Source: Halosimplex rubrum
GTDB lineage: Archaea > Halobacteriota > Halobacteria > Halobacteriales > Haloarculaceae
Length of the DNA stretch: 64,000 nt
Direction: 5' to 3'
Assembly: GCF_013415885.1 (NCBI RefSeq)
Contig: NZ_CP058910.1
Location: 3,968,001 to 4,032,000 of the forward strand
The translations under genes were made by a program, and so were the position numbers. This document shows, one piece after another, positions 1 through 64,000 of the stretch. Under the pieces are notes generated by a model. The model saw only the letters and a program-made list of their open reading frames with translations, was not told the DNA's origin and ran no database searches. How positions within the stretch are numbered: position 1 is the first letter of the stretch; the number at the start of each line of letters is the position of its first letter.

Positions 1-192
1 CGGATCGCCTCGGGTCCGACGGTCGCGCTGAAACAGTCGAAGCGGCTCGTCGAACAGGGGCCGACGAGTTCGCTCGATGAGGCCATCGAAAACGAGGCCG
101 CCGCCCAGATCGTCTCCGCGTCGACGGGGGACCACGAGGAGGGCGTCCGCGCGTTCGTCGCGAGCCGCGAACCCGAGTTCGAGGGAGAGTGA
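1..192 (+). CDS. Enoyl-CoA hydratase/isomerase family protein, C-terminal end (partial)
   Basis: The window opens inside this gene; only the last 63 codons are present, ending with TGA. The visible peptide contains GPTVALKQSKRLVEQG and a C-terminal EGVRAFVASREPEF stretch. This matches the end of crotonase-fold enoyl-CoA hydratases, where a helix after the catalytic core precedes a conserved 'D..EG..AF...R.P.F' tail. The family hydrates trans-2-enoyl-CoA in beta-oxidation, but the catalytic residues lie upstream of the window, so the exact reaction cannot be given. It converges with the exporter gene on the other strand. Confidence 0.75.
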   Translation, partial: RIASGPTVALKQSKRLVEQGPTSSLDEAIENEAAAQIVSASTGDHEEGVRAFVASREPEFEGE

Positions 193-219
193 CGAGGGTG
201 GGGCCGGCGAGGGGAGGGT

Positions 220-1290
220 TCAGTCGTCGGCGGGACAGCCCGGGCCATCGGGGTCGATCCGGCAGTCGCTCACCGGGTGGTCGGTCGCCGAGCGGTCGTC
301 GGGCGCGTCGGTCCCGCCGTCGGTCGCGTAGGCGTCGTCGAGCGAGCGCAGGCTCTCGGAGGCCAGCAGGCGGCCGGGGAGGGTGTCCCGGAGTCCGGGC
401 CGGGCGAACGACTCGCTCCCGATGACGGCGAAGCCGGCGAAGACGACGAGGAAGCCGGCGACGGCGAGCCCCGAGATCGTCTCGCCCAGCAGCGCCCAGC
501 CGCCGAGGGTCGCGACGAGCGGGACGACGTAGAACGCGAGGTTCGCCCGGATCGCCCCGACGGAGTCGATGAGGCCGAAGTAGGCGATGTAGGCGAGCGC
601 GCCGGCGAAGACGGCGACGTAGCCCAGCGCGAGCAGCGCCTCGGCGTTCCACGACACCGCGGCGACCGACTCGCCGGCTCCGAGACTCAGGGCGTGCGTG
701 ACCAGGGCGGCCAGCGGGAGGCCCCACGCGACCCGGACGGTGCTGTCGAGGTCGGCGTCGGCCCGGCGGATCAGGACCGATCCGAGCGCGCCGCACACCG
801 CGCTGACGAGCAGTACCGCCTCGCCGAAGACGCCGCCCGAGAGCAGCGCCGCGGGGTCGGGGCTGGCGACCAGTCCGACGCCGAGGAGACCTAACGCCAT
901 GCCGACCGCGCCGCGCGCCGAGAGGCGTTCGTCGGCGAGCAGGACGGCGGCGAAGACGGGCGTCAGGATCGGGTTCAGGCTGGCGATGATGGCGCCGACG
1001 CCGCTGGTGACGTACTGCTGGCCGACGAACAGCAGGGCGTTCGTCAGCCCGATGGCGAACAGCCCGGTCGCGACGATGCCGCCGAGGTCGCCCCGCGTCC
1101 GCGGGACGAGCTGCTCGCGCGAACGGGTGAGCGCGACGAACGCGAACAGCGCGACCGCGGCCACGTCGAACCGGAGCGCGACGAACAGCAGCGGGGGGAA
1201 GTGAGCCAGTCCGGCCTTCGCCGCGACGAACGTCCCGCCGAAGAGGACGCTGGTCGCCAGGAACGCCGCGACGGTACGACGGCCGATCAC
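220..1290 (-). CDS. EamA/DMT-superfamily transporter
   Basis: A 356-residue protein with about ten hydrophobic helices arranged as two EamA repeats (roughly residues 5-140 and 150-285), followed by an acidic, Asp-rich tail of about 70 residues. The first repeat starts with AFLATSVLFGGTFVAAKAGL and the second contains the typical 'LGE.....A..G..L...G' ending (LLGETISGLAVAGFLVV). DMT-family EamA proteins export amino acids or other small metabolites across the cytoplasmic membrane; the substrate cannot be read from sequence. The GTG start at 1290 was chosen because GGAGGTG lies just upstream. A TATA-like CTATAAGG lies further upstream, in the 237-bp gap to the divergent regulator gene. Confidence 0.8.
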   Translation of the reverse strand: MIGRRTVAAFLATSVLFGGTFVAAKAGLAHFPPLLFVALRFDVAAVALFAFVALTRSREQLVPRTRGDLGGIVATGLFAIGLTNALLFVGQQYVTSGVGAIIASLNPILTPVFAAVLLADERLSARGAVGMALGLLGVGLVASPDPAALLSGGVFGEAVLLVSAVCGALGSVLIRRADADLDSTVRVAWGLPLAALVTHALSLGAGESVAAVSWNAEALLALGYVAVFAGALAYIAYFGLIDSVGAIRANLAFYVVPLVATLGGWALLGETISGLAVAGFLVVFAGFAVIGSESFARPGLRDTLPGRLLASESLRSLDDAYATDGGTDAPDDRSATDHPVSDCRIDPDGPGCPADD

Positions 1291-1527
1291 GGCGCCACCT
1301 CCCGGTGCGACGGGTGATGCGTAGTAGAGATCATCGTACAATATCCAACGACTTGGACCCTTATAGCTCCGTTTAGAAATTCTTGAGCGGCGAGCAAGCG
1401 CCGCGCCCGTCGTCGCGATTGCACGCCGTGAAAGTCGGTCACGCCGTGCGGTCGGCCCGCGAGCGCGGCCGAAGGCGAGAAGCGGCCGGCCCGAAAACGG
1501 TTTAGCCCGACGGGCGCCACTCCCGAT

Positions 1528-2328
1528 ATGGACGCGGCGCTTGAAGACGTGGAGTTCCTGGCGCTCTCGGCCAATCGAGTGACGGTGTTGCAGTCGCTCG
1601 CGGCGGGGCCGCGGAGCCGCTCGGCCCTGGCCGAGGAGACCGGCGCCTCTCAGGCCACGCTGGGGCGTATCCTCGCGGACTTCGAGGAGCGCTCGTGGGC
1701 GCGCCGCACCGACGGTGGCTACGAGGCGACGGCGACGGGCCGGCTCGTCGCCGACGCGTTCTCCGACCTCCTGGACGCGCTGAAACTCGAGGTGGACCTC
1801 CGGGATATCGTGGCCTATCTGCCCACCGAGGAGCTGGGGTTCGACCTCGCTCGGCTGGCCGACGCCACGATAACCGTCCCGACGGAGACCCGGCCGAACG
1901 CGCCGGTCCAGCGGCTGATCGACCTGGAGCGCGACGCCGCGGAGGTCCGGGCCTTCTCCCACGCGTTCAACGAACAGACGCTCTCGCTGATGGCCGACCG
2001 GGCGACCGACGGGGCGGTCCGGTTCCGCGGCGTCTTCTCGCCGGACGTCGTCGAGGCGCTGGCGAGCGACGGCGCGCTCCGTCGCCACCTCCTCGCGCTC
2101 GTCGACGCCGAAACCGCTGCGGTCAGGGTCCGGTCGGCCGGCGTCCCGGTCGCGGGCACCCTCGTCGACGGCCGCGTCCACCTGCTGGTCCGAGACGACA
2201 GCGGCGTCCTCCGGGCCTCGATCGACACCGACGACGCCGCCGTCCGCGAGTGGGCCGACGACGCCTTCGACCGCTACTGGACGGAGGCGACGCCGCTCGA
2301 CCGCGACGACGTGATCTCCCCGGAGTGA
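1528..2328 (+). CDS. Winged-helix transcriptional regulator with FilR1-type C-terminal domain
   Basis: A 266-residue protein. Residues about 8-75 form a winged helix-turn-helix (SRSALAEETGASQATLGRIL as the recognition region). The remainder resembles the haloarchaeal/methanogen FilR1 ligand-sensing domain, with 'R.FS..FNEQTLSLMADRA' and a final hydrophobic 'VHLLVRDDSGVLRASI' strand. Proteins of this kind are numerous in haloarchaea and usually have unknown ligands. It lies 237 bp from the divergent EamA exporter, a common layout for a local regulator, but control of that exporter is inference. The ATG start at 1528 is the first in frame. Confidence 0.75.
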   Translation: MDAALEDVEFLALSANRVTVLQSLAAGPRSRSALAEETGASQATLGRILADFEERSWARRTDGGYEATATGRLVADAFSDLLDALKLEVDLRDIVAYLPTEELGFDLARLADATITVPTETRPNAPVQRLIDLERDAAEVRAFSHAFNEQTLSLMADRATDGAVRFRGVFSPDVVEALASDGALRRHLLALVDAETAAVRVRSAGVPVAGTLVDGRVHLLVRDDSGVLRASIDTDDAAVREWADDAFDRYWTEATPLDRDDVISPE

Positions 2329-2400
2329 GACCGCCGGACGCGGACCCACCGGACGCCTCACCCTCCTGCGTCCCGGTACCGCGTTCGCCAGGCTTTTGAT

Positions 2401-2414
2401 TTAGACGGGTCTAA
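2401..2414. promoter_or_regulatory. Palindromic operator candidate upstream of GDT1-family gene
   Basis: TTAGACGGGTCTAA is a perfect inverted repeat of 6+6 bases with a 2-base centre, in an AT-rich patch 81 bases before the GDT1-family start codon. Its symmetry and TTAG...CTAA ends resemble sites used by DtxR/MntR/Idr metal regulators, and GDT1/UPF0016 proteins move Mn2+ or Ca2+. Binding is inference; a DtxR-family gene lies at 45141-45572. Confidence 0.5.
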
Positions 2415-2494
2415 TTTGCGGATATGACGCGTCACGCGCGGTCCGTCCGGTGGGGCACCGCCGGGCCGGCGGTCGGGCCGGGGGTGGATACGCC

Positions 2495-3274
2495 GTGAGC
2501 GATTTTCTGGCGGTGATGTTCGCGGCGATGGTCGCACAGCTGGTCGTCCTGCCCGGCGAGAAGGTGCAGTTCATCATCGCGGGACTGGCGACGCGGTTCC
2601 GCCCGCTGACGGTCGTCGGCGCGGCGGGACTGGCCTTCGCCGGCTGGACGGCGCTGGAGATCTGGTTCGGTCAGGCGCTGAAGGGGGCGTTGCCGCCGGT
2701 GTACCTCGACGCGGTCTCGGGCGTGCTGTTCCTGCTGTTCGGCGTGTTGCTCCTCCGGTCGATCCCCGAGGGCGCACGCGTCCGGCCGGGCAGCGACGGT
2801 GAACCGTCCGCCGAGGAGGTCGCGGCGGCCGAGACCGACGGCGGGTACGCGGGCGTCGGCGGGAGCGGCGACCTCGACGTGTCGGTGCTGGGCCGGGACG
2901 TGCCCGACCGCTTCGGGAACTTCCTGCCGATCTTCGCGCTGATGGCGGTCGGCGAGTTCGGCGACAAGACCCAGCTGGTGACGATCAGCCTCGCCGTCCA
3001 GTACGGCGCCCACCCGGGTATCTGGGTCGGCGAGATGCTCGTCATCGTTCCCATCAGCCTCGCCAACGCCTACTTCTTCAGCACGTTCGCGGGCCGCTTC
3101 GACGCGGCGAAGGCCCACCTGTTCGGCGCGAGCGTGTTCTTCTTTTTCGGGATCGACACGTTCCTCGCGGTCTTCACCGGCTTCTCGGTCTGGGAGACGG
3201 TCGTCGGCGCGCTCGCGGGAGTTGTCCAGGGCGCCGTCGGCACCGTCGCCGTAGTCGCCCCGGCGCTGCCGTGA
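2495..3274 (+). CDS. TMEM165/GDT1 (UPF0016) family cation transporter
   Basis: A 259-residue membrane protein made of two homologous halves joined by a hydrophilic acidic linker (about residues 95-135). The second half carries the family signature GEFGDKTQ. The corresponding first-half segment is degenerate (LPGEKVQ, with the aspartate replaced), followed by the expected LATRF. UPF0016 proteins exchange Mn2+ or Ca2+ for protons and usually need both acidic motifs, so the altered first motif is notable. GTG at 2495 was chosen because GGGGGTGG lies just before it and the first transmembrane helix follows directly. The upstream palindrome suggests metal-dependent control (inference). Confidence 0.75.
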   Translation: MSDFLAVMFAAMVAQLVVLPGEKVQFIIAGLATRFRPLTVVGAAGLAFAGWTALEIWFGQALKGALPPVYLDAVSGVLFLLFGVLLLRSIPEGARVRPGSDGEPSAEEVAAAETDGGYAGVGGSGDLDVSVLGRDVPDRFGNFLPIFALMAVGEFGDKTQLVTISLAVQYGAHPGIWVGEMLVIVPISLANAYFFSTFAGRFDAAKAHLFGASVFFFFGIDTFLAVFTGFSVWETVVGALAGVVQGAVGTVAVVAPALP

Positions 3275-3348
3275 GCCGGTGACCGACGCCGGCCGACCGC
3301 CGACACCGATCGCCACCCACAAGCGGGTTCGGCCGATACCGACGGGCG

Positions 3349-4275
3349 ATGAGTGACGCCGACGCGGCGGCGGGCGAGCAGTACCTCCCCGAGGACGCCG
3401 ACGCCGTCCGCGACGCGCTGGTGGCGTGGTACGAGGCCGACCACCGCGACTTTCCCTGGCGCCGCACCGACGACCCCTACGAGATCCTCGTCTCGGAGGT
3501 GATGAGCCAGCAGACCCAGCTGAGTCGGGTCGTCACCGCCTGGGAGGCCTTCCTGGAGCGGTGGCCGACGACCGCCGAGCTCGCGGCGGCCGACCGCGCC
3601 GACGTGGTCGGGTTCTGGAGCGACCACAGCCTCGGCTACAACAACCGCGCGAAGTACCTCCACGAGGCCGCCGGCCAGGTCGAGGACGACTACGGCGGCG
3701 AGTTCCCCGACTCGCCCGACGAGCTCTCCGAGCTGATGGGCGTCGGACCCTACACCGCCAACGCCGTCGCGAGCTTCGCCTTCGACAACGGGAACGCGGT
3801 GGTCGACACGAACGTCAAGCGCGTCCTCTACCGCGCGTTCGATGTGCCCGACGACGACGCGGCCTTCGAGCGGGTGGCCGCCGAGTTGATGCCCGAGGGC
3901 GAGTCGCGCGTCTGGAACAACGCGATCATGGAACTGGGCGGGGTGGCCTGCGAGAAGTCGCCCGCCTGCGACGGGGCCGAGTGTCCCTGGCGCGAGTGGT
4001 GTCACGCCTACGGCACGGGCGACTTCACCGCACCCGACGTGCCGACCCAGCCCGACTTCGAGGGGAGCCGCCGGCAGATGCGTGGACGCGTCGTGAACGT
4101 CCTCGGCGAACACGGCGAACTCGAACTGGACAGACTCGGACCGCGCGTTCGCGTCGACTACGCGCCCGACGGCGAGTACGGTCGCGAGTGGCTCGCCGGC
4201 CTCCTCTCGGACCTGGACGACGACGGGCTGGTGGCGTTCGACCGCGAGGCGGGCGTCGCCAGTCTGGCGCGGTGA
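3349..4275 (+). CDS. mutY: A/G-specific adenine DNA glycosylase (MutY)
   Basis: A 308-residue HhH-GPD glycosylase that removes adenine mispaired with guanine or 8-oxoguanine. The catalytic glutamate is Glu50 in SEVMSQQTQ. The helix-hairpin-helix is at about 129-142 (LMGVGPYTANAVAS) and the conserved aspartate is Asp153 in VVDTNVKR. Four cysteines (201, 207, 212, 218) should hold the [4Fe-4S] cluster, but the spacing is C-x5-C-x4-C-x5-C rather than the E. coli C-x6-C-x2-C-x5-C. The bacterial NUDIX-like 8-oxoG recognition domain is absent; about 80 residues resembling a winged helix replace it. The ATG start fits family length in haloarchaea. Confidence 0.9.
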   Translation: MSDADAAAGEQYLPEDADAVRDALVAWYEADHRDFPWRRTDDPYEILVSEVMSQQTQLSRVVTAWEAFLERWPTTAELAAADRADVVGFWSDHSLGYNNRAKYLHEAAGQVEDDYGGEFPDSPDELSELMGVGPYTANAVASFAFDNGNAVVDTNVKRVLYRAFDVPDDDAAFERVAAELMPEGESRVWNNAIMELGGVACEKSPACDGAECPWREWCHAYGTGDFTAPDVPTQPDFEGSRRQMRGRVVNVLGEHGELELDRLGPRVRVDYAPDGEYGREWLAGLLSDLDDDGLVAFDREAGVASLAR

Positions 4276-4400
4276 TCGGGGGCGTCCGGGCGGGCGCTCG
4301 GTCGGCAGGTCGGTCTCGCGGCGAGCGACTCCGGACCGGCGCGACCGGCGTCATTTTCACCCGTCCCCTCGCAGACCGCCGTCTGCCGGACCAACCACAC

Positions 4401-4961
4401 GTGGTCGCGCTCTGCGGGAGCCTTCGCGAGGAGAGCTACACGCGCAAGGCGCTCCGAATCGCGCTCGACGAGGCCGAGGACAGGGGTGCCAGCGTCGACC
4501 TGATCGACCTCCGCGAGCTGGATCTACCCCTGTTCGACGCGGACGACGACGCCGGCGACGCCGAGGAACTGCGCGAGCGGGTGGGGCGAGCGGACTCGGT
4601 CCTCCTCGGGACGCCCGTCTATCACGGCTCGTACTCGTCGGTCCTGAAGACCGCGCTGGACTACTGCGGGTTCGACGAGTTCGAGCACACGACCGTCGGG
4701 CTGCTGTGTGTCGCCGGTGGCTCCTTCCCGATCACCTCGCTGGACCACCTGCAGTCGGTCGCCCGCTCGCTCGACGCCTGGGTGGTCCCCCATCAGGTCG
4801 CGCTCCCGAAGGCCCGGTCGAAGTTCGAGGGCGCGGCGCTGCGCGAGGCGAGCGACGCCGAGCGTGTGCGAACGCTGGGCCAGCGCGTCGTCGAGTACGC
4901 GACCATCGAGCCGGACCCGCCCTGCCCGGAGAGCGCGGAGAACGTCGGTGCGACCCACTGA
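4401..4961 (+). CDS. NADPH-dependent FMN reductase family protein
   Basis: A 186-residue flavodoxin-fold protein. The phosphate-binding loop CGSLREESYTRKAL is right at the N-terminus. The middle strand-loop LGTPVYHGSYSSVLKTALDY matches the FMN-contact region of the NADPH_dep_FMN_red family, where it forms the dimer and flavin pocket. Such enzymes reduce FMN, quinones or azo/nitro compounds with NADPH; the physiological substrate is unknown. No in-frame ATG exists near the start, so GTG at 4401 was selected because it places the first beta strand at residue 2. It follows mutY by 125 bases on the same strand. Confidence 0.75.
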   Translation: MVALCGSLREESYTRKALRIALDEAEDRGASVDLIDLRELDLPLFDADDDAGDAEELRERVGRADSVLLGTPVYHGSYSSVLKTALDYCGFDEFEHTTVGLLCVAGGSFPITSLDHLQSVARSLDAWVVPHQVALPKARSKFEGAALREASDAERVRTLGQRVVEYATIEPDPPCPESAENVGATH

Positions 4962-5048
4962 GCGCCGCCGGCACGACGCGACCCGACAGTATCGGGTTCG
5001 GCGACCAGGCCGATACATGTAAACGAGCGGGGGGCACACGGCTGGACA

Positions 5049-6521
5049 ATGAGCGACGGCGCGGCGGTCCTGTGGGTCGACGAGCGGTCGGCGACCGGCG
5101 AGAGAACGGGCGCGACCGGGAGCGGCGGACCCGAACGGCTGGAACGGGCCGGCTACGCCGTCGTCCGGTCGACGCCCGGCTCTGTCGGCGACGCGCTCGC
5201 CGCCGAACGGGCACAGTGCGCGGTCTGCGACACCGGCGCGCTCTCGGCGGCCGAAGCGGTCGAAGCCGTCGAGACGGTCGTGGGGAGCGCACACGCCCTA
5301 CCGGTCGTCGTGTTCGCGCGCGACGGGGACGAGTCGCTCGCCCATCGAACCGTCGCCGCCGGCGCCGACGAGTACGTGCCCGCGTCGTCGGGCCGCGGGC
5401 TCGTCGACGCCGTCGACCGCGCGGTCGAACGGGATCGGGCGAGCGAGCGCGACCGGGGAGCGAAGCGGCGGCTCGACGCGCTGTTCGCCGACACGCCGGA
5501 CCCGGTCATCGAGTACGCGTTCGTCGACGGTCGGCCGGTCGTCGAGTCGGTCAACCGGGCGTTCATCGAGACGTTCGGCTACGACCGCGCGGTCGCCGTC
5601 GGCGAACCGCTCAACGACCTGGTCGTCCCCGAGGGCAAGCGCGACGAAGCCGCGTCGCTCGACGAGCGCGTCCACGCGGGCGAGCGCCTCCACGTCCAGA
5701 TAGAGCGCGAGACCACCGACGGGAGCCGGGAGTTCCTCTTCCGGAACATCCCCGTCGAGTCCGGCGAGCGGGCGGTGGGCTACGCCGTCTACGTCGACAT
5801 CACCGACCAGAAAGAGCGCGAGCGCCGGCTCCGCGAACAGAACGACCGGCTCGACGAGTTCGCCGGCGTCATCGGCCACGACCTGCGCAACCCGATGGGC
5901 GCCGTGAAACACCGCATCGAGATGGCCCGTCGAACCGGCGACGACCGCCACCTCGACGACGCCCTCTCCGCGCTCGACCGGATGGACGAACTGCTGCGCG
6001 ACCTCCTCCGGACGGCCCGCCGGGGCGAGAAACTCGGCGAGACCGAGCCCGTCTCGCTCGCCGAAGTCGCCCGCACCGCCTGGGACCACATCGCTACCGG
6101 CGAGAGCTCGCTGGTCGTCGCCGAGGACGCCACTGTCGTCGCCGACCGCGGCCGGCTGACACAACTGCTCGAGAACCTGTTCATCAACGCGGTGGAACAC
6201 GGTGCCACGAGCCCTGCTTCGCAAGCACTCGACGAGGGCAACGAGCGCGACGTCGCCAGCGACGAGCGCGGGGCGGTCGAAGTCAGGGTCGGCGTCGGCG
6301 GGGACGGTTGCGTCGTCGTCGAGGACGACGGACGAGGCATCCCCGCCGCGGACCGCGGAGAGGTGTTCGCGTCCGGGTTCTCGACGGCCACGGACGGCAC
6401 CGGCTACGGGCTGGCGATCGTCCGGCAGGTCGCGCGCGCTCACGGCTGGGAGGCCGCGGTGACCGAGAGCGACGAGGGCGGCGCCCGCTTCGAGTTCCGC
6501 GGCGTCGAGTTCGCCGACTGA
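5049..6521 (+). CDS. Hybrid-type sensor histidine kinase (receiver-like, PAS, HisKA, HATPase)
   Basis: A 490-residue soluble kinase. Residues 1-130 resemble a response-regulator receiver with a possible phospho-acceptor Asp61, but the usual conserved lysine is missing (VPASSG at that place), so this domain may be a pseudo-receiver. A PAS domain spans about 140-255. The H-box FAGVIGHDLRNPM puts the phosphorylated histidine at about His277. The ATPase has the N-box LLENLFINAVEH, a roughly 24-residue haloarchaeal insertion, the G1 box DDGRGIP and the G2 box GTGYGLAIV. No transmembrane segment is visible. No cognate regulator is adjacent, so the output partner is unknown. Confidence 0.85.
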   Translation: MSDGAAVLWVDERSATGERTGATGSGGPERLERAGYAVVRSTPGSVGDALAAERAQCAVCDTGALSAAEAVEAVETVVGSAHALPVVVFARDGDESLAHRTVAAGADEYVPASSGRGLVDAVDRAVERDRASERDRGAKRRLDALFADTPDPVIEYAFVDGRPVVESVNRAFIETFGYDRAVAVGEPLNDLVVPEGKRDEAASLDERVHAGERLHVQIERETTDGSREFLFRNIPVESGERAVGYAVYVDITDQKERERRLREQNDRLDEFAGVIGHDLRNPMGAVKHRIEMARRTGDDRHLDDALSALDRMDELLRDLLRTARRGEKLGETEPVSLAEVARTAWDHIATGESSLVVAEDATVVADRGRLTQLLENLFINAVEHGATSPASQALDEGNERDVASDERGAVEVRVGVGGDGCVVVEDDGRGIPAADRGEVFASGFSTATDGTGYGLAIVRQVARAHGWEAAVTESDEGGARFEFRGVEFAD

Positions 6522-6577
6522 CTCCCCGTCGAAGCAAACGACACCTTCTTGACGCCGTCGGCGATATCGACGGACGC

Positions 6578-6661
6578 GCGCGGGTAGCCAAGCCAGGAAA
6601 CGGCGCAGCGCTTAGGACGCTGTCCTGTAGAGGTCCGCCGGTTCAAATCCGGTCCCGCGCA
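6578..6661 (+). tRNA. tRNA-Leu(TAG)
   Basis: The acceptor strands GCGCGGG (6578-6584) and CCCGCGC (6654-6660) pair, with discriminator A at 6661 and no encoded CCA. The anticodon stem CAGCG/CGCTG encloses the loop CTTAGGA, giving anticodon TAG (reads CTA). A long variable arm and the T-loop TTCAAAT are present, as expected of a class II leucine tRNA. The 3' end is repeated twice downstream. Confidence 0.93.
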
Positions 6662-6900
6662 TCGAGCGAGTGAGCGTAGCGAACGAGCGAGAGAGCAGGA
6701 CCGATTTGAACCCCGGAAGGGACGCGCAGCGACCGTCGGGAGTGAGCATCTCTTCCTCCGGTTCAAATCCGGTCCCGCGCATTTTGCTGCGAGCAGTACG
6801 CGAACAGCAACATCGCCGGCGGATTCGAGCCCCATCAGTCGCGCACAGCGAGCGGAGCGAGCGAGCACGTCTGATTCCGGTTCAAATCCGGCCCCGTGCA
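6662..6900. repeat. Two tandem tRNA-Leu 3'-end (T-arm) repeat units, with inverted T-arm copies
   Basis: The last 24 bases of tRNA-Leu (6638-6661) recur at 6758-6781 exactly and at 6877-6900 with a few changes, with spacings of 120 and 119 bases. Within each unit there is also an inverted T-arm-like segment (6696-6716 and 6815-6836) and a run of GAGCGA-type sequence. No complete second tRNA can be folded. Reading frames through the area look spurious. This could be a stack of old attachment sites left by elements integrating at the tRNA, or an unrelated repeat family. Confidence 0.75.
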
Positions 6901-6967
6901 TCTCCGGCGCGGTCGCTCGAACGTCGCAACTGTCCTCAGCGAAGGGGCTCGAAAGCTGTAGGAAAGG

Positions 6968-6975
6968 TATAAATA
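6968..6975 (+). promoter_or_regulatory. TATA box of the AIM24-family gene
   Basis: TATAAATA lies about 30 bases before the ATG at 7001. That is the spacing expected for an archaeal promoter giving a leaderless or nearly leaderless transcript, and it supports the ATG rather than the GTG at 6980. Confidence 0.6.
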
Positions 6976-7000
6976 ATCGGTGAGCGACATCCCGGGTGAG

Positions 7001-7714
7001 ATGCGCTACACGATCGACAAGCGACCCAGCTACGCGGTGCTGGAGCTGGAGCTGGCGGAAGGCGAGGAGATCGAGACGAAGCCGGGTGCGATGATGACCC
7101 AGTCGGCGGGCATCGAGAACGAGACGAGCATCGGCGGCGACGACGGCGTGATGGGGATGGCCAAGCGGGCGATGAGCGACGAGCGGGGGCTGATCGAGAA
7201 CACCTACTACGCGACGGCCGACGACGCCGAGGTGACGCTGGTGCCCGACCACCCCGGTGATATCACGGCGATAAACGTGAGCGAGCGGGGGCCGATCCGG
7301 TCGCAGTCGGGGTCGCTACTGGCGTGGGAGCCGCTGGTCGAGCGCTCGACGGAGCTGAACAACACCTCGAACCTCTTCTCGTCGGGGGAGCTGACGGTGC
7401 TGGGCATCTCCGGGCAGGGGATGGCGTTCGTCTCCTCGTACGGGTCGATGTACGAGGTCGACGTCGAGCCCGGCGAGCCGCTGACCGTCGACGAGGACCA
7501 CCTCGTCGCCTGGTCGGAGGGGCTGTCGATGAGCCGCCAGCGCGACGGCAGCATCAAGTCGACGATGCTCGGCGGCGAGGGCTACGTGACGGAGTTCTCC
7601 GGCGAGGGTCACGTCTGGCTCCAGACGCGCAACCCGCTGACGCTGATGGCCGGCGGGACGGCACACGAGGACGACGACGACGCGGGCGGGCCGAGCGTCG
7701 ACGACTTCATCTGA
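7001..7714 (+). CDS. AIM24 / TIGR00266 family protein
   Basis: A 237-residue protein of the AIM24 (TIGR00266) family, a double beta-helix fold found in bacteria, archaea and mitochondria with no proven biochemical activity. Family features include the start MRYTIDKRPSYAVLEL, a glycine-rich turn with MMTQSAG, and a C-terminal beta segment GGEGYVTEFSGEGHVWLQTR followed by an acidic tail. No signal peptide or transmembrane segment is seen. ATG 7001 was preferred over GTG 6980 because of the TATA box about 30 bases upstream and because it matches the usual N-terminus. It is a stand-alone gene between tRNA repeats and the CobT-like gene. Confidence 0.8.
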   Translation: MRYTIDKRPSYAVLELELAEGEEIETKPGAMMTQSAGIENETSIGGDDGVMGMAKRAMSDERGLIENTYYATADDAEVTLVPDHPGDITAINVSERGPIRSQSGSLLAWEPLVERSTELNNTSNLFSSGELTVLGISGQGMAFVSSYGSMYEVDVEPGEPLTVDEDHLVAWSEGLSMSRQRDGSIKSTMLGGEGYVTEFSGEGHVWLQTRNPLTLMAGGTAHEDDDDAGGPSVDDFI

Positions 7715-7825
7715 CCGGGCGAGCCCGCCGCCGTGCCGACGGAGTTAACACCTCGCCGTCGAACCCGTCGGTATGACCGAACCCGGAGACGCGCGGGAGA
7801 CGCGGTCCGCGAGGGGGAACGGACT

Positions 7826-8830
7826 GTGCGCGTAGTGCTCGCGGTGGGGACGACCGAGACCGCGACGATCGACGGGATCAGCGCCGCAGGCGCCGACGCC
7901 GAGGCGATGGTACACACGCCGAGCGCCGACGCCGAGATAGTGGCGTACGGCGAGCCGATCCGGGCGCCGGTCGTGCCGGTGAGTCCGACGGGGACGCCGA
8001 CGCCGGCGCTGGTGACCCGGGCGGTTCGGGACCTGGTGGAGTTCGACCTGACCGTCGTCGACGCCGGGCTGGCCGAGCCGACGGGCGCGCCGACGGTGAC
8101 CGTCGGCGCGCGACCGGGCGGCGACGTTCGCGACGAAGACCCGGTCGCGACGGCCCACGGCGCCTTCGAGGCGGCGCGGCAGTTCGGGCGAGCGCTGCCC
8201 GACGACGCGATATATCTGGGCGAGTCGATCCCGGGCGGGACGACGACGGCGCTGGGCGTCCAGGCGGCGCTCGGCGAGCGCGGGGGTGCCGGAGCCGGCG
8301 TCTCCTCCTCGCTCCCGGAGAACCCGGTCGAGCGCAAGCGCGAGGTGGTCGCCGAGGGGCTGGCGGCGAGCGGTCTCGACGAGGGCGCGGCGGCGGGCGA
8401 GCCGAAGGTCGCGCTCCGACGGATGGGCGACCCGGTGCTCGCCGTGGCCGCGGGGACCGCGTTGGGCTGTCTGGAGACCGACACGGCCGTGACGCTGGCC
8501 GGCGGGACGCAACTGGCGACGGTCGCGGCGCTGTTGCGCCACGCCGGCGTCGACGGGACGCTGGAGCTGGCGACGACGAGTTTCGTGGCCGCGGACCCGT
8601 CGGTCGACCTGGACGCCGTCGCCGACTCGCTGGATCTGTCCGTGACGGTCACCGACCCCGCGTTCGACGAGGGCGACCACCCGGCGTTCGACGGGTACCT
8701 CGCCGGCGAGGCCAAGGAGGGGGTCGCGATGGGCGGCGCGCTCGCGCTGGCCCGCGCCGCCGGCGTCCCGATGGCCGACGTTCGCGACCGCGTGCTGGCG
8801 CGCTACCGGTCGCTCCCGGACCTGTCATAG
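7826..8830 (+). CDS. CobT-like nicotinate mononucleotide-dependent phosphoribosyltransferase (TIGR00303 family)
   Basis: A 334-residue protein of the archaeal TIGR00303 family, related to CobT, which transfers phosphoribose from nicotinate mononucleotide to 5,6-dimethylbenzimidazole for the cobalamin lower ligand. Visible landmarks are [20 protein letters not shown] at the N-terminus, the glycine-rich [30 protein letters not shown], and [19 protein letters not shown]. The start is GTG 7826, with GAGGGGG upstream. An ATG at 7773 with an apparently good context is out of frame and closes after 20 codons, so it was not used. The B12 link fits the cobalamin-dependent glutamate mutase at 19-21 kb. 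Confidence 0.78.
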
Positions 8831-8954
8831 TACTGCTGTTTCGAGCGGCTACGGAGAATCGCTGACTCTCGGCTCGGCCGCCACGCATGACGAGCGCGTG
8901 ACGCGGGTCAGACGTGCCGAAACGCTTTTTCCTGTCGGATGAATTGATACGACA

Positions 8955-9758
8955 ATGACCGGGCTCGACGAGTTTCTGGAGGGGTTAGTCGCCGACGCGG
9001 ACGCGGTCTGTCTGTTCTCGCCGGGGAAGTCCCACTACGAGACGCTGGCCGGCGACGACGTGGTCGTCGTCGGGCCGGACAACGACGTGGAGGCCGACGC
9101 GTTCGTGAAGCTGCCGCTGGAGTTCGAGGATCTGCGTGACCAGATCCGCTTCGGCGTCGAGGGGGCCGTCGAACACGGGTACATCGACGAGGACGCCGAC
9201 CTGGTGTGTCTCGCGAAGGTGTTCGGCGAGGACGCCGACACGGTCGCGCGGGTCCGCGCCGACGAGTTCGAGAAGTCGGGCGTCTACGGCCTCTTCGCCA
9301 ACTCGCGGGCCGAGCCCTCCGTCATCCGGGACGTGCTGGAGGTGGCGGTCGAACTCGGCAAGAAGGGTCAGAAGGGCAAGCCGGTCGGCGCGCTGTTCGT
9401 CGTCGGCGACGCCGGGAAGGTGATGAACAAGTCCCGGCCGCTCAGCTACAACCCCTTCGAGAAGTCACACGTCCACGTCGGCGACCCGATCGTGAACGTG
9501 ATGCTCAAGGAGTTCTCGCGGCTCGACGGCGCGTTCGTCATCTCCGACTCCGGGAAGATCGTCTCCGCCTACCGCTACCTCGAACCCTCCGCGGAGGGCG
9601 TCGACATCCCGAAGGGGCTGGGGGCGCGTCACATGGCTGCCGGCGCGATCACGCGGGACACGAACGCCATCGCGATCGTCCTGTCGGAGAGCGACGGGCT
9701 GGTCCGGGCGTTCAAGGCGGGTGAGCTGATCCTGGAGCTGGATCCGGAGGCGTACTGA
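8955..9758 (+). CDS. dacZ: Diadenylate cyclase DacZ (c-di-AMP synthase)
   Basis: A 267-residue protein with a C-terminal DAC domain (about 110-265). The signature DGA is at 191-193 (RLDGAFVISDSGKI) and the RHx motif follows in LGARHMAAGA (about 222-231). These are the catalytic elements that condense two ATP to cyclic di-AMP. The N-terminal half is the archaeal DacZ-specific domain; there is no transmembrane segment, so it should be cytoplasmic. In Haloferax volcanii, dacZ is essential and its product level affects osmotic behaviour. Its TGA overlaps by one base the ATG of the MscS gene, implying co-expression. Confidence 0.9.
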   Translation: MTGLDEFLEGLVADADAVCLFSPGKSHYETLAGDDVVVVGPDNDVEADAFVKLPLEFEDLRDQIRFGVEGAVEHGYIDEDADLVCLAKVFGEDADTVARVRADEFEKSGVYGLFANSRAEPSVIRDVLEVAVELGKKGQKGKPVGALFVVGDAGKVMNKSRPLSYNPFEKSHVHVGDPIVNVMLKEFSRLDGAFVISDSGKIVSAYRYLEPSAEGVDIPKGLGARHMAAGAITRDTNAIAIVLSESDGLVRAFKAGELILELDPEAY

Positions 9759-10546
9759 TGCAGATCGAGTGGCCCGACGTCATTCGGTCGGTGTTCTCCG
9801 AGCGCGGCGCGTTCGCCGCCTCGATCGCGGTCCTGTTCCTCGGCGTGTTCGGGAGCTACCTCGTCTGGCGCTGGACGCGGAAGTTCCTGCAGGGCGCCGG
9901 CGTCTCCGACGCCGTCGAGGGGACGCCCTTCGAGCGGACGGCCAGGAGTTTCGGCACGTCGACGGTCGGCATCGTCTCGACCATCGCGGCGGTCTTCGTC
10001 TACGTCCTCGCCATCGTCCTCGCCGTCAACGTCGCTCAACTGGGCGACACGGCCCTGTTCTGGAACACGCTGGTCGAGTTCCTCCCGAGCCTGTTCGTCG
10101 CCGCGTTCGCGCTGATCATCGGCCTCGTCGTCGGCGACAAAGCGAAACTCCACGTCAGCGAGCGCCTCCGGAGCGTCAAGCTGCCGGAGGTCAACGTCAT
10201 CCCCGAACTCGTCAAGTACAGCCTCTTCTACGTCGCCATCCTCATCGCGCTCGGTCAGCTCGGCGTCGAGACGATGGCGCTGGTCGTCCTGCTGGGCGTC
10301 TACGCCTTCGCCATCGTCGTCATCGCACTCGTCGCCTTCTGGGACCTCCTCCAGTCGGGCGCCGCGGGCATCTACCTCCTGCTTCGGGAACCGTACAGCA
10401 TCGGCGACCGCGTCCGCATCGACGACAACGAGGGGATCGTCCAGGAAGTCGATATGTTCACCACACGTATCGAGAGCGACGGCGAGGAGTACATCGTCCC
10501 CAACCAGAAGGTCTTCTCCAGCGGCATCGTCCGCATCCGGAACTGA
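9758..10546 (+). CDS. MscS-family mechanosensitive channel, coupled to dacZ
   Basis: A 262-residue membrane protein with about five transmembrane segments. The pore-lining TM3 equivalent is followed by the MscS beta domain (FWDLLQSGAAGIYLLLREPYS, then IGDRVRIDDNEGIVQEVDMFTTRI and a terminal EYIVPNQKV). The protein stops soon after the beta domain, lacking the large alpha/beta vestibule of E. coli MscS. Such channels release ions and osmolytes under membrane tension. The one-base start/stop overlap with dacZ suggests that c-di-AMP and turgor control are linked here; direct nucleotide binding is not shown. Confidence 0.87.
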   Translation: MQIEWPDVIRSVFSERGAFAASIAVLFLGVFGSYLVWRWTRKFLQGAGVSDAVEGTPFERTARSFGTSTVGIVSTIAAVFVYVLAIVLAVNVAQLGDTALFWNTLVEFLPSLFVAAFALIIGLVVGDKAKLHVSERLRSVKLPEVNVIPELVKYSLFYVAILIALGQLGVETMALVVLLGVYAFAIVVIALVAFWDLLQSGAAGIYLLLREPYSIGDRVRIDDNEGIVQEVDMFTTRIESDGEEYIVPNQKVFSSGIVRIRN

Positions 10547-10608
10547 TCCGGCCGGACTCTCCCGCCGCTCACCACTGTCCGCTCCCGCTCGCCACTGTCC
10601 GCTCCCGT

Positions 10609-11235
10609 TCACCCCTCGTCCTGAACGGTCGCCGGGACGCCCGCGACGGTCGCCCCCGCCGGCACGTCCTCGGTGACCAGCGAGTTGGCGGCCACCTGTG
10701 CCCCCGCGCCGACTTCGACGCCCGGGAGGACGACGGCGCCGGCGCCGATCATGGCCCGCTCGCCGACGACGACCTCGCCGGTCCGGTACTCCTCCTGCAG
10801 GAACTCGTGGCAGAGGACGGTCGCGTCGTACCCGACGATCGCGTGGTCCTCGACGGTGATGAGATCCGGCCAGAACACGTCCGGCGTCGACTCCAGCCCC
10901 CACGCGACGCCCGTCCCGACCGTGACGCCGATGCGGCGCAACAGCCAGTTTTTCAGCCGCATGCTCGGGCACACCCGGCAGGCCAGGATGACGACGTAGT
11001 TGACCATCACCCGCAGCGGATGGCGAGCGTCGGTCCAGTGGAAGATGGAGTTGTACGGCCCCGCGGTCGCGTGACGAGTCACCCGGTCGTACCGCGGGTT
11101 CGAGCCGTTGTCGGCCGTCTCCGACTCGGCTCGGCCGCCGCGAGCGGCGTCACTGGCCGCCTCGTCGTCGCCGTCCGCCCGCGTGTCGTCGCTCACGCTC
11201 GGGCGTTCGTGCGCCGCTGTCTTGAATCTCGTCAC
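10609..11235 (-). CDS. Left-handed beta-helix (hexapeptide-repeat) acyltransferase
   Basis: A 208-residue protein. Residues 1-50 are acidic and probably disordered. A short hydrophobic stretch ([16 protein letters not shown]) precedes hexapeptide repeats such as [19 protein letters not shown] and [33 protein letters not shown] written in register as I/V-G-x(4). This is the LbetaH fold of sugar O-acetyltransferases and similar CoA-dependent acyltransferases. The acceptor substrate is unknown. Two GTG starts are possible (11235 and 11196); the longer one is given. It converges with the mscS gene. Confidence 0.75.
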
Positions 11236-11278
11236 ATCGTTCGACGCCGCCCGAAAAAAGTAGTGCTCGCTCGCGGGT

Positions 11279-12832
11279 CTACGCGCCGGCTTCCGTCGCC
11301 GTGTCGGTCGCCGTTCCAGCGCCGGTGTCGGTCGCTGTCTCGGTTCCGGTATCCGTACCGGTGTCGGTTCCAGTATCAGTTGCTGTGTCGGTACCGGTGT
11401 CGGTCGCCGTGTCGGTACCGGTGTCGGTCGCCGTGTCGGTACCGGTGTCGGTCGCCGTGTCGGTACCGGTGTCGGTCGCCGTGTCGGTACCGGTGTCGGT
11501 CGCCGTGTCGGTACCGGTGTCGGTCGCCGTGTCGGTACCGGTGTCGGTCACAGTATCGGTACCGGTGTCGGTCGCCGTGTCGGTACCGGTGTCGGTCACA
11601 GTATCGGTACCGGTGTCGGTCGCCGTGTCGGTTTCGGTCGCCGTCCCGTCGTCCGTGGCGGTTTCCGTGTCGGTCTCCGTCTCGGTGTCGGTGGTCGTTT
11701 CGGTCCCCGTCTCGGTGTCGGTCGCCATCTCGGGGAGCGAGACGGTCATCGTCGCGTCCTCCACGGGGATGACGGTGAACGAAGCACCGGCGGGTGCGTC
11801 CTCGGGGTTCGCGTAGCCGGCCGCGAACACCGAGTAGGCGCTGCCGCCCTCGGCCGAGAGGTCGGTGGCGAAGAGCACGTCACCGGTCTCGTTCGAGCGG
11901 ATCTGGACTCTGTAGTCTCCCGCCGGCACGTTCACGTAGTCCGTGGCGTTGCCGTACGTGAGGTTCTGCGCGAGGTAGGTCTCGTTGTCCTCCTGCTGGG
12001 CCGGCATCAGGTTGTCGACACCGACGGTATCGGTCGGCGTCGCGGTCGCACCTGCCTCGGTGGCCGTATCGGTCGCGCCGGCGACCGTCGAGGTGGGCGT
12101 CGCGCTCGGCGACCCCTGCGCGGTGGCCGTCTCCGTGGCCGTTCCGATGTCGGTCGCCGTCTCGGTGCCCGTCTCCGTGTCGGTGGCCGTGTCCGTCCCG
12201 TTGTCGGTCGCCGTCTCGGTGCCCGTCTCCGTGTCGGTGGCCGTCTCGGTGCCCGTCTCCGTGTCGGTGGCCGTGTCCGTCCCGTTGTCGGTCGCCGTCT
12301 CGGTCTCTTCCGTCGGGCCTTCGGTGACGACGACGTCGACCGCGGGTCCGTCCGGCGAGAGGTGGGCGATGCTGACGGCAGCGGACTCGTTGTCCGGCTC
12401 CCAGGCGTTGTCCTCGAAGATGACCGGCTCGAACTCGGTCGCGGACCCGCTGGAGAACTCGCCGCTAGCGGCGAGCGTCCCGACCGTTCGCGGTTCGAGG
12501 GTCAGGTTCCCCTCGAACAGGACGGTGCTGGGCTGATCCGCGACCGTGATGTTCGCGGTGTGGTTGCCGCTGTCCAGCGCCAGGTACCCGGTCACGTCAC
12601 CGAACTCCGCGCCTTCGACGACGGTCTCGTTGTCGACCGACACGTCCACCGCGGGCGCGTCCGCGGAGAAGTGCCCGATCCGGAGGTACGACGTGTCCTG
12701 GGTCTGTGTCGCCGTGTCTTCGTCTTCCTGTGCCGCGAACGACGACGCCGCCCCGCCCGCCGCGAGCGCGCTCACGACGAGTGTCAGAGCGACGGCTCCG
12801 ACTATCGCTTTCGTGTATCTATCGTAAGTCAT
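11279..12832 (-). CDS. Secreted DUF4397 protein with Thr/Asp repeat linkers
   Basis: A 517-residue exported protein. Residues 1-34 form a signal-like segment ([20 protein letters not shown]). The first DUF4397 domain spans about 48-145 ([19 protein letters not shown]). A second begins at about 152 ([17 protein letters not shown]) but is interrupted by a roughly 110-residue TDT-rich stretch (about 172-282), then resumes with [20 protein letters not shown]. After about residue 370 the C-terminus is almost entirely T, D, G and A in eight-residue units. DUF4397 proteins are cell-surface beta proteins of unknown function. No C-terminal membrane anchor is visible. ATG 12832 was chosen; a GTG 27 bases upstream is in frame. 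Confidence 0.8.
11385..11630. repeat. Coding minisatellite, ten 24-bp units
   Basis: Ten copies of a 24-bp unit containing GGTACCGGTGTCGGT occur in tandem with little divergence. They encode Thr/Asp/Gly/Ala octads in the tail of the DUF4397 protein. Near identity suggests recent expansion or gene-conversion, so copy number probably differs between strains. Confidence 0.9.
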
Positions 12833-13222
12833 GCGACTGAGGACAAGGCCGAGATACACTTTGTTATCCCCCGCCCACGAGTCCGCCGCGAGACGTAAGC
12901 TCGAGCAACCGCCGCCCGGTCACGGCTAGTCCGAACTTTGTGTTATCGGATACCGAACGCATCAGGTCGCCACAGACGACGCGAACGGGCGGTCCGCCAG
13001 TGGGCCCCGCTTACCGCCGGTAACAGCACGTTACTCGCGATAGTGACCCGGGTCCCGCTCCTCTCCCGGCGGTCGATCGACTCCGGTGACACTCGTATAC
13101 GACGGCGGACAGAACTGCGAAAACCGGTATCCGAGTCGCGCGTCGAAGCTGCGCGACCCGGCCCGTCGACGGCTCGAACCGCGCCGTCGGTGGCACCGCT
13201 CGTCACTGCTTCGAGGGGGAGA
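12833..13222. other. Intergenic region without a supported gene
   Basis: About 390 bases between the DUF4397 gene and the tRNA-Gly fragments. Reading frames here are short, lack start context and look like composition artefacts. Apart from the upstream promoter area of the DUF4397 gene (12833-12870) I see no RNA or protein gene. Confidence 0.5.
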
Positions 13223-13327
13223 TGCGCCGGCCGGGATTGAACCGGACGAAGACGTTCCGGGCACGTGGCCTCACTCCGTTCGGCCATTCCGGGGCTGCGA
13301 ATTCCAGGGTTCGAATCCCTCCGGCGA
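13223..13327. repeat. Degenerate tRNA-Gly T-arm fragments, inverted and direct
   Basis: Positions 13223-13245 repeat the 3' end of tRNA-Gly in minus orientation with one T deleted. Positions 13306-13327 carry a T-arm and acceptor-like end in plus orientation. The spacing to the element's left att copy is 136 bases. The design (direct copy plus inverted copy per unit) matches the units behind tRNA-Leu. Confidence 0.65.
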
Positions 13328-13358
13328 GTTCGCTCCTCGCGTCCGCTCGTCGCAGAAC

Positions 13359-13401
13359 TGCGCCGGCCGGGATTTGAACCCGGGCCATGAGCTTGGAAGG
13401 C
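13359..13401. repeat. Left attachment site (tRNA-Gly 3' half duplicate)
   Basis: Forty-three bases identical to 15554-15596, covering the tRNA-Gly anticodon loop through the discriminator base. Bases on both outer sides differ between the copies, which fixes the core length. Beyond it lies the GAAATGG/CCATTTC inverted repeat (13420-13434), a possible recombination-protein site. Confidence 0.85.
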
Positions 13402-13593
13402 CCGAGGGTTCTACGCCCCGAAATGGACCATTTCAGCGGCCCATCTTACCGCTACCGCCTATTCCACTACCTAATGCTGCATAGTACTAAGAGTCACTTA
13501 AGTATACCGATGGGAACCCACCCAGACATTCTCTGGTAATCCTTCGAAAACACTAAACTCAACTCCCGATCCGGCGATACTCGGAGTACCGTG

Positions 13594-13604
13594 GTTTTAT
13601 ATAT
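13594..13604 (+). promoter_or_regulatory. Promoter of the element cargo operon
   Basis: The AT-rich GTTTTATATAT stretch is centred about 26 bases before the ATG at 13626. This is a strong archaeal TATA box predicting a leaderless message for the two cargo genes. Confidence 0.6.
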
Positions 13605-13625
13605 CTGGGATGTATTGAACTTGAC

Positions 13626-13823
13626 ATGGACTTATCCCCCCCCCCCCGACTTCTCGCTTTCCTGAAACATGAAATGGAGGAAATCAAGAACGACCCCGAC
13701 CGCTCTCTCGAAGACCGTAACCATGCATCGAGCGTGCTTGGGAAAGTGAACGGGGAGATAGAATGGGAGAAGGAACAGAACCGGAACGAAGTTACGCCTG
13801 AAAACGAGCCAGTACCTCAGTGA
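13626..13823 (+). CDS. Small charged protein of unknown function, poly-C tract at its start
   Basis: A 65-residue, highly charged, probably helical protein (LLAFLKHEMEEIKND, then many Glu/Asn/Lys). I do not recognise a family. Codons 4-8 lie on a run of twelve C residues (13636-13647), giving Ser-Pro-Pro-Pro-Arg; gain or loss of one C would destroy the frame, so expression could be phase-variable. A TATA box about 26 bases upstream supports the ATG start. Its TGA overlaps the GTG of the next gene, indicating translational coupling. Base composition is much lower in GC than the chromosome, consistent with transfer. Confidence 0.6.
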   Translation: MDLSPPPRLLAFLKHEMEEIKNDPDRSLEDRNHASSVLGKVNGEIEWEKEQNRNEVTPENEPVPQ

Positions 13824-14164
13824 ACCGCCGACGATTTCTGTCCCGTTCTTCAAAAGTTGCTACCGTTGGAGCACTTACAGCCGTAGCTGGCTGTAGTAGT
13901 GGGAAGACTGTAACCCTCCGGATCTCCTTAGATGAAAAATGGAGTGCGGAAATGAGATCTGACGATGAAGATATACAGAAAGTAGAACGAGAAGGAGACG
14001 AGAAATGGACTTGGGAGAATCCGAATTGGGTCTGGGCAAAGGCATTTAAAGAAGAGGAAAGTGACTCCCTACTCAATCTAAATATAATGGTTGACGGGGA
14101 GATGGTTTCCTATGGAGAAATATCCCACACCAACGGTGTCGCGAGAGTCAGTTACTCGAAATAA
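13820..14164 (+). CDS. Tat-type lipoprotein of unknown function (element cargo)
   Basis: A 114-residue protein. The N-terminus NRRRFLSRSSKVATVGAL is a Tat signal and AVAGC at about residues 21-25 is a lipobox, so the mature protein should be lipid-anchored at the outer face of the membrane. The rest is a roughly 90-residue domain with alternating strands (VTLRISLDEKW, LLNLNIMVDGEMVSYGEI) and acidic turns; no family was recognised. The GTG start overlaps the TGA of the 65-residue gene, so the two are co-translated. A surface lipoprotein in a mobile element could act in exclusion or immunity, which is speculation. Confidence 0.7.
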   Translation: MNRRRFLSRSSKVATVGALTAVAGCSSGKTVTLRISLDEKWSAEMRSDDEDIQKVEREGDEKWTWENPNWVWAKAFKEEESDSLLNLNIMVDGEMVSYGEISHTNGVARVSYSK

Positions 14165-14169
14165 AAAAT

Positions 14170-14193
14170 CCCCCCACCGTTTCCGGTGAGGGG
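14170..14193 (+). terminator. Hairpin after the cargo operon
   Basis: CACCG and CGGTG pair around a TTTC loop and are extended by CCCC/GGGG with one mismatch, seven bases after the lipoprotein stop codon, followed by T-rich sequence. It also faces the reductase fragment from the other strand. Confidence 0.55.
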
Positions 14194-14299
14194 TAGCTTA
14201 CATACTTTTCCTACTTATCTCCCGGTTCTGCTGAACACGCTTCATACAGCTCCGGATTTCTCTCTACATCTCGACGCATATCTCGTTCAGACTGCCAGT

Positions 14300-14991
14300 T
14301 CATGCACAAGGTGAGAAGAAACACTCGTCACACATCGAACAGTCGTCAGTTGGCTCAAGAGTGCCATCACAGTCGTCCTTCGGACAAGAAGCTCCATCGC
14401 CATCCTCGGCCACCTCAATGCCGAAGGACTCTGCCTCCGCGTCGGTCATATCTCCACGAAGGTAGATTTCCAACGCCGTTTCGCTCACCTCTTCCTCATC
14501 ATCGAGGCCGTTGTCCATCCGAGTGGTGAGAACCTGTTCGTTTCGGGAACCGTCTCGATAGACAGTCAACCCCTTGATCGTCGCGCCGATTTCGTCGTCG
14601 GTGAGCGCAAGACGATAAGCGTCACCCACGTCCTCTCGGGTTGCATCATTCGGCATATTGACCGTCTTACTGATACCAGAATCACAGAACTCTTGAAACG
14701 CTCGCTGCATCAGACCATGCTGTCGAGACGAGAGATCCTGCGTCGTGACGAAATCTCCTTCAGTTCCTCCGGAATTGGGAGGTCGTCCACGCCGTCGAAC
14801 TCGTTGTCTCGCATGAGCTGTTCGGATTGCTGTTTAATTTCATCGACGGGCAGGTCATTCTCTTCCAGGGCGGTGAGGAAGTAGTCGTCAAATTCAACCA
14901 GCACGTCGTCGCCCTGGATATCGTTACCGACGTTCTTGAAGTTCGCCACGTCGTAGACTGGCTCACACCCACCACTGGTGTTTCCAATCAT
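14300..14991 (-). pseudogene. Class II (B12-dependent) ribonucleotide reductase, C-terminal fragment, frameshifted
   Basis: The first frame (14991 to about 14735) gives MIGNTSGGCEPVYDVANFKN and PIPEELKEI; the second (14710 to 14300) gives MQRAFQEFCDSGISKTVNMP, GLTVYRDGSRNEQVL and a terminal cysteine-rich zinc ribbon (CPKDDC...CSMCDEC). Together they match the C-terminal part of adenosylcobalamin-dependent NrdJ. Near 14746 one T appears lost from a run of T residues, breaking the frame between ELKEI and MQRAF. The catalytic N-terminal two thirds are absent. The 5' end joins directly to the integrase fragment, so this is a broken, captured piece, not a working enzyme. Confidence 0.82.
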
Positions 14992-14994
14992 CGA

Positions 14995-15415
14995 GGGGGC
15001 GGTTCTTCTCCCGGCGAAGGAATTTGAATAACCGACGAAGTGATTTCTCGATCGTGTAGATGTAACTGTCGCTATCGTCGCTGTATCGGACGAGCGTGTC
15101 GATCAGTTCGGTCGCGTGTTCTGGCGTAAGTTCTGTCGTGTAGCCGTCAGTTTCATTCCACAGCCAGAGGTAGGATTCGTCGACTTTGTAGTGCGTTGTC
15201 TTCGTTGTCGCTTCTGAGTAGCCTTCACGTCGTTTGGGAGTTTTTCCCTCGACCAACAGCCACTCGATGAAGTCTTCCTTGAGAGTGCGATAATCGCTGA
15301 CCAGCATCTCGTTATATTCTTCGAGGTATTGGCGTGTGTTTTGCGCGATGGGGTTGACTGGCAGTTCAAGATCCCGCACTCCCGTTCCATTTTTCTCGTC
15401 TTTTTCGATATTCAT
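14995..15415 (-). pseudogene. Tyrosine integrase, N-terminal (core-binding) fragment
   Basis: The first 140 or so codons encode an acidic SAM-like DNA-binding domain typical of haloarchaeal phage-type integrases: NTRQYLEEYNEMLVSDYRTL, then FIEWLLVEGKTPKRREGYS, and a helical segment ending LRRLFKFLRREKNRPLDDW. After this the reading frame runs into ribonucleotide reductase sequence and stops at 14963. The catalytic R...HxxR...Y domain is missing. It starts 139 bases from tRNA-Gly and points away from it, as expected of an element's own integrase. Confidence 0.75.
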
Positions 15416-15436
15416 CGTTGATCTTTGGACGGGTGT

Positions 15437-15462
15437 AAAACCGCATGATGGCGGGCGGTTTT
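15437..15462. promoter_or_regulatory. Inverted repeat in the integrase leader
   Basis: AAAACCGC and GCGGTTTT form perfect 8-base arms with a 10-base spacer, 22 bases upstream of the integrase ATG and downstream of an AT-rich possible TATA region (about 15491-15505 on the minus strand). It may be an operator or an RNA hairpin limiting integrase expression. Confidence 0.45.
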
Positions 15463-15553
15463 GCGTTTAGTGTTACGCGCCGTTTACCCAATTTTTATTT
15501 TCACGGCTATTGAGTAGTGGAAAATGCGGCATGAGGGCGCGTAGCTCCCGATA

Positions 15554-15624
15554 TGCGCCGGCCGGGATTTGAACCCGGGCCATGAGCTTGGAAGGCTCAG
15601 GTCCTACCACTAGACCACCGGCGC
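15554..15624 (-). tRNA. tRNA-Gly(TCC)
   Basis: The 71-base gene has paired acceptor strands GCGCCGG/CCGGCGC with discriminator A, the D-loop TCTAGTGGTAGGA, anticodon stem TGAGC/GCTCA around the loop CTTCCAA (anticodon TCC) and T-loop TTCAAAT. Its 3' half doubles as the right attachment site of the element, and integration has left the tRNA intact. Confidence 0.95.
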
Positions 15625-15750
15625 GCTTCGCTCCTCTCGCGTCCGAAGTTCGCGAACGGACCGCGTTCGCTCACACCGGCGCGCATCCGTTCGTTTCACA
15701 CCGCGAATTAAGGGTGTTTCCTTTCGGCTCGAACCGGCCGCCGGCCCCGC

Positions 15751-16791
15751 TCACCCGAACCGGACGGTCACCGACCGCGCCCGTTCGAGCAACGGTTCGT
15801 CGTAGGCCTCCGCGGTCTGGGTCGGGTGGACTTCGTCGATGGCCCGGACCGTCTCGACGGTGTTGGCGAAGTTCCGGTAGGTCGCCTCGTCGACCATCTG
15901 CCCGTCGAGGACGACCGCACCGGTCCCCGCTTCCTTGGCCTCGTTGAACCCCTCGACCTTCTCGACGGCCGACCGGAGTTCCGCGGGCGCGGGCATGTGG
16001 ACCCGGTTGGCCTGGGCGGTCTGCTTGGGGTGGAGCGACCACGAGCCGTCGAGGCCGATGCGCGCCTCCCGTTCGACCCGGTCGGCGTAACCCGGCGCGT
16101 TGTAGTAAGTGACGCCCGCTCGCTCGTCGAACAGCCGGTCGAACGGGCCGCCGACCGCGACGAGTCCGCCGGCCGACGCCTCGTTGGAGAGCCGTTCGAG
16201 CAGGCCGTCCCAGCGCGGGCGGTCGCCGCCCATCGCCCGGCCGCCGAGGTCCGCCGTGTAGTCGACGGGGCCGAAGACGAGCCCCGCGAGGCGGTCGCTC
16301 TCGCCGAGGCGGGCGATGGCGGGCAGGTCCGAGACGGCCGCGGCCGTCTCGACGATGACCGCGAGTTCGATACTGCCGTCGTCGAAGCCGTGCTCGCGCT
16401 CGGCCTCGGCGACGACGCCGGCCGCGGCCTCCACGTCCGAGAGACGGCCGACCTTCGGTACGACGACGCCGTCGAGGTGTTCGCCGACCGCGGCGACGAG
16501 CCGGTCGATCTGCTCGTGGCCGCGGTCGCGAAAGTCGGGGTCGTCGTGCGCCCACTCGACGCGGGGCCAGATCTCGCCGCCGAAATCGGGGGCCAGCTCG
16601 GGGAGCCGGGCGACGACGTTGTCGACGGCTTCGGCTTTCACGTCCGGGGCCGTCCCGTCCTCGATGTCGGGGACGAGCCAGTCGGGGGCCTCGAACCCCT
16701 CGGCGCGGAGGCCCGAGTCGAGGTACTTCGCCGAGTCCTCGCGCGGGACGGCGGCCGGTGCGGTCTGGAAGGTGCGTGCGAGTCGTGTCAT
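15751..16791 (-). CDS. Malyl-CoA / beta-methylmalyl-CoA lyase (CitE-like, methylaspartate cycle)
   Basis: A 346-residue HpcH/CitE-family aldolase. Landmarks are DWLVPDIEDGTAPDVKAEAV (Mg2+ and CoA region), GVVVPKVGRLSDVE, the catalytic-acid strand ELAVIVETAAAVSDL, VFGPVDYTADLG and GSWSLHPKQ. In the haloarchaeal methylaspartate cycle this enzyme cleaves beta-methylmalyl-CoA to propionyl-CoA and glyoxylate. It is the last gene of a five-gene run; its ATG overlaps the TGA of mesaconyl-CoA hydratase by four bases. Neighbours make this assignment firm, although a role in other malyl-CoA cleavage cannot be excluded. Confidence 0.88.
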   Translation of the reverse strand: MTRLARTFQTAPAAVPREDSAKYLDSGLRAEGFEAPDWLVPDIEDGTAPDVKAEAVDNVVARLPELAPDFGGEIWPRVEWAHDDPDFRDRGHEQIDRLVAAVGEHLDGVVVPKVGRLSDVEAAAGVVAEAEREHGFDDGSIELAVIVETAAAVSDLPAIARLGESDRLAGLVFGPVDYTADLGGRAMGGDRPRWDGLLERLSNEASAGGLVAVGGPFDRLFDERAGVTYYNAPGYADRVEREARIGLDGSWSLHPKQTAQANRVHMPAPAELRSAVEKVEGFNEAKEAGTGAVVLDGQMVDEATYRNFANTVETVRAIDEVHPTQTAEAYDEPLLERARSVTVRFG

Positions 16792-17921
16792 GGGTGGGTG
16801 CTCCCGTCGGTCGCGGTCGGCGCGTCGGTGTCCTCGCGGTCGATCAGCGCGCGTCGAGTCCCGGAGTAGACGGGCCGCTCGTCGGCGGTGAACGCGACGT
16901 GTTCGAAGGTGACCGCGCCGGCTCGCGACGGCCCCTGCGAGCCGTCCGCGTCGAGGACGCGGGTGAAGCCGAAGACGGTGTCGCCGGCGGTCACGAAGTC
17001 GTGGAACCGCTCGTCGTCGAAGGCGAGTTCGCGGTAGGTGCGCTCGTCCGAGCGGGCGTGGCCCAGCGCGGTCGAGCGGGTCACGTCGCCGTAGGCCACG
17101 GGTTCGCCCGACGGCGAGTCCGACATCGCGGCCGCGTTGTGGTGCTGGCGGGCGGTGTTGAGCGTCGCGAGCGGCAGGGCGGCGACGGTCAACTCGTCCA
17201 TCGTCCGCCCGCGCTCGTGGCGGTAGGCGACGGCGGCGTCGCGGTCGGCCGCCCGGTCGAGCGTCCGACGGAAGTCCTCGAAGGCGCCGCCCGTCGGCGT
17301 GACGAACGTCTCGGGCAACTCGGGACGCGAGGCGGCGTCGGCGAGGGCGGAATCGTCATCGTCGCGGTCTCCGTCCGTCGGCTCCGAGCGGCCGCCGTCG
17401 GTCGCCGCGGGCTGGCGCCGGGGGATCATGTTCGTCCGTTCGTAGGAGACGAGGGTGTCGCCGCCGTCGGCGTCGCACCCGCGGGTCTCCCAGGTGACGA
17501 CGCCGTAGTCGGGCCGGGAACTCGACTCGCGGGTCGCCGTCACGGTCGACTTGACCCGGAGTTCGGTCCCGGGGGCGATCCCGTGTTCGTGGAAGCGCAC
17601 GGAGTCGCGACCGAGGAAGTAGCCGCCCTTCTCGCTGCAGTCCTCGACGGAGGGGCCCATCACCGCGGCCAGCAGGTAGTCGGGGTGGATCGGCGGTTCG
17701 TCGAACCCGCGAGCGCGGGCGGCGTCGCTCCGCCAGTAGGCCGGATCGTGGTTGAGGGTCTGGCTCGTCCAGGCGTCGTTGCCGTGCCGGGTGAGTCGGA
17801 GCCCGGGAGCGTGTTCGATCACCTGTCCCTCGGCGAAGTCCTCGAAGTAGCGCCCCTTCTCGCGGGTGTCTGCGCGGTCCAGCGCCGCGGCGAACGTGTC
17901 GGGGTCGGTCCAGTCGGTCAT
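16788..17921 (-). CDS. mch: Mesaconyl-CoA hydratase (MaoC-like)
   Basis: A 377-residue protein with two MaoC/hot-dog domains (about 10-150 and 215-350) separated by an Asp/Gly-rich loop. The first contains RYFEDFAEGQVIEHAPGLRL and the second FVTAGDTVFGFTRVLD. Mesaconyl-CoA hydratase converts mesaconyl-CoA (C1 form) to beta-methylmalyl-CoA between the CoA transferase and lyase steps. The ATG at 17921 overlaps the stop of methylaspartate ammonia-lyase by four bases, and its own stop overlaps the lyase start, so the three are translationally coupled. Assignment rests on the family and the cluster context. Confidence 0.85.
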   Translation of the reverse strand: MTDWTDPDTFAAALDRADTREKGRYFEDFAEGQVIEHAPGLRLTRHGNDAWTSQTLNHDPAYWRSDAARARGFDEPPIHPDYLLAAVMGPSVEDCSEKGGYFLGRDSVRFHEHGIAPGTELRVKSTVTATRESSSRPDYGVVTWETRGCDADGGDTLVSYERTNMIPRRQPAATDGGRSEPTDGDRDDDDSALADAASRPELPETFVTPTGGAFEDFRRTLDRAADRDAAVAYRHERGRTMDELTVAALPLATLNTARQHHNAAAMSDSPSGEPVAYGDVTRSTALGHARSDERTYRELAFDDERFHDFVTAGDTVFGFTRVLDADGSQGPSRAGAVTFEHVAFTADERPVYSGTRRALIDREDTDAPTATDGSTHP

Positions 17922-19213
17922 CGGGTACCACCTCCCGAGCCGTCGGCGGCCACCTGTGGGTTCGCCCGCTCGCGACGGGCGAGCGTCCGGCGCATCTCGT
18001 TGGCGACGACCATGTACCCCTCGTCGAAGCCCATGCCGGGCTTGGCCAGCAGCTGGGCGGCGTCCGTCGCGAGCGCGACGTGGACGCAGGCACGCGCCGA
18101 GACGGCCGTCTCGTTGCAGGTGCCCCCGAGGTACGCCCGGGTGTCGGTCCCCTCGCAGGCGGTGACGGCGCGGGCGCTGCGCTGGACGCCGCCCAGGTCG
18201 GGCGTTTTGACCTGCACCACGTCCGCCGCGCCCTCGTCGACGAACGCGCGCACGTCGTCGAGCGTGTTGCACCACTCGTCGGCGACGACGTCGACCGCGA
18301 CGCCCGCGTCGGCGAGGCCGTCGCGGAGTTCGGCCATCCGGCGGATCTGTGCGGCCCGGTCGCCGGCGTCCATCGGCCCCTCGACCTGGATCGGGTGGGG
18401 GTCGGCCGCGGCGGCGAGGTCGGCGAAGTACTCGACGACTTCGGCGCGGTCGTAGGGCGGGCCGAACAGCTCGCCGACCGTCCCGTACACGTCGACGTGG
18501 AAGCGCGGCTCGTAGCCCTCGGGGCCGAGGTCGGCGGCTCGCGAGCCGAGCCAGTCGAGGTAGTCGACCAGGCGCTCGCCGTCGCTCCCCAGTTTGGCCT
18601 CGCTGTTGAACAGGCCGTGGGGGAGCACCGGCACGCCCTTCAGGAGCATCTTCTCGGCGTTGCGCCGACGGGCGTCCCCGGACTGGCCGAAGACCGGGAC
18701 CGGCTCGGTCGCCGGCGTCGTCCCGAGCGCGTCGGCGAGGACGCCCGTCGGCGTCGTCCGGCGGGCCCGCGCGGCGGCGAACAAAAGCGCCTGGGAGACG
18801 CCGTAGCGGACAGCAGTGTGGAGCCGGTCGTCGTCGCCTCGGTCGTCGTTCGACGGGAGCGACTCGACGACCGCGGCGTTGTCGGCGAACGCCCGCGGGT
18901 CCCGCCCTTCGAGCGCCTCGGCGACCGGCCCCTCGACGACCGGCCGAGACTCCTCGGCCCGGAAGAGCGGGTCGCGCCCGCCCGCACCGGAGTACTGGAC
19001 GGCCGCACAGTCGCCGCGGACGGCGCTCCCGTCGGCGAGTTCGACCTCGACGAGCAGCGCCTCGCCGGCCTGCCGGACGGCGTCGAACCCCTCCGTGACC
19101 GGGTCGCCGGCGTAGGCGAACCCGTCCTCCGTCGCCCCGGCCTTGATGGCCCGCTGGTCGTCGACGTAGAAGCCCGAGACGCCGGGCGTCGCCCGGACGG
19201 ACTCAATCCGCAT
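17918..19213 (-). CDS. mal: Methylaspartate ammonia-lyase
   Basis: A 431-residue enolase-superfamily enzyme that removes ammonia from threo-3-methylaspartate to give mesaconate. Recognisable segments are SGFYVDDQRAIKAGA near the N-terminus, LLKGVPVLPHGLFN, FHVDVYGTVGELFG, the metal ligands in IQVEGPMDAGD and VADEWCNTLDDV, and the catalytic-lysine region VVQVKTPDLGGVQ. ATG 19213 was chosen because GGGAGGTGA precedes it by a few bases; the GTG nine bases earlier is less likely. The gene overlaps glutamate mutase E by 11 bases and the hydratase by four. Confidence 0.92.
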   Translation of the reverse strand: MRIESVRATPGVSGFYVDDQRAIKAGATEDGFAYAGDPVTEGFDAVRQAGEALLVEVELADGSAVRGDCAAVQYSGAGGRDPLFRAEESRPVVEGPVAEALEGRDPRAFADNAAVVESLPSNDDRGDDDRLHTAVRYGVSQALLFAAARARRTTPTGVLADALGTTPATEPVPVFGQSGDARRRNAEKMLLKGVPVLPHGLFNSEAKLGSDGERLVDYLDWLGSRAADLGPEGYEPRFHVDVYGTVGELFGPPYDRAEVVEYFADLAAAADPHPIQVEGPMDAGDRAAQIRRMAELRDGLADAGVAVDVVADEWCNTLDDVRAFVDEGAADVVQVKTPDLGGVQRSARAVTACEGTDTRAYLGGTCNETAVSARACVHVALATDAAQLLAKPGMGFDEGYMVVANEMRRTLARRERANPQVAADGSGGGTR

Positions 19214-20693
19214 CGCTCTCACCTCCCGCCGGACCGCCGGTGTCGCCCGGCGCGTCGGTCCCGTCGCCGGTCCCGGGCCGGCCGATCAGCTTCCCGTCGC
19301 TGATGGCGTCGACGTCGTCGGCGACCATCCGGAACGAGCGACTGCGCCCTTCGGTGCGGGCGCGCTCATCGAGGCGCGTCTCGTGGATCTCCCGGACGTC
19401 GTCTGGGACGGCGAGGTTCCCCCATTCGAGGACCCGGACGCGGCCGTCGTCGTCGCGGGCGGGCAGGACAGCGGCGGCCGCGCTGTCACTCGGGGCGAAG
19501 GGCACGTCGAGTTCGCCCGACTCGAAGGCCGCGACCGTGCCGCGGGCGGCGTCGCCGTCGCCGCGGGCGATGGCCGTCTCCACGAGCGAGCGGGCGGTCC
19601 GTTCGATCAGTTCGCGTTCGCGGTCGATGCCGTCGACGACGATGTCCTGTTCGACCATCATATCGATGAGCTGCCTGGTGGTGCGGAGGCCGCTGGCGTT
19701 GGCCTCGCGAGTCGGGACGCCCTGGAACTCCTGGGGGGACTTGGTGATGACCTTGTCCGGCCGGGCCAGCGCCGCGGTCGCGCCGCCGAGGCCGATGACG
19801 CCGCTGGCGCGGGCCTCGTCCGGCGGGAACCCGCCCATCCACTCGTGGAAGACGGTGGTGACGACGGTGTCGTCGGGGAGGTACGCCTCGCCGAGACCCC
19901 GGAGGGCGCGCAGCGCGGCCACGTCCTGGACGACGTTGCCGACCTGGCCGTAGCCCAGCGTGAGCGAGCGGACGCCCTGGGTCGTCGCGAGCAGGCCTTC
20001 GAGGATCATCACCGCGATGGCGATGGCCGGCGGGACGAGCGTGCCCGTCAGGGGGCCGAAGGGTTCGCGGTTGATCCGGACGCCGCGCTCGGTGTAGGCG
20101 CCACAGAGGCGGTCGACGAACTGCCAGTGTTCGATGGTCTCGGCGAGGTCGTGCTCCTTGGTGTAGGGGATGTTGTACGAGATGGGGCCGCCCTCGAAGC
20201 TCTCGAACCCGCCGGCGAGCGTGACGACGGCCAGCAGGCGCGCGTCGGGCGTCCCGTGGCGGACCTCGACCGGCGCGTCGACCGACCGGACGAGGTCCCG
20301 GCAGGCGTCGACGCCGTGGTTGACGGCGGGGAAGCCGTTGAGCGTGTCCTCGCCGGACTCGCGGGCGTCGTCGAGCCCCTGCTGGGCCTTCCCGTACTCG
20401 TTGTCGCGGGTGTACGAATCGATCGTGGTGGGAAGCAGGTCGGCGCCGCCCTCCGATTCGAGGTACCGGAGGAGGTCGACCTGGTCGTCGAGTCGCGGGA
20501 CGCCGGCGCGGGGCTGGAGGAGCGGTCGGTCCGCCGATTCCAGCACGTCCGCGAAGCGCTTGGACGGGGGGAGCGAGTCGTGGAACTCGACGGCGGCCTC
20601 GAAGTCGGCGTCGGCGCCGGTTGGCCAGCGGTCGCGCAACTCGTCCGCCGTCTCCCGTAGCTGGTCGCCGGGAATACGTTCGTCTCGGACCAT
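19203..20693 (-). CDS. glmE: Glutamate mutase epsilon subunit (methylaspartate mutase E)
   Basis: A 496-residue TIM-barrel subunit that holds the glutamate substrate. Family segments include PLLQPRAGVPRLDDQVDLL, TTIDSYTRDNEYGKA, NGFPAVNHGVDACRDL, FEGGPISYNIPYTKEHDL and LTLGYGQVGNVVQD. With GlmS it carries out the B12-radical rearrangement of L-glutamate to threo-3-methylaspartate, the first committed step of the cycle. The start is one codon-free junction from the glmS stop. The Gly/Asp-rich C-terminal tail (after about 470) is a halophile-type extension. Confidence 0.93.
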   Translation of the reverse strand: MVRDERIPGDQLRETADELRDRWPTGADADFEAAVEFHDSLPPSKRFADVLESADRPLLQPRAGVPRLDDQVDLLRYLESEGGADLLPTTIDSYTRDNEYGKAQQGLDDARESGEDTLNGFPAVNHGVDACRDLVRSVDAPVEVRHGTPDARLLAVVTLAGGFESFEGGPISYNIPYTKEHDLAETIEHWQFVDRLCGAYTERGVRINREPFGPLTGTLVPPAIAIAVMILEGLLATTQGVRSLTLGYGQVGNVVQDVAALRALRGLGEAYLPDDTVVTTVFHEWMGGFPPDEARASGVIGLGGATAALARPDKVITKSPQEFQGVPTREANASGLRTTRQLIDMMVEQDIVVDGIDRERELIERTARSLVETAIARGDGDAARGTVAAFESGELDVPFAPSDSAAAAVLPARDDDGRVRVLEWGNLAVPDDVREIHETRLDERARTEGRSRSFRMVADDVDAISDGKLIGRPGTGDGTDAPGDTGGPAGGESDAD

Positions 20694-21140
20694 CTACGAG
20701 TCGACCCTGACCCGGTCGGTCGCGGTCTCCGTGACGGTCGTATCGAGGTCGCGTTCGAGCGCGGCGACGACGGCCGAGGGGTCGGTCTCGGCGTCGAAGA
20801 CGCGGTCGAAGCCGAGCTCGCGGAAGTGCTCGGCGGTCTCCGACCAGTCGTCCTGGCCGACCGCGAGGTTGCCGCCGATGTAGGTGACCGCGTCGCAGTC
20901 GGCCTCGGCGAGGCGCTCGTGGAGCCCCCGACAGTCCTGCCTGGCGTGTCCGTAGAGCGAGGAGACCAGTACGGCCCCGGCGTCGTGGGCTTCGGCGGCC
21001 GAGACGAACTCGGCTCTGGAGGTCTGGACGCCCAGGTTCTCGACGTCGAACCCGGCCGCGGTCAGCGCCTGTTCGATGATCGTGATGCCCACGACGTGCG
21101 CGTCGGAGCCGATCACACCGAGGATGACTGTCTGCCCCAT
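20694..21140 (-). CDS. glmS: Glutamate mutase sigma subunit (B12-binding, methylaspartate mutase S)
   Basis: A 148-residue cobalamin-binding domain. The DxHxxG motif is at Asp13-His15-Gly18 (GSDAHVVG), where the histidine replaces dimethylbenzimidazole as the lower cobalt ligand; SSLYGHARQD and YIGGNLAVG complete the Rossmann-like B12 fold. It is the small subunit of glutamate mutase and the first gene of the operon. ATG 21140 gives the standard family N-terminus; longer in-frame extensions were rejected. Its stop directly abuts the glmE start region with no gap. Confidence 0.93.
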   Translation of the reverse strand: MGQTVILGVIGSDAHVVGITIIEQALTAAGFDVENLGVQTSRAEFVSAAEAHDAGAVLVSSLYGHARQDCRGLHERLAEADCDAVTYIGGNLAVGQDDWSETAEHFRELGFDRVFDAETDPSAVVAALERDLDTTVTETATDRVRVDS

Positions 21141-21177
21141 GTGAGTATCACCACCGACGGGCGCATCCGTCATAAAC

Positions 21178-21202
21178 ATAATGGTCTTTCATTATAGTCT
21201 TG
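21178..21202 (-). promoter_or_regulatory. Promoter / inverted repeat before glmS
   Basis: On the minus strand GACTATAATG (about 21192-21201) is a TATA-like element about 55 bases before the glmS ATG. It overlaps an inverted repeat ATAATG-6-CATTAT (21178-21195), a candidate operator for the methylaspartate operon. Confidence 0.45.
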
Positions 21203-21240
21203 GTACCCGTTGCCACAGGCCCGTAGCGCCCCGGGCCACA

Positions 21241-21256
21241 GTATATAATTATTTAT
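21241..21256 (+). promoter_or_regulatory. Promoter of the CoA-transferase gene
   Basis: GTATATAATTATTTAT is a strong TATA region about 45 bases before the ATG at 21295, leaving room for a short leader with the GGGGGAGG ribosome-binding site just upstream of the start. Confidence 0.6.
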
Positions 21257-21294
21257 CAGGCAAGTTTATGCCCGGTGAGTTCGACGGGGGAGGT

Positions 21295-22488
21295 ATGAGC
21301 GCACTGTCGGACCTGCGCGTGATCGACCTGACCCAGGTCCTGGCGGGCCCGTACTGCACGATGCTGCTGGCGGACATGGGCGCGGACGTGGTGAAGGTCG
21401 AGCGGCCGGGCGGGGACCTCATCAGGTCGAACCCGCCGTTCGTCGACGACCCCGAGGACGAGGCCTACGGCGGCTACTTCCAGAGCGTCAACCGCAACAA
21501 GCGCTCGCTGGAGCTCGACCTCGGCGATCCCGAGGACCGCGCCGACTTCCGCTCGCTGGTCGAGACCGCGGACGTGGTCGTCGAGAACTACCGCGCGGGC
21601 ACGATGGAGCGATTCGACCTCGGCTACGAGCGGCTCCGCGAGCACAATCCCGAACTGATCTACTCGTCGATCCGGGGGTTCGGCGACCCGCGTACGGGGG
21701 AGACCGACCGACAGGGCCAGCCCTCTTTCGACCTCGTCGCGCAGGCGCTCGGCGGCGTCATGGAGATCACCGGCCAGCCCGACGGCCCGCCGACGAAGGT
21801 CGGCCCGGGCGTCGGCGACCTGTTCACCGCGGTGCTCAACGCCGTCGGGATCCTCGCCGCGGTCCACCACCGCGACCGCACCGGCGAGGGCCAGTACGTC
21901 GACACCGCCATGTACGACGCCATGGTGTCGCTGTGCGAGCGCACCGTCTACCAGTACTCCTACACCGGCGACGCGCCCACCCGCCGCGGCAACGCCCACC
22001 CCACCCTGTTCCCCTACAACGCCTTCGCCACGACCGACGGCCACGTCGTGATCGCCGCCTTCTCGGACGGCCACTGGCGCGCGCTCTGCGAGTCGATGGA
22101 CCGCCCCGATTTGGCCGCCGACTACTCGACCGCCGGCGAGCGGCTGGCCGACCGGGACGCCCTCCGCGCCGAGATCGCCGACTGGACGCGTTCGCTGACT
22201 GCCGAGGGAGTCGTCGCCGCGCTCGACGGCGCGGTCCCCGCCGCGCCCGTGCAGGACACCAGCGACATCTTCGACGATCCGCACGTCCGCGCCCGCGACA
22301 TGCTCGCCGAGGTCGACCAGCCCGGCGCCGAGGAGTCGGTCACCGTCGCCGGCAACCCGATCAAGCTCTCGGCGACCCCCACTACCGTCGAGCGCCGCGC
22401 CCCCCTGCTCGACGAACACCGCGACGAACTGCTCGACGCCACCCCGCGCGCCCCCGACGAGGGCGAGCAGGCCAGCGGCGACGACTGA
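21295..22488 (+). CDS. mct: Succinyl-CoA:mesaconate CoA-transferase (CaiB/BaiF family, class III)
   Basis: A 397-residue class III CoA transferase. Conserved parts are LRVIDLTQVLAGPYCTMLLA, the strand GADVVKVERPGGDL, VENYRAGTMERFDLGY and the catalytic region GQYVDTAMYDAMVSL, in which the Asp of MYDAM corresponds to the acylated aspartate of formyl-CoA transferase. In the methylaspartate cycle the enzyme moves CoA from succinyl-CoA to mesaconate. It is divergent from glmS with its own TATA box. ATG 21295 was chosen for the ribosome-binding site and family N-terminus; ATG 21268 is an alternative. Substrate assignment comes from the cluster. Confidence 0.87.
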   Translation: MSALSDLRVIDLTQVLAGPYCTMLLADMGADVVKVERPGGDLIRSNPPFVDDPEDEAYGGYFQSVNRNKRSLELDLGDPEDRADFRSLVETADVVVENYRAGTMERFDLGYERLREHNPELIYSSIRGFGDPRTGETDRQGQPSFDLVAQALGGVMEITGQPDGPPTKVGPGVGDLFTAVLNAVGILAAVHHRDRTGEGQYVDTAMYDAMVSLCERTVYQYSYTGDAPTRRGNAHPTLFPYNAFATTDGHVVIAAFSDGHWRALCESMDRPDLAADYSTAGERLADRDALRAEIADWTRSLTAEGVVAALDGAVPAAPVQDTSDIFDDPHVRARDMLAEVDQPGAEESVTVAGNPIKLSATPTTVERRAPLLDEHRDELLDATPRAPDEGEQASGDD

Positions 22489-22545
22489 CGGAGACCCGGC
22501 GTCGAATCACTGATTCGATTTTGGACTGCGGTGGCGCGCGCTGTC

Positions 22546-22575
22546 GAGCGTGCCCGCCTTTTGGCGGGCCGCTCG
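22546..22575. terminator. Strong GC-rich stem-loop after the CoA-transferase gene
   Basis: GAGCG/CGCTC and GCCCGCC/GGCGGGC pair across a TTTT loop with only a bulged base on each side, about 60 bases after the stop codon. It may terminate mct or be the first hairpin of the folded region that follows. Confidence 0.5.
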
Positions 22576-22687
22576 AAATAGTCGTGCGAGGGATGAGCAC
22601 CGCACGCCGCAGGCGCGCGGAGCGCAATCGGCTGGGGAGGCTCGTGGCTGTCGGCGGTGCTGTGCGGGCTGTGCTGGCCTGGCGGAT

Positions 22688-22805
22688 TGAAAGGGCGAGG
22701 CCCGCTCGCGTTCAGTTTAGTCGTCTGAGCGGGCACTATCCGCGCGGGCGGTGCGGAGAGCGCGGATATCCCGCTCAGCGACCGCGAGCGGGTCGAGGGC
22801 TTTCA
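22688..22805. other. Highly structured non-coding element of unknown nature
   Basis: Four nested perfect helices are visible: TGAAAG/CTTTCA (22688-22693 with 22800-22805), CCCGCTCGCG/CGCGAGCGGG (22701-22710 with 22783-22792), CTGAGCGGG/CCCGCTCAG (22725-22733 with 22770-22778) and TATCCGCGC/GCGCGGATA (22737-22745 with 22760-22768), closing a 14-base loop. A further 8-bp pairing, AGCACCGC/GCGGTGCT, lies just upstream (22596-22603 with 22654-22661). No plausible protein is encoded between 22489 and 22891. It could be a structured RNA, a folded repeat, or a miniature transposon relic. Confidence 0.6.
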
Positions 22806-22891
22806 TCGCCCGTGGTCGAGTACGATTTCAGTTCCACCTAGCGATCAGACCGAGAACTCGCATCGACCATCACGAGAGTCACCGACAGAAA

Positions 22892-23554
22892 CTACGACTC
22901 GGGTCGAACGACGCCGTAACAGTTCCCGCTCGAAATCTCGAACTCCACCAGATCCAGCCCGCTCTCCGCGATATCGGCCCGAAATTCGTCGGGGTCGTAG
23001 ATGTGGTAGAACCGATCGACACTCTCCCCACCCGGTAGCGTCCACTCGACGGTGGTATCGAACCCCTCGCTCTCGTCGAAGCGGTCGTGTTCGGTCGACC
23101 AGACGCCGACGAGCGCCCGGCCCCCACTACTCAGAACCCGAGCGAGTTCGTCGAGACTCGCCACCCGCAGATCTCGCGACGGCAGATGCGGCAGGGTCGC
23201 GACGTACACGCCCAGATCCACGCAACCGCTCCGAACCGGCAACGAACTCGCGTCGGCCTGCGCGAGCCCGTAGTCGAACCCGCGCTCGGCCGAGCGCTCG
23301 CTGGCCGTCGCGACCATCTCCCGACTCAGGTCCGCGCCCAGCGCCCGCTCGCAGCGCTCTGCGAGCAACTCCGTGTGCCGGCCGTTGCCACACCCAACGT
23401 CGAGGGCCACGGCGCCCGACCGGCCGTCGAGAAACGCCTCGACCTCGGGCCAGGGGTACTCGCGGGTCTTCGAGAAGTGCTCGGCGATGCGGTCGTAGGT
23501 CGCGCGGACCGACCCCGTAGACGGGCCGTCACCGTCCGATTCGTCGTCGGTCAC
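22892..23554 (-). CDS. Class I SAM-dependent methyltransferase, TRM9-like
   Basis: A 220-residue methyltransferase. Motif I is ALDVGCGNGRHTELLAERC (about 50-68), followed by the acidic strand GADLSREMV, and motif IV at LGVYVATLPHLPSRDLRV. The pattern YDRIAEHFSKTREYPWPEV...FL at the N-terminus and W-x-G-x-R-Y/FYHIYD near the C-terminus resemble TRM9/ALKBH8-type tRNA wobble-uridine methyltransferases, but the target is not proven. It starts with GTG and follows tyrS by three bases on the same strand, so it is probably expressed with a translation gene. Confidence 0.75.
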   Translation of the reverse strand: MTDDESDGDGPSTGSVRATYDRIAEHFSKTREYPWPEVEAFLDGRSGAVALDVGCGNGRHTELLAERCERALGADLSREMVATASERSAERGFDYGLAQADASSLPVRSGCVDLGVYVATLPHLPSRDLRVASLDELARVLSSGGRALVGVWSTEHDRFDESEGFDTTVEWTLPGGESVDRFYHIYDPDEFRADIAESGLDLVEFEISSGNCYGVVRPES

Positions 23555-23557
23555 TGC

Positions 23558-24592
23558 TCAGTCGTACTTCTCGGGGTAGGCCTCGGCGAGCAGTTCCGGC
23601 CGGTCGTCCAGCCGCTCGCGGATGGGGGCGACGACCTCGGAGATGGCCTCGCCGGCGGCCGGCTTCAGGTCCGCCGGGTGGAGTTCGCCGGAGACGAAGT
23701 CCGCCTCCAGCGCCTCGTACGAGTCGTAGGTCAGGTCGCCGCCGTACTCCTCGGGGCGCTCGACGACGAAGTCCTCGTCGCGCTCGTCGAGGATGGGGAA
23801 GACGAGGTACTCCATGTACTCCAGGACGCCGTTGTCCTCGCGCTCGCCGGCGGGGCAGTACGCCTGTTCGATCTTCTCGACGACCTCGTCGTGGCCGTCG
23901 TTGAGGTTGACCTTCGAGGACTCGTCGGACGCGGACATCTTGCCGCCCGAGAGGCCCGAGAGGAGCGGGGCGAACATGCAGACGGGCGCCTCGCCGCCGT
24001 GGTCGGGGAGGATCTCACGCGAGAGCATGTAGATGCCGCGCTGGTCGATGCCGCCGTAGGCCACGTCGGCGTCCAGCGCGTCGACGTCCAGCGTCTGCAT
24101 GAGCGGGTACAGCAGCCCGCCCAGCTTGGGCGAGTCGGACTCGCGGACGACCTCGCTGCCGGCGCGCTGGGCGCGGCTGAGCGTCGTCTCGGCGGCCATC
24201 CGGTACATCTCCAGCGTGTACTCCTCGCCGAGCTGGAAGTCGCTGCCGCGGGCGAAGTCGATCCGGTCGGCGTCGGCGCCGGCGGCGTCGATCATCGCCT
24301 CGATGGTCGCCTCGTAGTAGGCCGAGCGAGCCTCCAGCAGGTCGAAGGGGCTCTTATTGTCGTCGAGGTGGGCGTGGAGGTCGGCGATCAGGACGGTCAC
24401 GTCCATGCCGGCGCCGAGGAAGTCGGCGAGCTTGCGCATCGTCGTGAAGTGGCCGATGTGCATCTCGCCGGTCGGCGCGTAGCCGATGTACACCGAGGGG
24501 TCGCCGTCGTCGAATAACTCCTCGAGTTCCGATTCCTCGACGACCTCCGCCGTGTTGCGGGTCGCGAGTTCGAGTCGCTCGGCCGTGTCCAT
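23558..24592 (-). CDS. tyrS: Tyrosyl-tRNA synthetase
   Basis: A 344-residue class I synthetase of archaeal length. The HIGH motif is in PTGEMHIGHFTTM (about 43-52), tyrosine-binding residues lie around YYEATIEAM and YPLMQTLDV, GGIDQRGIYML is the archaeal/eukaryal-type loop, and the KMSKS equivalent is GKMSASDESS. There is no C-terminal S4 domain, as in other archaeal TyrRS. It charges tRNA-Tyr with tyrosine in the cytoplasm. The ATG start gives the usual N-terminus, and the methyltransferase gene follows three bases after its stop. Confidence 0.95.
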   Translation of the reverse strand: MDTAERLELATRNTAEVVEESELEELFDDGDPSVYIGYAPTGEMHIGHFTTMRKLADFLGAGMDVTVLIADLHAHLDDNKSPFDLLEARSAYYEATIEAMIDAAGADADRIDFARGSDFQLGEEYTLEMYRMAAETTLSRAQRAGSEVVRESDSPKLGGLLYPLMQTLDVDALDADVAYGGIDQRGIYMLSREILPDHGGEAPVCMFAPLLSGLSGGKMSASDESSKVNLNDGHDEVVEKIEQAYCPAGEREDNGVLEYMEYLVFPILDERDEDFVVERPEEYGGDLTYDSYEALEADFVSGELHPADLKPAAGEAISEVVAPIRERLDDRPELLAEAYPEKYD

Positions 24593-24722
24593 ACCGAGTC
24601 GTCGCCCCGGCCGACAGTAAAGCGTTTCTTTCGGGTGAGGACGGCTATCACCGCCTCGATACGTTTTTCCGATGCGCCCGCGCTCGCGGCGCTCGCCGGC
24701 TCCGTCACACACCCTACTACTC

Positions 24723-25419
24723 ATCGTGTTCAGATAAGCTGATTCCATGCGAAGCTGAACGATCTGAGCCAATCGTCGGCTGTTTCTGCTTCGGCATTGC
24801 TAAAACAGTTTGAGAAACATACAGTTCGTCGTTTTACTTCTCTAAAGACACGTTCAACAGCGTTCCGATTTCCATGTTTTTCGTATCTGAAATCGAAGCC
24901 ATGTCGGTGACACGCAGCTTCTAACGATTTGGAGCCATCGATGAGAAACACGGCGTCGTCAACATCGTGTTTCTCGCTGAGTTCGGCGAGAAATGAATGG
25001 GCGAGAACCTTCGTTGTAGTTGGTCTTAGCTTTGTATGCAGCAGTTTGTTCGTTTCCGGATCGACAGCAGCGTACAGCCAATACTGCTCGTCGTTGAGTC
25101 GGATCACGGTCTCGTCAACCGCGACGTGATCCGGTGAGTGTCCACCTTCGGGCTGTAAATCAGCCTTGTGAACCCAATTATGAATAGTTGAGCGAGCACG
25201 TTTGACACCGAATACCTCAAGAATAGAAACAGTATTCGAAAGTGAGAGTCCAGCCAGATGCAACTGAATACTCAGCTTCATCAACAGTCGTGGTGTCGCT
25301 TCTCGCTCCACAAAATCTAAGTCGAATTGGTCGAGATTACCGCCGAGGCTAGCGTTTTCGGGCATGAATCACTCAGAAAACGCTACGCCTCACCCTTCAA
25401 ACCTTATCTGAACACCGCG
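24723..25419. mobile_element. IS6-family insertion sequence
   Basis: Terminal inverted repeats GTGTTCAGATAAG (from 24726) and its complement (ending 25415) flank a single transposase gene. A 9-bp direct repeat CTACTACTC sits at 24714-24722 and 25420-25428, consistent with a target duplication (IS6 elements usually make 8 bp), which would place the outer ends at 24723 and 25419. The insertion lies between tyrS and the KaiC-like gene, about 50 bases before the latter's start. The transposase frame is intact, so this is a recent arrival. Confidence 0.85.
24730..25365 (-). CDS. IS6-family transposase
   Basis: A 211-residue DDE transposase. An N-terminal helix-turn-helix (SLSNTVSILEVFGVKRARST) is followed by the catalytic core: Asp84 in HVAVDETVIRL, Asp143 in VFLIDGSKSLEA and a glutamate in NRNAVERVFREVKRRT (Glu171 or Glu176). 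This arrangement is that of haloarchaeal IS6 elements, which transpose by cointegrate formation. The stop codon lies within the left terminal repeat. Codon usage is less GC-rich than in neighbouring genes, as expected of a mobile gene. Confidence 0.92.
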   Translation of the reverse strand: MPENASLGGNLDQFDLDFVEREATPRLLMKLSIQLHLAGLSLSNTVSILEVFGVKRARSTIHNWVHKADLQPEGGHSPDHVAVDETVIRLNDEQYWLYAAVDPETNKLLHTKLRPTTTKVLAHSFLAELSEKHDVDDAVFLIDGSKSLEAACHRHGFDFRYEKHGNRNAVERVFREVKRRTVCFSNCFSNAEAETADDWLRSFSFAWNQLI

Positions 25420-25467
25420 CTACTACTCTGCCAAATTGATTTAACCGAAGAGCGACATCATTGAACG

Positions 25468-26922
25468 ATGGGCCTCTCGACTGGGTGCCGACGGCTGGAC
25501 GAACTGCTCGGTGGCGGCGTGCCGGACGAGCGGAGCCTGCTGGTCTCGGGACCGCCGGGGACCGGCAAGACGACGCTCGGCATGCAGTTCCTCCAGGCGG
25601 GACTCGACCGGGGCGAGGAGTGTCTGTTCGTCAGCACGGAACAGACGGTCGGCGAACTCGAAGATACCTTCGAACCGTACCCGTTCGACCTCGACGCCGA
25701 CGGGCTGACCGTGATCACCGTCCACTGCGAACCGGGCGACACGATGGAGCGGGACGACGACCTGGTCGTGCGTACGCTGGAGGGCGGCGACCGCGCCGTC
25801 ACCGAGTGGTTCGACCTCCCCTTTACCCGGGAGAACGTGGTTCACTATCTCTCGGAGTACGGCCCGAAAGACCGCATCCTCCTCGATAGCCTCTCGGGGC
25901 TGCGACCGATCGCCGCCGACGAGGTGTCCTTCTGGCGGTCGACCTACGACCTGATCCGGCTGTTTTCCGACACCTTCGACGCCACGTCGCTACTGACCGC
26001 CGAGGACAGCGACACCGGCGACAGCGTCGCCAGCGAGCTGCTCCGGTACGCGACCCACGGCGTGATCGAGCTGTCGTCGGTCGAGCGCGCGAACCAGCGC
26101 CACACCTTCCTGCGCGTCGAGAAGCTCCGCGGGCGCGACCACGACACCCGGCGCCACAAGCTCGTCCTCGGCGAGGCGGGCGCGACCGTCCAGCCGACCC
26201 AGCGGACCCCGCCGAGCGACCTCCTCGACCACGACCATCTCTCGACCGGGATCGACGCCCTCGACGAACTGCTCGGCGGCGGGCTCGTCCGCGGCGGCTT
26301 CACGCTGCTCTCCCACGACGGGACGACAAGCTACTACACGATCAACGCGCAGATGCTCGCCACCGCCGTCGAGACGGGGATGGCGCTGTCGGTCGCGATC
26401 CCCGCCGAAGTCTCGTTGTCGCAACTCGACCGCTACTGGACCGACACCGACTGGAGCGTCGGGGACCTGCTCGACGCCGACCGGCTGTTCGTCCTCGAAC
26501 TCGTCGCCAGCGACGGCTACGACCACCGGAACGTCCTGCGGTACGACGAGTCGGCCGACCGGGGCTGGGAACAACTGATGGAGGTGTCCTACGACCGCAG
26601 CGGCGACCGCCCGCTGTTCGCGTTCATCGACACCGAACCGCTGCTCGAACAGATCGCCCCCGAGCGCGCCCGGGAGGTGCGCTACCGGGCGGCGGCCAGC
26701 CACACCGACGACGACGACGTGGTCGTCTACGCGGTCAATCCGGCGATCCAGAACCAGTCGCTCGTCGAGTTCTTCGCCGACACGAGCAGCCAGACGATCC
26801 GGATCGAACGGGAAGAAGACGGCATCGAGTGGCTCACTCTCCGCAAGTCGCCGACCGGCTCCCCCGGGACGAGCAAGGTCGTCGCCTACGACGAGGAGCC
26901 GCCGTACGTCGACCTGGTGTAG
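25468..26922 (+). CDS. KaiC-like RecA-superfamily ATPase with degenerate second domain
   Basis: A 484-residue protein with two KaiC/RadA-like domains. The first (about 1-245) has STGCRRLDELLGGGVPDE, the Walker A GPPGTGKTT (about 28-36) and a Walker B strand RILLDSLSGL. The second begins DHLSTGIDALDELLGGGLVRGG at about 258, but its P-loop is replaced by SHDGTTSYYT, so it should not hydrolyse ATP. Haloarchaea encode many such KaiC-family proteins, usually in signalling. The IS6 insertion ends about 50 bases upstream, so the remaining promoter (AT-rich 25431-25445) is very short. Confidence 0.8.
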   Translation: MGLSTGCRRLDELLGGGVPDERSLLVSGPPGTGKTTLGMQFLQAGLDRGEECLFVSTEQTVGELEDTFEPYPFDLDADGLTVITVHCEPGDTMERDDDLVVRTLEGGDRAVTEWFDLPFTRENVVHYLSEYGPKDRILLDSLSGLRPIAADEVSFWRSTYDLIRLFSDTFDATSLLTAEDSDTGDSVASELLRYATHGVIELSSVERANQRHTFLRVEKLRGRDHDTRRHKLVLGEAGATVQPTQRTPPSDLLDHDHLSTGIDALDELLGGGLVRGGFTLLSHDGTTSYYTINAQMLATAVETGMALSVAIPAEVSLSQLDRYWTDTDWSVGDLLDADRLFVLELVASDGYDHRNVLRYDESADRGWEQLMEVSYDRSGDRPLFAFIDTEPLLEQIAPERAREVRYRAAASHTDDDDVVVYAVNPAIQNQSLVEFFADTSSQTIRIEREEDGIEWLTLRKSPTGSPGTSKVVAYDEEPPYVDLV

Positions 26923-26943
26923 CCGAGGCGCGGAGAACTGACC

Positions 26944-27201
26944 TCAGGCGCTCGCCTTCTCGACGACGTCGACCGCTTCGGCGTCGACCGCCTCGGTGTC
27001 GAGGAAGTTGGGGATGTAGTCGCGCCGCTGGTAGGTGTCACGCTCGTCTTCGCTGCCGACGGTACACCACAGCTGGGGGCGGTCGGGACCGTGCCAGTCG
27101 CCCTGGCGCGCGACGCCGAAGACGACCAGCTCCTCGCCGTCGACCGAGATGACGGCGTCCTTCCGGATGCCCGGGTCCCCGTGGACGATGAGCTTCTTCA
27201 T
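26944..27201 (-). CDS. HAH_0734-family small conserved haloarchaeal protein
   Basis: An 85-residue protein beginning MKKLIVHGDPGIRKDAV and containing ELVVFGVARQGDWHGPDRPQ followed by WCTVGSEDERDTYQ. This matches a short family restricted to haloarchaea that I recall as HAH_0734; no function is known. It is acidic, without signal peptide or membrane segment, and likely a single beta-rich domain. ATG 27201 gives the conserved N-terminus; a longer in-frame extension to 27324 was rejected. It is convergent with the KaiC-like gene. Confidence 0.7.
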   Translation of the reverse strand: MKKLIVHGDPGIRKDAVISVDGEELVVFGVARQGDWHGPDRPQLWCTVGSEDERDTYQRRDYIPNFLDTEAVDAEAVDVVEKASA

Positions 27202-27373
27202 ACCCGGCGGTTCGGCGGAGGCGTACTTAGTGACTTCGAAGCCAACCGCCCCAGCGGCCCGAGCGCGCCCGATCCGGGGCCGGTCCGGCGCCTCCAAGGC
27301 CATAGGGGGCGTCCAAGGGGCCATAATGTGTTAAGGGAGAACGTATATCACTGCACGCGAGAGCCACGGAATC

Positions 27374-28123
27374 GTGGCGAGCGAGTACGTCCGAGCGCTG
27401 ATGAGTCGTCCGCTGGCGCGCCGGGTCGGTCGCCCGGTCGCCGCGTTCGCGGCGCTGGTGGTCGCCGGCGTGGTCGGGTTCGCCGCCCTCGCGGGCGTCG
27501 GCGCCGTCGAGGCGCTGTTCTGGCTACTCGACCCGACGAGCATCGAGATATTCATCGAGTCTCACGATGCGCCGGCGCGCTCGCTCCGGGCGTTCGCGAT
27601 CGTCGTCGAGTCGGGCCTGATCCTCTCGGGACTGTGGATCGGCGAGACGGTCGTCTCGGCGACCTTCGGCGGACAGATAGGAACGGAGCTCAGACAGATG
27701 CAGGTCGAACGAACCATCGAGAACACGGAACGGCACGTCGTCGTCTGCGGGTACGGCACCTTCGGCAAGACGATCGCACGACAGCTACGCGACCGGGACC
27801 GATCGGTCGTCGTGGTCGAGACGGGCGACGGCCAGTACGAGCGCGCCCTCGACGACGGGCTGCTGGCGGTCCGGGGCGACGCCCGCCGCGAGGAACTGCT
27901 CGTCGAAGCCGGCGCCGAGCGGGCCGACGCCGTCGTCGGCGCCGTCGACGACGCGAACGTCAACATCCAGGTCGCCATCACCGCCGGCGAACTCGCACCC
28001 GACGCGCGGGTCGTCGTCCGCGCCGGCGACGAGATGTACGAGTCCGTCGCCCGACGCGCGGGCGCCGACGAGGTGATAATCCCCGAGGTCGTCAGCGGCG
28101 AACAGGTGACCACGACGCTGTGA
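27374..28123 (+). CDS. RCK (TrkA-N) protein with two membrane helices, K+ channel-like but without a visible filter
   Basis: A 249-residue protein. Two hydrophobic segments (about 20-55 and 75-100) frame a short loop, followed by a complete RCK/TrkA-N Rossmann domain: HVVVCGYGTFGKTIARQL (about 117-134), an acidic nucleotide-binding strand VVVVETGD and a final VRAGDEMYESVARRAGADEV. The topology is that of 2-TM ligand-gated K+ channels, but the loop contains no TVGYGD-like selectivity filter. It may therefore be a regulator or a non-potassium channel. The GTG at 27374 follows a GTATAT promoter-like element. Confidence 0.7.
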   Translation: MASEYVRALMSRPLARRVGRPVAAFAALVVAGVVGFAALAGVGAVEALFWLLDPTSIEIFIESHDAPARSLRAFAIVVESGLILSGLWIGETVVSATFGGQIGTELRQMQVERTIENTERHVVVCGYGTFGKTIARQLRDRDRSVVVVETGDGQYERALDDGLLAVRGDARREELLVEAGAERADAVVGAVDDANVNIQVAITAGELAPDARVVVRAGDEMYESVARRAGADEVIIPEVVSGEQVTTTL

Positions 28124-28262
28124 ACGGTCTCGACGACGGTCGTATCGTGCGCATCGGTCCCACACGGAGCCGGGCGCGAACCGGCGATCTCGGGCGATCG
28201 GCCGGTCCGAACCAAACGGGTTTTAAGCGGGGATGACCAAGCCGTCCGCAAGGTCGATATCT

Positions 28263-28547
28263 ATGGAGATGCCACGCCGATTTAACACGTACTGTCCGCA
28301 CTGCGACGAGCACAACGAACACGAGGTCGAGCGCGTTCGGAGCGGTCGCACCTCGGGGATGACGAAGGTCAACGGGCGCCAGGCCGAGCGGACGCGCTCG
28401 GGCTACGGGAACGCGGGCAAGTTCTCGAAGGTTCCCTCCGGCGGGAAGCCGACCCAGAAGACCGACCTCAAGTACCGCTGTTCCGACTGCGGCAAAGCCC
28501 ACCTCCGCGAGGGATGGCGCGCCGGCAAACTGGACCTTCAGGACTAA
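28263..28547 (+). CDS. rpl44e: 50S ribosomal protein L44e
   Basis: A 94-residue zinc-ribbon ribosomal protein. The N-terminal [20 protein letters not shown] and the C-terminal [16 protein letters not shown] supply the four cysteines (C-x2-C twice) that hold zinc. L44e sits near the E site of the large subunit. The ATG at 28263 gives the Haloarcula-like MxMPRRF start. It is the first gene of a tight translation cluster with S27e, aIF2-alpha, Nop10 and a PAC2 protein; GTTTTAAGC about 40 bases upstream is a plausible TATA box. Confidence 0.95.
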
Positions 28548-28549
28548 CG

Positions 28550-28723
28550 ATGGCAGGAAACTTCTTCAGCGTCGCGTGTCCGGACTGTGAGAACGAACAG
28601 ATCGTCTTCGGCAAGGCCGCGACCGAGGTCGCCTGCGAGGTCTGCGGGCACACCCTCGCCCGCCCGACCGGCGGCAAAGCGACCATCGAGGGTGAGGTAC
28701 TCGAGACCGTCGAGGCACGATAA
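28550..28723 (+). CDS. rps27e: 30S ribosomal protein S27e
   Basis: A 57-residue zinc-ribbon protein: [19 protein letters not shown] and [18 protein letters not shown] provide the two C-x2-C knuckles, and the terminal 'GKA.I.GEVLE' strand is typical. It belongs to the small subunit platform. It begins two bases after the L44e stop and its TAA shares one base with the aIF2-alpha ATG, so all three are co-translated. Confidence 0.95.
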
Positions 28724-29523
28724 TGAAATACAGCGGCTGGCCCGACCCCGGTGAACTCGTGGTCGGACGCGTCGACGAGATCGAGGACTTCGGCGTCTTC
28801 GTCGACCTCCAGGAGTACGAGGACAAGCGCGGCCTCTGTCACATCAGCGAGGTCGCCTCCGGCTGGATCAAGAACGTCCGCGACCACGTCTCCGAAGGAC
28901 AGACGGTCGTCGCGAAGGTGCTCGACATCGACGAGGGGTCCCAGCAGATCGACCTCTCGATCAAGGACGTCAACGACCACCAGCGCAAGGACAAGATCCA
29001 GGAGTGGAAAAACGAGCAGAAGGCCGACAACTGGATGCTGCTGGCGTTCGGCGAGGACGTCGACGACGAGACCTACGCCGCCATCGCCAACGACCTGTTG
29101 GCCGCCTTCGGCTCGATGTACGAGGGCTTCGAGGAGGCCGCGATCCACGGCGAGGAAGCGCTCGAGGAGACCGACCTCGACGACGACGAGGTCGAGGCCA
29201 TCGTCGAGACGGCCCGCGAGAACGTCTCGGTGCCCTACGTCAACGTCACCGGCTACGTCACGCTGGAGTGCGCCAGCGGCGACGGCGTCGACGTGGTCAA
29301 GGAGGCCCTGCAGGCCGCCGAGGGCAACGGCGAGATCCCCGAGGAAGTGGAGTTGGAGGTCACCTACGTCGGTTCGCCGGAGTACCGCATCCAGGTACGG
29401 GCGCCCGACTACAAGACCGCCGAGTCCCACCTCGAAGAGAGCGCCGACCGCGCCGTCGACGTCGTCGGCGGCCACGGCGGGTCGGGTCGCTACCACCGCG
29501 ACCGCGAGGTCGAGGCGGAGTAA
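28723..29523 (+). CDS. Translation initiation factor aIF2, alpha subunit
   Basis: A 266-residue protein with an N-terminal S1/OB domain (about 10-85; [38 protein letters not shown]), a central helical domain and a C-terminal alpha-beta domain ([32 protein letters not shown]). aIF2-alpha helps the aIF2 heterotrimer deliver initiator Met-tRNA to the 30S subunit. The serine phosphorylated in eukaryotic eIF2-alpha lies in the first domain's loop region and is not clearly conserved. The ATG overlaps the S27e stop by one base. Confidence 0.95.
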
Positions 29524-29564
29524 CCGTCGCCGGTCGCCGCGTCGGCGACTCCCGGCCCCTTCCC

Positions 29565-29747
29565 ATGAAATCCGACATTCTCGTCTGTTCGGCGTGGCGC
29601 TCGGCGCACGAGCGGCCGCGCTACACGCTCGAGGGGACCTGCCCCGACTGCGGCGCCGAGGCGGTCAACTCCGCGCCGGCGCCGTTCTCGCCGGAAGACA
29701 ACTACGGGGAGTATCGACGCGCACTTAAGCAGCGGCGCCGCGACTAG
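29565..29747 (+). CDS. nop10: Ribosome biogenesis protein Nop10
   Basis: A 60-residue zinc-ribbon protein of the archaeal H/ACA ribonucleoprotein, which guides pseudouridylation of rRNA. The C-terminal half YTLEGTCPDCGAEAVNSAPAP and PEDNYGEYRRALKQRR is highly characteristic; the N-terminal zinc knuckle, usually two cysteines, is reduced to a single cysteine (LVCSAWRS), so zinc binding may be weaker. It starts 41 bases after aIF2-alpha and ends five bases before the PAC2 gene, the usual archaeal order. Confidence 0.93.
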   Translation: MKSDILVCSAWRSAHERPRYTLEGTCPDCGAEAVNSAPAPFSPEDNYGEYRRALKQRRRD

Positions 29748-29752
29748 GGCCC

Positions 29753-30508
29753 ATGGACGAATTCGAACGCGAAGCGCTGGGGGACGTGGATCTCGACGAC
29801 CCCGTACTGGTCGAGGGACTACCCGGCGTGGGCCACGTCGGCAAGCTCGCCGTCGAGCACCTCCTCGAAGAGATCGAGAGCGAGCTCGTCGAGCGCGTCC
29901 ACTCGACGCACTTCCCGCCGCAGGTCAGCGTCGACGACGGTCGCACGGAGCTGGCCGGCGCCGAGTTCCACGCCGTCCGCCCCGAGGACGGCCGCGACAT
30001 GCTCGTGCTCACCGGCGACCACCAGGCACAGGACAACACCGGCCACTACGGCCTGACCGAGACGTTCCTCGACGTCGCCGACGACCACGGCGTCTCCCGC
30101 GCGTTCGCCCTGGGCGGCGTCCCGACGGGCGAACTCATCGAGGAGTACTCCGTGCTGGGCGCCGCGACCACCGACGAGGTCGTCGACGACCTCGAAGACG
30201 TGGGCGTCGAGTTCCGCGAGGACGAGCCCGCGGGCGGTATCGTCGGCGTCAGCGGCCTCCTGCTCGGTCTGGGCGAGCGCCGAGGCTTCGAGGCGGCCTG
30301 TCTGATGGGCGAGACCAGCGGCTACCTCGTCGACCCCAAGAGCGCACAGGCCGTCCTCGAAGTGCTCCAGGAGGTCGTCGACTTCGAGGTCGACTACGCC
30401 TCCCTGGAGGAGCGAGCCGACGAGATGGAGGAGGTCGTCCGCAAGATCCAGGAGATGGACCAGGGGACGCCCGCGGCCTCCGACGAGGACCTGCGCTACA
30501 TCGGCTGA
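29753..30508 (+). CDS. PAC2-family proteasome assembly chaperone-like protein
   Basis: A 251-residue PAC2-family protein: VLVEGLPGVGHVGKLAVEHL at the N-terminus, a central beta-alpha core with LVLTGDHQAQDNTGHYGL and ALGGVPTGELI, then VSGLLLGLGERRGFEAACL. The C-terminal third is a coiled-coil-like acidic helix (EERADEMEEVVRKIQEMD). Archaeal PAC2 homologues (PbaA/PbaB) bind 20S proteasome alpha subunits or related assemblies. This one ends in YIG, which does not match the terminal HbYX docking motif, in contrast to the paralogue at 39657. It is last in the translation cluster. Confidence 0.83.
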   Translation: MDEFEREALGDVDLDDPVLVEGLPGVGHVGKLAVEHLLEEIESELVERVHSTHFPPQVSVDDGRTELAGAEFHAVRPEDGRDMLVLTGDHQAQDNTGHYGLTETFLDVADDHGVSRAFALGGVPTGELIEEYSVLGAATTDEVVDDLEDVGVEFREDEPAGGIVGVSGLLLGLGERRGFEAACLMGETSGYLVDPKSAQAVLEVLQEVVDFEVDYASLEERADEMEEVVRKIQEMDQGTPAASDEDLRYIG

Positions 30509-30598
30509 CCGCGACCGGCCTCACCCTCTTTGCCCGTTCGACACGGCCGCCGGTCCGCTGGCGAGACTTTGATAGTGGAGCGACGCCAACGCTCGCCC

Positions 30599-31204
30599 GT
30601 GGTACTCGACGCGCTGTTCGGGCTGCCCCACTGGTTGGTCGTCGGTCTCGCGCTCGGCGTCGCCAGCAGCGTCCTCGCGGCCTGCCTGTTCGTCGCCGCG
30701 AACCGACTCTATCCCTCCCGGCAGGCCCGTCGCCGGCGGAACGACGGCGAACACCGCCGCCGCGCGGAACTGCGCGAGTACCTCGACGCCATCGACGAGT
30801 CGTACGCCGAGAGCCACTTCGTCGAGGGTCAGCACGTCGCCTTCTATCTCCCCGAGCGAGACGTGGCGATCACCTTCGACGCCCAGGCGTACTACCGCAT
30901 CGAGCGGTCGCCGACCGTCCCGGTGCTGGTCGAACACGAGATGCCCGGCGTCCACCTCGGCGACCGCCTCCCGTTCGACGTGCCCGAGGTGGAGTTCGGC
31001 CCCGACGAGGCCGACGAGGAGCGCGTCGACCCCGCCGTCGCCGCCTTCTCCGAACTGGGCGTCCCCACCTCGGCCAGCCTGGAGGAGGTCAAGGCCGCCT
31101 ACCGGCAGAAGGTCAAGGAGGTCCACCCCGACCAGGGTGGCGACGAGGACGAGTTCAAGCGCGTCCGCGAGGCCTACACGACCGCGAAACAGCACGCCGG
31201 CTGA
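30599..31204 (+). CDS. Membrane-anchored J-domain protein
   Basis: A 201-residue protein with one N-terminal transmembrane helix (WLVVGLALGVASSVLAACLF, about 10-30), a middle domain of about 100 residues with EGQHVAFYLPERDVAITFDA, and a C-terminal J domain (about 145-200) carrying the HPD triad in KVKEVHPDQGGDEDEFKRVR. The J domain stimulates the ATPase of DnaK, whose gene lies just downstream on the opposite strand, so the protein may recruit DnaK to the membrane. GTG 30599 suits a TATA-like element about 28 bases upstream; GTG 30575 is also in frame. Confidence 0.75.
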   Translation: MVLDALFGLPHWLVVGLALGVASSVLAACLFVAANRLYPSRQARRRRNDGEHRRRAELREYLDAIDESYAESHFVEGQHVAFYLPERDVAITFDAQAYYRIERSPTVPVLVEHEMPGVHLGDRLPFDVPEVEFGPDEADEERVDPAVAAFSELGVPTSASLEEVKAAYRQKVKEVHPDQGGDEDEFKRVREAYTTAKQHAG

Positions 31205-31437
31205 GCGCCGTCCGCCGACCGACCTCCCCGGCGGGGTTCGCCCGGACGCCACGGTCGCTGAAACCCCTGCAGTTGCGGTCTCGGCGGCTCTCCGAACGAG
31301 CGACCACGCGGCTATCGAGCGACGGGAGCGTCGTCGCGCCTCCTCGTCGAAGGGAAAAAGCTCGCTTCGCTCGCCGTTTCAGACGCCGATAGACTCCCCG
31401 CGGTCGCCCATCGAGCGGACGACTCGGACTCCTCGTT

Positions 31438-33348
31438 CTACTCCTCGTCGTCTTCGTCGACGTCTTCGAAGTCGGCGTCGACGTACTCCTCGCCTTGGCC
31501 GCCGGCACCGGCAGCGCCGCCCGCGCCGCCCGGACCGGCGCCGCCCATGCCACCGGCACCGGCCGCGCCCGCCGCGCCGCCCGCGCCGGCCGCACCCTCT
31601 GCGGCCTGGTCCTGATACATCTGCTTGCCGATCTCCTGCAGCGCCTCTGCGAGGGCTTCGGTCGCTTCCTTGTAGTCCTCGGTGTCGGCGTCCTCGTCCT
31701 CGAGGACTTCCTGTACCTCGTCGATCTCGGCCTCGATGTCCTCGACGAGTTCCTCGTCGACCTCCTCCTCGTTCTCCTCCAGCAGCGTCTCGGCGCGCTG
31801 GATCGTGCTCTCGGCCTCGTTGCGGGCCTCGATGCGCTCGCGGCGCTGCTCGTCCTCCTCGGCGTGCTCCTCGGCCTCCTGCTGCATCTCCTCGATCTGG
31901 TCGTCGGAGAGGCCGGCGCCGCCCTCGATGGTGATGTTCTCCTCGTTGCCCGACCCCTTGTCCTCCGCGGAGACGTTGACGATGCCGTTCTCGTCGATGT
32001 TGAACGACACCTCGATCTGCGGGGTGCCGGCGGGCGCCGGCGGGATACCCGAGAGCGCGAACTCACCGAGCAGTTCGTTCTCGTTGGCGATCTCGCGTTC
32101 GCCCTGGAAGACGCGGATCTGGACCTGCGTCTGGTTGTCCGCCGCAGTGGTGAAGATCTTCGACTCCTCGGTCGGAATGGTCGTGTTCTTCTCGATGAGC
32201 CGCTCGAACAGACCGCCCTTGACCTCGACGCCCAGCGACAGCGGCGTCACGTCGAGCAGGACGATGTCGTCCACGTCGCCGCTGAGGACGCCGCCCTGGA
32301 TCGCCGCGCCCAGCGAGACCGCCTCGTCGGGGTTGACGTTCTTCTTGGGCTCCTGGCCGGTCATCTCCTCGACGCGCTCCTGGACCTGCGGCATCCGCGT
32401 GGAGCCGCCGACGAGGATGACCTCGTCGATGTCGCTCTGGCCGTAGCCGGCGTCTTCGAGCGCCTGCTCCGTCGGGCCGACCGTCCGCTCGATGAGGTCC
32501 TCGGTGAGCGACTCGAACTTCGCCCGAGTGAGCTTCTCCTCCAGATCGAGGGGCCCGTCGTCGGTCGTCGTGATGAACGGCAGGTCGATGCGGGTCTCCT
32601 TGCGGTTGGAGAGCTCGATCTTCGCCTCCTCGGCGGCCTCGGTGAGCCGCTGGAGCGCCTGGCGGTCCTCGCGCAGGTCGATGCCGTGCTCGTCGTGGAA
32701 CTGCTCGGCGAGGTAGTCGATGATCGCGTGGTCCCAGTCGTCGCCACCGAGGTCGTTATCACCGTTGGTCGCGACGACCTCGTAGACGCCGCCGCCCAGA
32801 TCGAGGATGGACACGTCGAAGGTGCCCCCGCCGAGGTCGTAGACGAGGACGGTCTGGTCGGACTCGTCGTCGAGGCCGTAGGCCATCGCGGCCGCGGTCG
32901 GCTCGTTGACGATGCGCTCGACCTCGAAGCCGGCGATCTCGCCGGCGTCCTTCGTCGCCTGGCGCTGGCGGTCGTTGAAATAGGCCGGGACGGTGATCAC
33001 GGCCTTCTCGACGTCGTCGCCGAGGTACTCCTCGGCGTCCCGTTTGATCTTCTGGAGGATCATCGCCGAGACCTGCTCGGGCGTGTACTCCTCCCCTTCG
33101 AGTTCGACCGTGTAGTCGTCCTCGCCCATGTGACGCTTGATGGACTGGACGGTCTCGTCGGGGTTCTTGACGGCCTGGTTCTTCGCGGGCTTGCCGACGA
33201 GACGCTCGCCCTCGTCGAACGCGACGACCGAGGGTGTCGTCCGCTCGCCCTCCGAGTTGACGATGATCTCGGGGTCGCCCCCTTCCATGACCGCGAACGC
33301 ACTGTTCGTGGTCCCGAGGTCGATTCCGAGAATCTTGTTGCTCGCCAT
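31438..33348 (-). CDS. dnaK: Molecular chaperone DnaK (Hsp70)
   Basis: A 636-residue Hsp70. The ATPase domain shows [36 protein letters not shown] and [14 protein letters not shown]; the substrate domain contains [16 protein letters not shown] and [19 protein letters not shown]. The C-terminus is a long Gly/Ala run ending in an acidic [17 protein letters not shown]-like tail, typical of haloarchaea. It folds and protects proteins with DnaJ and GrpE. grpE lies 202 bases upstream on the same strand but dnaK has its own TATA element. No full-length dnaJ is in the window. Confidence 0.97.
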
Positions 33349-33373
33349 CTTACCCGTCTATACCCGATTGTGC

Positions 33374-33386
33374 CGGTTAAAAGTTG
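33374..33386 (-). promoter_or_regulatory. TATA element of dnaK
   Basis: On the minus strand ACTTTTAACC is centred about 33 bases upstream of the dnaK ATG, predicting a very short leader. A second TATA-like TTTATAGG lies about 90 bases further upstream, so two starts are possible, as often seen for heat-shock genes. Confidence 0.45.
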
Positions 33387-33550
33387 CTAGACGCGACCGA
33401 CGGGGACCCGCTACAGACGCCCGCAAACGGCCGATCTGTGGCCGACCCGGTGACGGCGACCGGTGCCTATAAATCCAACCGCAATACCAGTACAAGAGCG
33501 ACGAACGATCAGCAGAGAGACAGGTGCGCGGCCCCTTCCGCTACTCGTCG

Positions 33551-34258
33551 CTACCCGTCGCTGACGGTGACCTGCGCCTCGCGGAGCACCTTGTCGGCCA
33601 TGACGTAGCCGGGGCGGTGAACATCCGCGATGGCCCCCTCGGGCTGGTCGGAGTCGACGCGGACCAGGACTTCGTGGCGGTGCGGGTCCACGTCCTGACC
33701 GGGTTCAGGTTCGATCACGTCGACGTTCTCCTGATCGAGCACGTCGTCGAACGACCGCAGCGTCGACTCGACGCCGCCGCGGATGTCGGTGTCCTCGTCC
33801 TGTTCGAGCGCGCGCTTCAGGTTGTCGCGCACGTCGAGCAGGCGAGTGACCAGGTCCTCGGTGGCGCGCTCGCGCTCCTCCTCGCGCCGTTTCTCCATCC
33901 GCTTCTTGAAGTTCTGGAACTCCGCCTGTTTGCGCTTGAGCTTCTCCGCCAGGTCGTCGAGTTCCTCGTCGCGCGCGTCGAGTTGGTCCTCCAGACCGTC
34001 GACGCGGCTCCGCAGTGCCGCGAGTTCGTGGGCGACCGACTCGGGGTCGGACTCCGCGACGCGGTCGACCAGCTCCTCGTCGACGGTGACCTCGTCGTCG
34101 CCCGTCGCTTCGCTGCTGGCGTCGCCGTCGCCCGCCTCGTCGGGGTCGATGACCTCGTCGGGCTGCACGGGCTCGCCGCTCGCGTCCCCCTCCTGCTCGG
34201 TCGCGCCTGGCTGCTCCTCTGCGGCCTCAGCGGGGTCGGACGCGTCCTGCTCGCTCAT
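33551..34258 (-). CDS. grpE: Nucleotide exchange factor GrpE
   Basis: A 235-residue protein: an acidic, disordered first 85 residues, a long coiled coil (about 85-150; LKRKQAEFQNFKKRMEKRRE), and a C-terminal beta domain with VDPHRHEVLVRVDSDQPEG and ADVHRPGYVMADKVLREAQV. GrpE releases ADP from DnaK. The ATG at 34258 was chosen; an in-frame extension to 34285 lacks a good start. It heads the grpE-dnaK pair. Confidence 0.95.
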   Translation of the reverse strand: MSEQDASDPAEAAEEQPGATEQEGDASGEPVQPDEVIDPDEAGDGDASSEATGDDEVTVDEELVDRVAESDPESVAHELAALRSRVDGLEDQLDARDEELDDLAEKLKRKQAEFQNFKKRMEKRREEERERATEDLVTRLLDVRDNLKRALEQDEDTDIRGGVESTLRSFDDVLDQENVDVIEPEPGQDVDPHRHEVLVRVDSDQPEGAIADVHRPGYVMADKVLREAQVTVSDG

Positions 34259-34397
34259 ACCCGTAGGCAGTCGCCGCGTCGACAAAAGGGTTGAGAATCC
34301 GACCGACGACGGGGGTCGCGAACGCCGAACGGCCGCCCCGACATCGGCCGACCACGCCCCGCACCGCTTAACTCCCGTCCCCCGATACCTCTCGGCA

Positions 34398-35789
34398 GTG
34401 ACCGCCCGGCTCGTCTACGAGGAGGGAACCGTCCGGATCACCGGCAGCGACGCGCTCGACGACGTGCCGTTCGTCGAACGGGACGCCCGCTCGAAGACAC
34501 GGCGGGCGCCCGGTCATCGCTACGTCGACCTCCGCGCTGCGCTGGACGAACGGGAGATCGCCTACGAGGACCGCGTGTTCGACCTCCCGACCCTCGACCT
34601 GAGCTCGACGTACGAACTCCGCGAGTACCAGCGCGAGGCGCTGGACGACTGGGAGGCCGCGGACCGCCGGGGCGTCCTCGCGAGCCACGCGAGTGAGGGC
34701 TCGCGACAGCTCGCCTGTCGCGGTGTGCTCGAACTCCCGACCGGGAGCGGGAAGACCGTCATCGGTATCGCGGCGATGGAATCCCTCGGAACGCCGACGC
34801 TCGTCGTCGTCCCCACTATCGACCTGCTCGAACAGTGGCGCCGGGAACTCGAACGGGAGTTCGACCGCGAGGTGGGACAGCTCGGCGGCGGCGAGCAACG
34901 GCTCGCCGACGTGACCGTCTCGACGTACGACTCGGCGTACCTCCGGGCGGACGAACTCGGCGACCGCTTCGGCCTCGTCGTCTTCGACGAGGTCCACCAC
35001 CTCGGCGGCGAGGGGTACCGCGACATCGCCCGCCTGCTCGCCGCGCCCGCCCGCATGGGCCTCACGGCCACCTTCGAGCGCCCCGACGGCGCTCACGAGG
35101 CGGTCGAGGAACTCGTCGGCCCGCTCGTCCACCGCGTCGCCGTCGACGAACTCGCCGGCGAGCACCTCGCCGACTACGACATCAAGCGCCTGGAGGTCGA
35201 CCTGACGCCCGAGGAGCGCGAGGTGTACGAGCGCCACCAGGAGACGTTCACCGACTACCTCGCGAGTTCGGGCATCCAGATGCGCAGCGGCAGCGACTAC
35301 CAGGAACTCGTCAAGCGCTCGGGGAGCGACCCGCGCGCCAGGGACGCCCTGCTCGCCAAGCAGCGCGCCCGCGAGGTGATGATGAACGCCGACGAGAAGG
35401 TCGACCGGCTCGAAACCCTGCTCGACCGCCACCGCGACGACCGCGTCATCGTCTTCACCGCCCACACCGACCTCGTGTATCGCCTCTCCGAACGCTTCCT
35501 GATCCCGGCGATCACCCACGAGACGAGCGCGGACGAGCGCCGCGAGATTCTGGAGCGGTTCCGCTCGGGGGAGTACTCCCGGGTCGTGACGGCGAACGTC
35601 CTCGACGAGGGGGTCGACGTGCCCGACGCGAACGTCGCCGTCGTCCTCTCGGGCAGCGGGAGCGAGCGGGAGTTCACACAGCGCCTCGGCCGGATCTTGC
35701 GCCCGAAGGACGACGGTCAGCGTGCGCTACTCTACGAGATCGTCACCGAGGAGACGGCGGAAGAACGGGTGGCGCGGCGACGGCGGTGA
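34398..35789 (+). CDS. XPB/Rad25-type DNA helicase
   Basis: A 463-residue SF2 helicase of XPB type. An N-terminal damage-recognition-like region precedes motif Q/I (LREYQREALDDW; ELPTGSGKTVIG). Motif II is DEVHH, motif III TATFERPDG, and the C-terminal RecA lobe has VFTAHTDLVYRL, TANVLDEGVDVPDANVAV and the motif VI FTQRLGRILRPK. Archaeal XPB opens DNA for repair together with the nuclease Bax1, whose gene is just downstream, with only an oppositely oriented lipoprotein between. The start is GTG 34398. Confidence 0.88.
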   Translation: MTARLVYEEGTVRITGSDALDDVPFVERDARSKTRRAPGHRYVDLRAALDEREIAYEDRVFDLPTLDLSSTYELREYQREALDDWEAADRRGVLASHASEGSRQLACRGVLELPTGSGKTVIGIAAMESLGTPTLVVVPTIDLLEQWRRELEREFDREVGQLGGGEQRLADVTVSTYDSAYLRADELGDRFGLVVFDEVHHLGGEGYRDIARLLAAPARMGLTATFERPDGAHEAVEELVGPLVHRVAVDELAGEHLADYDIKRLEVDLTPEEREVYERHQETFTDYLASSGIQMRSGSDYQELVKRSGSDPRARDALLAKQRAREVMMNADEKVDRLETLLDRHRDDRVIVFTAHTDLVYRLSERFLIPAITHETSADERREILERFRSGEYSRVVTANVLDEGVDVPDANVAVVLSGSGSEREFTQRLGRILRPKDDGQRALLYEIVTEETAEERVARRRR

Positions 35790-35849
35790 CCGACGACGGG
35801 CCGGCGGTGGGACTGCCAGCGGTGGGCGGGACGGACCGCCAGCGACCGC

Positions 35850-36419
35850 CTACTCGACCGAACCGGTCGACGTGTCGGTCGCCGTCGATCCCGAACCGGT
35901 CGGCGTGTCGGTCGACCCGGTGTCGGTCGCGAACGGGGTCGGCGAGTCCGTCGGTGTCGCCCCGTCGCCGGGATAGGGCGTAACCGTCCCTTCGGGGATC
36001 GGCGTCTCGGGCGGGCCGGGGTCGAACGAGACGGAGAATCCGGTCAGCTCGGCCTCCGGAACGGGGAAGCGGATCTCGAACTGCCCGCTCGCTTCGGACT
36101 GGAGGACGACGTGCCGAGCGGGAGTGAAGGTCCTGTCGCCGGCCTCGACGGTGACGGTCATCACCGCCTCGCGAGCGACGCCGGCGCGGTTCCGGACCGT
36201 CAGCTCGACCACCAGATCGCCGTCTTCGCCGGGCCGGAACGCCCGCTCGGGGACGACGAACGGCTGTCGATCCGGCGTCGGTTCGGGGTCGTCCGCGGGC
36301 GTGGCGATCCCCTCCGGCGGTTCGGGGGCTGTCGCCGGCACCTCCCGGTTGGCCGTACAGCCCGCGCCCGCCCCCGCCGCGAGGGCGGCCAGCCCGCGCA
36401 GGACCGTCCGTCGTTGCAT
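35850..36419 (-). CDS. Tat lipoprotein with an Ig-like domain and Thr/Pro tail
   Basis: A 189-residue exported protein. MQRRTVLRGLAALAAGAGAGC combines a twin-arginine signal with a lipobox cysteine at about residue 21. A single beta-sandwich domain (about 55-125; LVVELTVRNRAGVAREAVM, ASGQFEIRFPVPE) follows, with a C-terminal Thr/Ser/Pro/Asp-rich spacer. No family with a known function was recognised. It sits between the convergent-transcribed XPB gene and the divergent Bax1 gene, splitting a functional pair. Confidence 0.72.
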   Translation of the reverse strand: MQRRTVLRGLAALAAGAGAGCTANREVPATAPEPPEGIATPADDPEPTPDRQPFVVPERAFRPGEDGDLVVELTVRNRAGVAREAVMTVTVEAGDRTFTPARHVVLQSEASGQFEIRFPVPEAELTGFSVSFDPGPPETPIPEGTVTPYPGDGATPTDSPTPFATDTGSTDTPTGSGSTATDTSTGSVE

Positions 36420-36532
36420 ACTGCTTCCCCGGGTGCGGTCCGGTAAGAATCTTCTCGTCACGAACGCCGCGCCCGCTCCCGACCCGGCGCACTCCCGTCG
36501 CGCTTATACCGGTCGCCGGCCGAGTCGCGGGT

Positions 36533-38038
36533 GTGCTGACGAAGGACCTGTTGCGCGTCTCGCGGGCCGGCGGCGGCTTCCACCCGCAGTTCGTCGGCGA
36601 CGAGCGCCGCGACCTCGCGGCCCGCGTCCTCGGCGTCTACCAGGGACACGTCGACCACTCCCGCTCGGAACTCGACGACGCGCTGACCGACCTCGAACGC
36701 GAGGCCGACGACTTCAAGCTCGTCCGCGGGTTCGCCAAGCTCCTCGATCGGGAGGCCCGCTTCGAGGTCCGCGCACCGGTCGAACCGCGCCGCGCCCGCG
36801 AGGCCGCCTTCGCCGCGAGCGAGACCGTCGGCGTGGTCACCGCCGACGACCGCGAGCGAGCGCTCCGACGGGCCGCCGACCGCCTCGACGCCGACCCCGA
36901 CGACGTGGCCGACGCGCTCTACGCCGACCTCGACGACCGGGAAGTCCTCGCGGAAATCGACCCGCGCTGGGACCCGGCCGAGCTGGTCGCCCAGTACAAC
37001 CTCTCGCTGGCTCAAACGGCGATCTTCGACGCGACCGAGGTCCGGGTCCGCTCCAGCGACCCCAAGGCGCTCGTCTCGGCGGTCAAGCGCCTGCGACTCA
37101 TGTACGAGGTCCGGACGACCGACGCCGGCCGCGAGGTGGTCGTCACCGGCCCGGACGCCCTCTTCCGCAGCACGCGCCGCTACGGCACCCGCTTCGCCCG
37201 CCTGCTGCGCACCGTCGCGAAGGCCGACGAGTGGCGCCTGACCGCCACCGTCGACGACCGCGGCACCGAGCGGGAGATGACCCTGACCGACGCGGACGTG
37301 TCTGTGCCGGGCGTCGAGCCCGTGACCGAGGTGAGCTACGACAGCGGCGTCGAGGCCGACTTCGCGACCCGCTTCGAGTCGCTGGGGCTGGACTGGGACC
37401 TCGTCCGGGAGCCCGAACCGCTGGAGGCCGGCGCCAGCGTCGCCATCCCAGACTTCGCCTTCGACTACCGCCACGCCGACTTCCGGGTGTTCTTCGAGAT
37501 CATGGGCTTCTGGACGCCCGAGTACGTCGAGAAGAAGCTCTCGCAGTTGGACGCCATCGACGACGTGGAGCTGCTCGTCGCCGTCGACGAGAGCCTCGGC
37601 GCCGGCGAGGCCATCGAAGCCCGCGACCACCGGGCGATTCCCTACTCCGGGACGGTCCGCATCAAGGACGTGCGCGACGCCCTCCGGCGCTACGAGGACG
37701 AACTCGTCGCCGAGAGTGCCGCCGCGCTGCCCGACGAACTGGTCCCCGACGCCGACGTGGTGACCATCCAGTCGCTGGCCGCCGAACGCGGCGTCAGCGA
37801 GAGCGCCGTCGAAGGAAAGTCGTTCCCCGACCACGAGCGCGTCGGCCGGACGCTCGTTCGCCCGGCGGTGCTGGACGCCCTCGGCGACCGGATCGGGGCT
37901 GGGATGACGCTCGGCGACGCCGAGGCGGTCCTCGACGAGTACGGCATCGACGACGCCAGCGCGCTCCTCTCGGTGCTGGGCTATCGCGTCGAGTGGGAGG
38001 GGCTCGGTGGCGGGACCGTCCGCGAGCGCGAGGCGTAG
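36533..38038 (+). CDS. bax1: Bax1 nuclease (DUF790, XPB partner)
   Basis: A 501-residue protein of the DUF790/Bax1 family. The N-terminus LTKDLLRVSRAGGGFHPQFV is diagnostic, as is the central VAQYNLSLAQTAIFDATEV. The C-terminal nuclease core shows IPDFAFDYRHADFRVFFEI followed by MGFWTPEYVEKK, fitting a PD-(D/E)xK-like site. Archaeal Bax1 binds XPB and cuts bubble DNA beside damage, giving a minimal nucleotide excision repair machine. The GTG start gives the conserved N-terminus. Confidence 0.9.
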   Translation: MLTKDLLRVSRAGGGFHPQFVGDERRDLAARVLGVYQGHVDHSRSELDDALTDLEREADDFKLVRGFAKLLDREARFEVRAPVEPRRAREAAFAASETVGVVTADDRERALRRAADRLDADPDDVADALYADLDDREVLAEIDPRWDPAELVAQYNLSLAQTAIFDATEVRVRSSDPKALVSAVKRLRLMYEVRTTDAGREVVVTGPDALFRSTRRYGTRFARLLRTVAKADEWRLTATVDDRGTEREMTLTDADVSVPGVEPVTEVSYDSGVEADFATRFESLGLDWDLVREPEPLEAGASVAIPDFAFDYRHADFRVFFEIMGFWTPEYVEKKLSQLDAIDDVELLVAVDESLGAGEAIEARDHRAIPYSGTVRIKDVRDALRRYEDELVAESAAALPDELVPDADVVTIQSLAAERGVSESAVEGKSFPDHERVGRTLVRPAVLDALGDRIGAGMTLGDAEAVLDEYGIDDASALLSVLGYRVEWEGLGGGTVREREA

Positions 38039-38061
38039 CACGCGGCGGTGCCGTTCGGTCC

Positions 38062-38592
38062 CTACAGCTCCCGGCGACGACCCTTCGGGACCTGCGAGCG
38101 GAGTTCGCCGTGGACGTAGAGGCCGACGCCGACCGGTTCGGGCTCGCCCGCAACGTCGGTCGTGACGATCAGGTAGCCCCAGTCGCCGTCCCAGTCGAGT
38201 TCCTGGTCGTCGCCGGCGACGAACGCGGCGGCTTCCTCGCGGGAGAGGTGAACGACGCAGTCGTCGGCCGCGTCGCCGAACCGCTGGACCGCCTCCAGCG
38301 TCGGCTTCCAGTGTTCGCGACGGGTCCGCAGGAACGCGAGTCCCAGGCCCTCGATGGCGACCGGCGAGGCCACGTCGTCGGCGAACGCCCAGATCTTGCC
38401 CGAGCCGCGCTCCCAGAACGTGTGCCCGTCGAAAGCCTCGGGCGGAACGCCGAACCGCTCGGCCCACCAGTCGAGCACCTCCTCGCGGGTGGGGCGGCCC
38501 TCGACGACCCGCTCGTCGGCGGTCGCGGGGAGGCGGTCGAACCGCGTCCCGTCGTTGTCGCGAGTCGACCCGCTTTCGGGATCGTCGCTCAT
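38062..38592 (-). CDS. NOL1/NOP2-type C-terminal RNA-binding domain protein (DUF7122-like)
   Basis: A 176-residue protein containing VLDWWAERFGVPPEAFDGHT, FWERGSGKIWAFADD, LGLAFLRTRREHWKPTLEAV and a terminal GLYVHGELRSQVPKGRR. This resembles the PUA-like RNA-binding domain that follows the catalytic domain in many NOP2/RsmF m5C methyltransferases. Here it is a separate gene whose ATG overlaps by four bases the stop of the methyltransferase gene, so the two products are probably made together and act as one enzyme. The first 30 residues are disordered and acidic. Confidence 0.78.
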   Translation of the reverse strand: MSDDPESGSTRDNDGTRFDRLPATADERVVEGRPTREEVLDWWAERFGVPPEAFDGHTFWERGSGKIWAFADDVASPVAIEGLGLAFLRTRREHWKPTLEAVQRFGDAADDCVVHLSREEAAAFVAGDDQELDWDGDWGYLIVTTDVAGEPEPVGVGLYVHGELRSQVPKGRRREL

Positions 38593-39527
38593 TCGGCGGT
38601 CACCTCCAGCTTCGCACAGAAGAAGCCGCCCGTGTCGTTGTGGTGGGGGTAGATGCGCTTGGCCCGTTCGACCGAGTCGTCGAAGCGCTCGCCCTGCCAC
38701 TCGGTGACGCCGGGGGCCGATTCGAGCGGGAGGTCGAACTCCACGAGTTCGCAGGACTCCTCGGCCAGCGCGTGGTCGAGGACGGCCTCGTTCTCCTCGG
38801 GCGCGAACGTGCAGGTGGAGTAGACGACGGTCCCCCCCTCCCTCGTCGTCTGGATCGCGCGGCGGAGCACGCCCTTTTGGACGCCCGAGATGCCCTCGAC
38901 GTGGTCGAGCTCCCAGTCGTCCAGCGCGTCGGGGTTCTTGCGGATGGTCCCCTCGCAGGAACACGGCACGTCCACCAAGGCCCGGTCGTAGGGCGCGCCC
39001 TCGGTGCCTTCGTCGGAATCCGGTCCGCGGAAGGGTTTGAGCGAGTGGTTCCGCGCGTCCTCGTGGGTGACGGCGACGTTCGTGGCGCCGGCGCGCTCGG
39101 CGTTCGACCGGAGCGCGGAGATCCGGCCGAGGTTGTTGTCGGTCGCGACCAGCAGGCCACGGTCGTCCATCAGCGCGGCGAGCTGGGTGGTCTTGCTCCC
39201 GGGCGCGGCGCAGGCGTCCCAGACCCGCTCGCCGGGCTCCGGATCGAGCACTTCGGCGGGGACCGCCGAAACCTCCTCCTGGCCGTGGATCCACCCGAGC
39301 ACGTACGGCCAGTTGGTCCCCGGCTGGTCCTCCGGGAGCGCGAACAGCCCGTCGTGCCACCCGACGGGTTCGTGGGCGATATCGGACTCCTCGAGGGCGT
39401 CGCGAGCCCGTTCGACGGTCGTCTTCAGCGTGTTGACGCGGACGACCGACGGGAGCGGCCGCTCGCAGGCCGCGCGGAAGGCGTCGAAATCGTCCACGAG
39501 CGACTCGTAGCGCTCCAGTACGTCCAT
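38589..39527 (-). CDS. RsmB/NOP2-family RNA (cytosine-5) methyltransferase
   Basis: A 312-residue catalytic domain. The SAM-binding motif is VWDACAAPGSKTTQLAALM, followed by ATDNNLGRISALRSNAERAG. The catalytic TC-loop region reads VDVPCSCEGTIRKNP and the second conserved cysteine is in VVYSTCTFAPEENE. It methylates C5 of cytosine in rRNA or tRNA; the target is not clear. The missing C-terminal RNA-binding domain is encoded by the overlapping downstream gene. ATG 39527 gives the usual start, and an extension upstream was rejected. Confidence 0.9.
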   Translation of the reverse strand: MDVLERYESLVDDFDAFRAACERPLPSVVRVNTLKTTVERARDALEESDIAHEPVGWHDGLFALPEDQPGTNWPYVLGWIHGQEEVSAVPAEVLDPEPGERVWDACAAPGSKTTQLAALMDDRGLLVATDNNLGRISALRSNAERAGATNVAVTHEDARNHSLKPFRGPDSDEGTEGAPYDRALVDVPCSCEGTIRKNPDALDDWELDHVEGISGVQKGVLRRAIQTTREGGTVVYSTCTFAPEENEAVLDHALAEESCELVEFDLPLESAPGVTEWQGERFDDSVERAKRIYPHHNDTGGFFCAKLEVTAE

Positions 39528-39656
39528 TGGCGCCCCTTTCGCTGTCGCCCGTGTTAACCCTCTCGGCTCGGGGGCGAAGGGCCGACGCCGCCGGCACCGA
39601 TCGCCGCCCCGTCGTCCGCGCTCGGTTTTATGCCGCTGGCAGCCGGGGTAGCCGGT

Positions 39657-40394
39657 ATGGCCCACGTCCAGGTACACCGCGAGGACATCGAGCTCGACGA
39701 GCCGACGCTGATCGAGGGGCTACCCGGCGTCGGCCTCGTCGGCAAGATCGCCGCGGACCACCTCGTCGACGCGCTCGACATGACCTACTACGCCTCCTGT
39801 CGCTGTGAGGGGTTGCCCGAGGTCGCCGTCTTCGGCGAGGACGACCCGACCTACGAGCCGCCGGTCCGGATATACGCCGACGAGGAGCGCGACCTCCTGG
39901 CGCTCCAGAGCGACGTGCCGGTCTCGCCGAGCGTCGCCGACGACTTCGCGGCCTGCCTGACGCGCTGGCTCGGCGAGCGCGACGCGACCGCGCTGTACGT
40001 CTCCGGGCTCCCCGCCGAGAAGGAGGGTGTCCCGAGCCTCTACGGCGTCGCGAACGGCGAGGCGACCCGCCTGCTGGACGAACACGGCATCGCGCCGCCC
40101 GGCGAGAGCGGCGTCATCAGCGGGCCGACCGGCGCGCTGCTGTACGAGGCCGACCGGACCGACCTCGACGCCCTCGGCCTCGTGGTGGAGGCGAACCGGA
40201 ACTTCCCGGACCCCGAGGCCGCCCGGGTCGTCCTCCTCGACGGCGTCGGCCCCGTCGCCGGCGTCGACGTCGACACCGACCACCTCGTCGAACAGGCCGA
40301 GGAGATCAGTCAGGCCCGCGAGAACCTCGCCAAGCGGATGCAGGAGAGCGACGAGGAGAGTTCGAGAGCCCAGCCGTTGGGCATGTACCAGTAG
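39657..40394 (+). CDS. PAC2-family proteasome-binding protein with C-terminal HbYX motif
   Basis: A 245-residue PAC2-family protein. The N-terminal ELDEPTLIEGLPGVGLVGKI and core motifs LYVSGLPAEKEG and GVISGPTGALLYEAD match the family. The protein ends PLGMYQ: the last three residues Met-Tyr-Gln fit the hydrophobic-Tyr-any (HbYX) motif used by proteasome activators and by archaeal PbaA to dock on 20S alpha rings. ATG 39657 was chosen with a TTTTA element about 30 bases upstream. It is followed after eight bases by a LysE transporter gene. Confidence 0.83.
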   Translation: MAHVQVHREDIELDEPTLIEGLPGVGLVGKIAADHLVDALDMTYYASCRCEGLPEVAVFGEDDPTYEPPVRIYADEERDLLALQSDVPVSPSVADDFAACLTRWLGERDATALYVSGLPAEKEGVPSLYGVANGEATRLLDEHGIAPPGESGVISGPTGALLYEADRTDLDALGLVVEANRNFPDPEAARVVLLDGVGPVAGVDVDTDHLVEQAEEISQARENLAKRMQESDEESSRAQPLGMYQ

Positions 40395-40402
40395 CGACTC
40401 CG

Positions 40403-41173
40403 ATGAGCGTCGCGACCGCCGCGGGCACCTTCGGCGTCGGCGTCGTCTTCGGCCTCGCGTTAGCGGCACCGCCGGGACCGATGAACGCCGTCATCGCCGA
40501 GGAGAGCGTCCTCCGCGGATGGCTGGCCGGCTTCACCGCCGGCCTGGGCGCGATGACCGCCGACTTCGTCTTCTTCGTCCTGTCGCTGGCGGGCGTCGTC
40601 GCCTTCCTCGAAGGCGCCGAGACCGTCCGCGCGGCGATGGTCGGCGCCGGCGGCCTGCTGATGCTGTACTTCGCCGTCGGCGCCGTGCGGGACGCGGGCG
40701 AGGCGCGAAGCGCCTCGGACAGTCGAGCGGACGGAGTCCGCGAGACGAGCGCGGACTTCCTCTCCGGGGACCCCGGCCCCGGCGACGAAGGCGCCACCGG
40801 CCCGGACGCCGATTCCCGCGGATTCACGAAGGCGTTCGTCCTCGCGCTGACCAACCCCTACCAGATCGTCTTCTGGCTGACCGTCGGCGTCGGCCTGCTC
40901 GAACCGGGGACCGTCGACGTGTTGTCGTATCTCCCGGCGGTCGGCGAGGAGCTCGCCGGCGCGCTCGTCGTGCGGACGGGGAACCCGGCGCTGCTGGCGG
41001 GGCTGTTCGGCGGCATCGCCGTCTGGATCACGGGCTTCCCGGCGGCGCTGGTGGGCGTCGGCCGCCGGGTCGACGCGTTCGCGCCCGCCGCCGCGGTCGC
41101 CTCGGCGCTGGTGTTGGCGGGGTTCGGCGTCACCTTCTGCTGGACGGCGGCGCGGACGCTGGCCGGCCTCTGA
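40403..41173 (+). CDS. LysE/RhtB-family translocator
   Basis: A 256-residue membrane protein with about six helices. The family signature is GLALAAPPGPMNAVIAEESV at the N-terminus, followed by GWLAGFTAGLGAMTADFVFF, and KAFVLALTNPYQIVFWL in the second half. A hydrophilic, acidic loop of about 40 residues separates the halves. LysE-type carriers export amino acids or similar solutes; the substrate is unknown. It starts eight bases after the PAC2 stop, so co-transcription is likely although a functional link is not obvious. Confidence 0.82.
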   Translation: MSVATAAGTFGVGVVFGLALAAPPGPMNAVIAEESVLRGWLAGFTAGLGAMTADFVFFVLSLAGVVAFLEGAETVRAAMVGAGGLLMLYFAVGAVRDAGEARSASDSRADGVRETSADFLSGDPGPGDEGATGPDADSRGFTKAFVLALTNPYQIVFWLTVGVGLLEPGTVDVLSYLPAVGEELAGALVVRTGNPALLAGLFGGIAVWITGFPAALVGVGRRVDAFAPAAAVASALVLAGFGVTFCWTAARTLAGL

Positions 41174-41212
41174 GGGGCAGTCGACCGCCCGGGTCGCTCG
41201 CCGTTCGCCGCG

Positions 41213-41920
41213 TCAGTCCGACCCGCCGGGTGGTTCGGGCGCTTCCTCGGGATCCACGTCGGCGACCTCGCCTTCGAGCCACTCCTTGAACCACTTGACG
41301 CGCTTGAGCCGGCGGTGACAGATGCTCTCGGCGGTGTCGCTGCGAACTCGCTCGCGGGCGTCGACGCCGCGTTCGAGGACGCGCCCGACCATCTCGGCGG
41401 CGTCGATGTGCGTTCGGGACTCGTAGCCCATCCGGAGCAACATCAGCGCCGTGCCGTTGGCGCCGACCTTGTCGAGCAGGTCCGCCTCGATGAGACACTG
41501 GGCCTCCAGCGAGAGGTCGGTCAGCTCGCCCTGATAGGAGTGGTCGCGGACGGCGGCGCAGACCTCGTCGACGAACGACGCGGGGTAGTCGCCGTGGGTG
41601 GTGAGGTACTCGCGGGCGACGCGGGCGCCCTCCTCGGCGTGGAGGTCCTGGTCGACCTCCAGCTTCGCGATGTCGTGGAACAGCGCGGCGACGCGGGTCA
41701 CGTCGACGTTGGCGCCCTCGGCCTGGGCGATCTCCTCGGCGAGTTCGACCACGTTGAGGATGTGGTTGAACCGGTACTCCGCGGAGTGCCAGGGGTACCA
41801 CCGCATGCGACCGCCGTCGTCCTCGCTCTCGACGCTGGCGGCCAGATAGTCGTGGACGAACGCCTCCATCTCCGCGAACGCCTCGGCGGAGACGGGCGAC
41901 TCCCTAATTTCGACGCCCAC
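41213..41920 (-). CDS. HD-domain phosphohydrolase
   Basis: A 235-residue protein with an HD domain at about 48-170. Metal ligands are visible as the His of EYRFNHILNVVELA, the HD pair in ALFHDIAKLEVDQDLHAEEGA, the distant histidines in AAVRDHSYQ and a final Asp in LIEADLLDKVG. The HD superfamily hydrolyses phosphates in nucleotides; the substrate is unknown. The start is GTG with AGGTGG just upstream. The C-terminus is acidic (EVADVDPEEAPEPP). Confidence 0.78.
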   Translation of the reverse strand: MGVEIRESPVSAEAFAEMEAFVHDYLAASVESEDDGGRMRWYPWHSAEYRFNHILNVVELAEEIAQAEGANVDVTRVAALFHDIAKLEVDQDLHAEEGARVAREYLTTHGDYPASFVDEVCAAVRDHSYQGELTDLSLEAQCLIEADLLDKVGANGTALMLLRMGYESRTHIDAAEMVGRVLERGVDARERVRSDTAESICHRRLKRVKWFKEWLEGEVADVDPEEAPEPPGGSD

Positions 41921-42254
41921 GGAACCACCTCCGGCAGATACGTGCGTCAGTCATCTTACGAATAGAAAGGCGCGTTCGACTCTTAGGCGTTACGACACCC
42001 GTGGCCCGCCGGTTTCGACCCCGCTGAGCGCCCCGCGACGGCCCGCCTCCGACCGTCTGCGCCCGTTCCACGGCCGGCGAACGCGCGCGCCGTCGGTCGA
42101 TCCGTCGTTCGGCGAACCGGAACGCGCCCGGACTCACTCGGCACCCTCCGTCGATCTCGACGCGCGTCCAGTGTCCGAGCCGACCGGTCCGCGAGTCGGA
42201 ACCCGATCGGCGGTGTGGCGTGGTTTTATCGTGTTGCGTGCCAACGTGTGACGT
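41921..42254. other. Divergent intergenic region
   Basis: About 334 bases separate the divergent HD and GNAT genes. I see no protein or RNA gene. A GTTTTATC element about 28 bases before the GNAT ATG is a likely TATA box. Confidence 0.5.
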
Positions 42255-42980
42255 ATGAACGTGCGCACCGCGGAGCGGGGGGACCGACCGGCGATCAGGG
42301 ACGTGGCGCGGCGGTCGCTGCAGGCGTCGTACTCGCTGAGTCCGGAGGCGATCACCGGCGCCGTCTCCGAGTGGTACGACGAGGCGGCGCTGGACGAGGC
42401 GACGAACGACGAGGAGCGACACCTGCTCGTCGCCGACCGGGAGGGCCAGGTCGTCGGGTTCGCCGAGAGCGAACTCGCCGGCGAGGACGCGACGCTGCTG
42501 TGGCTCCACGTCGACCCCGCCTATCGGGGCGAGGGGATCGGCACGGCCCTGTTCGAGGAGACCCGCGAGCGACTGACCGAGACCGGCGCCGACCGGATGG
42601 TCGGCCGCGTGCTCGCCGACAACGTCGACGGCAACGGATTCTACGAGGCCCAAGGCTTCGAGCAGGTCGACGAAGCCGACCTGGAGATCGCCGGCCACCA
42701 CCACGTCGAGAAGGTGTGGGCGGAGTCCGGCGACGACGGCCTGCAGGCCATCAAGAGCGCCGAGGGCGCGACCGTCTACGTCGACGAGACCGACTGGGAC
42801 GACGGCTCCGCCGGGAAGTTCTACACCGTCTACCGCGACGAGGCGAGAGAGGAACACTACGGCTACTTCTGCAGCAACTGCAACCGCCTCGCCAACGCCA
42901 TGGACGCGATGGGCCGCATCGAGTGCGACGACTGCGGCAACGCCCGCAAACCGACTCGGTGGGACGCCGCGTATCTCTGA
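42255..42980 (+). CDS. GNAT acetyltransferase fused to a C-terminal zinc-ribbon (DUF5816-like) domain
   Basis: A 241-residue two-domain protein. Residues about 1-155 are a GNAT fold with the acetyl-CoA loop LWLHVDPAYRGEGIGTALFE (R-G-x-G-I-G) and NGFYEAQGFEQVDE. Residues about 165-240 form a zinc-ribbon region with CSNCNRLANAMDAMGRIECDDC in split form (C-x2-C ... C-x2-C) preceded by EEHYGYF. This fusion occurs widely in haloarchaea; the acceptor is unknown, and the ribbon may bind the protein or RNA target. A TATA-like element about 28 bases upstream predicts a leaderless transcript. Confidence 0.8.
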   Translation: MNVRTAERGDRPAIRDVARRSLQASYSLSPEAITGAVSEWYDEAALDEATNDEERHLLVADREGQVVGFAESELAGEDATLLWLHVDPAYRGEGIGTALFEETRERLTETGADRMVGRVLADNVDGNGFYEAQGFEQVDEADLEIAGHHHVEKVWAESGDDGLQAIKSAEGATVYVDETDWDDGSAGKFYTVYRDEAREEHYGYFCSNCNRLANAMDAMGRIECDDCGNARKPTRWDAAYL

Positions 42981-43067
42981 GCGGCCCCTGGGACTGAACT
43001 GACGGGGGCGTTCAGCGGTCGATGCAGGTCGGGAGACTCAAGGACCGCGGGCGGGAGGTGGGAGACG

Positions 43068-44105
43068 ATGGAGACGAGTCATCGGGTCGTCGTCGACGAC
43101 GCGCGCGACCTCGATACGCTGGCCGACGACAGCGTCGACCTGGTCGTGACCTCGCCGCCGTACCCGATGATCGAGATGTGGGACGAGACCTTCGGGGCGC
43201 TCGATCCGGCCGTCGCGGACGCGCTGGCGGACGGCGACGGCCAGCGGGCCTTCGAGCGGATGCACGGCGTCCTCGACGAGGTGTGGGCCGAACTGGAGCG
43301 GGTCCTCGTCGACGGGGGGATCGCCTGCGTCAACGTCGGCGACGCCACGCGGACCGTCGACGGGAGCTTCCGGGTCTACCCCAATCACGCCCGCGTGCTG
43401 GAAGGGTTCCGGTCGCTCGGGTTCGACCCGCTGCCGGACGTGCTCTGGCGCAAACCCACCAACAGCGCGGCGAAGTTCATGGGCTCGGGGATGGTGCCGC
43501 CCAACGCCTACGTCACGCTCGAACACGAGTACGTCCTCCTCTTCCGCAACGGCGGCGACTCGCGGTCGTTCGAGCCCGGCGCCGACCGGCGCTACGAGGC
43601 CGCCTACTTCTGGGAGGAGCGCAACCGCTGGTTCTCCGACGTGTGGACCGACGTGACCGGCGACCTCCAGGCGCTCGACCACGACGACCTGCGCGAGCGC
43701 TCCGCCGCGTTCCCCTTCGAGATCCCCTACCGCCTCGTCAACATGTACTCGGCCTACGGCGACACGGTGCTGGACCCCTTCTGGGGCACCGGCACCACCT
43801 CCCTCGCCGCCCTCGTCGCCGGCCGCGACTCCGTCGGCTACGAGCGCGAGTCCGCCTTCGCCGAGGTGTTCGACGACGCGGTGCGCGACGCCCCCGCGCT
43901 CTCCCGCTCGGTCGTCGCCGAACGCCTCGACCGCCACCGCGAGTTCGTCGCCGACGTTCGAGCCGAGGGCGACGAACTCGGCTACGACGCCGTCCACTAC
44001 GACTTCCCCGTCCGGACCAAGCAGGAACGGGAGATCCGCTTCTACGAGGTCGAATCCGTCGAGTCGACCGACGAGGAGTATGTGGCGACGCACGAACCGG
44101 TCTGA
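43068..44105 (+). CDS. zim: DNA methyltransferase, probable CTAG-specific m4C methylase Zim
   Basis: A 345-residue beta-class DNA methyltransferase. Motif IV is DLVVTSPPYPMIEMWDETF near residue 28, the SPPY form seen in N4-cytosine enzymes; motif I, DPFWGTGTTSLAALVAG, is in the second half, giving the beta order. Length and sequence feel match Zim (HVO_0794) of Haloferax, which makes m4C in CTAG and is usually an orphan enzyme; this identification is from memory. A strong GGGAGGTG site precedes ATG 43068. An HNH nuclease gene lies convergent across tRNA-Gln. Confidence 0.72.
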   Translation: METSHRVVVDDARDLDTLADDSVDLVVTSPPYPMIEMWDETFGALDPAVADALADGDGQRAFERMHGVLDEVWAELERVLVDGGIACVNVGDATRTVDGSFRVYPNHARVLEGFRSLGFDPLPDVLWRKPTNSAAKFMGSGMVPPNAYVTLEHEYVLLFRNGGDSRSFEPGADRRYEAAYFWEERNRWFSDVWTDVTGDLQALDHDDLRERSAAFPFEIPYRLVNMYSAYGDTVLDPFWGTGTTSLAALVAGRDSVGYERESAFAEVFDDAVRDAPALSRSVVAERLDRHREFVADVRAEGDELGYDAVHYDFPVRTKQEREIRFYEVESVESTDEEYVATHEPV

Positions 44106-44180
44106 GCGGCACGAACGCCACTGGAAGGGACTGGTCGCACCTGAGACGTCGAGTTCGGAAGAAATGTAATATTTCTGTCA

Positions 44181-44286
44181 TAGTCCCGAACGGATTCGAA
44201 CCGTTGTCAGTGGCTGTCTCCGGGGATCTGACGGGTTTCAGAGCCCCTCCAAAGGCCACTATGATTGGCCACTACACCACGGGACT
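44181..44286 (-). tRNA. tRNA-Gln(TTG), intron-containing
   Basis: Acceptor strands AGTCCCG/CGGGACT with discriminator A, T-loop TTCGAAT, anticodon stem GTGGC/GCCAC and loop with anticodon TTG. A 33-base intron (about 44216-44248) interrupts after the base following the anticodon, and TCTGA/TCAGA plus GGGG/CCCC form the bulge-helix-bulge core for the tRNA endonuclease. Mature length is 73 bases. tRNA-Gln(UUG) is one of the intron-bearing tRNAs of haloarchaea. Confidence 0.9.
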
Positions 44287-44320
44287 TCACGAATTGCTAT
44301 ACGACGGTCGCATAATAGCG

Positions 44321-45082
44321 TTACTCTTGCGCGTCTCCGGGAGACGGGATCTCGATCGTTCCGCACTCGGCCTGTCGATGACACTCCGGGCAGAGTGATA
44401 GTAGATTGTCGAGCGTATGTGCGTCCTGTGGGTCGTCGAACGTCCGGAGCGGAACGATGTGGTGAACGTCCGGGTTCCGACCGATCTCGGCCGCAGTTTT
44501 CCGACAGTGTTGACATCGGTACTGATCTCGTCGACGGGCCTGGCGGCGAGCCGACCACCACTTTCCAGCATACGTTCGACTCCCCGTCAACCACTGGTGG
44601 TGGTCTTTCCCGGACCGCGTGTCCGACATCCAATCGGAGAGACAATCGAGCGAACAGAACCGACCGTGACCGTACTTTCGCGCCGAAGCTAAGACCACCA
44701 TCTCCTCCCCACAGTACTCACACTCTCGCTCGACCCGTTCGATGTCGTGGACCTCGGCGTAGCTGTCGCCGAGGAACTCGTCGGCGTCGCGGACGCAGTC
44801 CGGGCAGTAGACGCCCTTCTTGTCCGAGGGGTAGTATTCGAACGTGTCGCCGCAGCGCCGGCACTCGGTCCGCTCGCGCGCATCTTGCCAGTTGCCGTTG
44901 TTCTCGCCCGCGTTCGGGTCGCAATCGTCGCAGTAGGACAACCGCGACTTCAGGTCGTAGAACGCCGCGCCACAGTCCACACACGTCCGGTTCGGGAGCG
45001 ACTCGCCGTGGACTTTCGCGTGGTGCTGACGCTTTCCCGCCTCAGTCGCCAGCGACTTCCCGCAGGTCGGACACTCCGGCAC
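44321..45082 (-). CDS. HNH endonuclease with N-terminal zinc fingers
   Basis: A 253-residue protein. Up to four zinc-binding knuckles come first: a C2H2 finger (CPTCGKSLATEAGKRQHHAK), then CVDCGAAF...CDDC, CRRCGDTFEYY...CPDC and CEYCGEEM...C. The C-terminal HNH nuclease (about 190-245) reads YRCQHCRKTAAEIG, then NPDVHHIVPL, and DNLLSLCPECHRQAE. It should cut DNA. The start is GTG 45082. It ends 34 bases before tRNA-Gln on the same strand and its composition is slightly lower in GC than its neighbours. Candidates are a homing-type or restriction nuclease. Confidence 0.8.
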   Translation of the reverse strand: MPECPTCGKSLATEAGKRQHHAKVHGESLPNRTCVDCGAAFYDLKSRLSYCDDCDPNAGENNGNWQDARERTECRRCGDTFEYYPSDKKGVYCPDCVRDADEFLGDSYAEVHDIERVERECEYCGEEMVVLASARKYGHGRFCSLDCLSDWMSDTRSGKDHHQWLTGSRTYAGKWWSARRQARRRDQYRCQHCRKTAAEIGRNPDVHHIVPLRTFDDPQDAHTLDNLLSLCPECHRQAECGTIEIPSPGDAQE

Positions 45083-45140
45083 GAAGTGAGGTGGCTGCGG
45101 TATCGGTCAAAAATGTCCGGACGCCCACCCACGGGCCCGT

Positions 45141-45572
45141 TCAGTCGTCGGCGGCGGCGGGCGCTTCGAGCAGGCCGCAGACGTCGTTTTCGGGGTCGAA
45201 GCAGTCGGGACAGGCGGGGTCGCGGTCGATGATGGTGTCCAGTCGCTCGGCGACGGTCTCGTCGATGACGCTCTCGAGCTGGCGGGCCTCGCCGCGGAAC
45301 TCCTCGACTTCGAGGACCTCGACGAGAAAGCGCTCGATGATGCAGTAGTTCTGGAGCGCGTCGCGAGCGCGGACGATGCCCTCGTCGGAGAGGGAGACGC
45401 CCTTGTACTTCTCGTGTTCGGCCAGGCCGTTGTCCTCGAGCTTGCCGATCATCTCGTTGGCGCTGGCGGGGCTCACGTCGAGTCGGTCGGCCAGGTCGCC
45501 GGTCGACGCGGGGCCGTCCTCGATCTGCTGGATCAGGTAGATGGCTTTCAGGTACTGGTCGGCCGTGTTCAC
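45141..45572 (-). CDS. DtxR-family metal-dependent transcriptional regulator
   Basis: A 143-residue regulator with a winged helix (about 5-60; YLKAIYLIQQIEDGPASTGD, LDVSPASANEMIGKLEDNGL) and a metal-binding dimerisation domain (LQNYCIIERFLVEVLEVEEF, then a terminal CPDCFDPENDVCG). DtxR/SirR/Idr proteins bind Fe2+ or Mn2+ and repress uptake or activate storage genes. GTG 45572 is used; GGAGGGA lies before it, inside a 19-codon upstream ORF whose TGA overlaps this GTG. The ferritin-like gene immediately upstream fits metal homeostasis. Confidence 0.9.
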   Translation of the reverse strand: MNTADQYLKAIYLIQQIEDGPASTGDLADRLDVSPASANEMIGKLEDNGLAEHEKYKGVSLSDEGIVRARDALQNYCIIERFLVEVLEVEEFRGEARQLESVIDETVAERLDTIIDRDPACPDCFDPENDVCGLLEAPAAADD

Positions 45573-45628
45573 GGGAATCCCTCCGGGTGAGCGTGTGCTC
45601 GAAGCAGCTCTGCTGATTCGGTGTTCAT
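45569..45628 (-). CDS. 19-residue coupling ORF between ferritin-like gene and DtxR
   Basis: The peptide MNTESAELLRAHAHPEGFP is encoded from an ATG that overlaps the ferritin-like stop (ATGA) and ends in a TGA overlapping the DtxR GTG (GTGA). The ribosome-binding site of dtxR lies inside it. This chain makes an uninterrupted translational relay. Alternatively it is the decayed start of a longer DtxR form with a one-base shift. The two histidines in AHAHPEG could sense metal, which is speculation. Confidence 0.45.
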   Translation of the reverse strand: MNTESAELLRAHAHPEGFP

Positions 45629-46107
45629 CGTCGTTCCTCCATGAGCTCGGTCACTTCTTCGGCGCCTTCGGCCTCCTCCTCGCGGATGGCCGCGAGGGTG
45701 TCGAGCAGTCGGTCGCGGTCGATGCCGAACTGCACGTCGGAGGCCTCGATAGCCTCGATGAGGTCGTCGTAGAACTTGTAGGCGGTCTCCTCGTTGCAGA
45801 GCTGGTCGTAGAGGACGCCGTCGAAGTCCTCGTCGGACTCGTACTGCGCCTCGACCAGCGCCTCGATCTCCTCGTAGGCGACCGTGTCGGCGTCGAGTTC
45901 CTCGATCAGGTCCTCGAGGCGGTCACGGTGGTCCGCGGACTCCGCCGCGGCGTCGTCGAGCATCGCCCGCACGTCCTCGGTCAGGTCTGCCCCGCTGTCG
46001 CGGGCGTGTTTCGACGCCCGCGCTTCGACGACCTCCTCCAGGACGATACCGATCTGGAGCAGGCGGGCCAGCTGGTGGTCGGACCCGACGGGTACGGTGA
46101 GACTCAC
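45625..46107 (-). CDS. Ferritin-like domain protein
   Basis: A 160-residue, all-helical, acidic protein. Carboxylate/histidine patterns typical of di-iron four-helix bundles occur in VLEEVVEARASKHARD (E-x5-H), AESADHRDRLEDLIEE, EALVEAQYESDED and CNEETAYKFYDDLIEA. It probably binds or stores iron or manganese. GTG 46107 has GGGAGGTG just before it. Its stop overlaps the coupling ORF leading into the DtxR gene, suggesting that regulator and storage protein form one operon. The exact family (rubrerythrin-like or another) is uncertain. Confidence 0.75.
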   Translation of the reverse strand: MSLTVPVGSDHQLARLLQIGIVLEEVVEARASKHARDSGADLTEDVRAMLDDAAAESADHRDRLEDLIEELDADTVAYEEIEALVEAQYESDEDFDGVLYDQLCNEETAYKFYDDLIEAIEASDVQFGIDRDRLLDTLAAIREEEAEGAEEVTELMEERR

Positions 46108-46235
46108 CGCGGCACCTCCCGGCAGTCGTCGCCCGTCACACGATTCATAGCCAGTGCTCGGGCAGGCGGGGACGTAAGTCCTTCCCTCGGCGCCGCCGTA
46201 GGACGCTCCCGGCGGGCTCGCCGGCCGGTACGGAC

Positions 46236-46436
46236 TCACCGGTTGGACTGACCCTCGCGGTTCCGGGGCCCGTCGTCGCGACCGTCGTGGGTCCAGCGGA
46301 GCGCCAACACGTACAGCCCGACCACGACGACCCCGACCGCCACACCGAGGAGCGAGTCGGTCACGAGGTGAGGGTGGCCCGTGTGCAGCGGGACGACGGA
46401 CGCGGCCACGACCGGGAGGAGGTGCAGTGGACGCAT
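46236..46436 (-). CDS. Small two-helix membrane protein
   Basis: A 66-residue protein with two hydrophobic segments (HLLPVVAASVVPLHTGH and LLGVAVGVVVVGLYVLAL) and a charged C-terminal tail. It is not assigned to a known family. Support for a real gene comes from a TATA-like ATTTAAGTAT about 30 bases upstream of the ATG (46463-46473), predicting a leaderless transcript, and from its place 128 bases before the ferritin-like gene on the same strand. The two His in PLHTGHPHL are notable beside metal genes. Confidence 0.55.
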   Translation of the reverse strand: MRPLHLLPVVAASVVPLHTGHPHLVTDSLLGVAVGVVVVGLYVLALRWTHDGRDDGPRNREGQSNR

Positions 46437-46462
46437 GCTCTGGTGTGTAGCACTCGGGAACG

Positions 46463-46473
46463 ATACTTAAATG
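46463..46473 (-). promoter_or_regulatory. TATA element of the small membrane gene
   Basis: On the minus strand CATTTAAGTATCG is centred about 32 bases before the ATG at 46436, the typical archaeal promoter distance for a leaderless message. Confidence 0.45.
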
Positions 46474-46602
46474 ACGGGCGCGTTTTCGGCGGCTGGGAAC
46501 GGGGCGAACGTCGCCGAGCGCCGCCCATACCGGGCCTTCAGTGCTCGCCGGAAGTGGTCCACGTCGGCGGCGCTCGTGGACCGGCGAACGGTCGCTCCCA
46601 CA

Positions 46603-48723
46603 CTACGAGCGCCGGCGGATCGCGAGTGTCCCCGAGGTCGTCAACAGGACGGCGACGACCGCAGTGGCAAAGCCGAAGCCGGGGCCGTCCGCCGCGGTCG
46701 TGTCGGGTCGCTCGCCCGTCACCGAAGGGTAGTCGCTCCCAGTCGGTCCGGTGGCCGTCGGGGAGCCGGACGGCGACGCGGTTGCGGTCGGTGTGTCGGT
46801 CGGAGCGGCCGTCGGCGTGGGCGTCGCGGTCGGCGTCACTGTCGCGGTCGGTGTTGGCGACGGGGTCGGTGTTGGCGACGGGGTCGGTGTTGGCGTCGCG
46901 GTCGGTGTTGGCGACGGGGTCGCCGTCGGTACGTTTTCGGCGGAGCCGTTGACCTTCGAGACGGCGAACGACCCGAGCGGCGGGCCCGCCGACGCGGTCT
47001 CACCAGCCGGTTCGACGGTGGTCCACTCCCGGACGACGCTCCCGCCGACGCGGTAGGCCGGGTCCGTCTCGGGCCCGTCGAAGCGGCCGTTGTCGTTGCC
47101 GTCGGGGTGGGCGACCGCGACGACGTGCGTCGGCTCCTCGACCGGTGCGACCGGCATCGCGATGTCGTCTGCACGGGCCGAGCCGACTCGCTCGAACTCG
47201 GTGGCGTTGGGTCCGGGGCGGTAGGCCACGACGAAGCCGCCGTCTTCGAGTTTCAGTTGCTCGACTCCGAGTCGGTCGACCCGTCCGGCGTCGGCCGGCG
47301 ACGCGAGTTCCCACGTCGCGTTCGGCGCGTCGCCGACCTTCGCCGTGTAGGACGTGTTGCCGACCGTCACTTCGAACAGTCCCTGACCGGCGTTCGGAAG
47401 CGGGAGTTCTCGCTCGAACGGCTCCTCCGAGACATCGACCGTCCGACTGACGCGGTAGGTCGGGTCGGTGAGCGACTGGTAGCCGACGGTCAGCGACGAC
47501 GACTCGCTCTCGCCTCGGATCACGACGGACCCGTCGGTCGGCCAGGAGACGATGTCGTCCACGCGCTGGTTGTACGAGTACGGGCCGAGCCGATCCACCG
47601 TCGGTCGCCGGTCGGGATCCGCATACCTGCCCCGGTCGAAGGTGAGGTATTCGTCGTAGTCGCCGAGCGGGCTCGGTGAATCGACGTCCACACCGAACTG
47701 TCCGGATCCGGTGTACCGGTCGGTCCTGTCGTGATCGACGAGGAGAGACAGCGTCCCGTTCCGGTAGTCCGAGAGCGCACGGACTCCGCCAGTCTGGACG
47801 CTCGCGTCGTACTCCAGCGCGTAACAGGGCCCCGATATCCCGAACGTGACAGGCGGCCCGCGGTCGTGGTGCTCGTGGACGCGACCGAGTCTCTCGGTGG
47901 CCGTCTCGCCGGGCTGAGCCGCGACGGCACCGAGGAAGCTCGGTGACTCTATCTCGAGCACGACCGTCTCGCCGAACCGAACGTCCGTGAAGTTGTAGTC
48001 CCCCCGGGCGTCCGAGAGCATCCCGAGTTCGCCGGCGGTCCGAACGGCGTCGAGCGTCCCCGCATCCATCAACTGGGGCGGCCCGGCCAGCGCAGTCACC
48101 GTCCCGAAGTCCGGCGCCGTGACGTTCAATCGCCGTTCGTCGAGGACGGTCCCGTCTCGCACCGTCTCGATCAGGTACGTCCCGTTCGTCATCGTCGCGT
48201 CCGTCTCGTCGGTGTGGAGTTCCAGGTCGTCGTCGCCAGTGACTCCGTACGTGCGAGGACCGACCGCAGTCCCGTTCGCGGCGGCGTACGTGTTGATCCG
48301 GAGTTCGATCCGTCCGTCCCCGTCGTCGTGGACGGTCGCTTCGACGGAGTGGTTCGTCCCCGTACCGACCGTGACAGTGCTGTCGTGGCCGTCGGGGACC
48401 GACAGGGAAACGTAGGCGATAGCGCCCAGCGGGACCGTTTCCTCCGGTGGCCCGTCTCCGCTCTGGTCCGCGGGGTGACTCACCGCTGTGGCTGCTGCTC
48501 CGCTCGTGGCCCCCGAAGCCGGACCAGCCCCGCCTCCGGACGATAGGTCGGCAGACGCCGACCGATCGATGCAGGTCTCCGCGACGGCCCCCCTGTCGCT
48601 CTCGCCGTCCGAAACCCCACCGACGGCAGCCGTCGCGATGGGGACCGAGACGGCGAGGACAGCGCAGACGACGGCAACCGCTGTGGCTGTCCGGATCCGA
48701 GCACCGTTACGGAGGAGTGACAT
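46603..48723 (-). CDS. Secreted surface protein with PGF-CTERM anchor
   Basis: A 706-residue secreted protein. Residues 1-33 are a signal peptide ([20 protein letters not shown]). Several beta-sandwich domains follow, including a BGTF-like stretch ([18 protein letters not shown]) and a DUF7282-like one ([20 protein letters not shown]). A long Thr/Pro spacer (about 605-665) built on 18-bp repeats precedes [19 protein letters not shown] and RRRS, a PGF-CTERM signal processed by archaeosortase and replaced with a lipid. It is likely an S-layer-associated protein of unknown role. Gene is alone. Confidence 0.82.
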
Positions 48724-48875
48724 ACGAACGAGGTCTTATCGATCAGGTATCAGCTTTGTGGGCCGGTAAAGCGACTGGTGGTGCTTCGAAAGCGCGGAGA
48801 AATGCGACTTGCAGTGCGTTCGAGACGGGGAAAATCGGTCCAGTGCGGCGGGGAAAACGGAGAGAGGAGAGCGGG

Positions 48876-50090
48876 TTAGTTCCGAAGTCGCTCGGCGACG
48901 AGTTCTTCGAGGTCGTCGCGGAGTTCGTCGACGGCGACCTCTTCGAGGACCGGCACGAAGAAGCCCTCGACGAGCATGTTGGTCGCCTGCTCCTCACCGA
49001 CGCCGCGGGAGTTCATGTAGAACAGCTCCTCGGCGTCGACCTGGCCGACCGTCGCGGAGTGACTGGCCTCGGTGTCGTGGTTGTTGATGATCAGCTTCGG
49101 CGAGGCGTCCGCCTCGCTGTCGTCGGAGAGCATCAGCGTGTTCTCGCGCTGGTAGGAACTCGTGTCCCAGGCGTCACGACCCACGTCTTGGACGCCCTCG
49201 TACACCGAGCGGGCCTCGTCGTCGAGGACGCCGCGGGTCACCAGATCGGCCGTGGTGTGCTCGTCCTCGTGCCAGACACGGGAGTTGATGTCGAAGTGCT
49301 GGTCCTCGTGGCCGAAGAACGCACCGACGATCTGACTCTCCGAGCCCTCGCCGAGCAGTCGCGTCTCGACGCTGGACTTGGTGAGTCGGGAACCGATGTT
49401 GCCCTCGATCCAGTCGACCGAGCCGTGTTTGTGGGCGTGGCCGCGCTTGACCGAGAAGTTGTAGGTGTCCTCGGCGAGGTTCTGCAGGGCGCCGTACTGG
49501 ACGCTCGCGTTCTCGCCGGCGACGACTTCGACGATGCCCGAGTAGTACTGGTCGCCGTCGAGGTTCTCGCCGGTCGTCTGCCGTTCGAGAATGGTCGCGG
49601 AGGCCGACTCCTCGGCGATCACGAGCGTGTAGTTGAACAGCGAACGGCTGTTCATCCGGGTGCGGATCTTCACGTCTTCGGCGGCGACGCCCTCGGGGAC
49701 GTAGACGACCGTCCCGGCGCTAAAGAGCGCCGTGGACAGGGCCGTCAGGAAGTCCCGCTGGGGGTCGACGACGCTCCCGAAGTGCTCCTCGATCAGATCG
49801 CCGTGCTCGGCGAGCGCCTCGTCCCACGAGAGCACGTCGGCGCCCTCGGCCTCGACGCGGTCTTTCTCCTGGGCGAACTCCAGCGGGTCGACCAGCGACT
49901 CGTAGTCCAGATCGACGAGGTTCGTCCAGTGGCGGGGGCCGGGCGTCGTGATGACGTCCGGCATCTCCAGGTCGTCCAGCGCCGCCAGCGCCTCTTTGCG
50001 GGTCTCGAGGAGCCACTCGGGCTCGTCGAGTTCGCCGCTGATCTGCTCTACCTGTGCCTCTGTGAGGTTCGCGTGTACCTGCGCACTCAT
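48876..50090 (-). CDS. sufD: Fe-S cluster assembly protein SufD
   Basis: A 404-residue right-handed beta-helix protein that pairs with SufB in the SufBCD scaffold. Recognisable are RHWTNLVDLDY, FSAGTVVYVPEGVAAEDV, VVAGENASVQYGALQNLAED, GSVDWIEGNIGSRLTKSSV and the C-terminal FYMNSRGVGEEQATNMLVEG. It helps build [2Fe-2S]/[4Fe-4S] clusters. ATG 50090 was chosen as the best start; it follows sufB by 15 bases. Last gene of the sufCBD operon. Confidence 0.93.
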   Translation of the reverse strand: MSAQVHANLTEAQVEQISGELDEPEWLLETRKEALAALDDLEMPDVITTPGPRHWTNLVDLDYESLVDPLEFAQEKDRVEAEGADVLSWDEALAEHGDLIEEHFGSVVDPQRDFLTALSTALFSAGTVVYVPEGVAAEDVKIRTRMNSRSLFNYTLVIAEESASATILERQTTGENLDGDQYYSGIVEVVAGENASVQYGALQNLAEDTYNFSVKRGHAHKHGSVDWIEGNIGSRLTKSSVETRLLGEGSESQIVGAFFGHEDQHFDINSRVWHEDEHTTADLVTRGVLDDEARSVYEGVQDVGRDAWDTSSYQRENTLMLSDDSEADASPKLIINNHDTEASHSATVGQVDAEELFYMNSRGVGEEQATNMLVEGFFVPVLEEVAVDELRDDLEELVAERLRN

Positions 50091-50105
50091 AATAGACACC
50101 GGGGG

Positions 50106-51536
50106 TTACCCGAGCGAGCCCTCCATCTCCAGTTCGATGAGGCGGTTCATTTCGACCGCGTACTCGATAGGCAGTTCTTCCGTGAGCGGCTCGATGAAGC
50201 CGGCGACGATCATCTGCTTGGCGTCGTCGTCGTCCAGGCCGCGGCTCTGGAGGTAGAACACGTCCTCGTCGCCGATCTTGCCGACGGTCGCCTCGTGGGC
50301 GACGTCGACTTTGTTCTCCTGGATCTCCATGTACGGCATCGTGTCCGAGGTGGACTCGTTGTCGAACATGAGCGCGTCACACTCGACGGACGTGGAGGCG
50401 TTCTCCGCGCCGTCTGCGATGTGGACGAGGCCGCGGTAGTTCGTGCGGCCGCCGTCCTTGGAGATGGACTTGGACTCGATGGTCGACTTCGTGTCGGGCG
50501 CGTTGTGGTAGACCTTCGCGCCGGTGTCGATGTCCTGGCCCTCGCCGGCCATGGCGATGGTGATGTGGTTGTCCGTCGCTCCCGGCCCCTTGAGGATGGT
50601 GCTCGGGTACAGCATCGTCGCCTTCGAGCCCATCGAACCGGAGACCCACTCCATCGTGGCGTTCTCCTCGGCGATGGCGCGCTTGGTGTTGAGGTTGTAG
50701 GTGTTTTTCGACCAGTTCTGGACGGTCGAGTACTGCACGTGGGCGTTGTCCTTGACGAACACTTCGACGCCGCCACTGTGAAGGTTGAACGCCGAGTACT
50801 TCGGCGCCGAACAGCCCTCGATGTAGTGGACCTCGGAGTTCTCCTCGGCGACGATGAGCGTGTGCTCGAACTGGCCCATCCCCTCGGAGTTCATCCGGAA
50901 GTACGCCTGGACGGGCATGTCGACGCTCGTGTCCTCGGGGACGTAGACGAAGGAACCGCCCGACCAGATCGCGCCGTGGAGCGCGGCGAACTTGTTGTCG
51001 CTGGGCGGGACGGCCTTGGTCATGAAGTACTCCTTGACGATCTCTTCGTGTTCCTGGACGGCCTTGTCCATGTCACAGAAGATGACGCCCTGCTCCTCCC
51101 AGCGCTCCTGCATGTTCTGGTAGACGATTTCGGACTCGTACTGGGCGCCGACGCCCGAGAGGGCGTTCTTCTCTGCCTCCGGGATGCCGAGCTTGTCGAA
51201 GGTGTCCTGGATCTCCTCGGGGAGGTCCTCCCACTCTTCGGCGCCGCCGCGGGTCTCGATGTCCGGGCGGATGTACGGGACGATCTCCTCGATGTCGACC
51301 TCCGAGAGGTCGGGCTGACCCGGCCAGTCGGTCGGCATCGGCATCTCCTGGAACTGCTCCAGGGCGCGCAGGCGTCGCTCGAGCATCCACTCCGGTTCGT
51401 CCTTGTCCTCGGAGATCAGGCGGACGGTCTCCTCCGTGAGTCCCTTCTCGGCCTCGAAGGCCGAGTTCTCCTCCTTCTTGAACTCGAAGCGTGCTTCGGT
51501 GTCGGTGTCTTGTAGGTGGTCTTGGTCTGAGCTCAT
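50106..51536 (-). CDS. sufB: Fe-S cluster assembly protein SufB
   Basis: A 476-residue SufB with the expected core FCDMDKAVQEHEEIVKEYF, WSGGSFVYVPEDTSVDMPVQ, HYIEGCSAPKYSAFNLHSG (with the conserved cysteine) and MEWVSGSMGSKATMLYP. The C-terminus VFYLQSRGLDDDDAKQMIVAG resembles that of SufD. SufB is the main scaffold on which clusters form with SufC and SufD. It follows sufC by about 45 bases on the same strand. Length and motifs are normal for archaea. Confidence 0.96.
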   Translation of the reverse strand: MSSDQDHLQDTDTEARFEFKKEENSAFEAEKGLTEETVRLISEDKDEPEWMLERRLRALEQFQEMPMPTDWPGQPDLSEVDIEEIVPYIRPDIETRGGAEEWEDLPEEIQDTFDKLGIPEAEKNALSGVGAQYESEIVYQNMQERWEEQGVIFCDMDKAVQEHEEIVKEYFMTKAVPPSDNKFAALHGAIWSGGSFVYVPEDTSVDMPVQAYFRMNSEGMGQFEHTLIVAEENSEVHYIEGCSAPKYSAFNLHSGGVEVFVKDNAHVQYSTVQNWSKNTYNLNTKRAIAEENATMEWVSGSMGSKATMLYPSTILKGPGATDNHITIAMAGEGQDIDTGAKVYHNAPDTKSTIESKSISKDGGRTNYRGLVHIADGAENASTSVECDALMFDNESTSDTMPYMEIQENKVDVAHEATVGKIGDEDVFYLQSRGLDDDDAKQMIVAGFIEPLTEELPIEYAVEMNRLIELEMEGSLG

Positions 51537-51581
51537 TGTTGTGTCGTAGGTTTGGTCTGTAGCCGTATTACGCTGTGCACG

Positions 51582-52496
51582 TCAGGCCGCCTCGTAGACT
51601 TCCTCGCGGACCCAGTCGTACCCCTCGTCCTCGAGGGTCTCGGCCAGCTCCGCGCCGCCGGATTTGGCGATCTCGCCGTCGATCATCACGTGGACGTGGT
51701 CGGGCTCGACGTAGTCGAGGATGCGCTGATAGTGGGTGATCTGCAGGATGCCCGCGCCCTGTTCGTCGCGCAGCGCGTTGATACCCTTGGACACGTCCTG
51801 CAGGCGGTCGATGTCCAGCCCGGAGTCGATCTCGTCGAGCACCGCGATCGAGGGCTCGAGGATCGCCGCCTGGAGCACCTCGTTCTGCTTCTTCTCGCCG
51901 CCGGAGAAGCCCGCGTTGAGATAGCGGTTCGCGAACTTCTCGTCCATGTCGAGTTGCTCCATCTTCTCCTGGAGGATCTCCTGGAACTCCGCGACGCCGA
52001 CCTCGCCCTCGTCGGCGGGGCCTTCCATCGGAGAGGTCTCGTAGCCCTCGTCGTCGTCGTCGGCCTCGGCTTCCGCCTCCTCGTCGTCCTCGAACAGCTC
52101 CTCGCGCTCCTCGAGCTTGGCGTTGAGCGCCGTGCGGAGGAAGTTCACCATCGTGACGCCCTCGATCTCGGCGGGGTACTGGAACGCCAGGAAGATGCCC
52201 AGCGCCGCCCGCTCGTTCGGTTCGAGGTCGAGCAGGTCCCACGTCTGCAGATCCGCGGGGACTTCGATGTCCTCGAACTCGTCCTCCTCGATGTGCAGCA
52301 GCACGTCGCCGCCCGTGACCTCGTAGGTCGGGTGGCCCGCGATGATCTTCGCCAGTGTGGACTTGCCCGAGCCGTTGGGACCCATCAGCGCGTGGATCTC
52401 GCCCGACTCGACTTCCAGGTCCACACCCTCGAGGATCTGCTCGCCGCCGTCCTCTGCGACTTTCGCCTGTAGGTTGTCTATTTCGAGTACAGCCAT
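51582..52496 (-). CDS. sufC: Fe-S cluster assembly ATPase SufC
   Basis: A 304-residue ABC-type ATPase. Walker A is LMGPNGSGKSTLAKIIAG, the signature is GFSGGEKKQNEVLQ, Walker B is IAVLDEIDSGLDIDRL and the H-loop is GILQITHYQRILDY. Between the Q-loop and signature there is an acidic insertion of about 30 residues (EELFEDDEEAEAEADDDDEG), longer than in bacterial SufC, probably a halophile loop. ATP hydrolysis drives conformational change of SufBCD. First gene of the operon. Confidence 0.96.
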   Translation of the reverse strand: MAVLEIDNLQAKVAEDGGEQILEGVDLEVESGEIHALMGPNGSGKSTLAKIIAGHPTYEVTGGDVLLHIEEDEFEDIEVPADLQTWDLLDLEPNERAALGIFLAFQYPAEIEGVTMVNFLRTALNAKLEEREELFEDDEEAEAEADDDDEGYETSPMEGPADEGEVGVAEFQEILQEKMEQLDMDEKFANRYLNAGFSGGEKKQNEVLQAAILEPSIAVLDEIDSGLDIDRLQDVSKGINALRDEQGAGILQITHYQRILDYVEPDHVHVMIDGEIAKSGGAELAETLEDEGYDWVREEVYEAA

Positions 52497-52656
52497 GTGT
52501 TTCGGTCGTCCTAAAACACGGTACTGACGCTGATAATAGTTTCGAGTTTCCACGACCCTCTTTTGTGAATCGGAAACCGAATTTATGGTATAGGAAACCC
52601 CGGAGGAGCCACGAGCGGGCGACCCGGACGGTCCGCGCACTCGACGCAGGTCCGGC

Positions 52657-55600
52657 CTACATGAAGCTCTCTAAACCGGTCTGTTCCTGGCCGCTCTTGA
52701 CCTCCTCCCAGGAGATGTCGAGCGCTTCGAGGATGCGCGCGATCGGCCCCTTGAGCGTCTTGTCGAGCATCTTGTCCCAGTCGACCTCGAAGGCGTCGGG
52801 CACCTGGTCGGCGTACTCGAAGCAGATCACGTCCGGGTCGCGCTTGAACTCGCCGTACAGCACGTCCTCGGCCGGATCGAGGTCCAGTTCTGCCTCGATC
52901 TCCCGGAAGAACTCGGGGTGGACTTTCTTCAGGTAGAGCCGCTTGGGTTTCGAGCCGCTGGCGAAGTTCGTGTCCAGAACGAGGTTGGCGTACTTCGCGC
53001 CCCGTACTTGGGCGGTGTCGGTGTCGTAGTTGTCGAGTTTCTTCCCGATGCCGCCCGGGATGCCGATGTCGTCGAGGCTGGCCTCGCCGTTCTGGAAGTC
53101 CTCGATGACGCCGTGAACGTAGTCTTTCACGTCCTCCAGGTCCTCGCCGTGGACGATCATCTCGATGACCTTCAGTTGTACCTCCTTCGTGATCGGCGCG
53201 ATGTCCGAGCGCTGGTACTCGAAGCCCGTGATGTCGATGTCGTCGACGTCTTTGCCCTCCTTCCAGACGATGTGACCCGCGTAGCGCTTCTTCTTGCCCG
53301 CCTGGAAGAACCGTCGATAGAGCTTCTCGAACTCGATCTGGAAGCGGTGTTCGTCCGCGTTCAGGTTCTCGCGAGCGTAGGAGTCGTACGAATCGTTGAT
53401 CCGCTCCTCGAGTTCGAAGGAGTTCTCGATTGCCTCGTCTTTCCCCGCGTCCTCACCGATCTCCAGCATCACCGAGTCGGTGTCACCGTAGATGACTTCG
53501 TAGCCGAAATCGTTGACCGACTGCTCGGTGTAGTTGATGACCTCCCGACCGGTCGCCGTCACCGCCGCCGCGCTGTCCTTGTCGTACAGGCGGAAGCGAT
53601 CCCAGCCCGAGACGCCGTAGAGCGACTGGCCGACGAACTGGAACGTGCCGTTCCGGCCCGCCAGAAGGGTGTGATTGTCTTCGACCGTGACGCAGTAGAC
53701 GCCGTCCTCGGCCTCGCTCCGGGAGCCGCTGCGGTGCATCCGGAGCGTGTTCTTCGACCCCTCGCTCACGTAGATGCGCCAGCTCCCGCTGTCCCTGTTG
53801 TAGTTCGCGGTGAGGCCGAGATGCGCACAGAGACGCAACACGTCGTCTCGCAGTCGTTCGCTCGACGTGGTGTACCGCCAGGAGTTCGTCCCGCGGTCGC
53901 CGTCGCCGTCGAGGAGCACGTCGAGGAAGCGTCGCTTCTGTTCGGTCGACGCCTCGAAGACGAACTCCGGGATGCGCTTCTCGAAACTGTTCTCGCCGCA
54001 GGTCTCCTCGAGGAACCGACCGAGCAGTCGGGAAGTGAACTGATAGGACTGGTCGTCGACGTAGTAGTCGAAGTCCATCCCGTCGAGCAGCGTCCCGATA
54101 GCTGCGTGGTCGCTCTCCGCTACAGCACCACTACCGGCATCACCGGCTCCACCGTCGGTCGCGACCGGCGCGTCCTGCGCGATCTTGACGGTCGTCGCCG
54201 AGCCGCGGAGTTTGTCGCCGAACTGCTTGTCTTCGGACGTGTAGACGTTCCCTTCGGTGATGTACCACGCGAGCAGTTCGAGGAAGTCGTCGCCGTCGTA
54301 CGTCCGCGGGATCCACTTCCGATTGGCCTCGCCGTGGACGAAGCACTGCTCGGCGACACTGTCGATGTACTCCCGGTGTTCCTCGAACTCGTCGGCCGAG
54401 AAGACGTACCCCTCCTTCCCGACGTCGTTTTTCATCACTTTGTCGGGGTAGTAGCCAATTTCCGCTGCGAACGTGTGCCCGTGGACCTCCGGACGGACCC
54501 AGATCTCGTAGTCGTCGAGTAGCTCTGTCAGGTCGACTTGGTCGACCGTCGACCCGCCGGGCCCCTCCCAGTCGTGCGGCAGTTGATAGTTCGTCGTGCG
54601 GTCGAGGTCGCCCGCTTCGACGAACCGGTAGTCGTCTTCGTCCCACGAGATGCCGTTTTTCTCGTTTTTCCTGACGAGCATCCGGTGGTTCGGCGTCACC
54701 CGGAAGTCGATCTTGTCCGTCTGCACGTCGACGAGTTCGCCCTCGTAGTCCGGGTACGCCTGCGTCTCGACGACCGGCTTGACCTCCATCTGCATCGTCT
54801 CCGGGTCGAGCGAGTAAACCTCGTCACCCACGTCGAGGTCCCGGATCCCACGAACCCCTTCGGGCGTGAGCACGTCCGTATCCGGCGTGAAGCAGTTCAT
54901 CACGACCTTGACCGAGGCCTGCTGGTTGTCGTATCGCTCGTATGCCTCCGAGCCGGGGTCGTGGTCGTTGCGAAGCTGCTTCTTCTCTTCGCGTTCTGTC
55001 AGGAGTTCGTCGATCATCTCCCGCATCATCCCGGCGGGCTCCTTGCGGAAGTGCTGGCCCGTGGGCGTCTCGTAGGTCTCGCCGTCGTAGGCCTCGGGGT
55101 CGTCGATCTTGGTCTCGGGCGAGGCGTTGGTCGTCCACATGCACATCGGGTACAGCGACTTCAGGTCGAGCACGCTCACGTTCTCGCGGACGCCCGTGAT
55201 CGGTTCGAAGACGGCGCCGCCCTCGAACTCCTCGCCGGACTCGACGGTGCCCTTCGAGGGGAGCGCGAAGTCGCCGTAGGCCTTGTGCAGGACGTACATG
55301 TCGACGGCGTCGCCGGCGGTCGGCGCGTCTTCGAGCTTACAGCCGACGAAGGAAGCGACCTCCTCGAAGAAGGCGACGATGTCCTGCTTGCGGTCGAGTT
55401 CGACACAGAGCTCCACGTCGCGGAGGTTGTACTCCAGCAGTCGCTCGGGGTTGTCCTCCCAGAGGTCGCCGATGTCGCCGCTGTAGCGCTCCTTGCCCAC
55501 GCCGAGTTCGACTTCGCCCACCGCGTCGAGGCGGTAGGACTCCAGCTCCGTGCGCTGGGTGCTCTTGTAGGCGCGCAGGAGGTCGAAGACGACGCGGCCC

Positions 55601-56655
55601 TTGATGTCCGGGCCGTTCCAGTCCGAGCGCCACACCTCGTCGACGCGCGAGAGGCGGTCGATGTCCAGATCGTAGTCGTGGCTCGGACTCTGGAGTTCCT
55701 CCATCCGATCGAGGAAGTACGGCGCGTCGAAGTCGTCGAAGTTCCACCCGCTGAACACGTCCGGGTCGGTCTCCTCGACGTAGTCGACGAACGCTTCGAG
55801 CATCGCCTCCTCCTCCTCGAAGACGCGCACGTCCGCGTCGATGTCGTCCTCGATGGGTTCGTAGGCCTCCAGCGCGGCGGGGCCGTCGACGCCGGCGGGC
55901 GACTGGTAGAGCCAGTTGACGTACTCGTCGCGGTAGGAGTCGTGGGAGGTGAGACAGACGATGGTCTCCTCGCCGTCCTCGGGGAACCCGTTGCGGTCGT
56001 CGACCTCGATGTCGAAGAAGTTGACTCGCGGCGTGGTGTTGGCCTCGACCGCCTCGACCTCCTGATGGGGGATGCGGATCGTGCCGTCGTCCTCGCGCCG
56101 CTCGGGGACGCGGACGCCGCTCTTGATGTCCTTGTCGATGAGCAGGCGGTTCGGGAAGAGGATGTCCGCCTCGTAGTGGTCGAACTCGTCGCGGACCTGC
56201 CCGACGTCGCGGGGCGTCCGGCCGATGATCTTCGCGAGGCGCTGGCCGCGGATGGACTCGAACGGTTCGCCCTCGGGGTCGGTCTCGCGGTAGTCGACGA
56301 GGCCGTCGTAGCTCGCGATGCGCTGGTCGTCGACGTTCTCGATGGGCGCGTAGAAGTACGGCTCGAAGTCGTACACTTCGACGTGTTCGAGTTCCGGGTC
56401 CTCGTCGTCGGCTTCGACCTCGCGGCGGCCGAAGACGTGGACGACGGGGAACTCGTCGTCGCCGCTGTACTCGACGGTGTAGTCCACCTGCGTGACGGTC
56501 AGCGTGACCGAACCCTGCGCGTCGGGGAAGCGGACCGAGTCGGCGTCGACGACGGTCGCGACTTCGTCGCCGGTGTCGTTCCCGGCGACGGCCTCGGCCT
56601 CGTCGGCGGGCCGCTGTTCGCCGGCCCCGAAGTCCCCGAACTCCGTTTGCTCCAT
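52657..56655 (-). CDS. polB: Family B DNA polymerase with an intein
   Basis: A 1,332-residue precursor. Exonuclease motifs are FFDIEVDDRNG, FSGWNFDDFDAPYFL and YNLRDVELCVEL. Polymerase motif A is VLDLKSLYPMCM and motif C is VIYGDTDSVMLE. Motif B (KVVMN/SLYG) is split by an intein of 423 residues (about 588-1010), so the mature enzyme is about 909 residues. It is the main B-family replicative polymerase of Euryarchaeota, together with PolD. ATG 56655 gives an acidic halophile N-terminus. The gene is the largest of the window and stands alone. Confidence 0.97.
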   Translation of the reverse strand: MEQTEFGDFGAGEQRPADEAEAVAGNDTGDEVATVVDADSVRFPDAQGSVTLTVTQVDYTVEYSGDDEFPVVHVFGRREVEADDEDPELEHVEVYDFEPYFYAPIENVDDQRIASYDGLVDYRETDPEGEPFESIRGQRLAKIIGRTPRDVGQVRDEFDHYEADILFPNRLLIDKDIKSGVRVPERREDDGTIRIPHQEVEAVEANTTPRVNFFDIEVDDRNGFPEDGEETIVCLTSHDSYRDEYVNWLYQSPAGVDGPAALEAYEPIEDDIDADVRVFEEEEAMLEAFVDYVEETDPDVFSGWNFDDFDAPYFLDRMEELQSPSHDYDLDIDRLSRVDEVWRSDWNGPDIKGRVVFDLLRAYKSTQRTELESYRLDAVGEVELGVGKERYSGDIGDLWEDNPERLLEYNLRDVELCVELDRKQDIVAFFEEVASFVGCKLEDAPTAGDAVDMYVLHKAYGDFALPSKGTVESGEEFEGGAVFEPITGVRENVSVLDLKSLYPMCMWTTNASPETKIDDPEAYDGETYETPTGQHFRKEPAGMMREMIDELLTEREEKKQLRNDHDPGSEAYERYDNQQASVKVVMNCFTPDTDVLTPEGVRGIRDLDVGDEVYSLDPETMQMEVKPVVETQAYPDYEGELVDVQTDKIDFRVTPNHRMLVRKNEKNGISWDEDDYRFVEAGDLDRTTNYQLPHDWEGPGGSTVDQVDLTELLDDYEIWVRPEVHGHTFAAEIGYYPDKVMKNDVGKEGYVFSADEFEEHREYIDSVAEQCFVHGEANRKWIPRTYDGDDFLELLAWYITEGNVYTSEDKQFGDKLRGSATTVKIAQDAPVATDGGAGDAGSGAVAESDHAAIGTLLDGMDFDYYVDDQSYQFTSRLLGRFLEETCGENSFEKRIPEFVFEASTEQKRRFLDVLLDGDGDRGTNSWRYTTSSERLRDDVLRLCAHLGLTANYNRDSGSWRIYVSEGSKNTLRMHRSGSRSEAEDGVYCVTVEDNHTLLAGRNGTFQFVGQSLYGVSGWDRFRLYDKDSAAAVTATGREVINYTEQSVNDFGYEVIYGDTDSVMLEIGEDAGKDEAIENSFELEERINDSYDSYARENLNADEHRFQIEFEKLYRRFFQAGKKKRYAGHIVWKEGKDVDDIDITGFEYQRSDIAPITKEVQLKVIEMIVHGEDLEDVKDYVHGVIEDFQNGEASLDDIGIPGGIGKKLDNYDTDTAQVRGAKYANLVLDTNFASGSKPKRLYLKKVHPEFFREIEAELDLDPAEDVLYGEFKRDPDVICFEYADQVPDAFEVDWDKMLDKTLKGPIARILEALDISWEEVKSGQEQTGLESFM
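53626..54894 (-). other. PolB intein (pol motif B site) with LAGLIDADG homing endonuclease
   Basis: The intein begins CFTPDTDVLTPEGVRGI (block A, Cys1), has VTPNH (block B, about 66-70), endonuclease motifs LLAWYITEGN (207-216) and FLDVLLDGDGD (323-333), block F VYCVTVEDNHTLLAGRNG and ends ...FQFVGQ before Ser+1 of SLYG. The terminal residue is Gln and the usual penultimate His is replaced by Gly. The insertion is within polymerase motif B, a known intein site. Splicing activity is assumed because the gene is otherwise intact. Confidence 0.93.
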
Positions 56656-56784
56656 GTTGGTCGGGCTTGGCGGGGCCCGACTAAAATAGTCGCGGTATCC
56701 GGGATCGACGGTCACGTGGCGCGCGTGCCCGTCACCGGTTCCCACCGCGCCTGCGGCGCGCGGTCGGCCGCCGAAGCGAGGGCC

Positions 56785-57048
56785 TTAGACGCCCTCGACG
56801 GTCTCGCGGAAGGCGACGACCGACTCGTGGGCCGACCGGACCTGCTCGGTCACGTCGGAGTCCTCGAGGTCGTTGAGCGCGTTCTCGATGCGGGCGAGCC
56901 GTCCGTGGTCGGGGTCGCGGTCGCGCGTTGCGAGGCTGTCGAGCTGGTCGGCGAGGCTTTCGAGGCGCTCGGCCGCGTCGCCGTCGCCGGTCGCGTCGGC
57001 CGCCGATTCGAGGGTGGCGCTCGCGTCAGCGAGGTTCTCGCGTGTCAT
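56785..57048 (-). CDS. Small helical haloarchaeal protein (DUF7553-like)
   Basis: An 87-residue acidic, all-helical protein beginning MTRENLADASATLESAADAT and containing ERLESLADQLDSLATRDRDP and ARIENALNDLEDS. It resembles a small haloarchaeal family that I recall as DUF7553; no function is known. It has no signal peptide or membrane segment and could dimerise through its helices. The ATG at 57048 is preceded by sequence without a strong ribosome-binding site. It lies between polB and a small membrane gene on the same strand. Confidence 0.7.
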   Translation of the reverse strand: MTRENLADASATLESAADATGDGDAAERLESLADQLDSLATRDRDPDHGRLARIENALNDLEDSDVTEQVRSAHESVVAFRETVEGV

Positions 57049-57102
57049 AGTCGGGGCTTCTCGGCTCCCCCTCCTAATCCTTGCGGAGACCGTCTTCGGC
57101 GG

Positions 57103-57411
57103 TCAGCGCTCGTCGGCGGCCGCGCGGCGTCGATCGGACTCGGCGTGGAAGGCGAAGAAGCCGAGGAAGAACGTACAGAGCGCGACCGGGAGCCACATCG
57201 CGACGAAGACCTCCACGACGGGGCGGATCTGGTCCAGGCTCGCCTGCGGAACGCCGGGCACCGTCCCGTGGAGCGACCAGGCCAGCGACTGGAGCGCGCT
57301 CATCAGCCAGAACTCGCTCGTCCTGGCGAGTATCCAGACCGCGAGCGCGAGGAGCGTCGCGGCCTGCCAGAACTCCCAGTCGTCCGGCAACCAGCGGGGG
57401 ATGGAGGGCAT
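57103..57411 (-). CDS. Small two-helix membrane protein of unknown function
   Basis: A 102-residue protein. An N-terminal amphipathic segment (IPRWLPDDWEFW) leads into a hydrophobic helix (AATLLALAVWILARTSEFW) and a second helix (VFVAMWLPVALCTFFLGFFAF), with a charged arginine/acid-rich C-terminus. I do not recognise a family with a known role. The frame is coherent with halophile codon use and starts with ATG. It may be transcribed with the downstream 87-residue gene, 54 bases away. Confidence 0.65.
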   Translation of the reverse strand: MPSIPRWLPDDWEFWQAATLLALAVWILARTSEFWLMSALQSLAWSLHGTVPGVPQASLDQIRPVVEVFVAMWLPVALCTFFLGFFAFHAESDRRRAAADER

Positions 57412-57583
57412 CGATAGGTGCCCACCGTTTCGCGCATCGAGGGAATCAGTCTTGTGGCCGCGAGACCGCGGTCGAAAACGGGGGGAGCCGGGACCGCACC
57501 GCGGGCGGCGCGGGACCGCCGTGCCAGCGGGACCCCGCGCCGGAGAACGGGAGCGTGTGGCCGCGGACGGACAGCCTCGTTCG

Positions 57584-58222
57584 TCAGTAGCCGACGCCGA
57601 GGTGCGCGTGGACGGCGTCGCCGTCTTCGAGTTCGTCGGCGACGGCGACGGCGTAGTCCTCGCAGGTGATGTAGGAGTCTCCCTCGTCGTCGACGACGAG
57701 TTCGCCCTCGGCGGTGCGGTAGTCGCCGGTGCGCTCGCCCGGCTCGATGATGCCCGGCGGGGCGAGATACGACCACTCGACGTCGTCGGCCTCGCGGACG
57801 ACCTCGAAGGCGTCGATGTGGGCCTGGGCGAGCGGGACGAGCTCGTCCGGGAAGTCCTCGGTCTCGACGAACTGGGTGTCCTCGGCGACGTAGAGGCTGC
57901 CGGCGCCGCCGACCCACAGCAGGCGGTCGGTCCCGCTCTCGCGGAGCCCCGACAGGACCGCCTCGGCCATCGCGACGAGGATGTCCAGGTCGGCGTCCTC
58001 GGACGGGCCGAGCGCCGAGATCACGGCGTCGTGGTCGGCCGCGGCGTCGGCGACCGCGTCGGCGTCGGTCGCGTCGAGCGCGAGTGTCTCGAAGCCCTCG
58101 CGGTCGACGCCGTCGACCGCGCCGCTACGGGAGGTACCCGTCACCGCGTGGCCGCGGTCGAGGAGTTCGTCTGCGATACGCTGTCCGATCATGCCGCTCG
58201 CACCGAGTAGGAGTACGTTCAT
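57584..58222 (-). CDS. NAD(P)-binding NmrA/SDR-like protein
   Basis: A 212-residue atypical SDR protein. The N-terminal VLLLGASGMIGQRIADELLDRG is the G-x-x-G-x-x-G dinucleotide loop; LALDATDADAV and VISALG follow as in NmrA/YwnB-type proteins. The substrate part contains WVGGAGSLYV and EWSYLAPPGIIEPGERTGDY, with YITCEDYAVAVADELED near the end. Family members act as redox sensors or reductases in stress. No partner gene is adjacent. ATG 58222 gives the dinucleotide loop at residue 7. Confidence 0.8.
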   Translation of the reverse strand: MNVLLLGASGMIGQRIADELLDRGHAVTGTSRSGAVDGVDREGFETLALDATDADAVADAAADHDAVISALGPSEDADLDILVAMAEAVLSGLRESGTDRLLWVGGAGSLYVAEDTQFVETEDFPDELVPLAQAHIDAFEVVREADDVEWSYLAPPGIIEPGERTGDYRTAEGELVVDDEGDSYITCEDYAVAVADELEDGDAVHAHLGVGY

Positions 58223-58363
58223 GGTGGTGTCTCCGTGACTTCCGTCACGCGTCACTCGGACCGAGGGACCCCACCCTCATAGGCGCTCGCGGACGTGCGA
58301 GTAATCGGGGGACGCGAGTGTAACCGGCCGATCTCGCCCGGCACCGAGCGCTCCCGGCGCGCC

Positions 58364-58768
58364 CTACGATTCGACCAGCGGGATACAGCGCACCGGCCGG
58401 TCGGTCCCGAGCAGGAGGTTCTGGCCGGTCGAGCCGAAGACGACCTTCCCGACCGGGGTCCGCTTGCGGATGCCGACGACGAACTCGTCGGCGTCGACCT
58501 CCTGCGCGAACGTCATCAGGTCCTCGACGGGTTCGTTGCCCCGGACGAACTGGTGGGTCTCGACGGTGACCGGCACGTCGACGAGGGCGTCGACGACGGC
58601 CTCGACGGCCGCCTCGCCGGCGCGCACGTCCTCGCCGCTGGTGTCGTCGCCGCCCTCCAGGGAGTTGACGACGTAGACCGTGTCCTCCGGTTCGACGACC
58701 CGCTCCAGGTACGCCGACAGCGCCTCGCTCGATTCGACCGTGTCCGTTCCGACCACGAGTTCGGTCAT
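58364..58768 (-). CDS. Universal stress protein (UspA family)
   Basis: A 134-residue UspA-fold protein. The ATP-binding loop near the C-terminus, VVGIRKRTPVGKVVFGSTGQNLLL, matches the G-x2-G-x9-G-(S/T) pattern, so nucleotide binding is expected. The N-terminal strand LVVGTDTVESSEALSAYLERV and the closing PVRCIPLV complete the fold. Usp proteins are very numerous in haloarchaea and act in stress survival. Normal length, single domain, ATG start. Confidence 0.85.
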   Translation of the reverse strand: MTELVVGTDTVESSEALSAYLERVVEPEDTVYVVNSLEGGDDTSGEDVRAGEAAVEAVVDALVDVPVTVETHQFVRGNEPVEDLMTFAQEVDADEFVVGIRKRTPVGKVVFGSTGQNLLLGTDRPVRCIPLVES

Positions 58769-58873
58769 GGCGGTACGTTCACGGACGACAATTATAAATC
58801 CGGGCGGTCGAACGGGCGCGCTGACGGGCCAACGGACGGGCGGAAGGGCGACGAGCGGGGGGAAGGGGCCGAC

Positions 58874-59434
58874 CTACAGGTCGGGCACGTCCGACGGCAT
58901 GTCGAAGTCGTGGTAGTACTCGCCTTTCTCCGTCGAGAGGATGTCCAGCACGGCGGCGGCGCCGTCGCCGGCGGCGATGACGGCCTGCCACTTCTCGGCG
59001 CGGCCCATCGCGCCGGTGGCGTAGACGCCCTCGACGGAGGTTTCCATGTCGACGGTCACGTCGACGACGTCCTCGTCGGTGAACTCGCAGCCGAGGTCCT
59101 CGGCCAGCTCGCGGTCGCCGCCGGTCGCGAGCACGACGTAGTCGGCCGCGTACGCCTCGTCGTCGGTGTGGACGGCGAAGCCGTCACCGTCTTCCTCGAC
59201 GGCCGTCACCTCGGCGTCTTCGAGGTCGGCGCCGCGGTCTTCGACCTGCCCCCGCGTGACTTCGAGGAACTCGTCGCCGCTGATGCTCCGGATCGCCGGG
59301 TAGTTGAACAGATGCGCCTTGTGCATCCACGACTCGTCGGTGTCGAAGACCACGGTCGACAGGTCGTTTTTCGCCGCGTACAGTCCTGCGCTCAGGCCGG
59401 CGGGGCCGCCGCCGACGACTGCTACGTCTACCAT
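58874..59434 (-). CDS. Thioredoxin-reductase-like FAD protein, short form without CxxC
   Basis: A 186-residue flavoprotein. The FAD loop DVAVVGGGPAGLSAGLYAAK opens the protein and the closing motif SVEGVYATGAMGRAEKWQ is the GD-box equivalent. The NADPH-binding domain and redox CxxC of thioredoxin reductases are absent, so it is about half the usual length. Short forms of this type are common in haloarchaea and may act with another electron donor. ATG 59434 places the glycine loop at residue 8. The TetR regulator gene is divergent. Confidence 0.78.
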   Translation of the reverse strand: MVDVAVVGGGPAGLSAGLYAAKNDLSTVVFDTDESWMHKAHLFNYPAIRSISGDEFLEVTRGQVEDRGADLEDAEVTAVEEDGDGFAVHTDDEAYAADYVVLATGGDRELAEDLGCEFTDEDVVDVTVDMETSVEGVYATGAMGRAEKWQAVIAAGDGAAAVLDILSTEKGEYYHDFDMPSDVPDL

Positions 59435-59627
59435 ACTCTCACTTGAGGACCGCCGCGGGTTAGGTTTTACCATCCCGTAAAAGGCGGCAACGATGGCCGA
59501 TACTCGGCTGTCGTCGTCGTCGTCGGGGTCGGAGGTCGGGGGTCGGGGGACGCCGGTCGCGTGGCCGTTCGAGCGAGCCGGTCGACCGTCGCGAACAGTA
59601 TAAGTACCGGAGTGGTCGAGTTGTGGT

Positions 59628-60257
59628 ATGAGCAGTTCCGACGAGTCGGTGTCGTCGAAGGACACGCGGGAGGTCATCATGGAGGCGACCTTCCGGGCGC
59701 TGAGCAAGCGCGGCTACGGCGACCTCCGGATGCGCGACATCGGCGAGGAGATGGACCTGACTCGGCAGGTCATCCACTACCACTTCGAGGGGAAGTACGA
59801 CCTCCTGTCGTCGTTCCTGGAGTACGTCATCGAACAGTACGAGGGCGGCGTCGAGGTCGACGCCGACGCCGACCCGGTGACCGAACTGGACGCCCGGGTC
59901 GAGCAGTGCCTGTTCGGCCCGGAGTTCGAGGAGTTCTCCCACTGGGAGCGCATGAAGGTCTACCACGAGCTGTACGCCTACGCCCAGAACGACGAGCGCC
60001 ACCGCGAGGTGTTCGACGAGCACTACGAGCGGATCAGAGGCAGCATCGTCGAGGTCGTCGAGGACGGCATCGAACAGGGCGTCTTCCGCGAGGTCGACGC
60101 CGACCTCGTCGGGCAACTGATCACCGACGTGATCCACGCCGCCCGCGGCCGCCGCATCTCGCTCGGCCACGAGGACGCCCCCGAACAGGCCCGCCGGGCC
60201 GTCGACGAGTACATCGTCGACTCGCTGCTGGTCGACGGAGCGGTCGGCCACGCCTGA
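59628..60257 (+). CDS. TetR-family transcriptional regulator
   Basis: A 209-residue regulator. The N-terminal HTH (about 14-60) reads EVIMEATFRALSKRGYGDLR then MRDIGEEMDLTRQVIHYHFE, the recognition helix being TRQVIHYHF. The rest is a helical ligand-binding domain (HWERMKVYHELYAYAQNDER). Divergence from the FAD-protein gene suggests a possible target, but TetR proteins often control themselves or distant genes. AGTATAAGTACC about 30 bases before the ATG is a clear TATA box. Confidence 0.87.
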   Translation: MSSSDESVSSKDTREVIMEATFRALSKRGYGDLRMRDIGEEMDLTRQVIHYHFEGKYDLLSSFLEYVIEQYEGGVEVDADADPVTELDARVEQCLFGPEFEEFSHWERMKVYHELYAYAQNDERHREVFDEHYERIRGSIVEVVEDGIEQGVFREVDADLVGQLITDVIHAARGRRISLGHEDAPEQARRAVDEYIVDSLLVDGAVGHA

Positions 60258-60435
60258 GGGCGCGACGGTGTTCGGCGAGCGACCTGTGGGGGCGACCGTC
60301 CAGGCGGTGGTCTCTCGTGGTGTCGGCGCGGCCGCGGGTTCCCCGACCGCCGGGTGACGCACGGCCCACGGCCGCACTGGCCCGAGGACCGCCGTTTCGC
60401 CACGCTTAATCGATGGGCTAGACGAATAGGGTGAC

Positions 60436-62295
60436 ATGGCTGAAAGGTGGGACCCGAGTCGGCGTGACGTGCTCGCCACGGCGGTCGGCCTCGCGGGCGG
60501 TGTCGGCGCGAGCGGGGCGGCGACCGGGGCGGACACGGGACGCTCGTCAGAGACGCCTCGAGCGGTCGCGGGCGAACGGGCGACCGACAGCGCCGGGGAC
60601 GGCCGCTGGCCGAGTCACCGGTACGACGGCGGGAACGCGGGACACAAGTCCGGCGTCGACCCGACGGTCGAGGACATCGAGGTCGGCTGGTCGGTCGGCG
60701 GCGAACGCGACCGGGTCGCCGGAGAGGGCGTCGCCATCGCGGACGGGACTGCCCACGTCGTCGACGACGACCGGACGCTCCGGGCGGTGGACCTCGAGAC
60801 CGGCGAGGTGACGTGGCAGGCGGGTTTCGACGCCGACACCGTCAGCGTCCCGACGGTCACCGAGACGAAGGTACTCTGTTACGCCGACCGCCTCTGGGCG
60901 TTCGAGATCGGGACCGGCGCCGTCGAGTGGCGCGGCGAACCCGCCGGGGATCGCACGAACGGCTCGCCCGCGGTGGTCGGCGGCACCGTGGCGGTCCTCG
61001 CGTCGGCCACCGTCACGGCCTACGACCTCTCGACCGGTGAGCGCCAGTGGGACCGGACTATCGAGGGGTCGATGGGGCAATCTAACTTCATCGCCGCGGA
61101 CGGCGACCGGTTCTACGCCGGCGTCGACCGCGACCCGTCGGACGACTACGAGGGCGAGTCCGTCGTCGCGCTCGACCCGTCGGACGGGTCGGTCGTTTGG
61201 TCCGGCGGCCCGACGAGCGAGCTCTTCGGTCCGATCGCCGCGGACGGGGCGGTGCTGTACGGGCTCGACGGCCAGGACGGCCCGTACTACAGCGGCGTCG
61301 ACATCCTGTACTGTGTGGAGGCCGACTCGGGCGAACACCGGTGGGAACTGGAGGTCGACCACGACGTCGGCCTGTCGATTCCGGTGGTCGTCGACTCCCG
61401 GGTCGTCCTCGGCGTGGGCGACGAACTACACGCGGTCGGCCTGGAGAGCGGCATCACCCGGTGGGAACACGCGGCCAGCGTGAGCCCGTCGTTCGCGGCC
61501 GGCGACCTGCTGTTCTGCGGCGGGTTCGGGACCGGCCTCGACGTCCACTCGGCCGAGAACGGAGAGCGCGTGACCCAACTGGCGAGCGACCTGCACGTCT
61601 GGGGCGACGGCGGCGGGTACGCGGACGGGACGCTCGTCGTCCCGGCCGAGAGCGGGACCTACGCAATCGGCGAGTTCAACGACCCGCCGTCGGCGGCGTT
61701 CGACTACGAGCGGCCCGCCTACGCCGGCCGCGAGACCCAGTTCGACGGCACCTCCTCGTCGGACGGCGACGGCTCCGTCGAGCGCTACGAGTGGGACTTC
61801 GACGCCGACGGGGAGTTCGAAAAGACGGGCGAACGACCGACCCACGCCTTCGACCTGCCCGGCGAGTTCGAGGTGACGCTGCGGGTCACCGACGACTTCG
61901 GCGCCACCGACGTCACCACGGAGACGGTCGTCGTCGAGCGCGCTCCGACGGACACGCCCACCGACACACCGACGCGGACGCCGAACGACTCCCCGACGCC
62001 GACGGACTCGCCGACCCCGACCGAGGCGTCGGCCGGCGGCGCGACGGGGACGCCGGCCGCGGGCGGCGACGGCGCGGCGACGACACCGACGAGCGGCGGT
62101 GTCGTCGCGGGCGGCGGCACCGAGGCCGGTGGCGGCGCGAGCGGGTCGAACGCGATCTCGCCGTCCTCGGGCGGCGGCGGTCCCATCGGTGGGGACGCGC
62201 CGACGCGGCTCGCGGTGTTCGTCGCCGCGATCAGCGCCGCGCTCTCGACCGCGTACGTCGCGCTGCGGCGGCTGAACGACGGGGGAGAACGGTGA
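60436..62295 (+). CDS. Tat-exported PQQ-type beta-propeller/PKD protein with C-terminal anchor
   Basis: A 619-residue exported protein. SRRDVLATAVGLAGGVGAS is a Tat signal. Residues about 60-415 contain repeated W-x-x-x/DxxTGxxxW blades of a PQQ-like propeller (VDLETGEVTWQAG; YDLSTGERQWDR; LDPSDGSVVWSG). A PKD domain (about 418-500; DGTSSSDGDGSVERYEWDFD) and a Thr/Pro spacer follow, then a glycine-rich region and a terminal helix (RLAVFVAAISAALSTAYVAL) anchoring it. PQQ itself may not be bound. It is coupled by a GTGA overlap to the next membrane gene. Confidence 0.82.
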   Translation: MAERWDPSRRDVLATAVGLAGGVGASGAATGADTGRSSETPRAVAGERATDSAGDGRWPSHRYDGGNAGHKSGVDPTVEDIEVGWSVGGERDRVAGEGVAIADGTAHVVDDDRTLRAVDLETGEVTWQAGFDADTVSVPTVTETKVLCYADRLWAFEIGTGAVEWRGEPAGDRTNGSPAVVGGTVAVLASATVTAYDLSTGERQWDRTIEGSMGQSNFIAADGDRFYAGVDRDPSDDYEGESVVALDPSDGSVVWSGGPTSELFGPIAADGAVLYGLDGQDGPYYSGVDILYCVEADSGEHRWELEVDHDVGLSIPVVVDSRVVLGVGDELHAVGLESGITRWEHAASVSPSFAAGDLLFCGGFGTGLDVHSAENGERVTQLASDLHVWGDGGGYADGTLVVPAESGTYAIGEFNDPPSAAFDYERPAYAGRETQFDGTSSSDGDGSVERYEWDFDADGEFEKTGERPTHAFDLPGEFEVTLRVTDDFGATDVTTETVVVERAPTDTPTDTPTRTPNDSPTPTDSPTPTEASAGGATGTPAAGGDGAATTPTSGGVVAGGGTEAGGGASGSNAISPSSGGGGPIGGDAPTRLAVFVAAISAALSTAYVALRRLNDGGER

Positions 62296-62615
62296 CCGGC
62301 GCGCTCGCCGCGGTGAGTCCCGGCGACCTCCTCGCGGGGTACGGCCCGGCCCTGCTGTGGGCGGGGTTCGCGGCGCTGGCCGTCGGCGGCGGCCTGCTCG
62401 TCGTCGCGGCGCTGGAGGCCCGGGTCGGGCTCTCGGCGCTCCCCGCGGCCGGCGTCGGCGGCGCCGTCGGCCTCCTCGCCGTCGTCGCGCTGCTGGCCGT
62501 CCCGCTCGTCCGGACGGCGCTCGCGACCGCCGCGCTCGCCACGGCCGTCAGCCTCGTCGTCGTCCTCGGCGTGGTCGTCGCCGCGGAACTCGCCACGGTT
62601 CCGGTGTCGTCGTGA
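62292..62615 (+). CDS. Small membrane protein coupled to the propeller protein
   Basis: A 107-residue, almost wholly hydrophobic protein with three predicted membrane helices (LLWAGFAALAVGGGLLVVAA, GVGGAVGLLAVVALLAVPLV, LATAVSLVVVLGVVVAAEL). No family was recognised. The GTG overlaps the TGA of the propeller gene (GTGA), and its own TGA overlaps the GTG of the next gene in the same way, so the three proteins are probably made in fixed order and may form one complex. Confidence 0.65.
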   Translation: MTGALAAVSPGDLLAGYGPALLWAGFAALAVGGGLLVVAALEARVGLSALPAAGVGGAVGLLAVVALLAVPLVRTALATAALATAVSLVVVLGVVVAAELATVPVSS

Positions 62616-63517
62616 CGGGAGTCGTCGTCGGCGCGGGAGCGATCGACCGCCCGCTCCAGATCGGCGTCCTCCTCGACTTCCCGCCGCTACTGGCGCCCGC
62701 CACCATCGGCGTCGGCATCCTCCTGCTGACGGTGTGGTTCGTCGCCGACCGGTTGCTCCCCGCGCTCGGCCTCGACGGCGGTCCGGCCTCCGAGACGGTG
62801 CTCGTCGCCACGCTCGTCGTCGGCCTGTTCACGACCGCGCTCGGGGCCGCCGCCACCACCGACGCGGTCTGGGCGGTCGCGCTGTTGCTCTTCCTCGTCG
62901 GCCGGGGCGTCGAGGGCGCCGTCTTCGTCCGCTTGCTCCGGAAACTGGCGGCGTACGCCCGCAAGGCGGCCCTTTGGCTCCTCGGCCTCCTCGACCGCGG
63001 CGGCGCCCGCGGTCGGTCGAGCGGGGGCGGGGCTCGGCGCGCCGCCCGGTCGTTCGCCGAGAAGCTCGTCAGGAAACTGCTCTACCGGCTGGTCGCGCTC
63101 GGGTTCCTCCTGGTCGCGGTCGGTGCAACGGTCGTCCTCGCGGCGACCGCCGTGGACTTCGGCGGCTACACGATACCGCAGGTGTACGCGCTGGTCGTCG
63201 GCACCTCGGCGCTGTTCGCGCTCGCCTGGAACATCCGGCCGGCGCTGGACCGCCTCGGCCCCCTGCCGTTCGGCGGCGTCATCTGCTGCGTGGTCGGCGC
63301 GGAGGTGTACAACTTCCCGACCGTCGGACTCGCGCCGACGGCCGTACAGAACGCCCTCGAAGCGGGCGACCGACTTATCGCGGTGTCGTTCCTCGACTTC
63401 GGGGACGTGCCGACCGAACTCGCCGTCGTGGTCGTCGGCATCGGCGCCTACGTCCTCGGCGCGGCGTTCGCGGCGATCGTCGTCGTCAAAAACGACCGGC
63501 GGACGGCCCGCCGGTAA
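62612..63517 (+). CDS. Polytopic membrane protein, third gene of the propeller operon
   Basis: A 301-residue protein with about seven membrane helices in two groups separated by an arginine/glycine-rich cytoplasmic loop (about 130-160; DRGGARGRSSGGGARRAARS). Segments include IGVGILLLTVWFVADRLL, VLVATLVVGLFTTALGAA and ALGFLLVAVGATVVLAATAV. A short conserved-looking extracellular loop carries YNFPTVGLAP. No family with known function was recognised. GTG start overlaps the previous stop (GTGA). It ends the operon. Confidence 0.65.
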   Translation: MTGVVVGAGAIDRPLQIGVLLDFPPLLAPATIGVGILLLTVWFVADRLLPALGLDGGPASETVLVATLVVGLFTTALGAAATTDAVWAVALLLFLVGRGVEGAVFVRLLRKLAAYARKAALWLLGLLDRGGARGRSSGGGARRAARSFAEKLVRKLLYRLVALGFLLVAVGATVVLAATAVDFGGYTIPQVYALVVGTSALFALAWNIRPALDRLGPLPFGGVICCVVGAEVYNFPTVGLAPTAVQNALEAGDRLIAVSFLDFGDVPTELAVVVVGIGAYVLGAAFAAIVVVKNDRRTARR

Positions 63518-63573
63518 CCGCCGATCCGGGCGAGAGCGGTACGTTGTTGACGGGACGCCCCGTATCGGCGGGT

Positions 63574-64000
63574 ATGGCGAGCGAGGGGCTCCTCCGACCC
63601 GAGACGGACGACGACGACGACGGACCGCGACTGGCGACCGACGAACCCCACCCGGACGTGCAGTCGGTGCTGCGCTCGCGGCGCTGGCTCCGGCCGGTCG
63701 CGCTGTCGACGCTGGGCGCCCGCGGCGCCCGCCTCCTGGCGAAACTCGGTCTGTGGCTCCAGGACGACGACCCGCCCGCGGTCGGTGACGTGACCGACCT
63801 GACGGTCCCCGGTCCCGACGGCGCGATCCCGGTCCGTCGGTACCGACCCGCCCGATCGGGACCGTACCCGACGGTCGTCTTCTACCACGGCGGCGGGTTC
63901 GTGCTCGGGGACCTGGAGAGCCACGACCACCTCTGTCGGCGGCTGACCGTCGAGAGCGGCTGCGAGGTCGTCGCGGTCGACTACCGCCTGGCGCCCGAAT
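63574..64000 (+). CDS. Alpha/beta hydrolase, HSL (hormone-sensitive lipase) type, N-terminal part (partial)
   Basis: The first 142 codons are present; the gene runs off the window. An acidic N-terminus is followed by DLTVPGPDGAIPVRRYRPA, then the oxyanion-hole motif VVFYHGGGFVLGDLESHDHL and VVAVDYRLAPE, hallmarks of HSL-type (alpha/beta hydrolase fold-3) esterases. The nucleophile serine, expected further downstream, lies outside the window. It probably hydrolyses esters of short acyl chains. ATG 63574 is the first start in frame. Confidence 0.83.
   Translation, partial: MASEGLLRPETDDDDDGPRLATDEPHPDVQSVLRSRRWLRPVALSTLGARGARLLAKLGLWLQDDDPPAVGDVTDLTVPGPDGAIPVRRYRPARSGPYPTVVFYHGGGFVLGDLESHDHLCRRLTVESGCEVVAVDYRLAPE

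Follow-up and report, generated by a model that had tools for sequence, protein, structure and literature searches.

A dispersed, structured, non-coding repeat of haloarchaea examined from one copy in Halosimplex rubrum

Between a CoA-transferase family III gene on the + strand and a methyltransferase gene on the - strand, which converge on a gap at positions 22489 to 22891 of the window (the 64,000-nucleotide stretch of contig NZ_CP058910.1 analyzed here), the chromosome of Halosimplex rubrum carries a large nested hairpin structure, and the question is what such a structure does in a gap that contains no gene. The original prediction described four nested perfect helices of 6, 10, 9, and 9 bp, accompanied by neighboring stem-loops, in a gene-free gap of about 400 bases between convergent genes; the helices are all exact, the neighboring stem-loop at 22535 to 22588 is real, and the gap is as described. 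A structure is indeed present at 22546 to 22805, where it had been placed, but this extent is too small, as homologous copies start and stop at about 22527 and 22809, which gives a unit of ~283 bp. As detailed below, the element is multicopy, intergenic, and gene-less, is found in many genera and on plasmids, and is present at one locus in a lineage-specific manner. It probably belongs to a family of non-coding mobile repeats that are dispersed in haloarchaea and non-autonomous, with a folded strand that would be recognized by a putative factor.

Anatomy of the element in the window

The element consists of a stem-loop module (A) and a structured core (B), and its features are listed in Table 1. 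The core region (22680 to 22815) folds with -81.4 kcal/mol, compared with -60.2 +/- 4.0 kcal/mol for dinucleotide shuffles (z -5.3, 0/200), and the fold is also strong with DNA parameters. For the 401-nt gap as such, the z values are -4.6 (+ strand) and -6.0 (- strand). The stem of module A is swapped as a whole between copies with its pairing kept (TCGAGCG/CGCTCGA, TCGCGCG/CGCGCGA, and TCGCGAG/CTCGCGA); the consensus fold of the entire module is weaker. In the core, the GA and GG of the CGAGGG segment on the 3' side face the GA and GG of the 5' side. Downstream of the core there is probably a decayed extra right arm, which ends 57 nt past the CTTTCA of the core, the modal arm spacing of the family; it is too decayed for the automatic arm count, which is 0 at this copy.

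Table 1. Features of the Halosimplex rubrum element (window coordinates)
Feature	Position	Strand	Basis
Whole element, module A plus structured core B	22527..22809	+	Where homologous copies start and end in this genome and in seven congeners
Module A stem-loop	22535..22588	+	Folding z -4.1 (for 22527..22600); alignments
Conserved segment GTGCGAGGGATGAGC	22584..22598	+	Almost invariant in 47 aligned copies
Conserved segment CGGCTGGGGAGG	22629..22640	+	GGGGAGG almost invariant in 47 aligned copies
Type I core (B) with conserved loops and nested helices	22680..22809	+	Covariance model R1; 24/29 pairs doubly changed across genera
Conserved left end motif TGGCGGATTGAAAGGGCGA	22680..22698	+	Family motif TGGYGGAYTGAAAGGGCGA, 31 in own genome
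Helix 1, TGAAAG, pairs with 22800..22805	22688..22693	+	Exact
Purine internal loop, 5' side: GG, C (pairs with G22797), GA	22694..22698	+	Almost invariant in types I and II
Helix 2, CCCGCTCGCG, pairs with 22783..22792	22701..22710	+	Exact
Helix 3, CTGAGCGGG, pairs with 22770..22778	22725..22733	+	Exact
Helix 4, TATCCGCGC, pairs with 22760..22768	22737..22745	+	Exact
3' side: CGAGGG and helix 1 3' arm CTTTCA; conserved right end CGAGGGCTTTC	22794..22805	+	
Probable decayed extra right arm CCTAGCGATCAGACCGAGAACTCGCA	22837..22862	+	Read by eye

At the homologous site, H. pelagicum has a copy that has lost the apical helices. In the homologous gap of genomes G007 and G001 (loci L250 and L251), another sequence stands in place of the element, with a short reading frame whose product resembles a small membrane protein. 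Elsewhere in the window, a 211-aa frame on the - strand (24730 to 25365) resembles IS6/IS240-type DDE transposases (Pfam DDE_Tnp_IS240, E value of 1.5e-5, slightly below the curated cut-off).

Conservation of the fold

A covariance model of the type I core, the variety found in the window, was built from 50 copies. Among 77 type I cores from many genera, in an alignment that was fitted to the model and therefore favors the structure, 98.3% of the pair cells are paired, 24 of the 29 pairs have changed on both sides (0/500 shuffles as high), and 257 cells show double changes, compared with 51 in shuffles; sliding the partner by 1 to 3 columns lowers the pairing to 31 to 48%. An alignment of 50 genus copies based on sequence only has compensatory changes in 11 of the 29 pairs. 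A second type of core (type II), which has an unrelated interior, shows covariation of its own: it is 97.1% paired, and its sequence-only alignment has compensatory changes in 20 of 31 pairs (0/500 shuffles as high).

The purine loop between the outer helix and the variable stem, which consists of GG/GG, a C-G pair, and tandem GA/GA, is almost invariant. Perfecting the palindrome would destroy these letters, which argues for selection on a folded single strand and not on an inverted repeat as such. Read on the GAAAGGG...GGGCTTTC strand, G-T pairs exceed A-C mismatches by 36:18 in type I and by 36:3 in type II, although these counts, like those of covariation, are not independent, because the copies are related. 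A control set of 30 haloarchaeal SRP RNAs is biased in the same direction (91:22), and type II resembles an RNA in full. Wobbles are fewer in type I (1.5% versus 3.7%), and its ratio of double to single-sided G-T changes is 325:30, compared with 273:77 in SRP RNA, so that part of its covariation may stem from copying of one arm onto the other in replication. Taken together, the fold is kept by compensatory change, with the purine mismatch loops almost invariant.

Distribution, modular forms, and genomic context

A search of the 4.48-Mb chromosome that carries the window retrieved 62 whole or partial matches to the core, ~27 of them covering most of it, and 41 matches to the left half, which amounts to ~30 copies. 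With at most one mismatch, the end motif occurs 31 times in this genome, and the backward pattern occurs 0 times in all genomes. The element is carried by all eight Halosimplex genomes searched, including those of H. pelagicum and H. aquaticum, with 57 whole or partial matches in G001. Of 244 Halobacteria genomes, 77 match the core model; they belong to 38 of the 75 genera, among them Halorussus, Halonotius, Halovenus, Natronomonas, Haladaptatus, Haloparvum, Halomarina, and Halomicrococcus; end-motif counts range from 0 in many genomes to 52 in G240, 53 in G169, and 118 in G146. There are plasmid copies in Halorussus, Halovenus, Haloarcula, and others, and no copies in the phage records searched. 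The similarity to intergenic sequences of other haloarchaea, suggested in the original prediction, is thus correct, and its suggestion of a folded repeat family is borne out by the copy number, the spread across genomes, the compensatory changes, and the one clean occupied/empty site described below.

Copies of the family are modular. Type II cores (consensus ...CGACGCAAGCACCGCAG...GAGGAGCGCAGCGAG...) have their interior within the same end structure and are found in Halonotius, Halobacteria archaeon HArc-gm2, and others. Inverted pairs of cores, 28 to 280 nt apart, are frequent in the combinations I/I, I/II, and II/II, and many of these pairs enclose additional hairpin modules; the usual form in Halosimplex is module A with one core. 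Extra right arms lie downstream of 67 of 208 copies, compared with 6 in the reverse-complement control. Their spacing peaks sharply at 57 nt (36 cases), with up to five arms in a row. These arms repeat the sequence of the right arm of their own core and can therefore still pair with the left arm. A CRISPR-like reading of the 57-nt arrays was rejected, as the stretches between the repeats are identical within an array.

For genomic context, 220 distinct copies were examined with genes called by a codon model, and none of them falls within a gene call. With the core strand as reference, the gaps are of the types ++ (71 copies), +- (50), -+ (49), and -- (38). The convergent setting, correctly described for the window copy, is only mildly enriched family-wide (50 convergent, 49 divergent, and 109 tandem gaps): against a background of gaps of 150 nt or more that hold no element, convergent gaps are overrepresented and divergent gaps underrepresented (chi-square p 0.009), and ++ exceeds -- (p 0.002). 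A terminator or 3' UTR element of convergent genes was rejected, since copies occupy all gap types. Only 1% of the neighboring starts but 12% of the neighboring stops fall within 50 nt of a copy, the pattern that selection against promoter damage would leave. In the sequences upstream of the copies, neither conservation nor a shared promoter was seen.

At four loci (L155, L175, L188, and L217), different genera have a copy near the same conserved gene pair, one member of which resembles L-isoaspartyl methyltransferase genes; this hints that the site is either preferred or very old.

Mobility and competing explanations

Nine loci of the Halosimplex rubrum genome were compared with those of six congeners, matched through their coding flanks. 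At L011, the element lies between divergent genes in this genome alone; the six congeners have the same genes, ~150 to 190 nt between probes, and no element. At L008, the site is occupied in this genome, G002, and G004 and empty in G001 and G006; the occupied orthologues differ in the inner helix (GGG/CCC versus GAC/GTC) in a compensatory manner, which gene conversion from another copy would also explain. At other shared loci, the copies are about as unlike each other as unrelated copies. Exact insertion boundaries are unreadable, because the species compared are too diverged in their non-coding DNA. The family is dispersed, partly old, and partly lineage specific.

We favor, as probable, the reading of the element as a non-autonomous mobile repeat. 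A putative trans-acting factor would recognize the GAAAGGGCGAG/CGAGGGCTTTC end structure of the folded + strand, which could be a transcript or single-stranded DNA, and would then copy or move the element. Copies that do not fold could not spread, which would leave the stems covarying and the loops fixed; selection against gene and promoter damage would clear copies from genes and from start-proximal DNA, and the 57-nt arm arrays might arise by replication slippage or one-ended copying at the right end. Against this reading count the single documented clean species-specific insertion (L011), the loci occupied in several species, which indicate old age and vertical inheritance for part of the family, and the failure to find a mobilizing enzyme, with no recurrent gene among 941 neighboring proteins, no reverse transcriptase in the genus, and no Y1 transposase in G001.

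A structured RNA, the other suggestion of the original prediction, or a structured untranslated region that serves the host and exists in many copies is an unlikely alternative. Transcription of the + strand, by read-through or from a promoter of its own, would yield a fold that binds a protein or regulates the neighboring genes. Much of the fold agrees with this: the covariation, the excess of G-T over A-C, which in type II is very strong and comparable to that of SRP RNA, the conserved non-canonical purine loops, and the excess of ++ over -- gaps. However, this orientation bias is mild and copies stand in every orientation to genes, a common promoter is not seen, the neighboring genes have no function in common, 167 of 244 genomes have no core-model match at the threshold used, and congeners differ in the loci they occupy.

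Quite unlikely is a reading in which a transcript would be the active part of a new structure-guided archaeal mobile system. In that case, an AAAG/CTTT end with GG/GG and GA/GA loops would cap two RNA domains (types I and II) that are unrelated and covary independently of each other, which would be used alone or as inverted pairs with accessory hairpin modules, and the mover would be a protein new to transposition.

There is only a slim chance that the element is a matter of DNA architecture, similar to BIME/REP of Escherichia coli, in which a cruciform or hairpin would bind a topoisomerase or nucleoid protein and would have spread by recombination. The intergenic location, the enrichment in convergent gaps with depletion in divergent ones, and the strong DNA hairpin are consistent with this possibility, but both the conservation of mismatches and the bias toward G-T on one strand favor a single folded strand over a symmetric duplex site, and the element is missing from many haloarchaea. 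Still less probable is that quasi-palindrome correction, in which one arm is copied onto the other in replication, produced the compensatory changes as an artefact, with no structural selection, because, although the ratio of double to single-sided G-T changes in type I fits such copying and hairpin-type deletions do happen (the H. pelagicum copy at the window site has lost its apical helices), arm copying would repair the GG/GG and GA/GA mismatches, which are almost invariant in all genera, and it accounts for neither the excess of G-T over A-C nor the dispersal.

The search for a mover of the favored mobile repeat spoke against several candidates. All-against-all comparison of the 941 neighboring proteins yielded only unrelated housekeeping families, and an autonomous partner beside the copies was rejected. 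The reverse transcriptase domain RVT_1 was found in none of the eight Halosimplex genomes, with positive controls matched, which argues against a retroelement (SINE-like, group II intron, or retron). Y1 domains number 0 to 2 per genome, with none in G001, which is 99% complete. A resident reverse transcriptase was rejected as the mobilizer, and a resident Y1 transposase is an improbable one, although Y1 may have mobilized the element in the past. The guess of a miniature inverted-repeat transposable element (MITE) in the original prediction was not supported: in 82 copies, no flanking target duplication was detected (a flank match of 4.95 nt within copies and 4.90 nt between copies, range up to 5.12), with the element ends uncertain.

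Several other repeats were observed next to element copies. In two g5 genomes (G122 and G066; loci L115 and L116), an inverted pair of cores lies inside a near-identical, MITE-like unit with GTGTTCAGATAA...TTATCTGAACAC-like ends, so that ordinary transposition of the unit may spread cores in these genomes, where many near-equal-scoring copies suggest recent activity. The sequence TCAGTACAGGTG was considered as an element end leading to an insertion sequence and was rejected, as only 9 of 81 copies have it on their left and it also adjoins other sequences. The 12-mer TCAGTACAGGTR occurs 9, 8, and 4 times in the three Halosimplex genomes G000, G004, and G005 (loci L319 to L339, e.g., G000:484486, 1029273, and 3323205; 0 in the backward control), at the left end of some element copies but also beside other sequences, and three loci in the own genome share a further repeat, TCAGTACAGGTGATAGGCTGATCAGTAGCATTCGCGCGAGCG. 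A hairpin-rich insertion of ~70 nt, CCTGGCGTCCTCGTGAGCGAAGCGAACGAGGGCTCAGGAGAGCTTGCTCTCC, is found just left of the core at L008 and L013 in Halosimplex and at L093 in G172, in the identical position before TGG in two genera; it is probably another small mobile hairpin nested in the element.

Among known systems, the REP/BIME repeats of enterobacteria, with their RAYT proteins, are dispersed intergenic imperfect hairpins with conserved mismatches, used singly or as inverted pairs. The element shares all these traits but is ~4 to 10 times larger, has several nested helices, and has no RAYT-type Y1 neighbor that we could find. HEARO and omega RNAs, which are in Rfam, are multi-helix structured RNAs of mobile repeats, often without an adjacent gene, and the element is likewise a multi-helix stretch in mobile repeats; however, it has no recurrent TnpB/IscB-type nuclease family beside its copies. 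The Rfam 15 covariance models gave no match at gathering thresholds or at an E value of 1, and a known RNA family was rejected. Like MITEs, the element is short, non-coding, and dispersed, with inverted ends, but its ends are unmatched to a transposon and its internal fold is conserved.

In the open-access literature, we found nothing nearer than the account of SMRs and PATEs in Haloquadratum walsbyi (PMC3119063). SMR-A and SMR-B are non-coding repeats of 80 to 110 bp with prominent inverted ends, which are present in many copies, create no target duplication, and have no established mechanism of mobilization; SMR-A prefers to insert into the near-terminal palindromes of PATE/IS605 (PMC3119063). 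The element resembles them in being short, with inverted core ends, no gene inside, and no duplication above the cross-copy background. In contrast to SMR-A, its copies lie in ordinary intergenic gaps with unrelated housekeeping neighbors and no recurrent transposase, and it has additional modules, two alternative interiors, cores in inverted pairs, and arrays of arms at 57 nt, none of which appear in the descriptions of SMRs. PATEs are transposase-free, have subterminal palindromes, and are common in haloarchaea, free of target duplications and of inverted terminal repeats, and derived from IS605 elements (PMC3119063). Single-strand hairpin recognition would be analogous to that of PATEs and IS200/IS605, but the inverted ends of the core are conserved in all copies, which argues against a PATE, and G001 has its 57 matches without any Y1 transposase. 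As far as found in the open-access literature and Rfam, on which this statement rests, the repeat family is seemingly undescribed. It is probably a mobile repeat of the transposase-free kind that would work like SMRs, PATEs, or REP elements, with a modular structure that is unusually similar to that of an RNA, and it may be a relative of the SMRs.

About half of the sampled haloarchaeal genera thus carry a copy-rich structured element for which there is no Rfam family. The covariance model enables annotation of these loci and their look-up in existing RNA-seq data. With its common end structure, two interchangeable interiors, inverted pairing, and arm arrays, the family offers a direct way to test what moves the transposase-free repeats of haloarchaea, since its folded strand can serve as bait for the putative mover.
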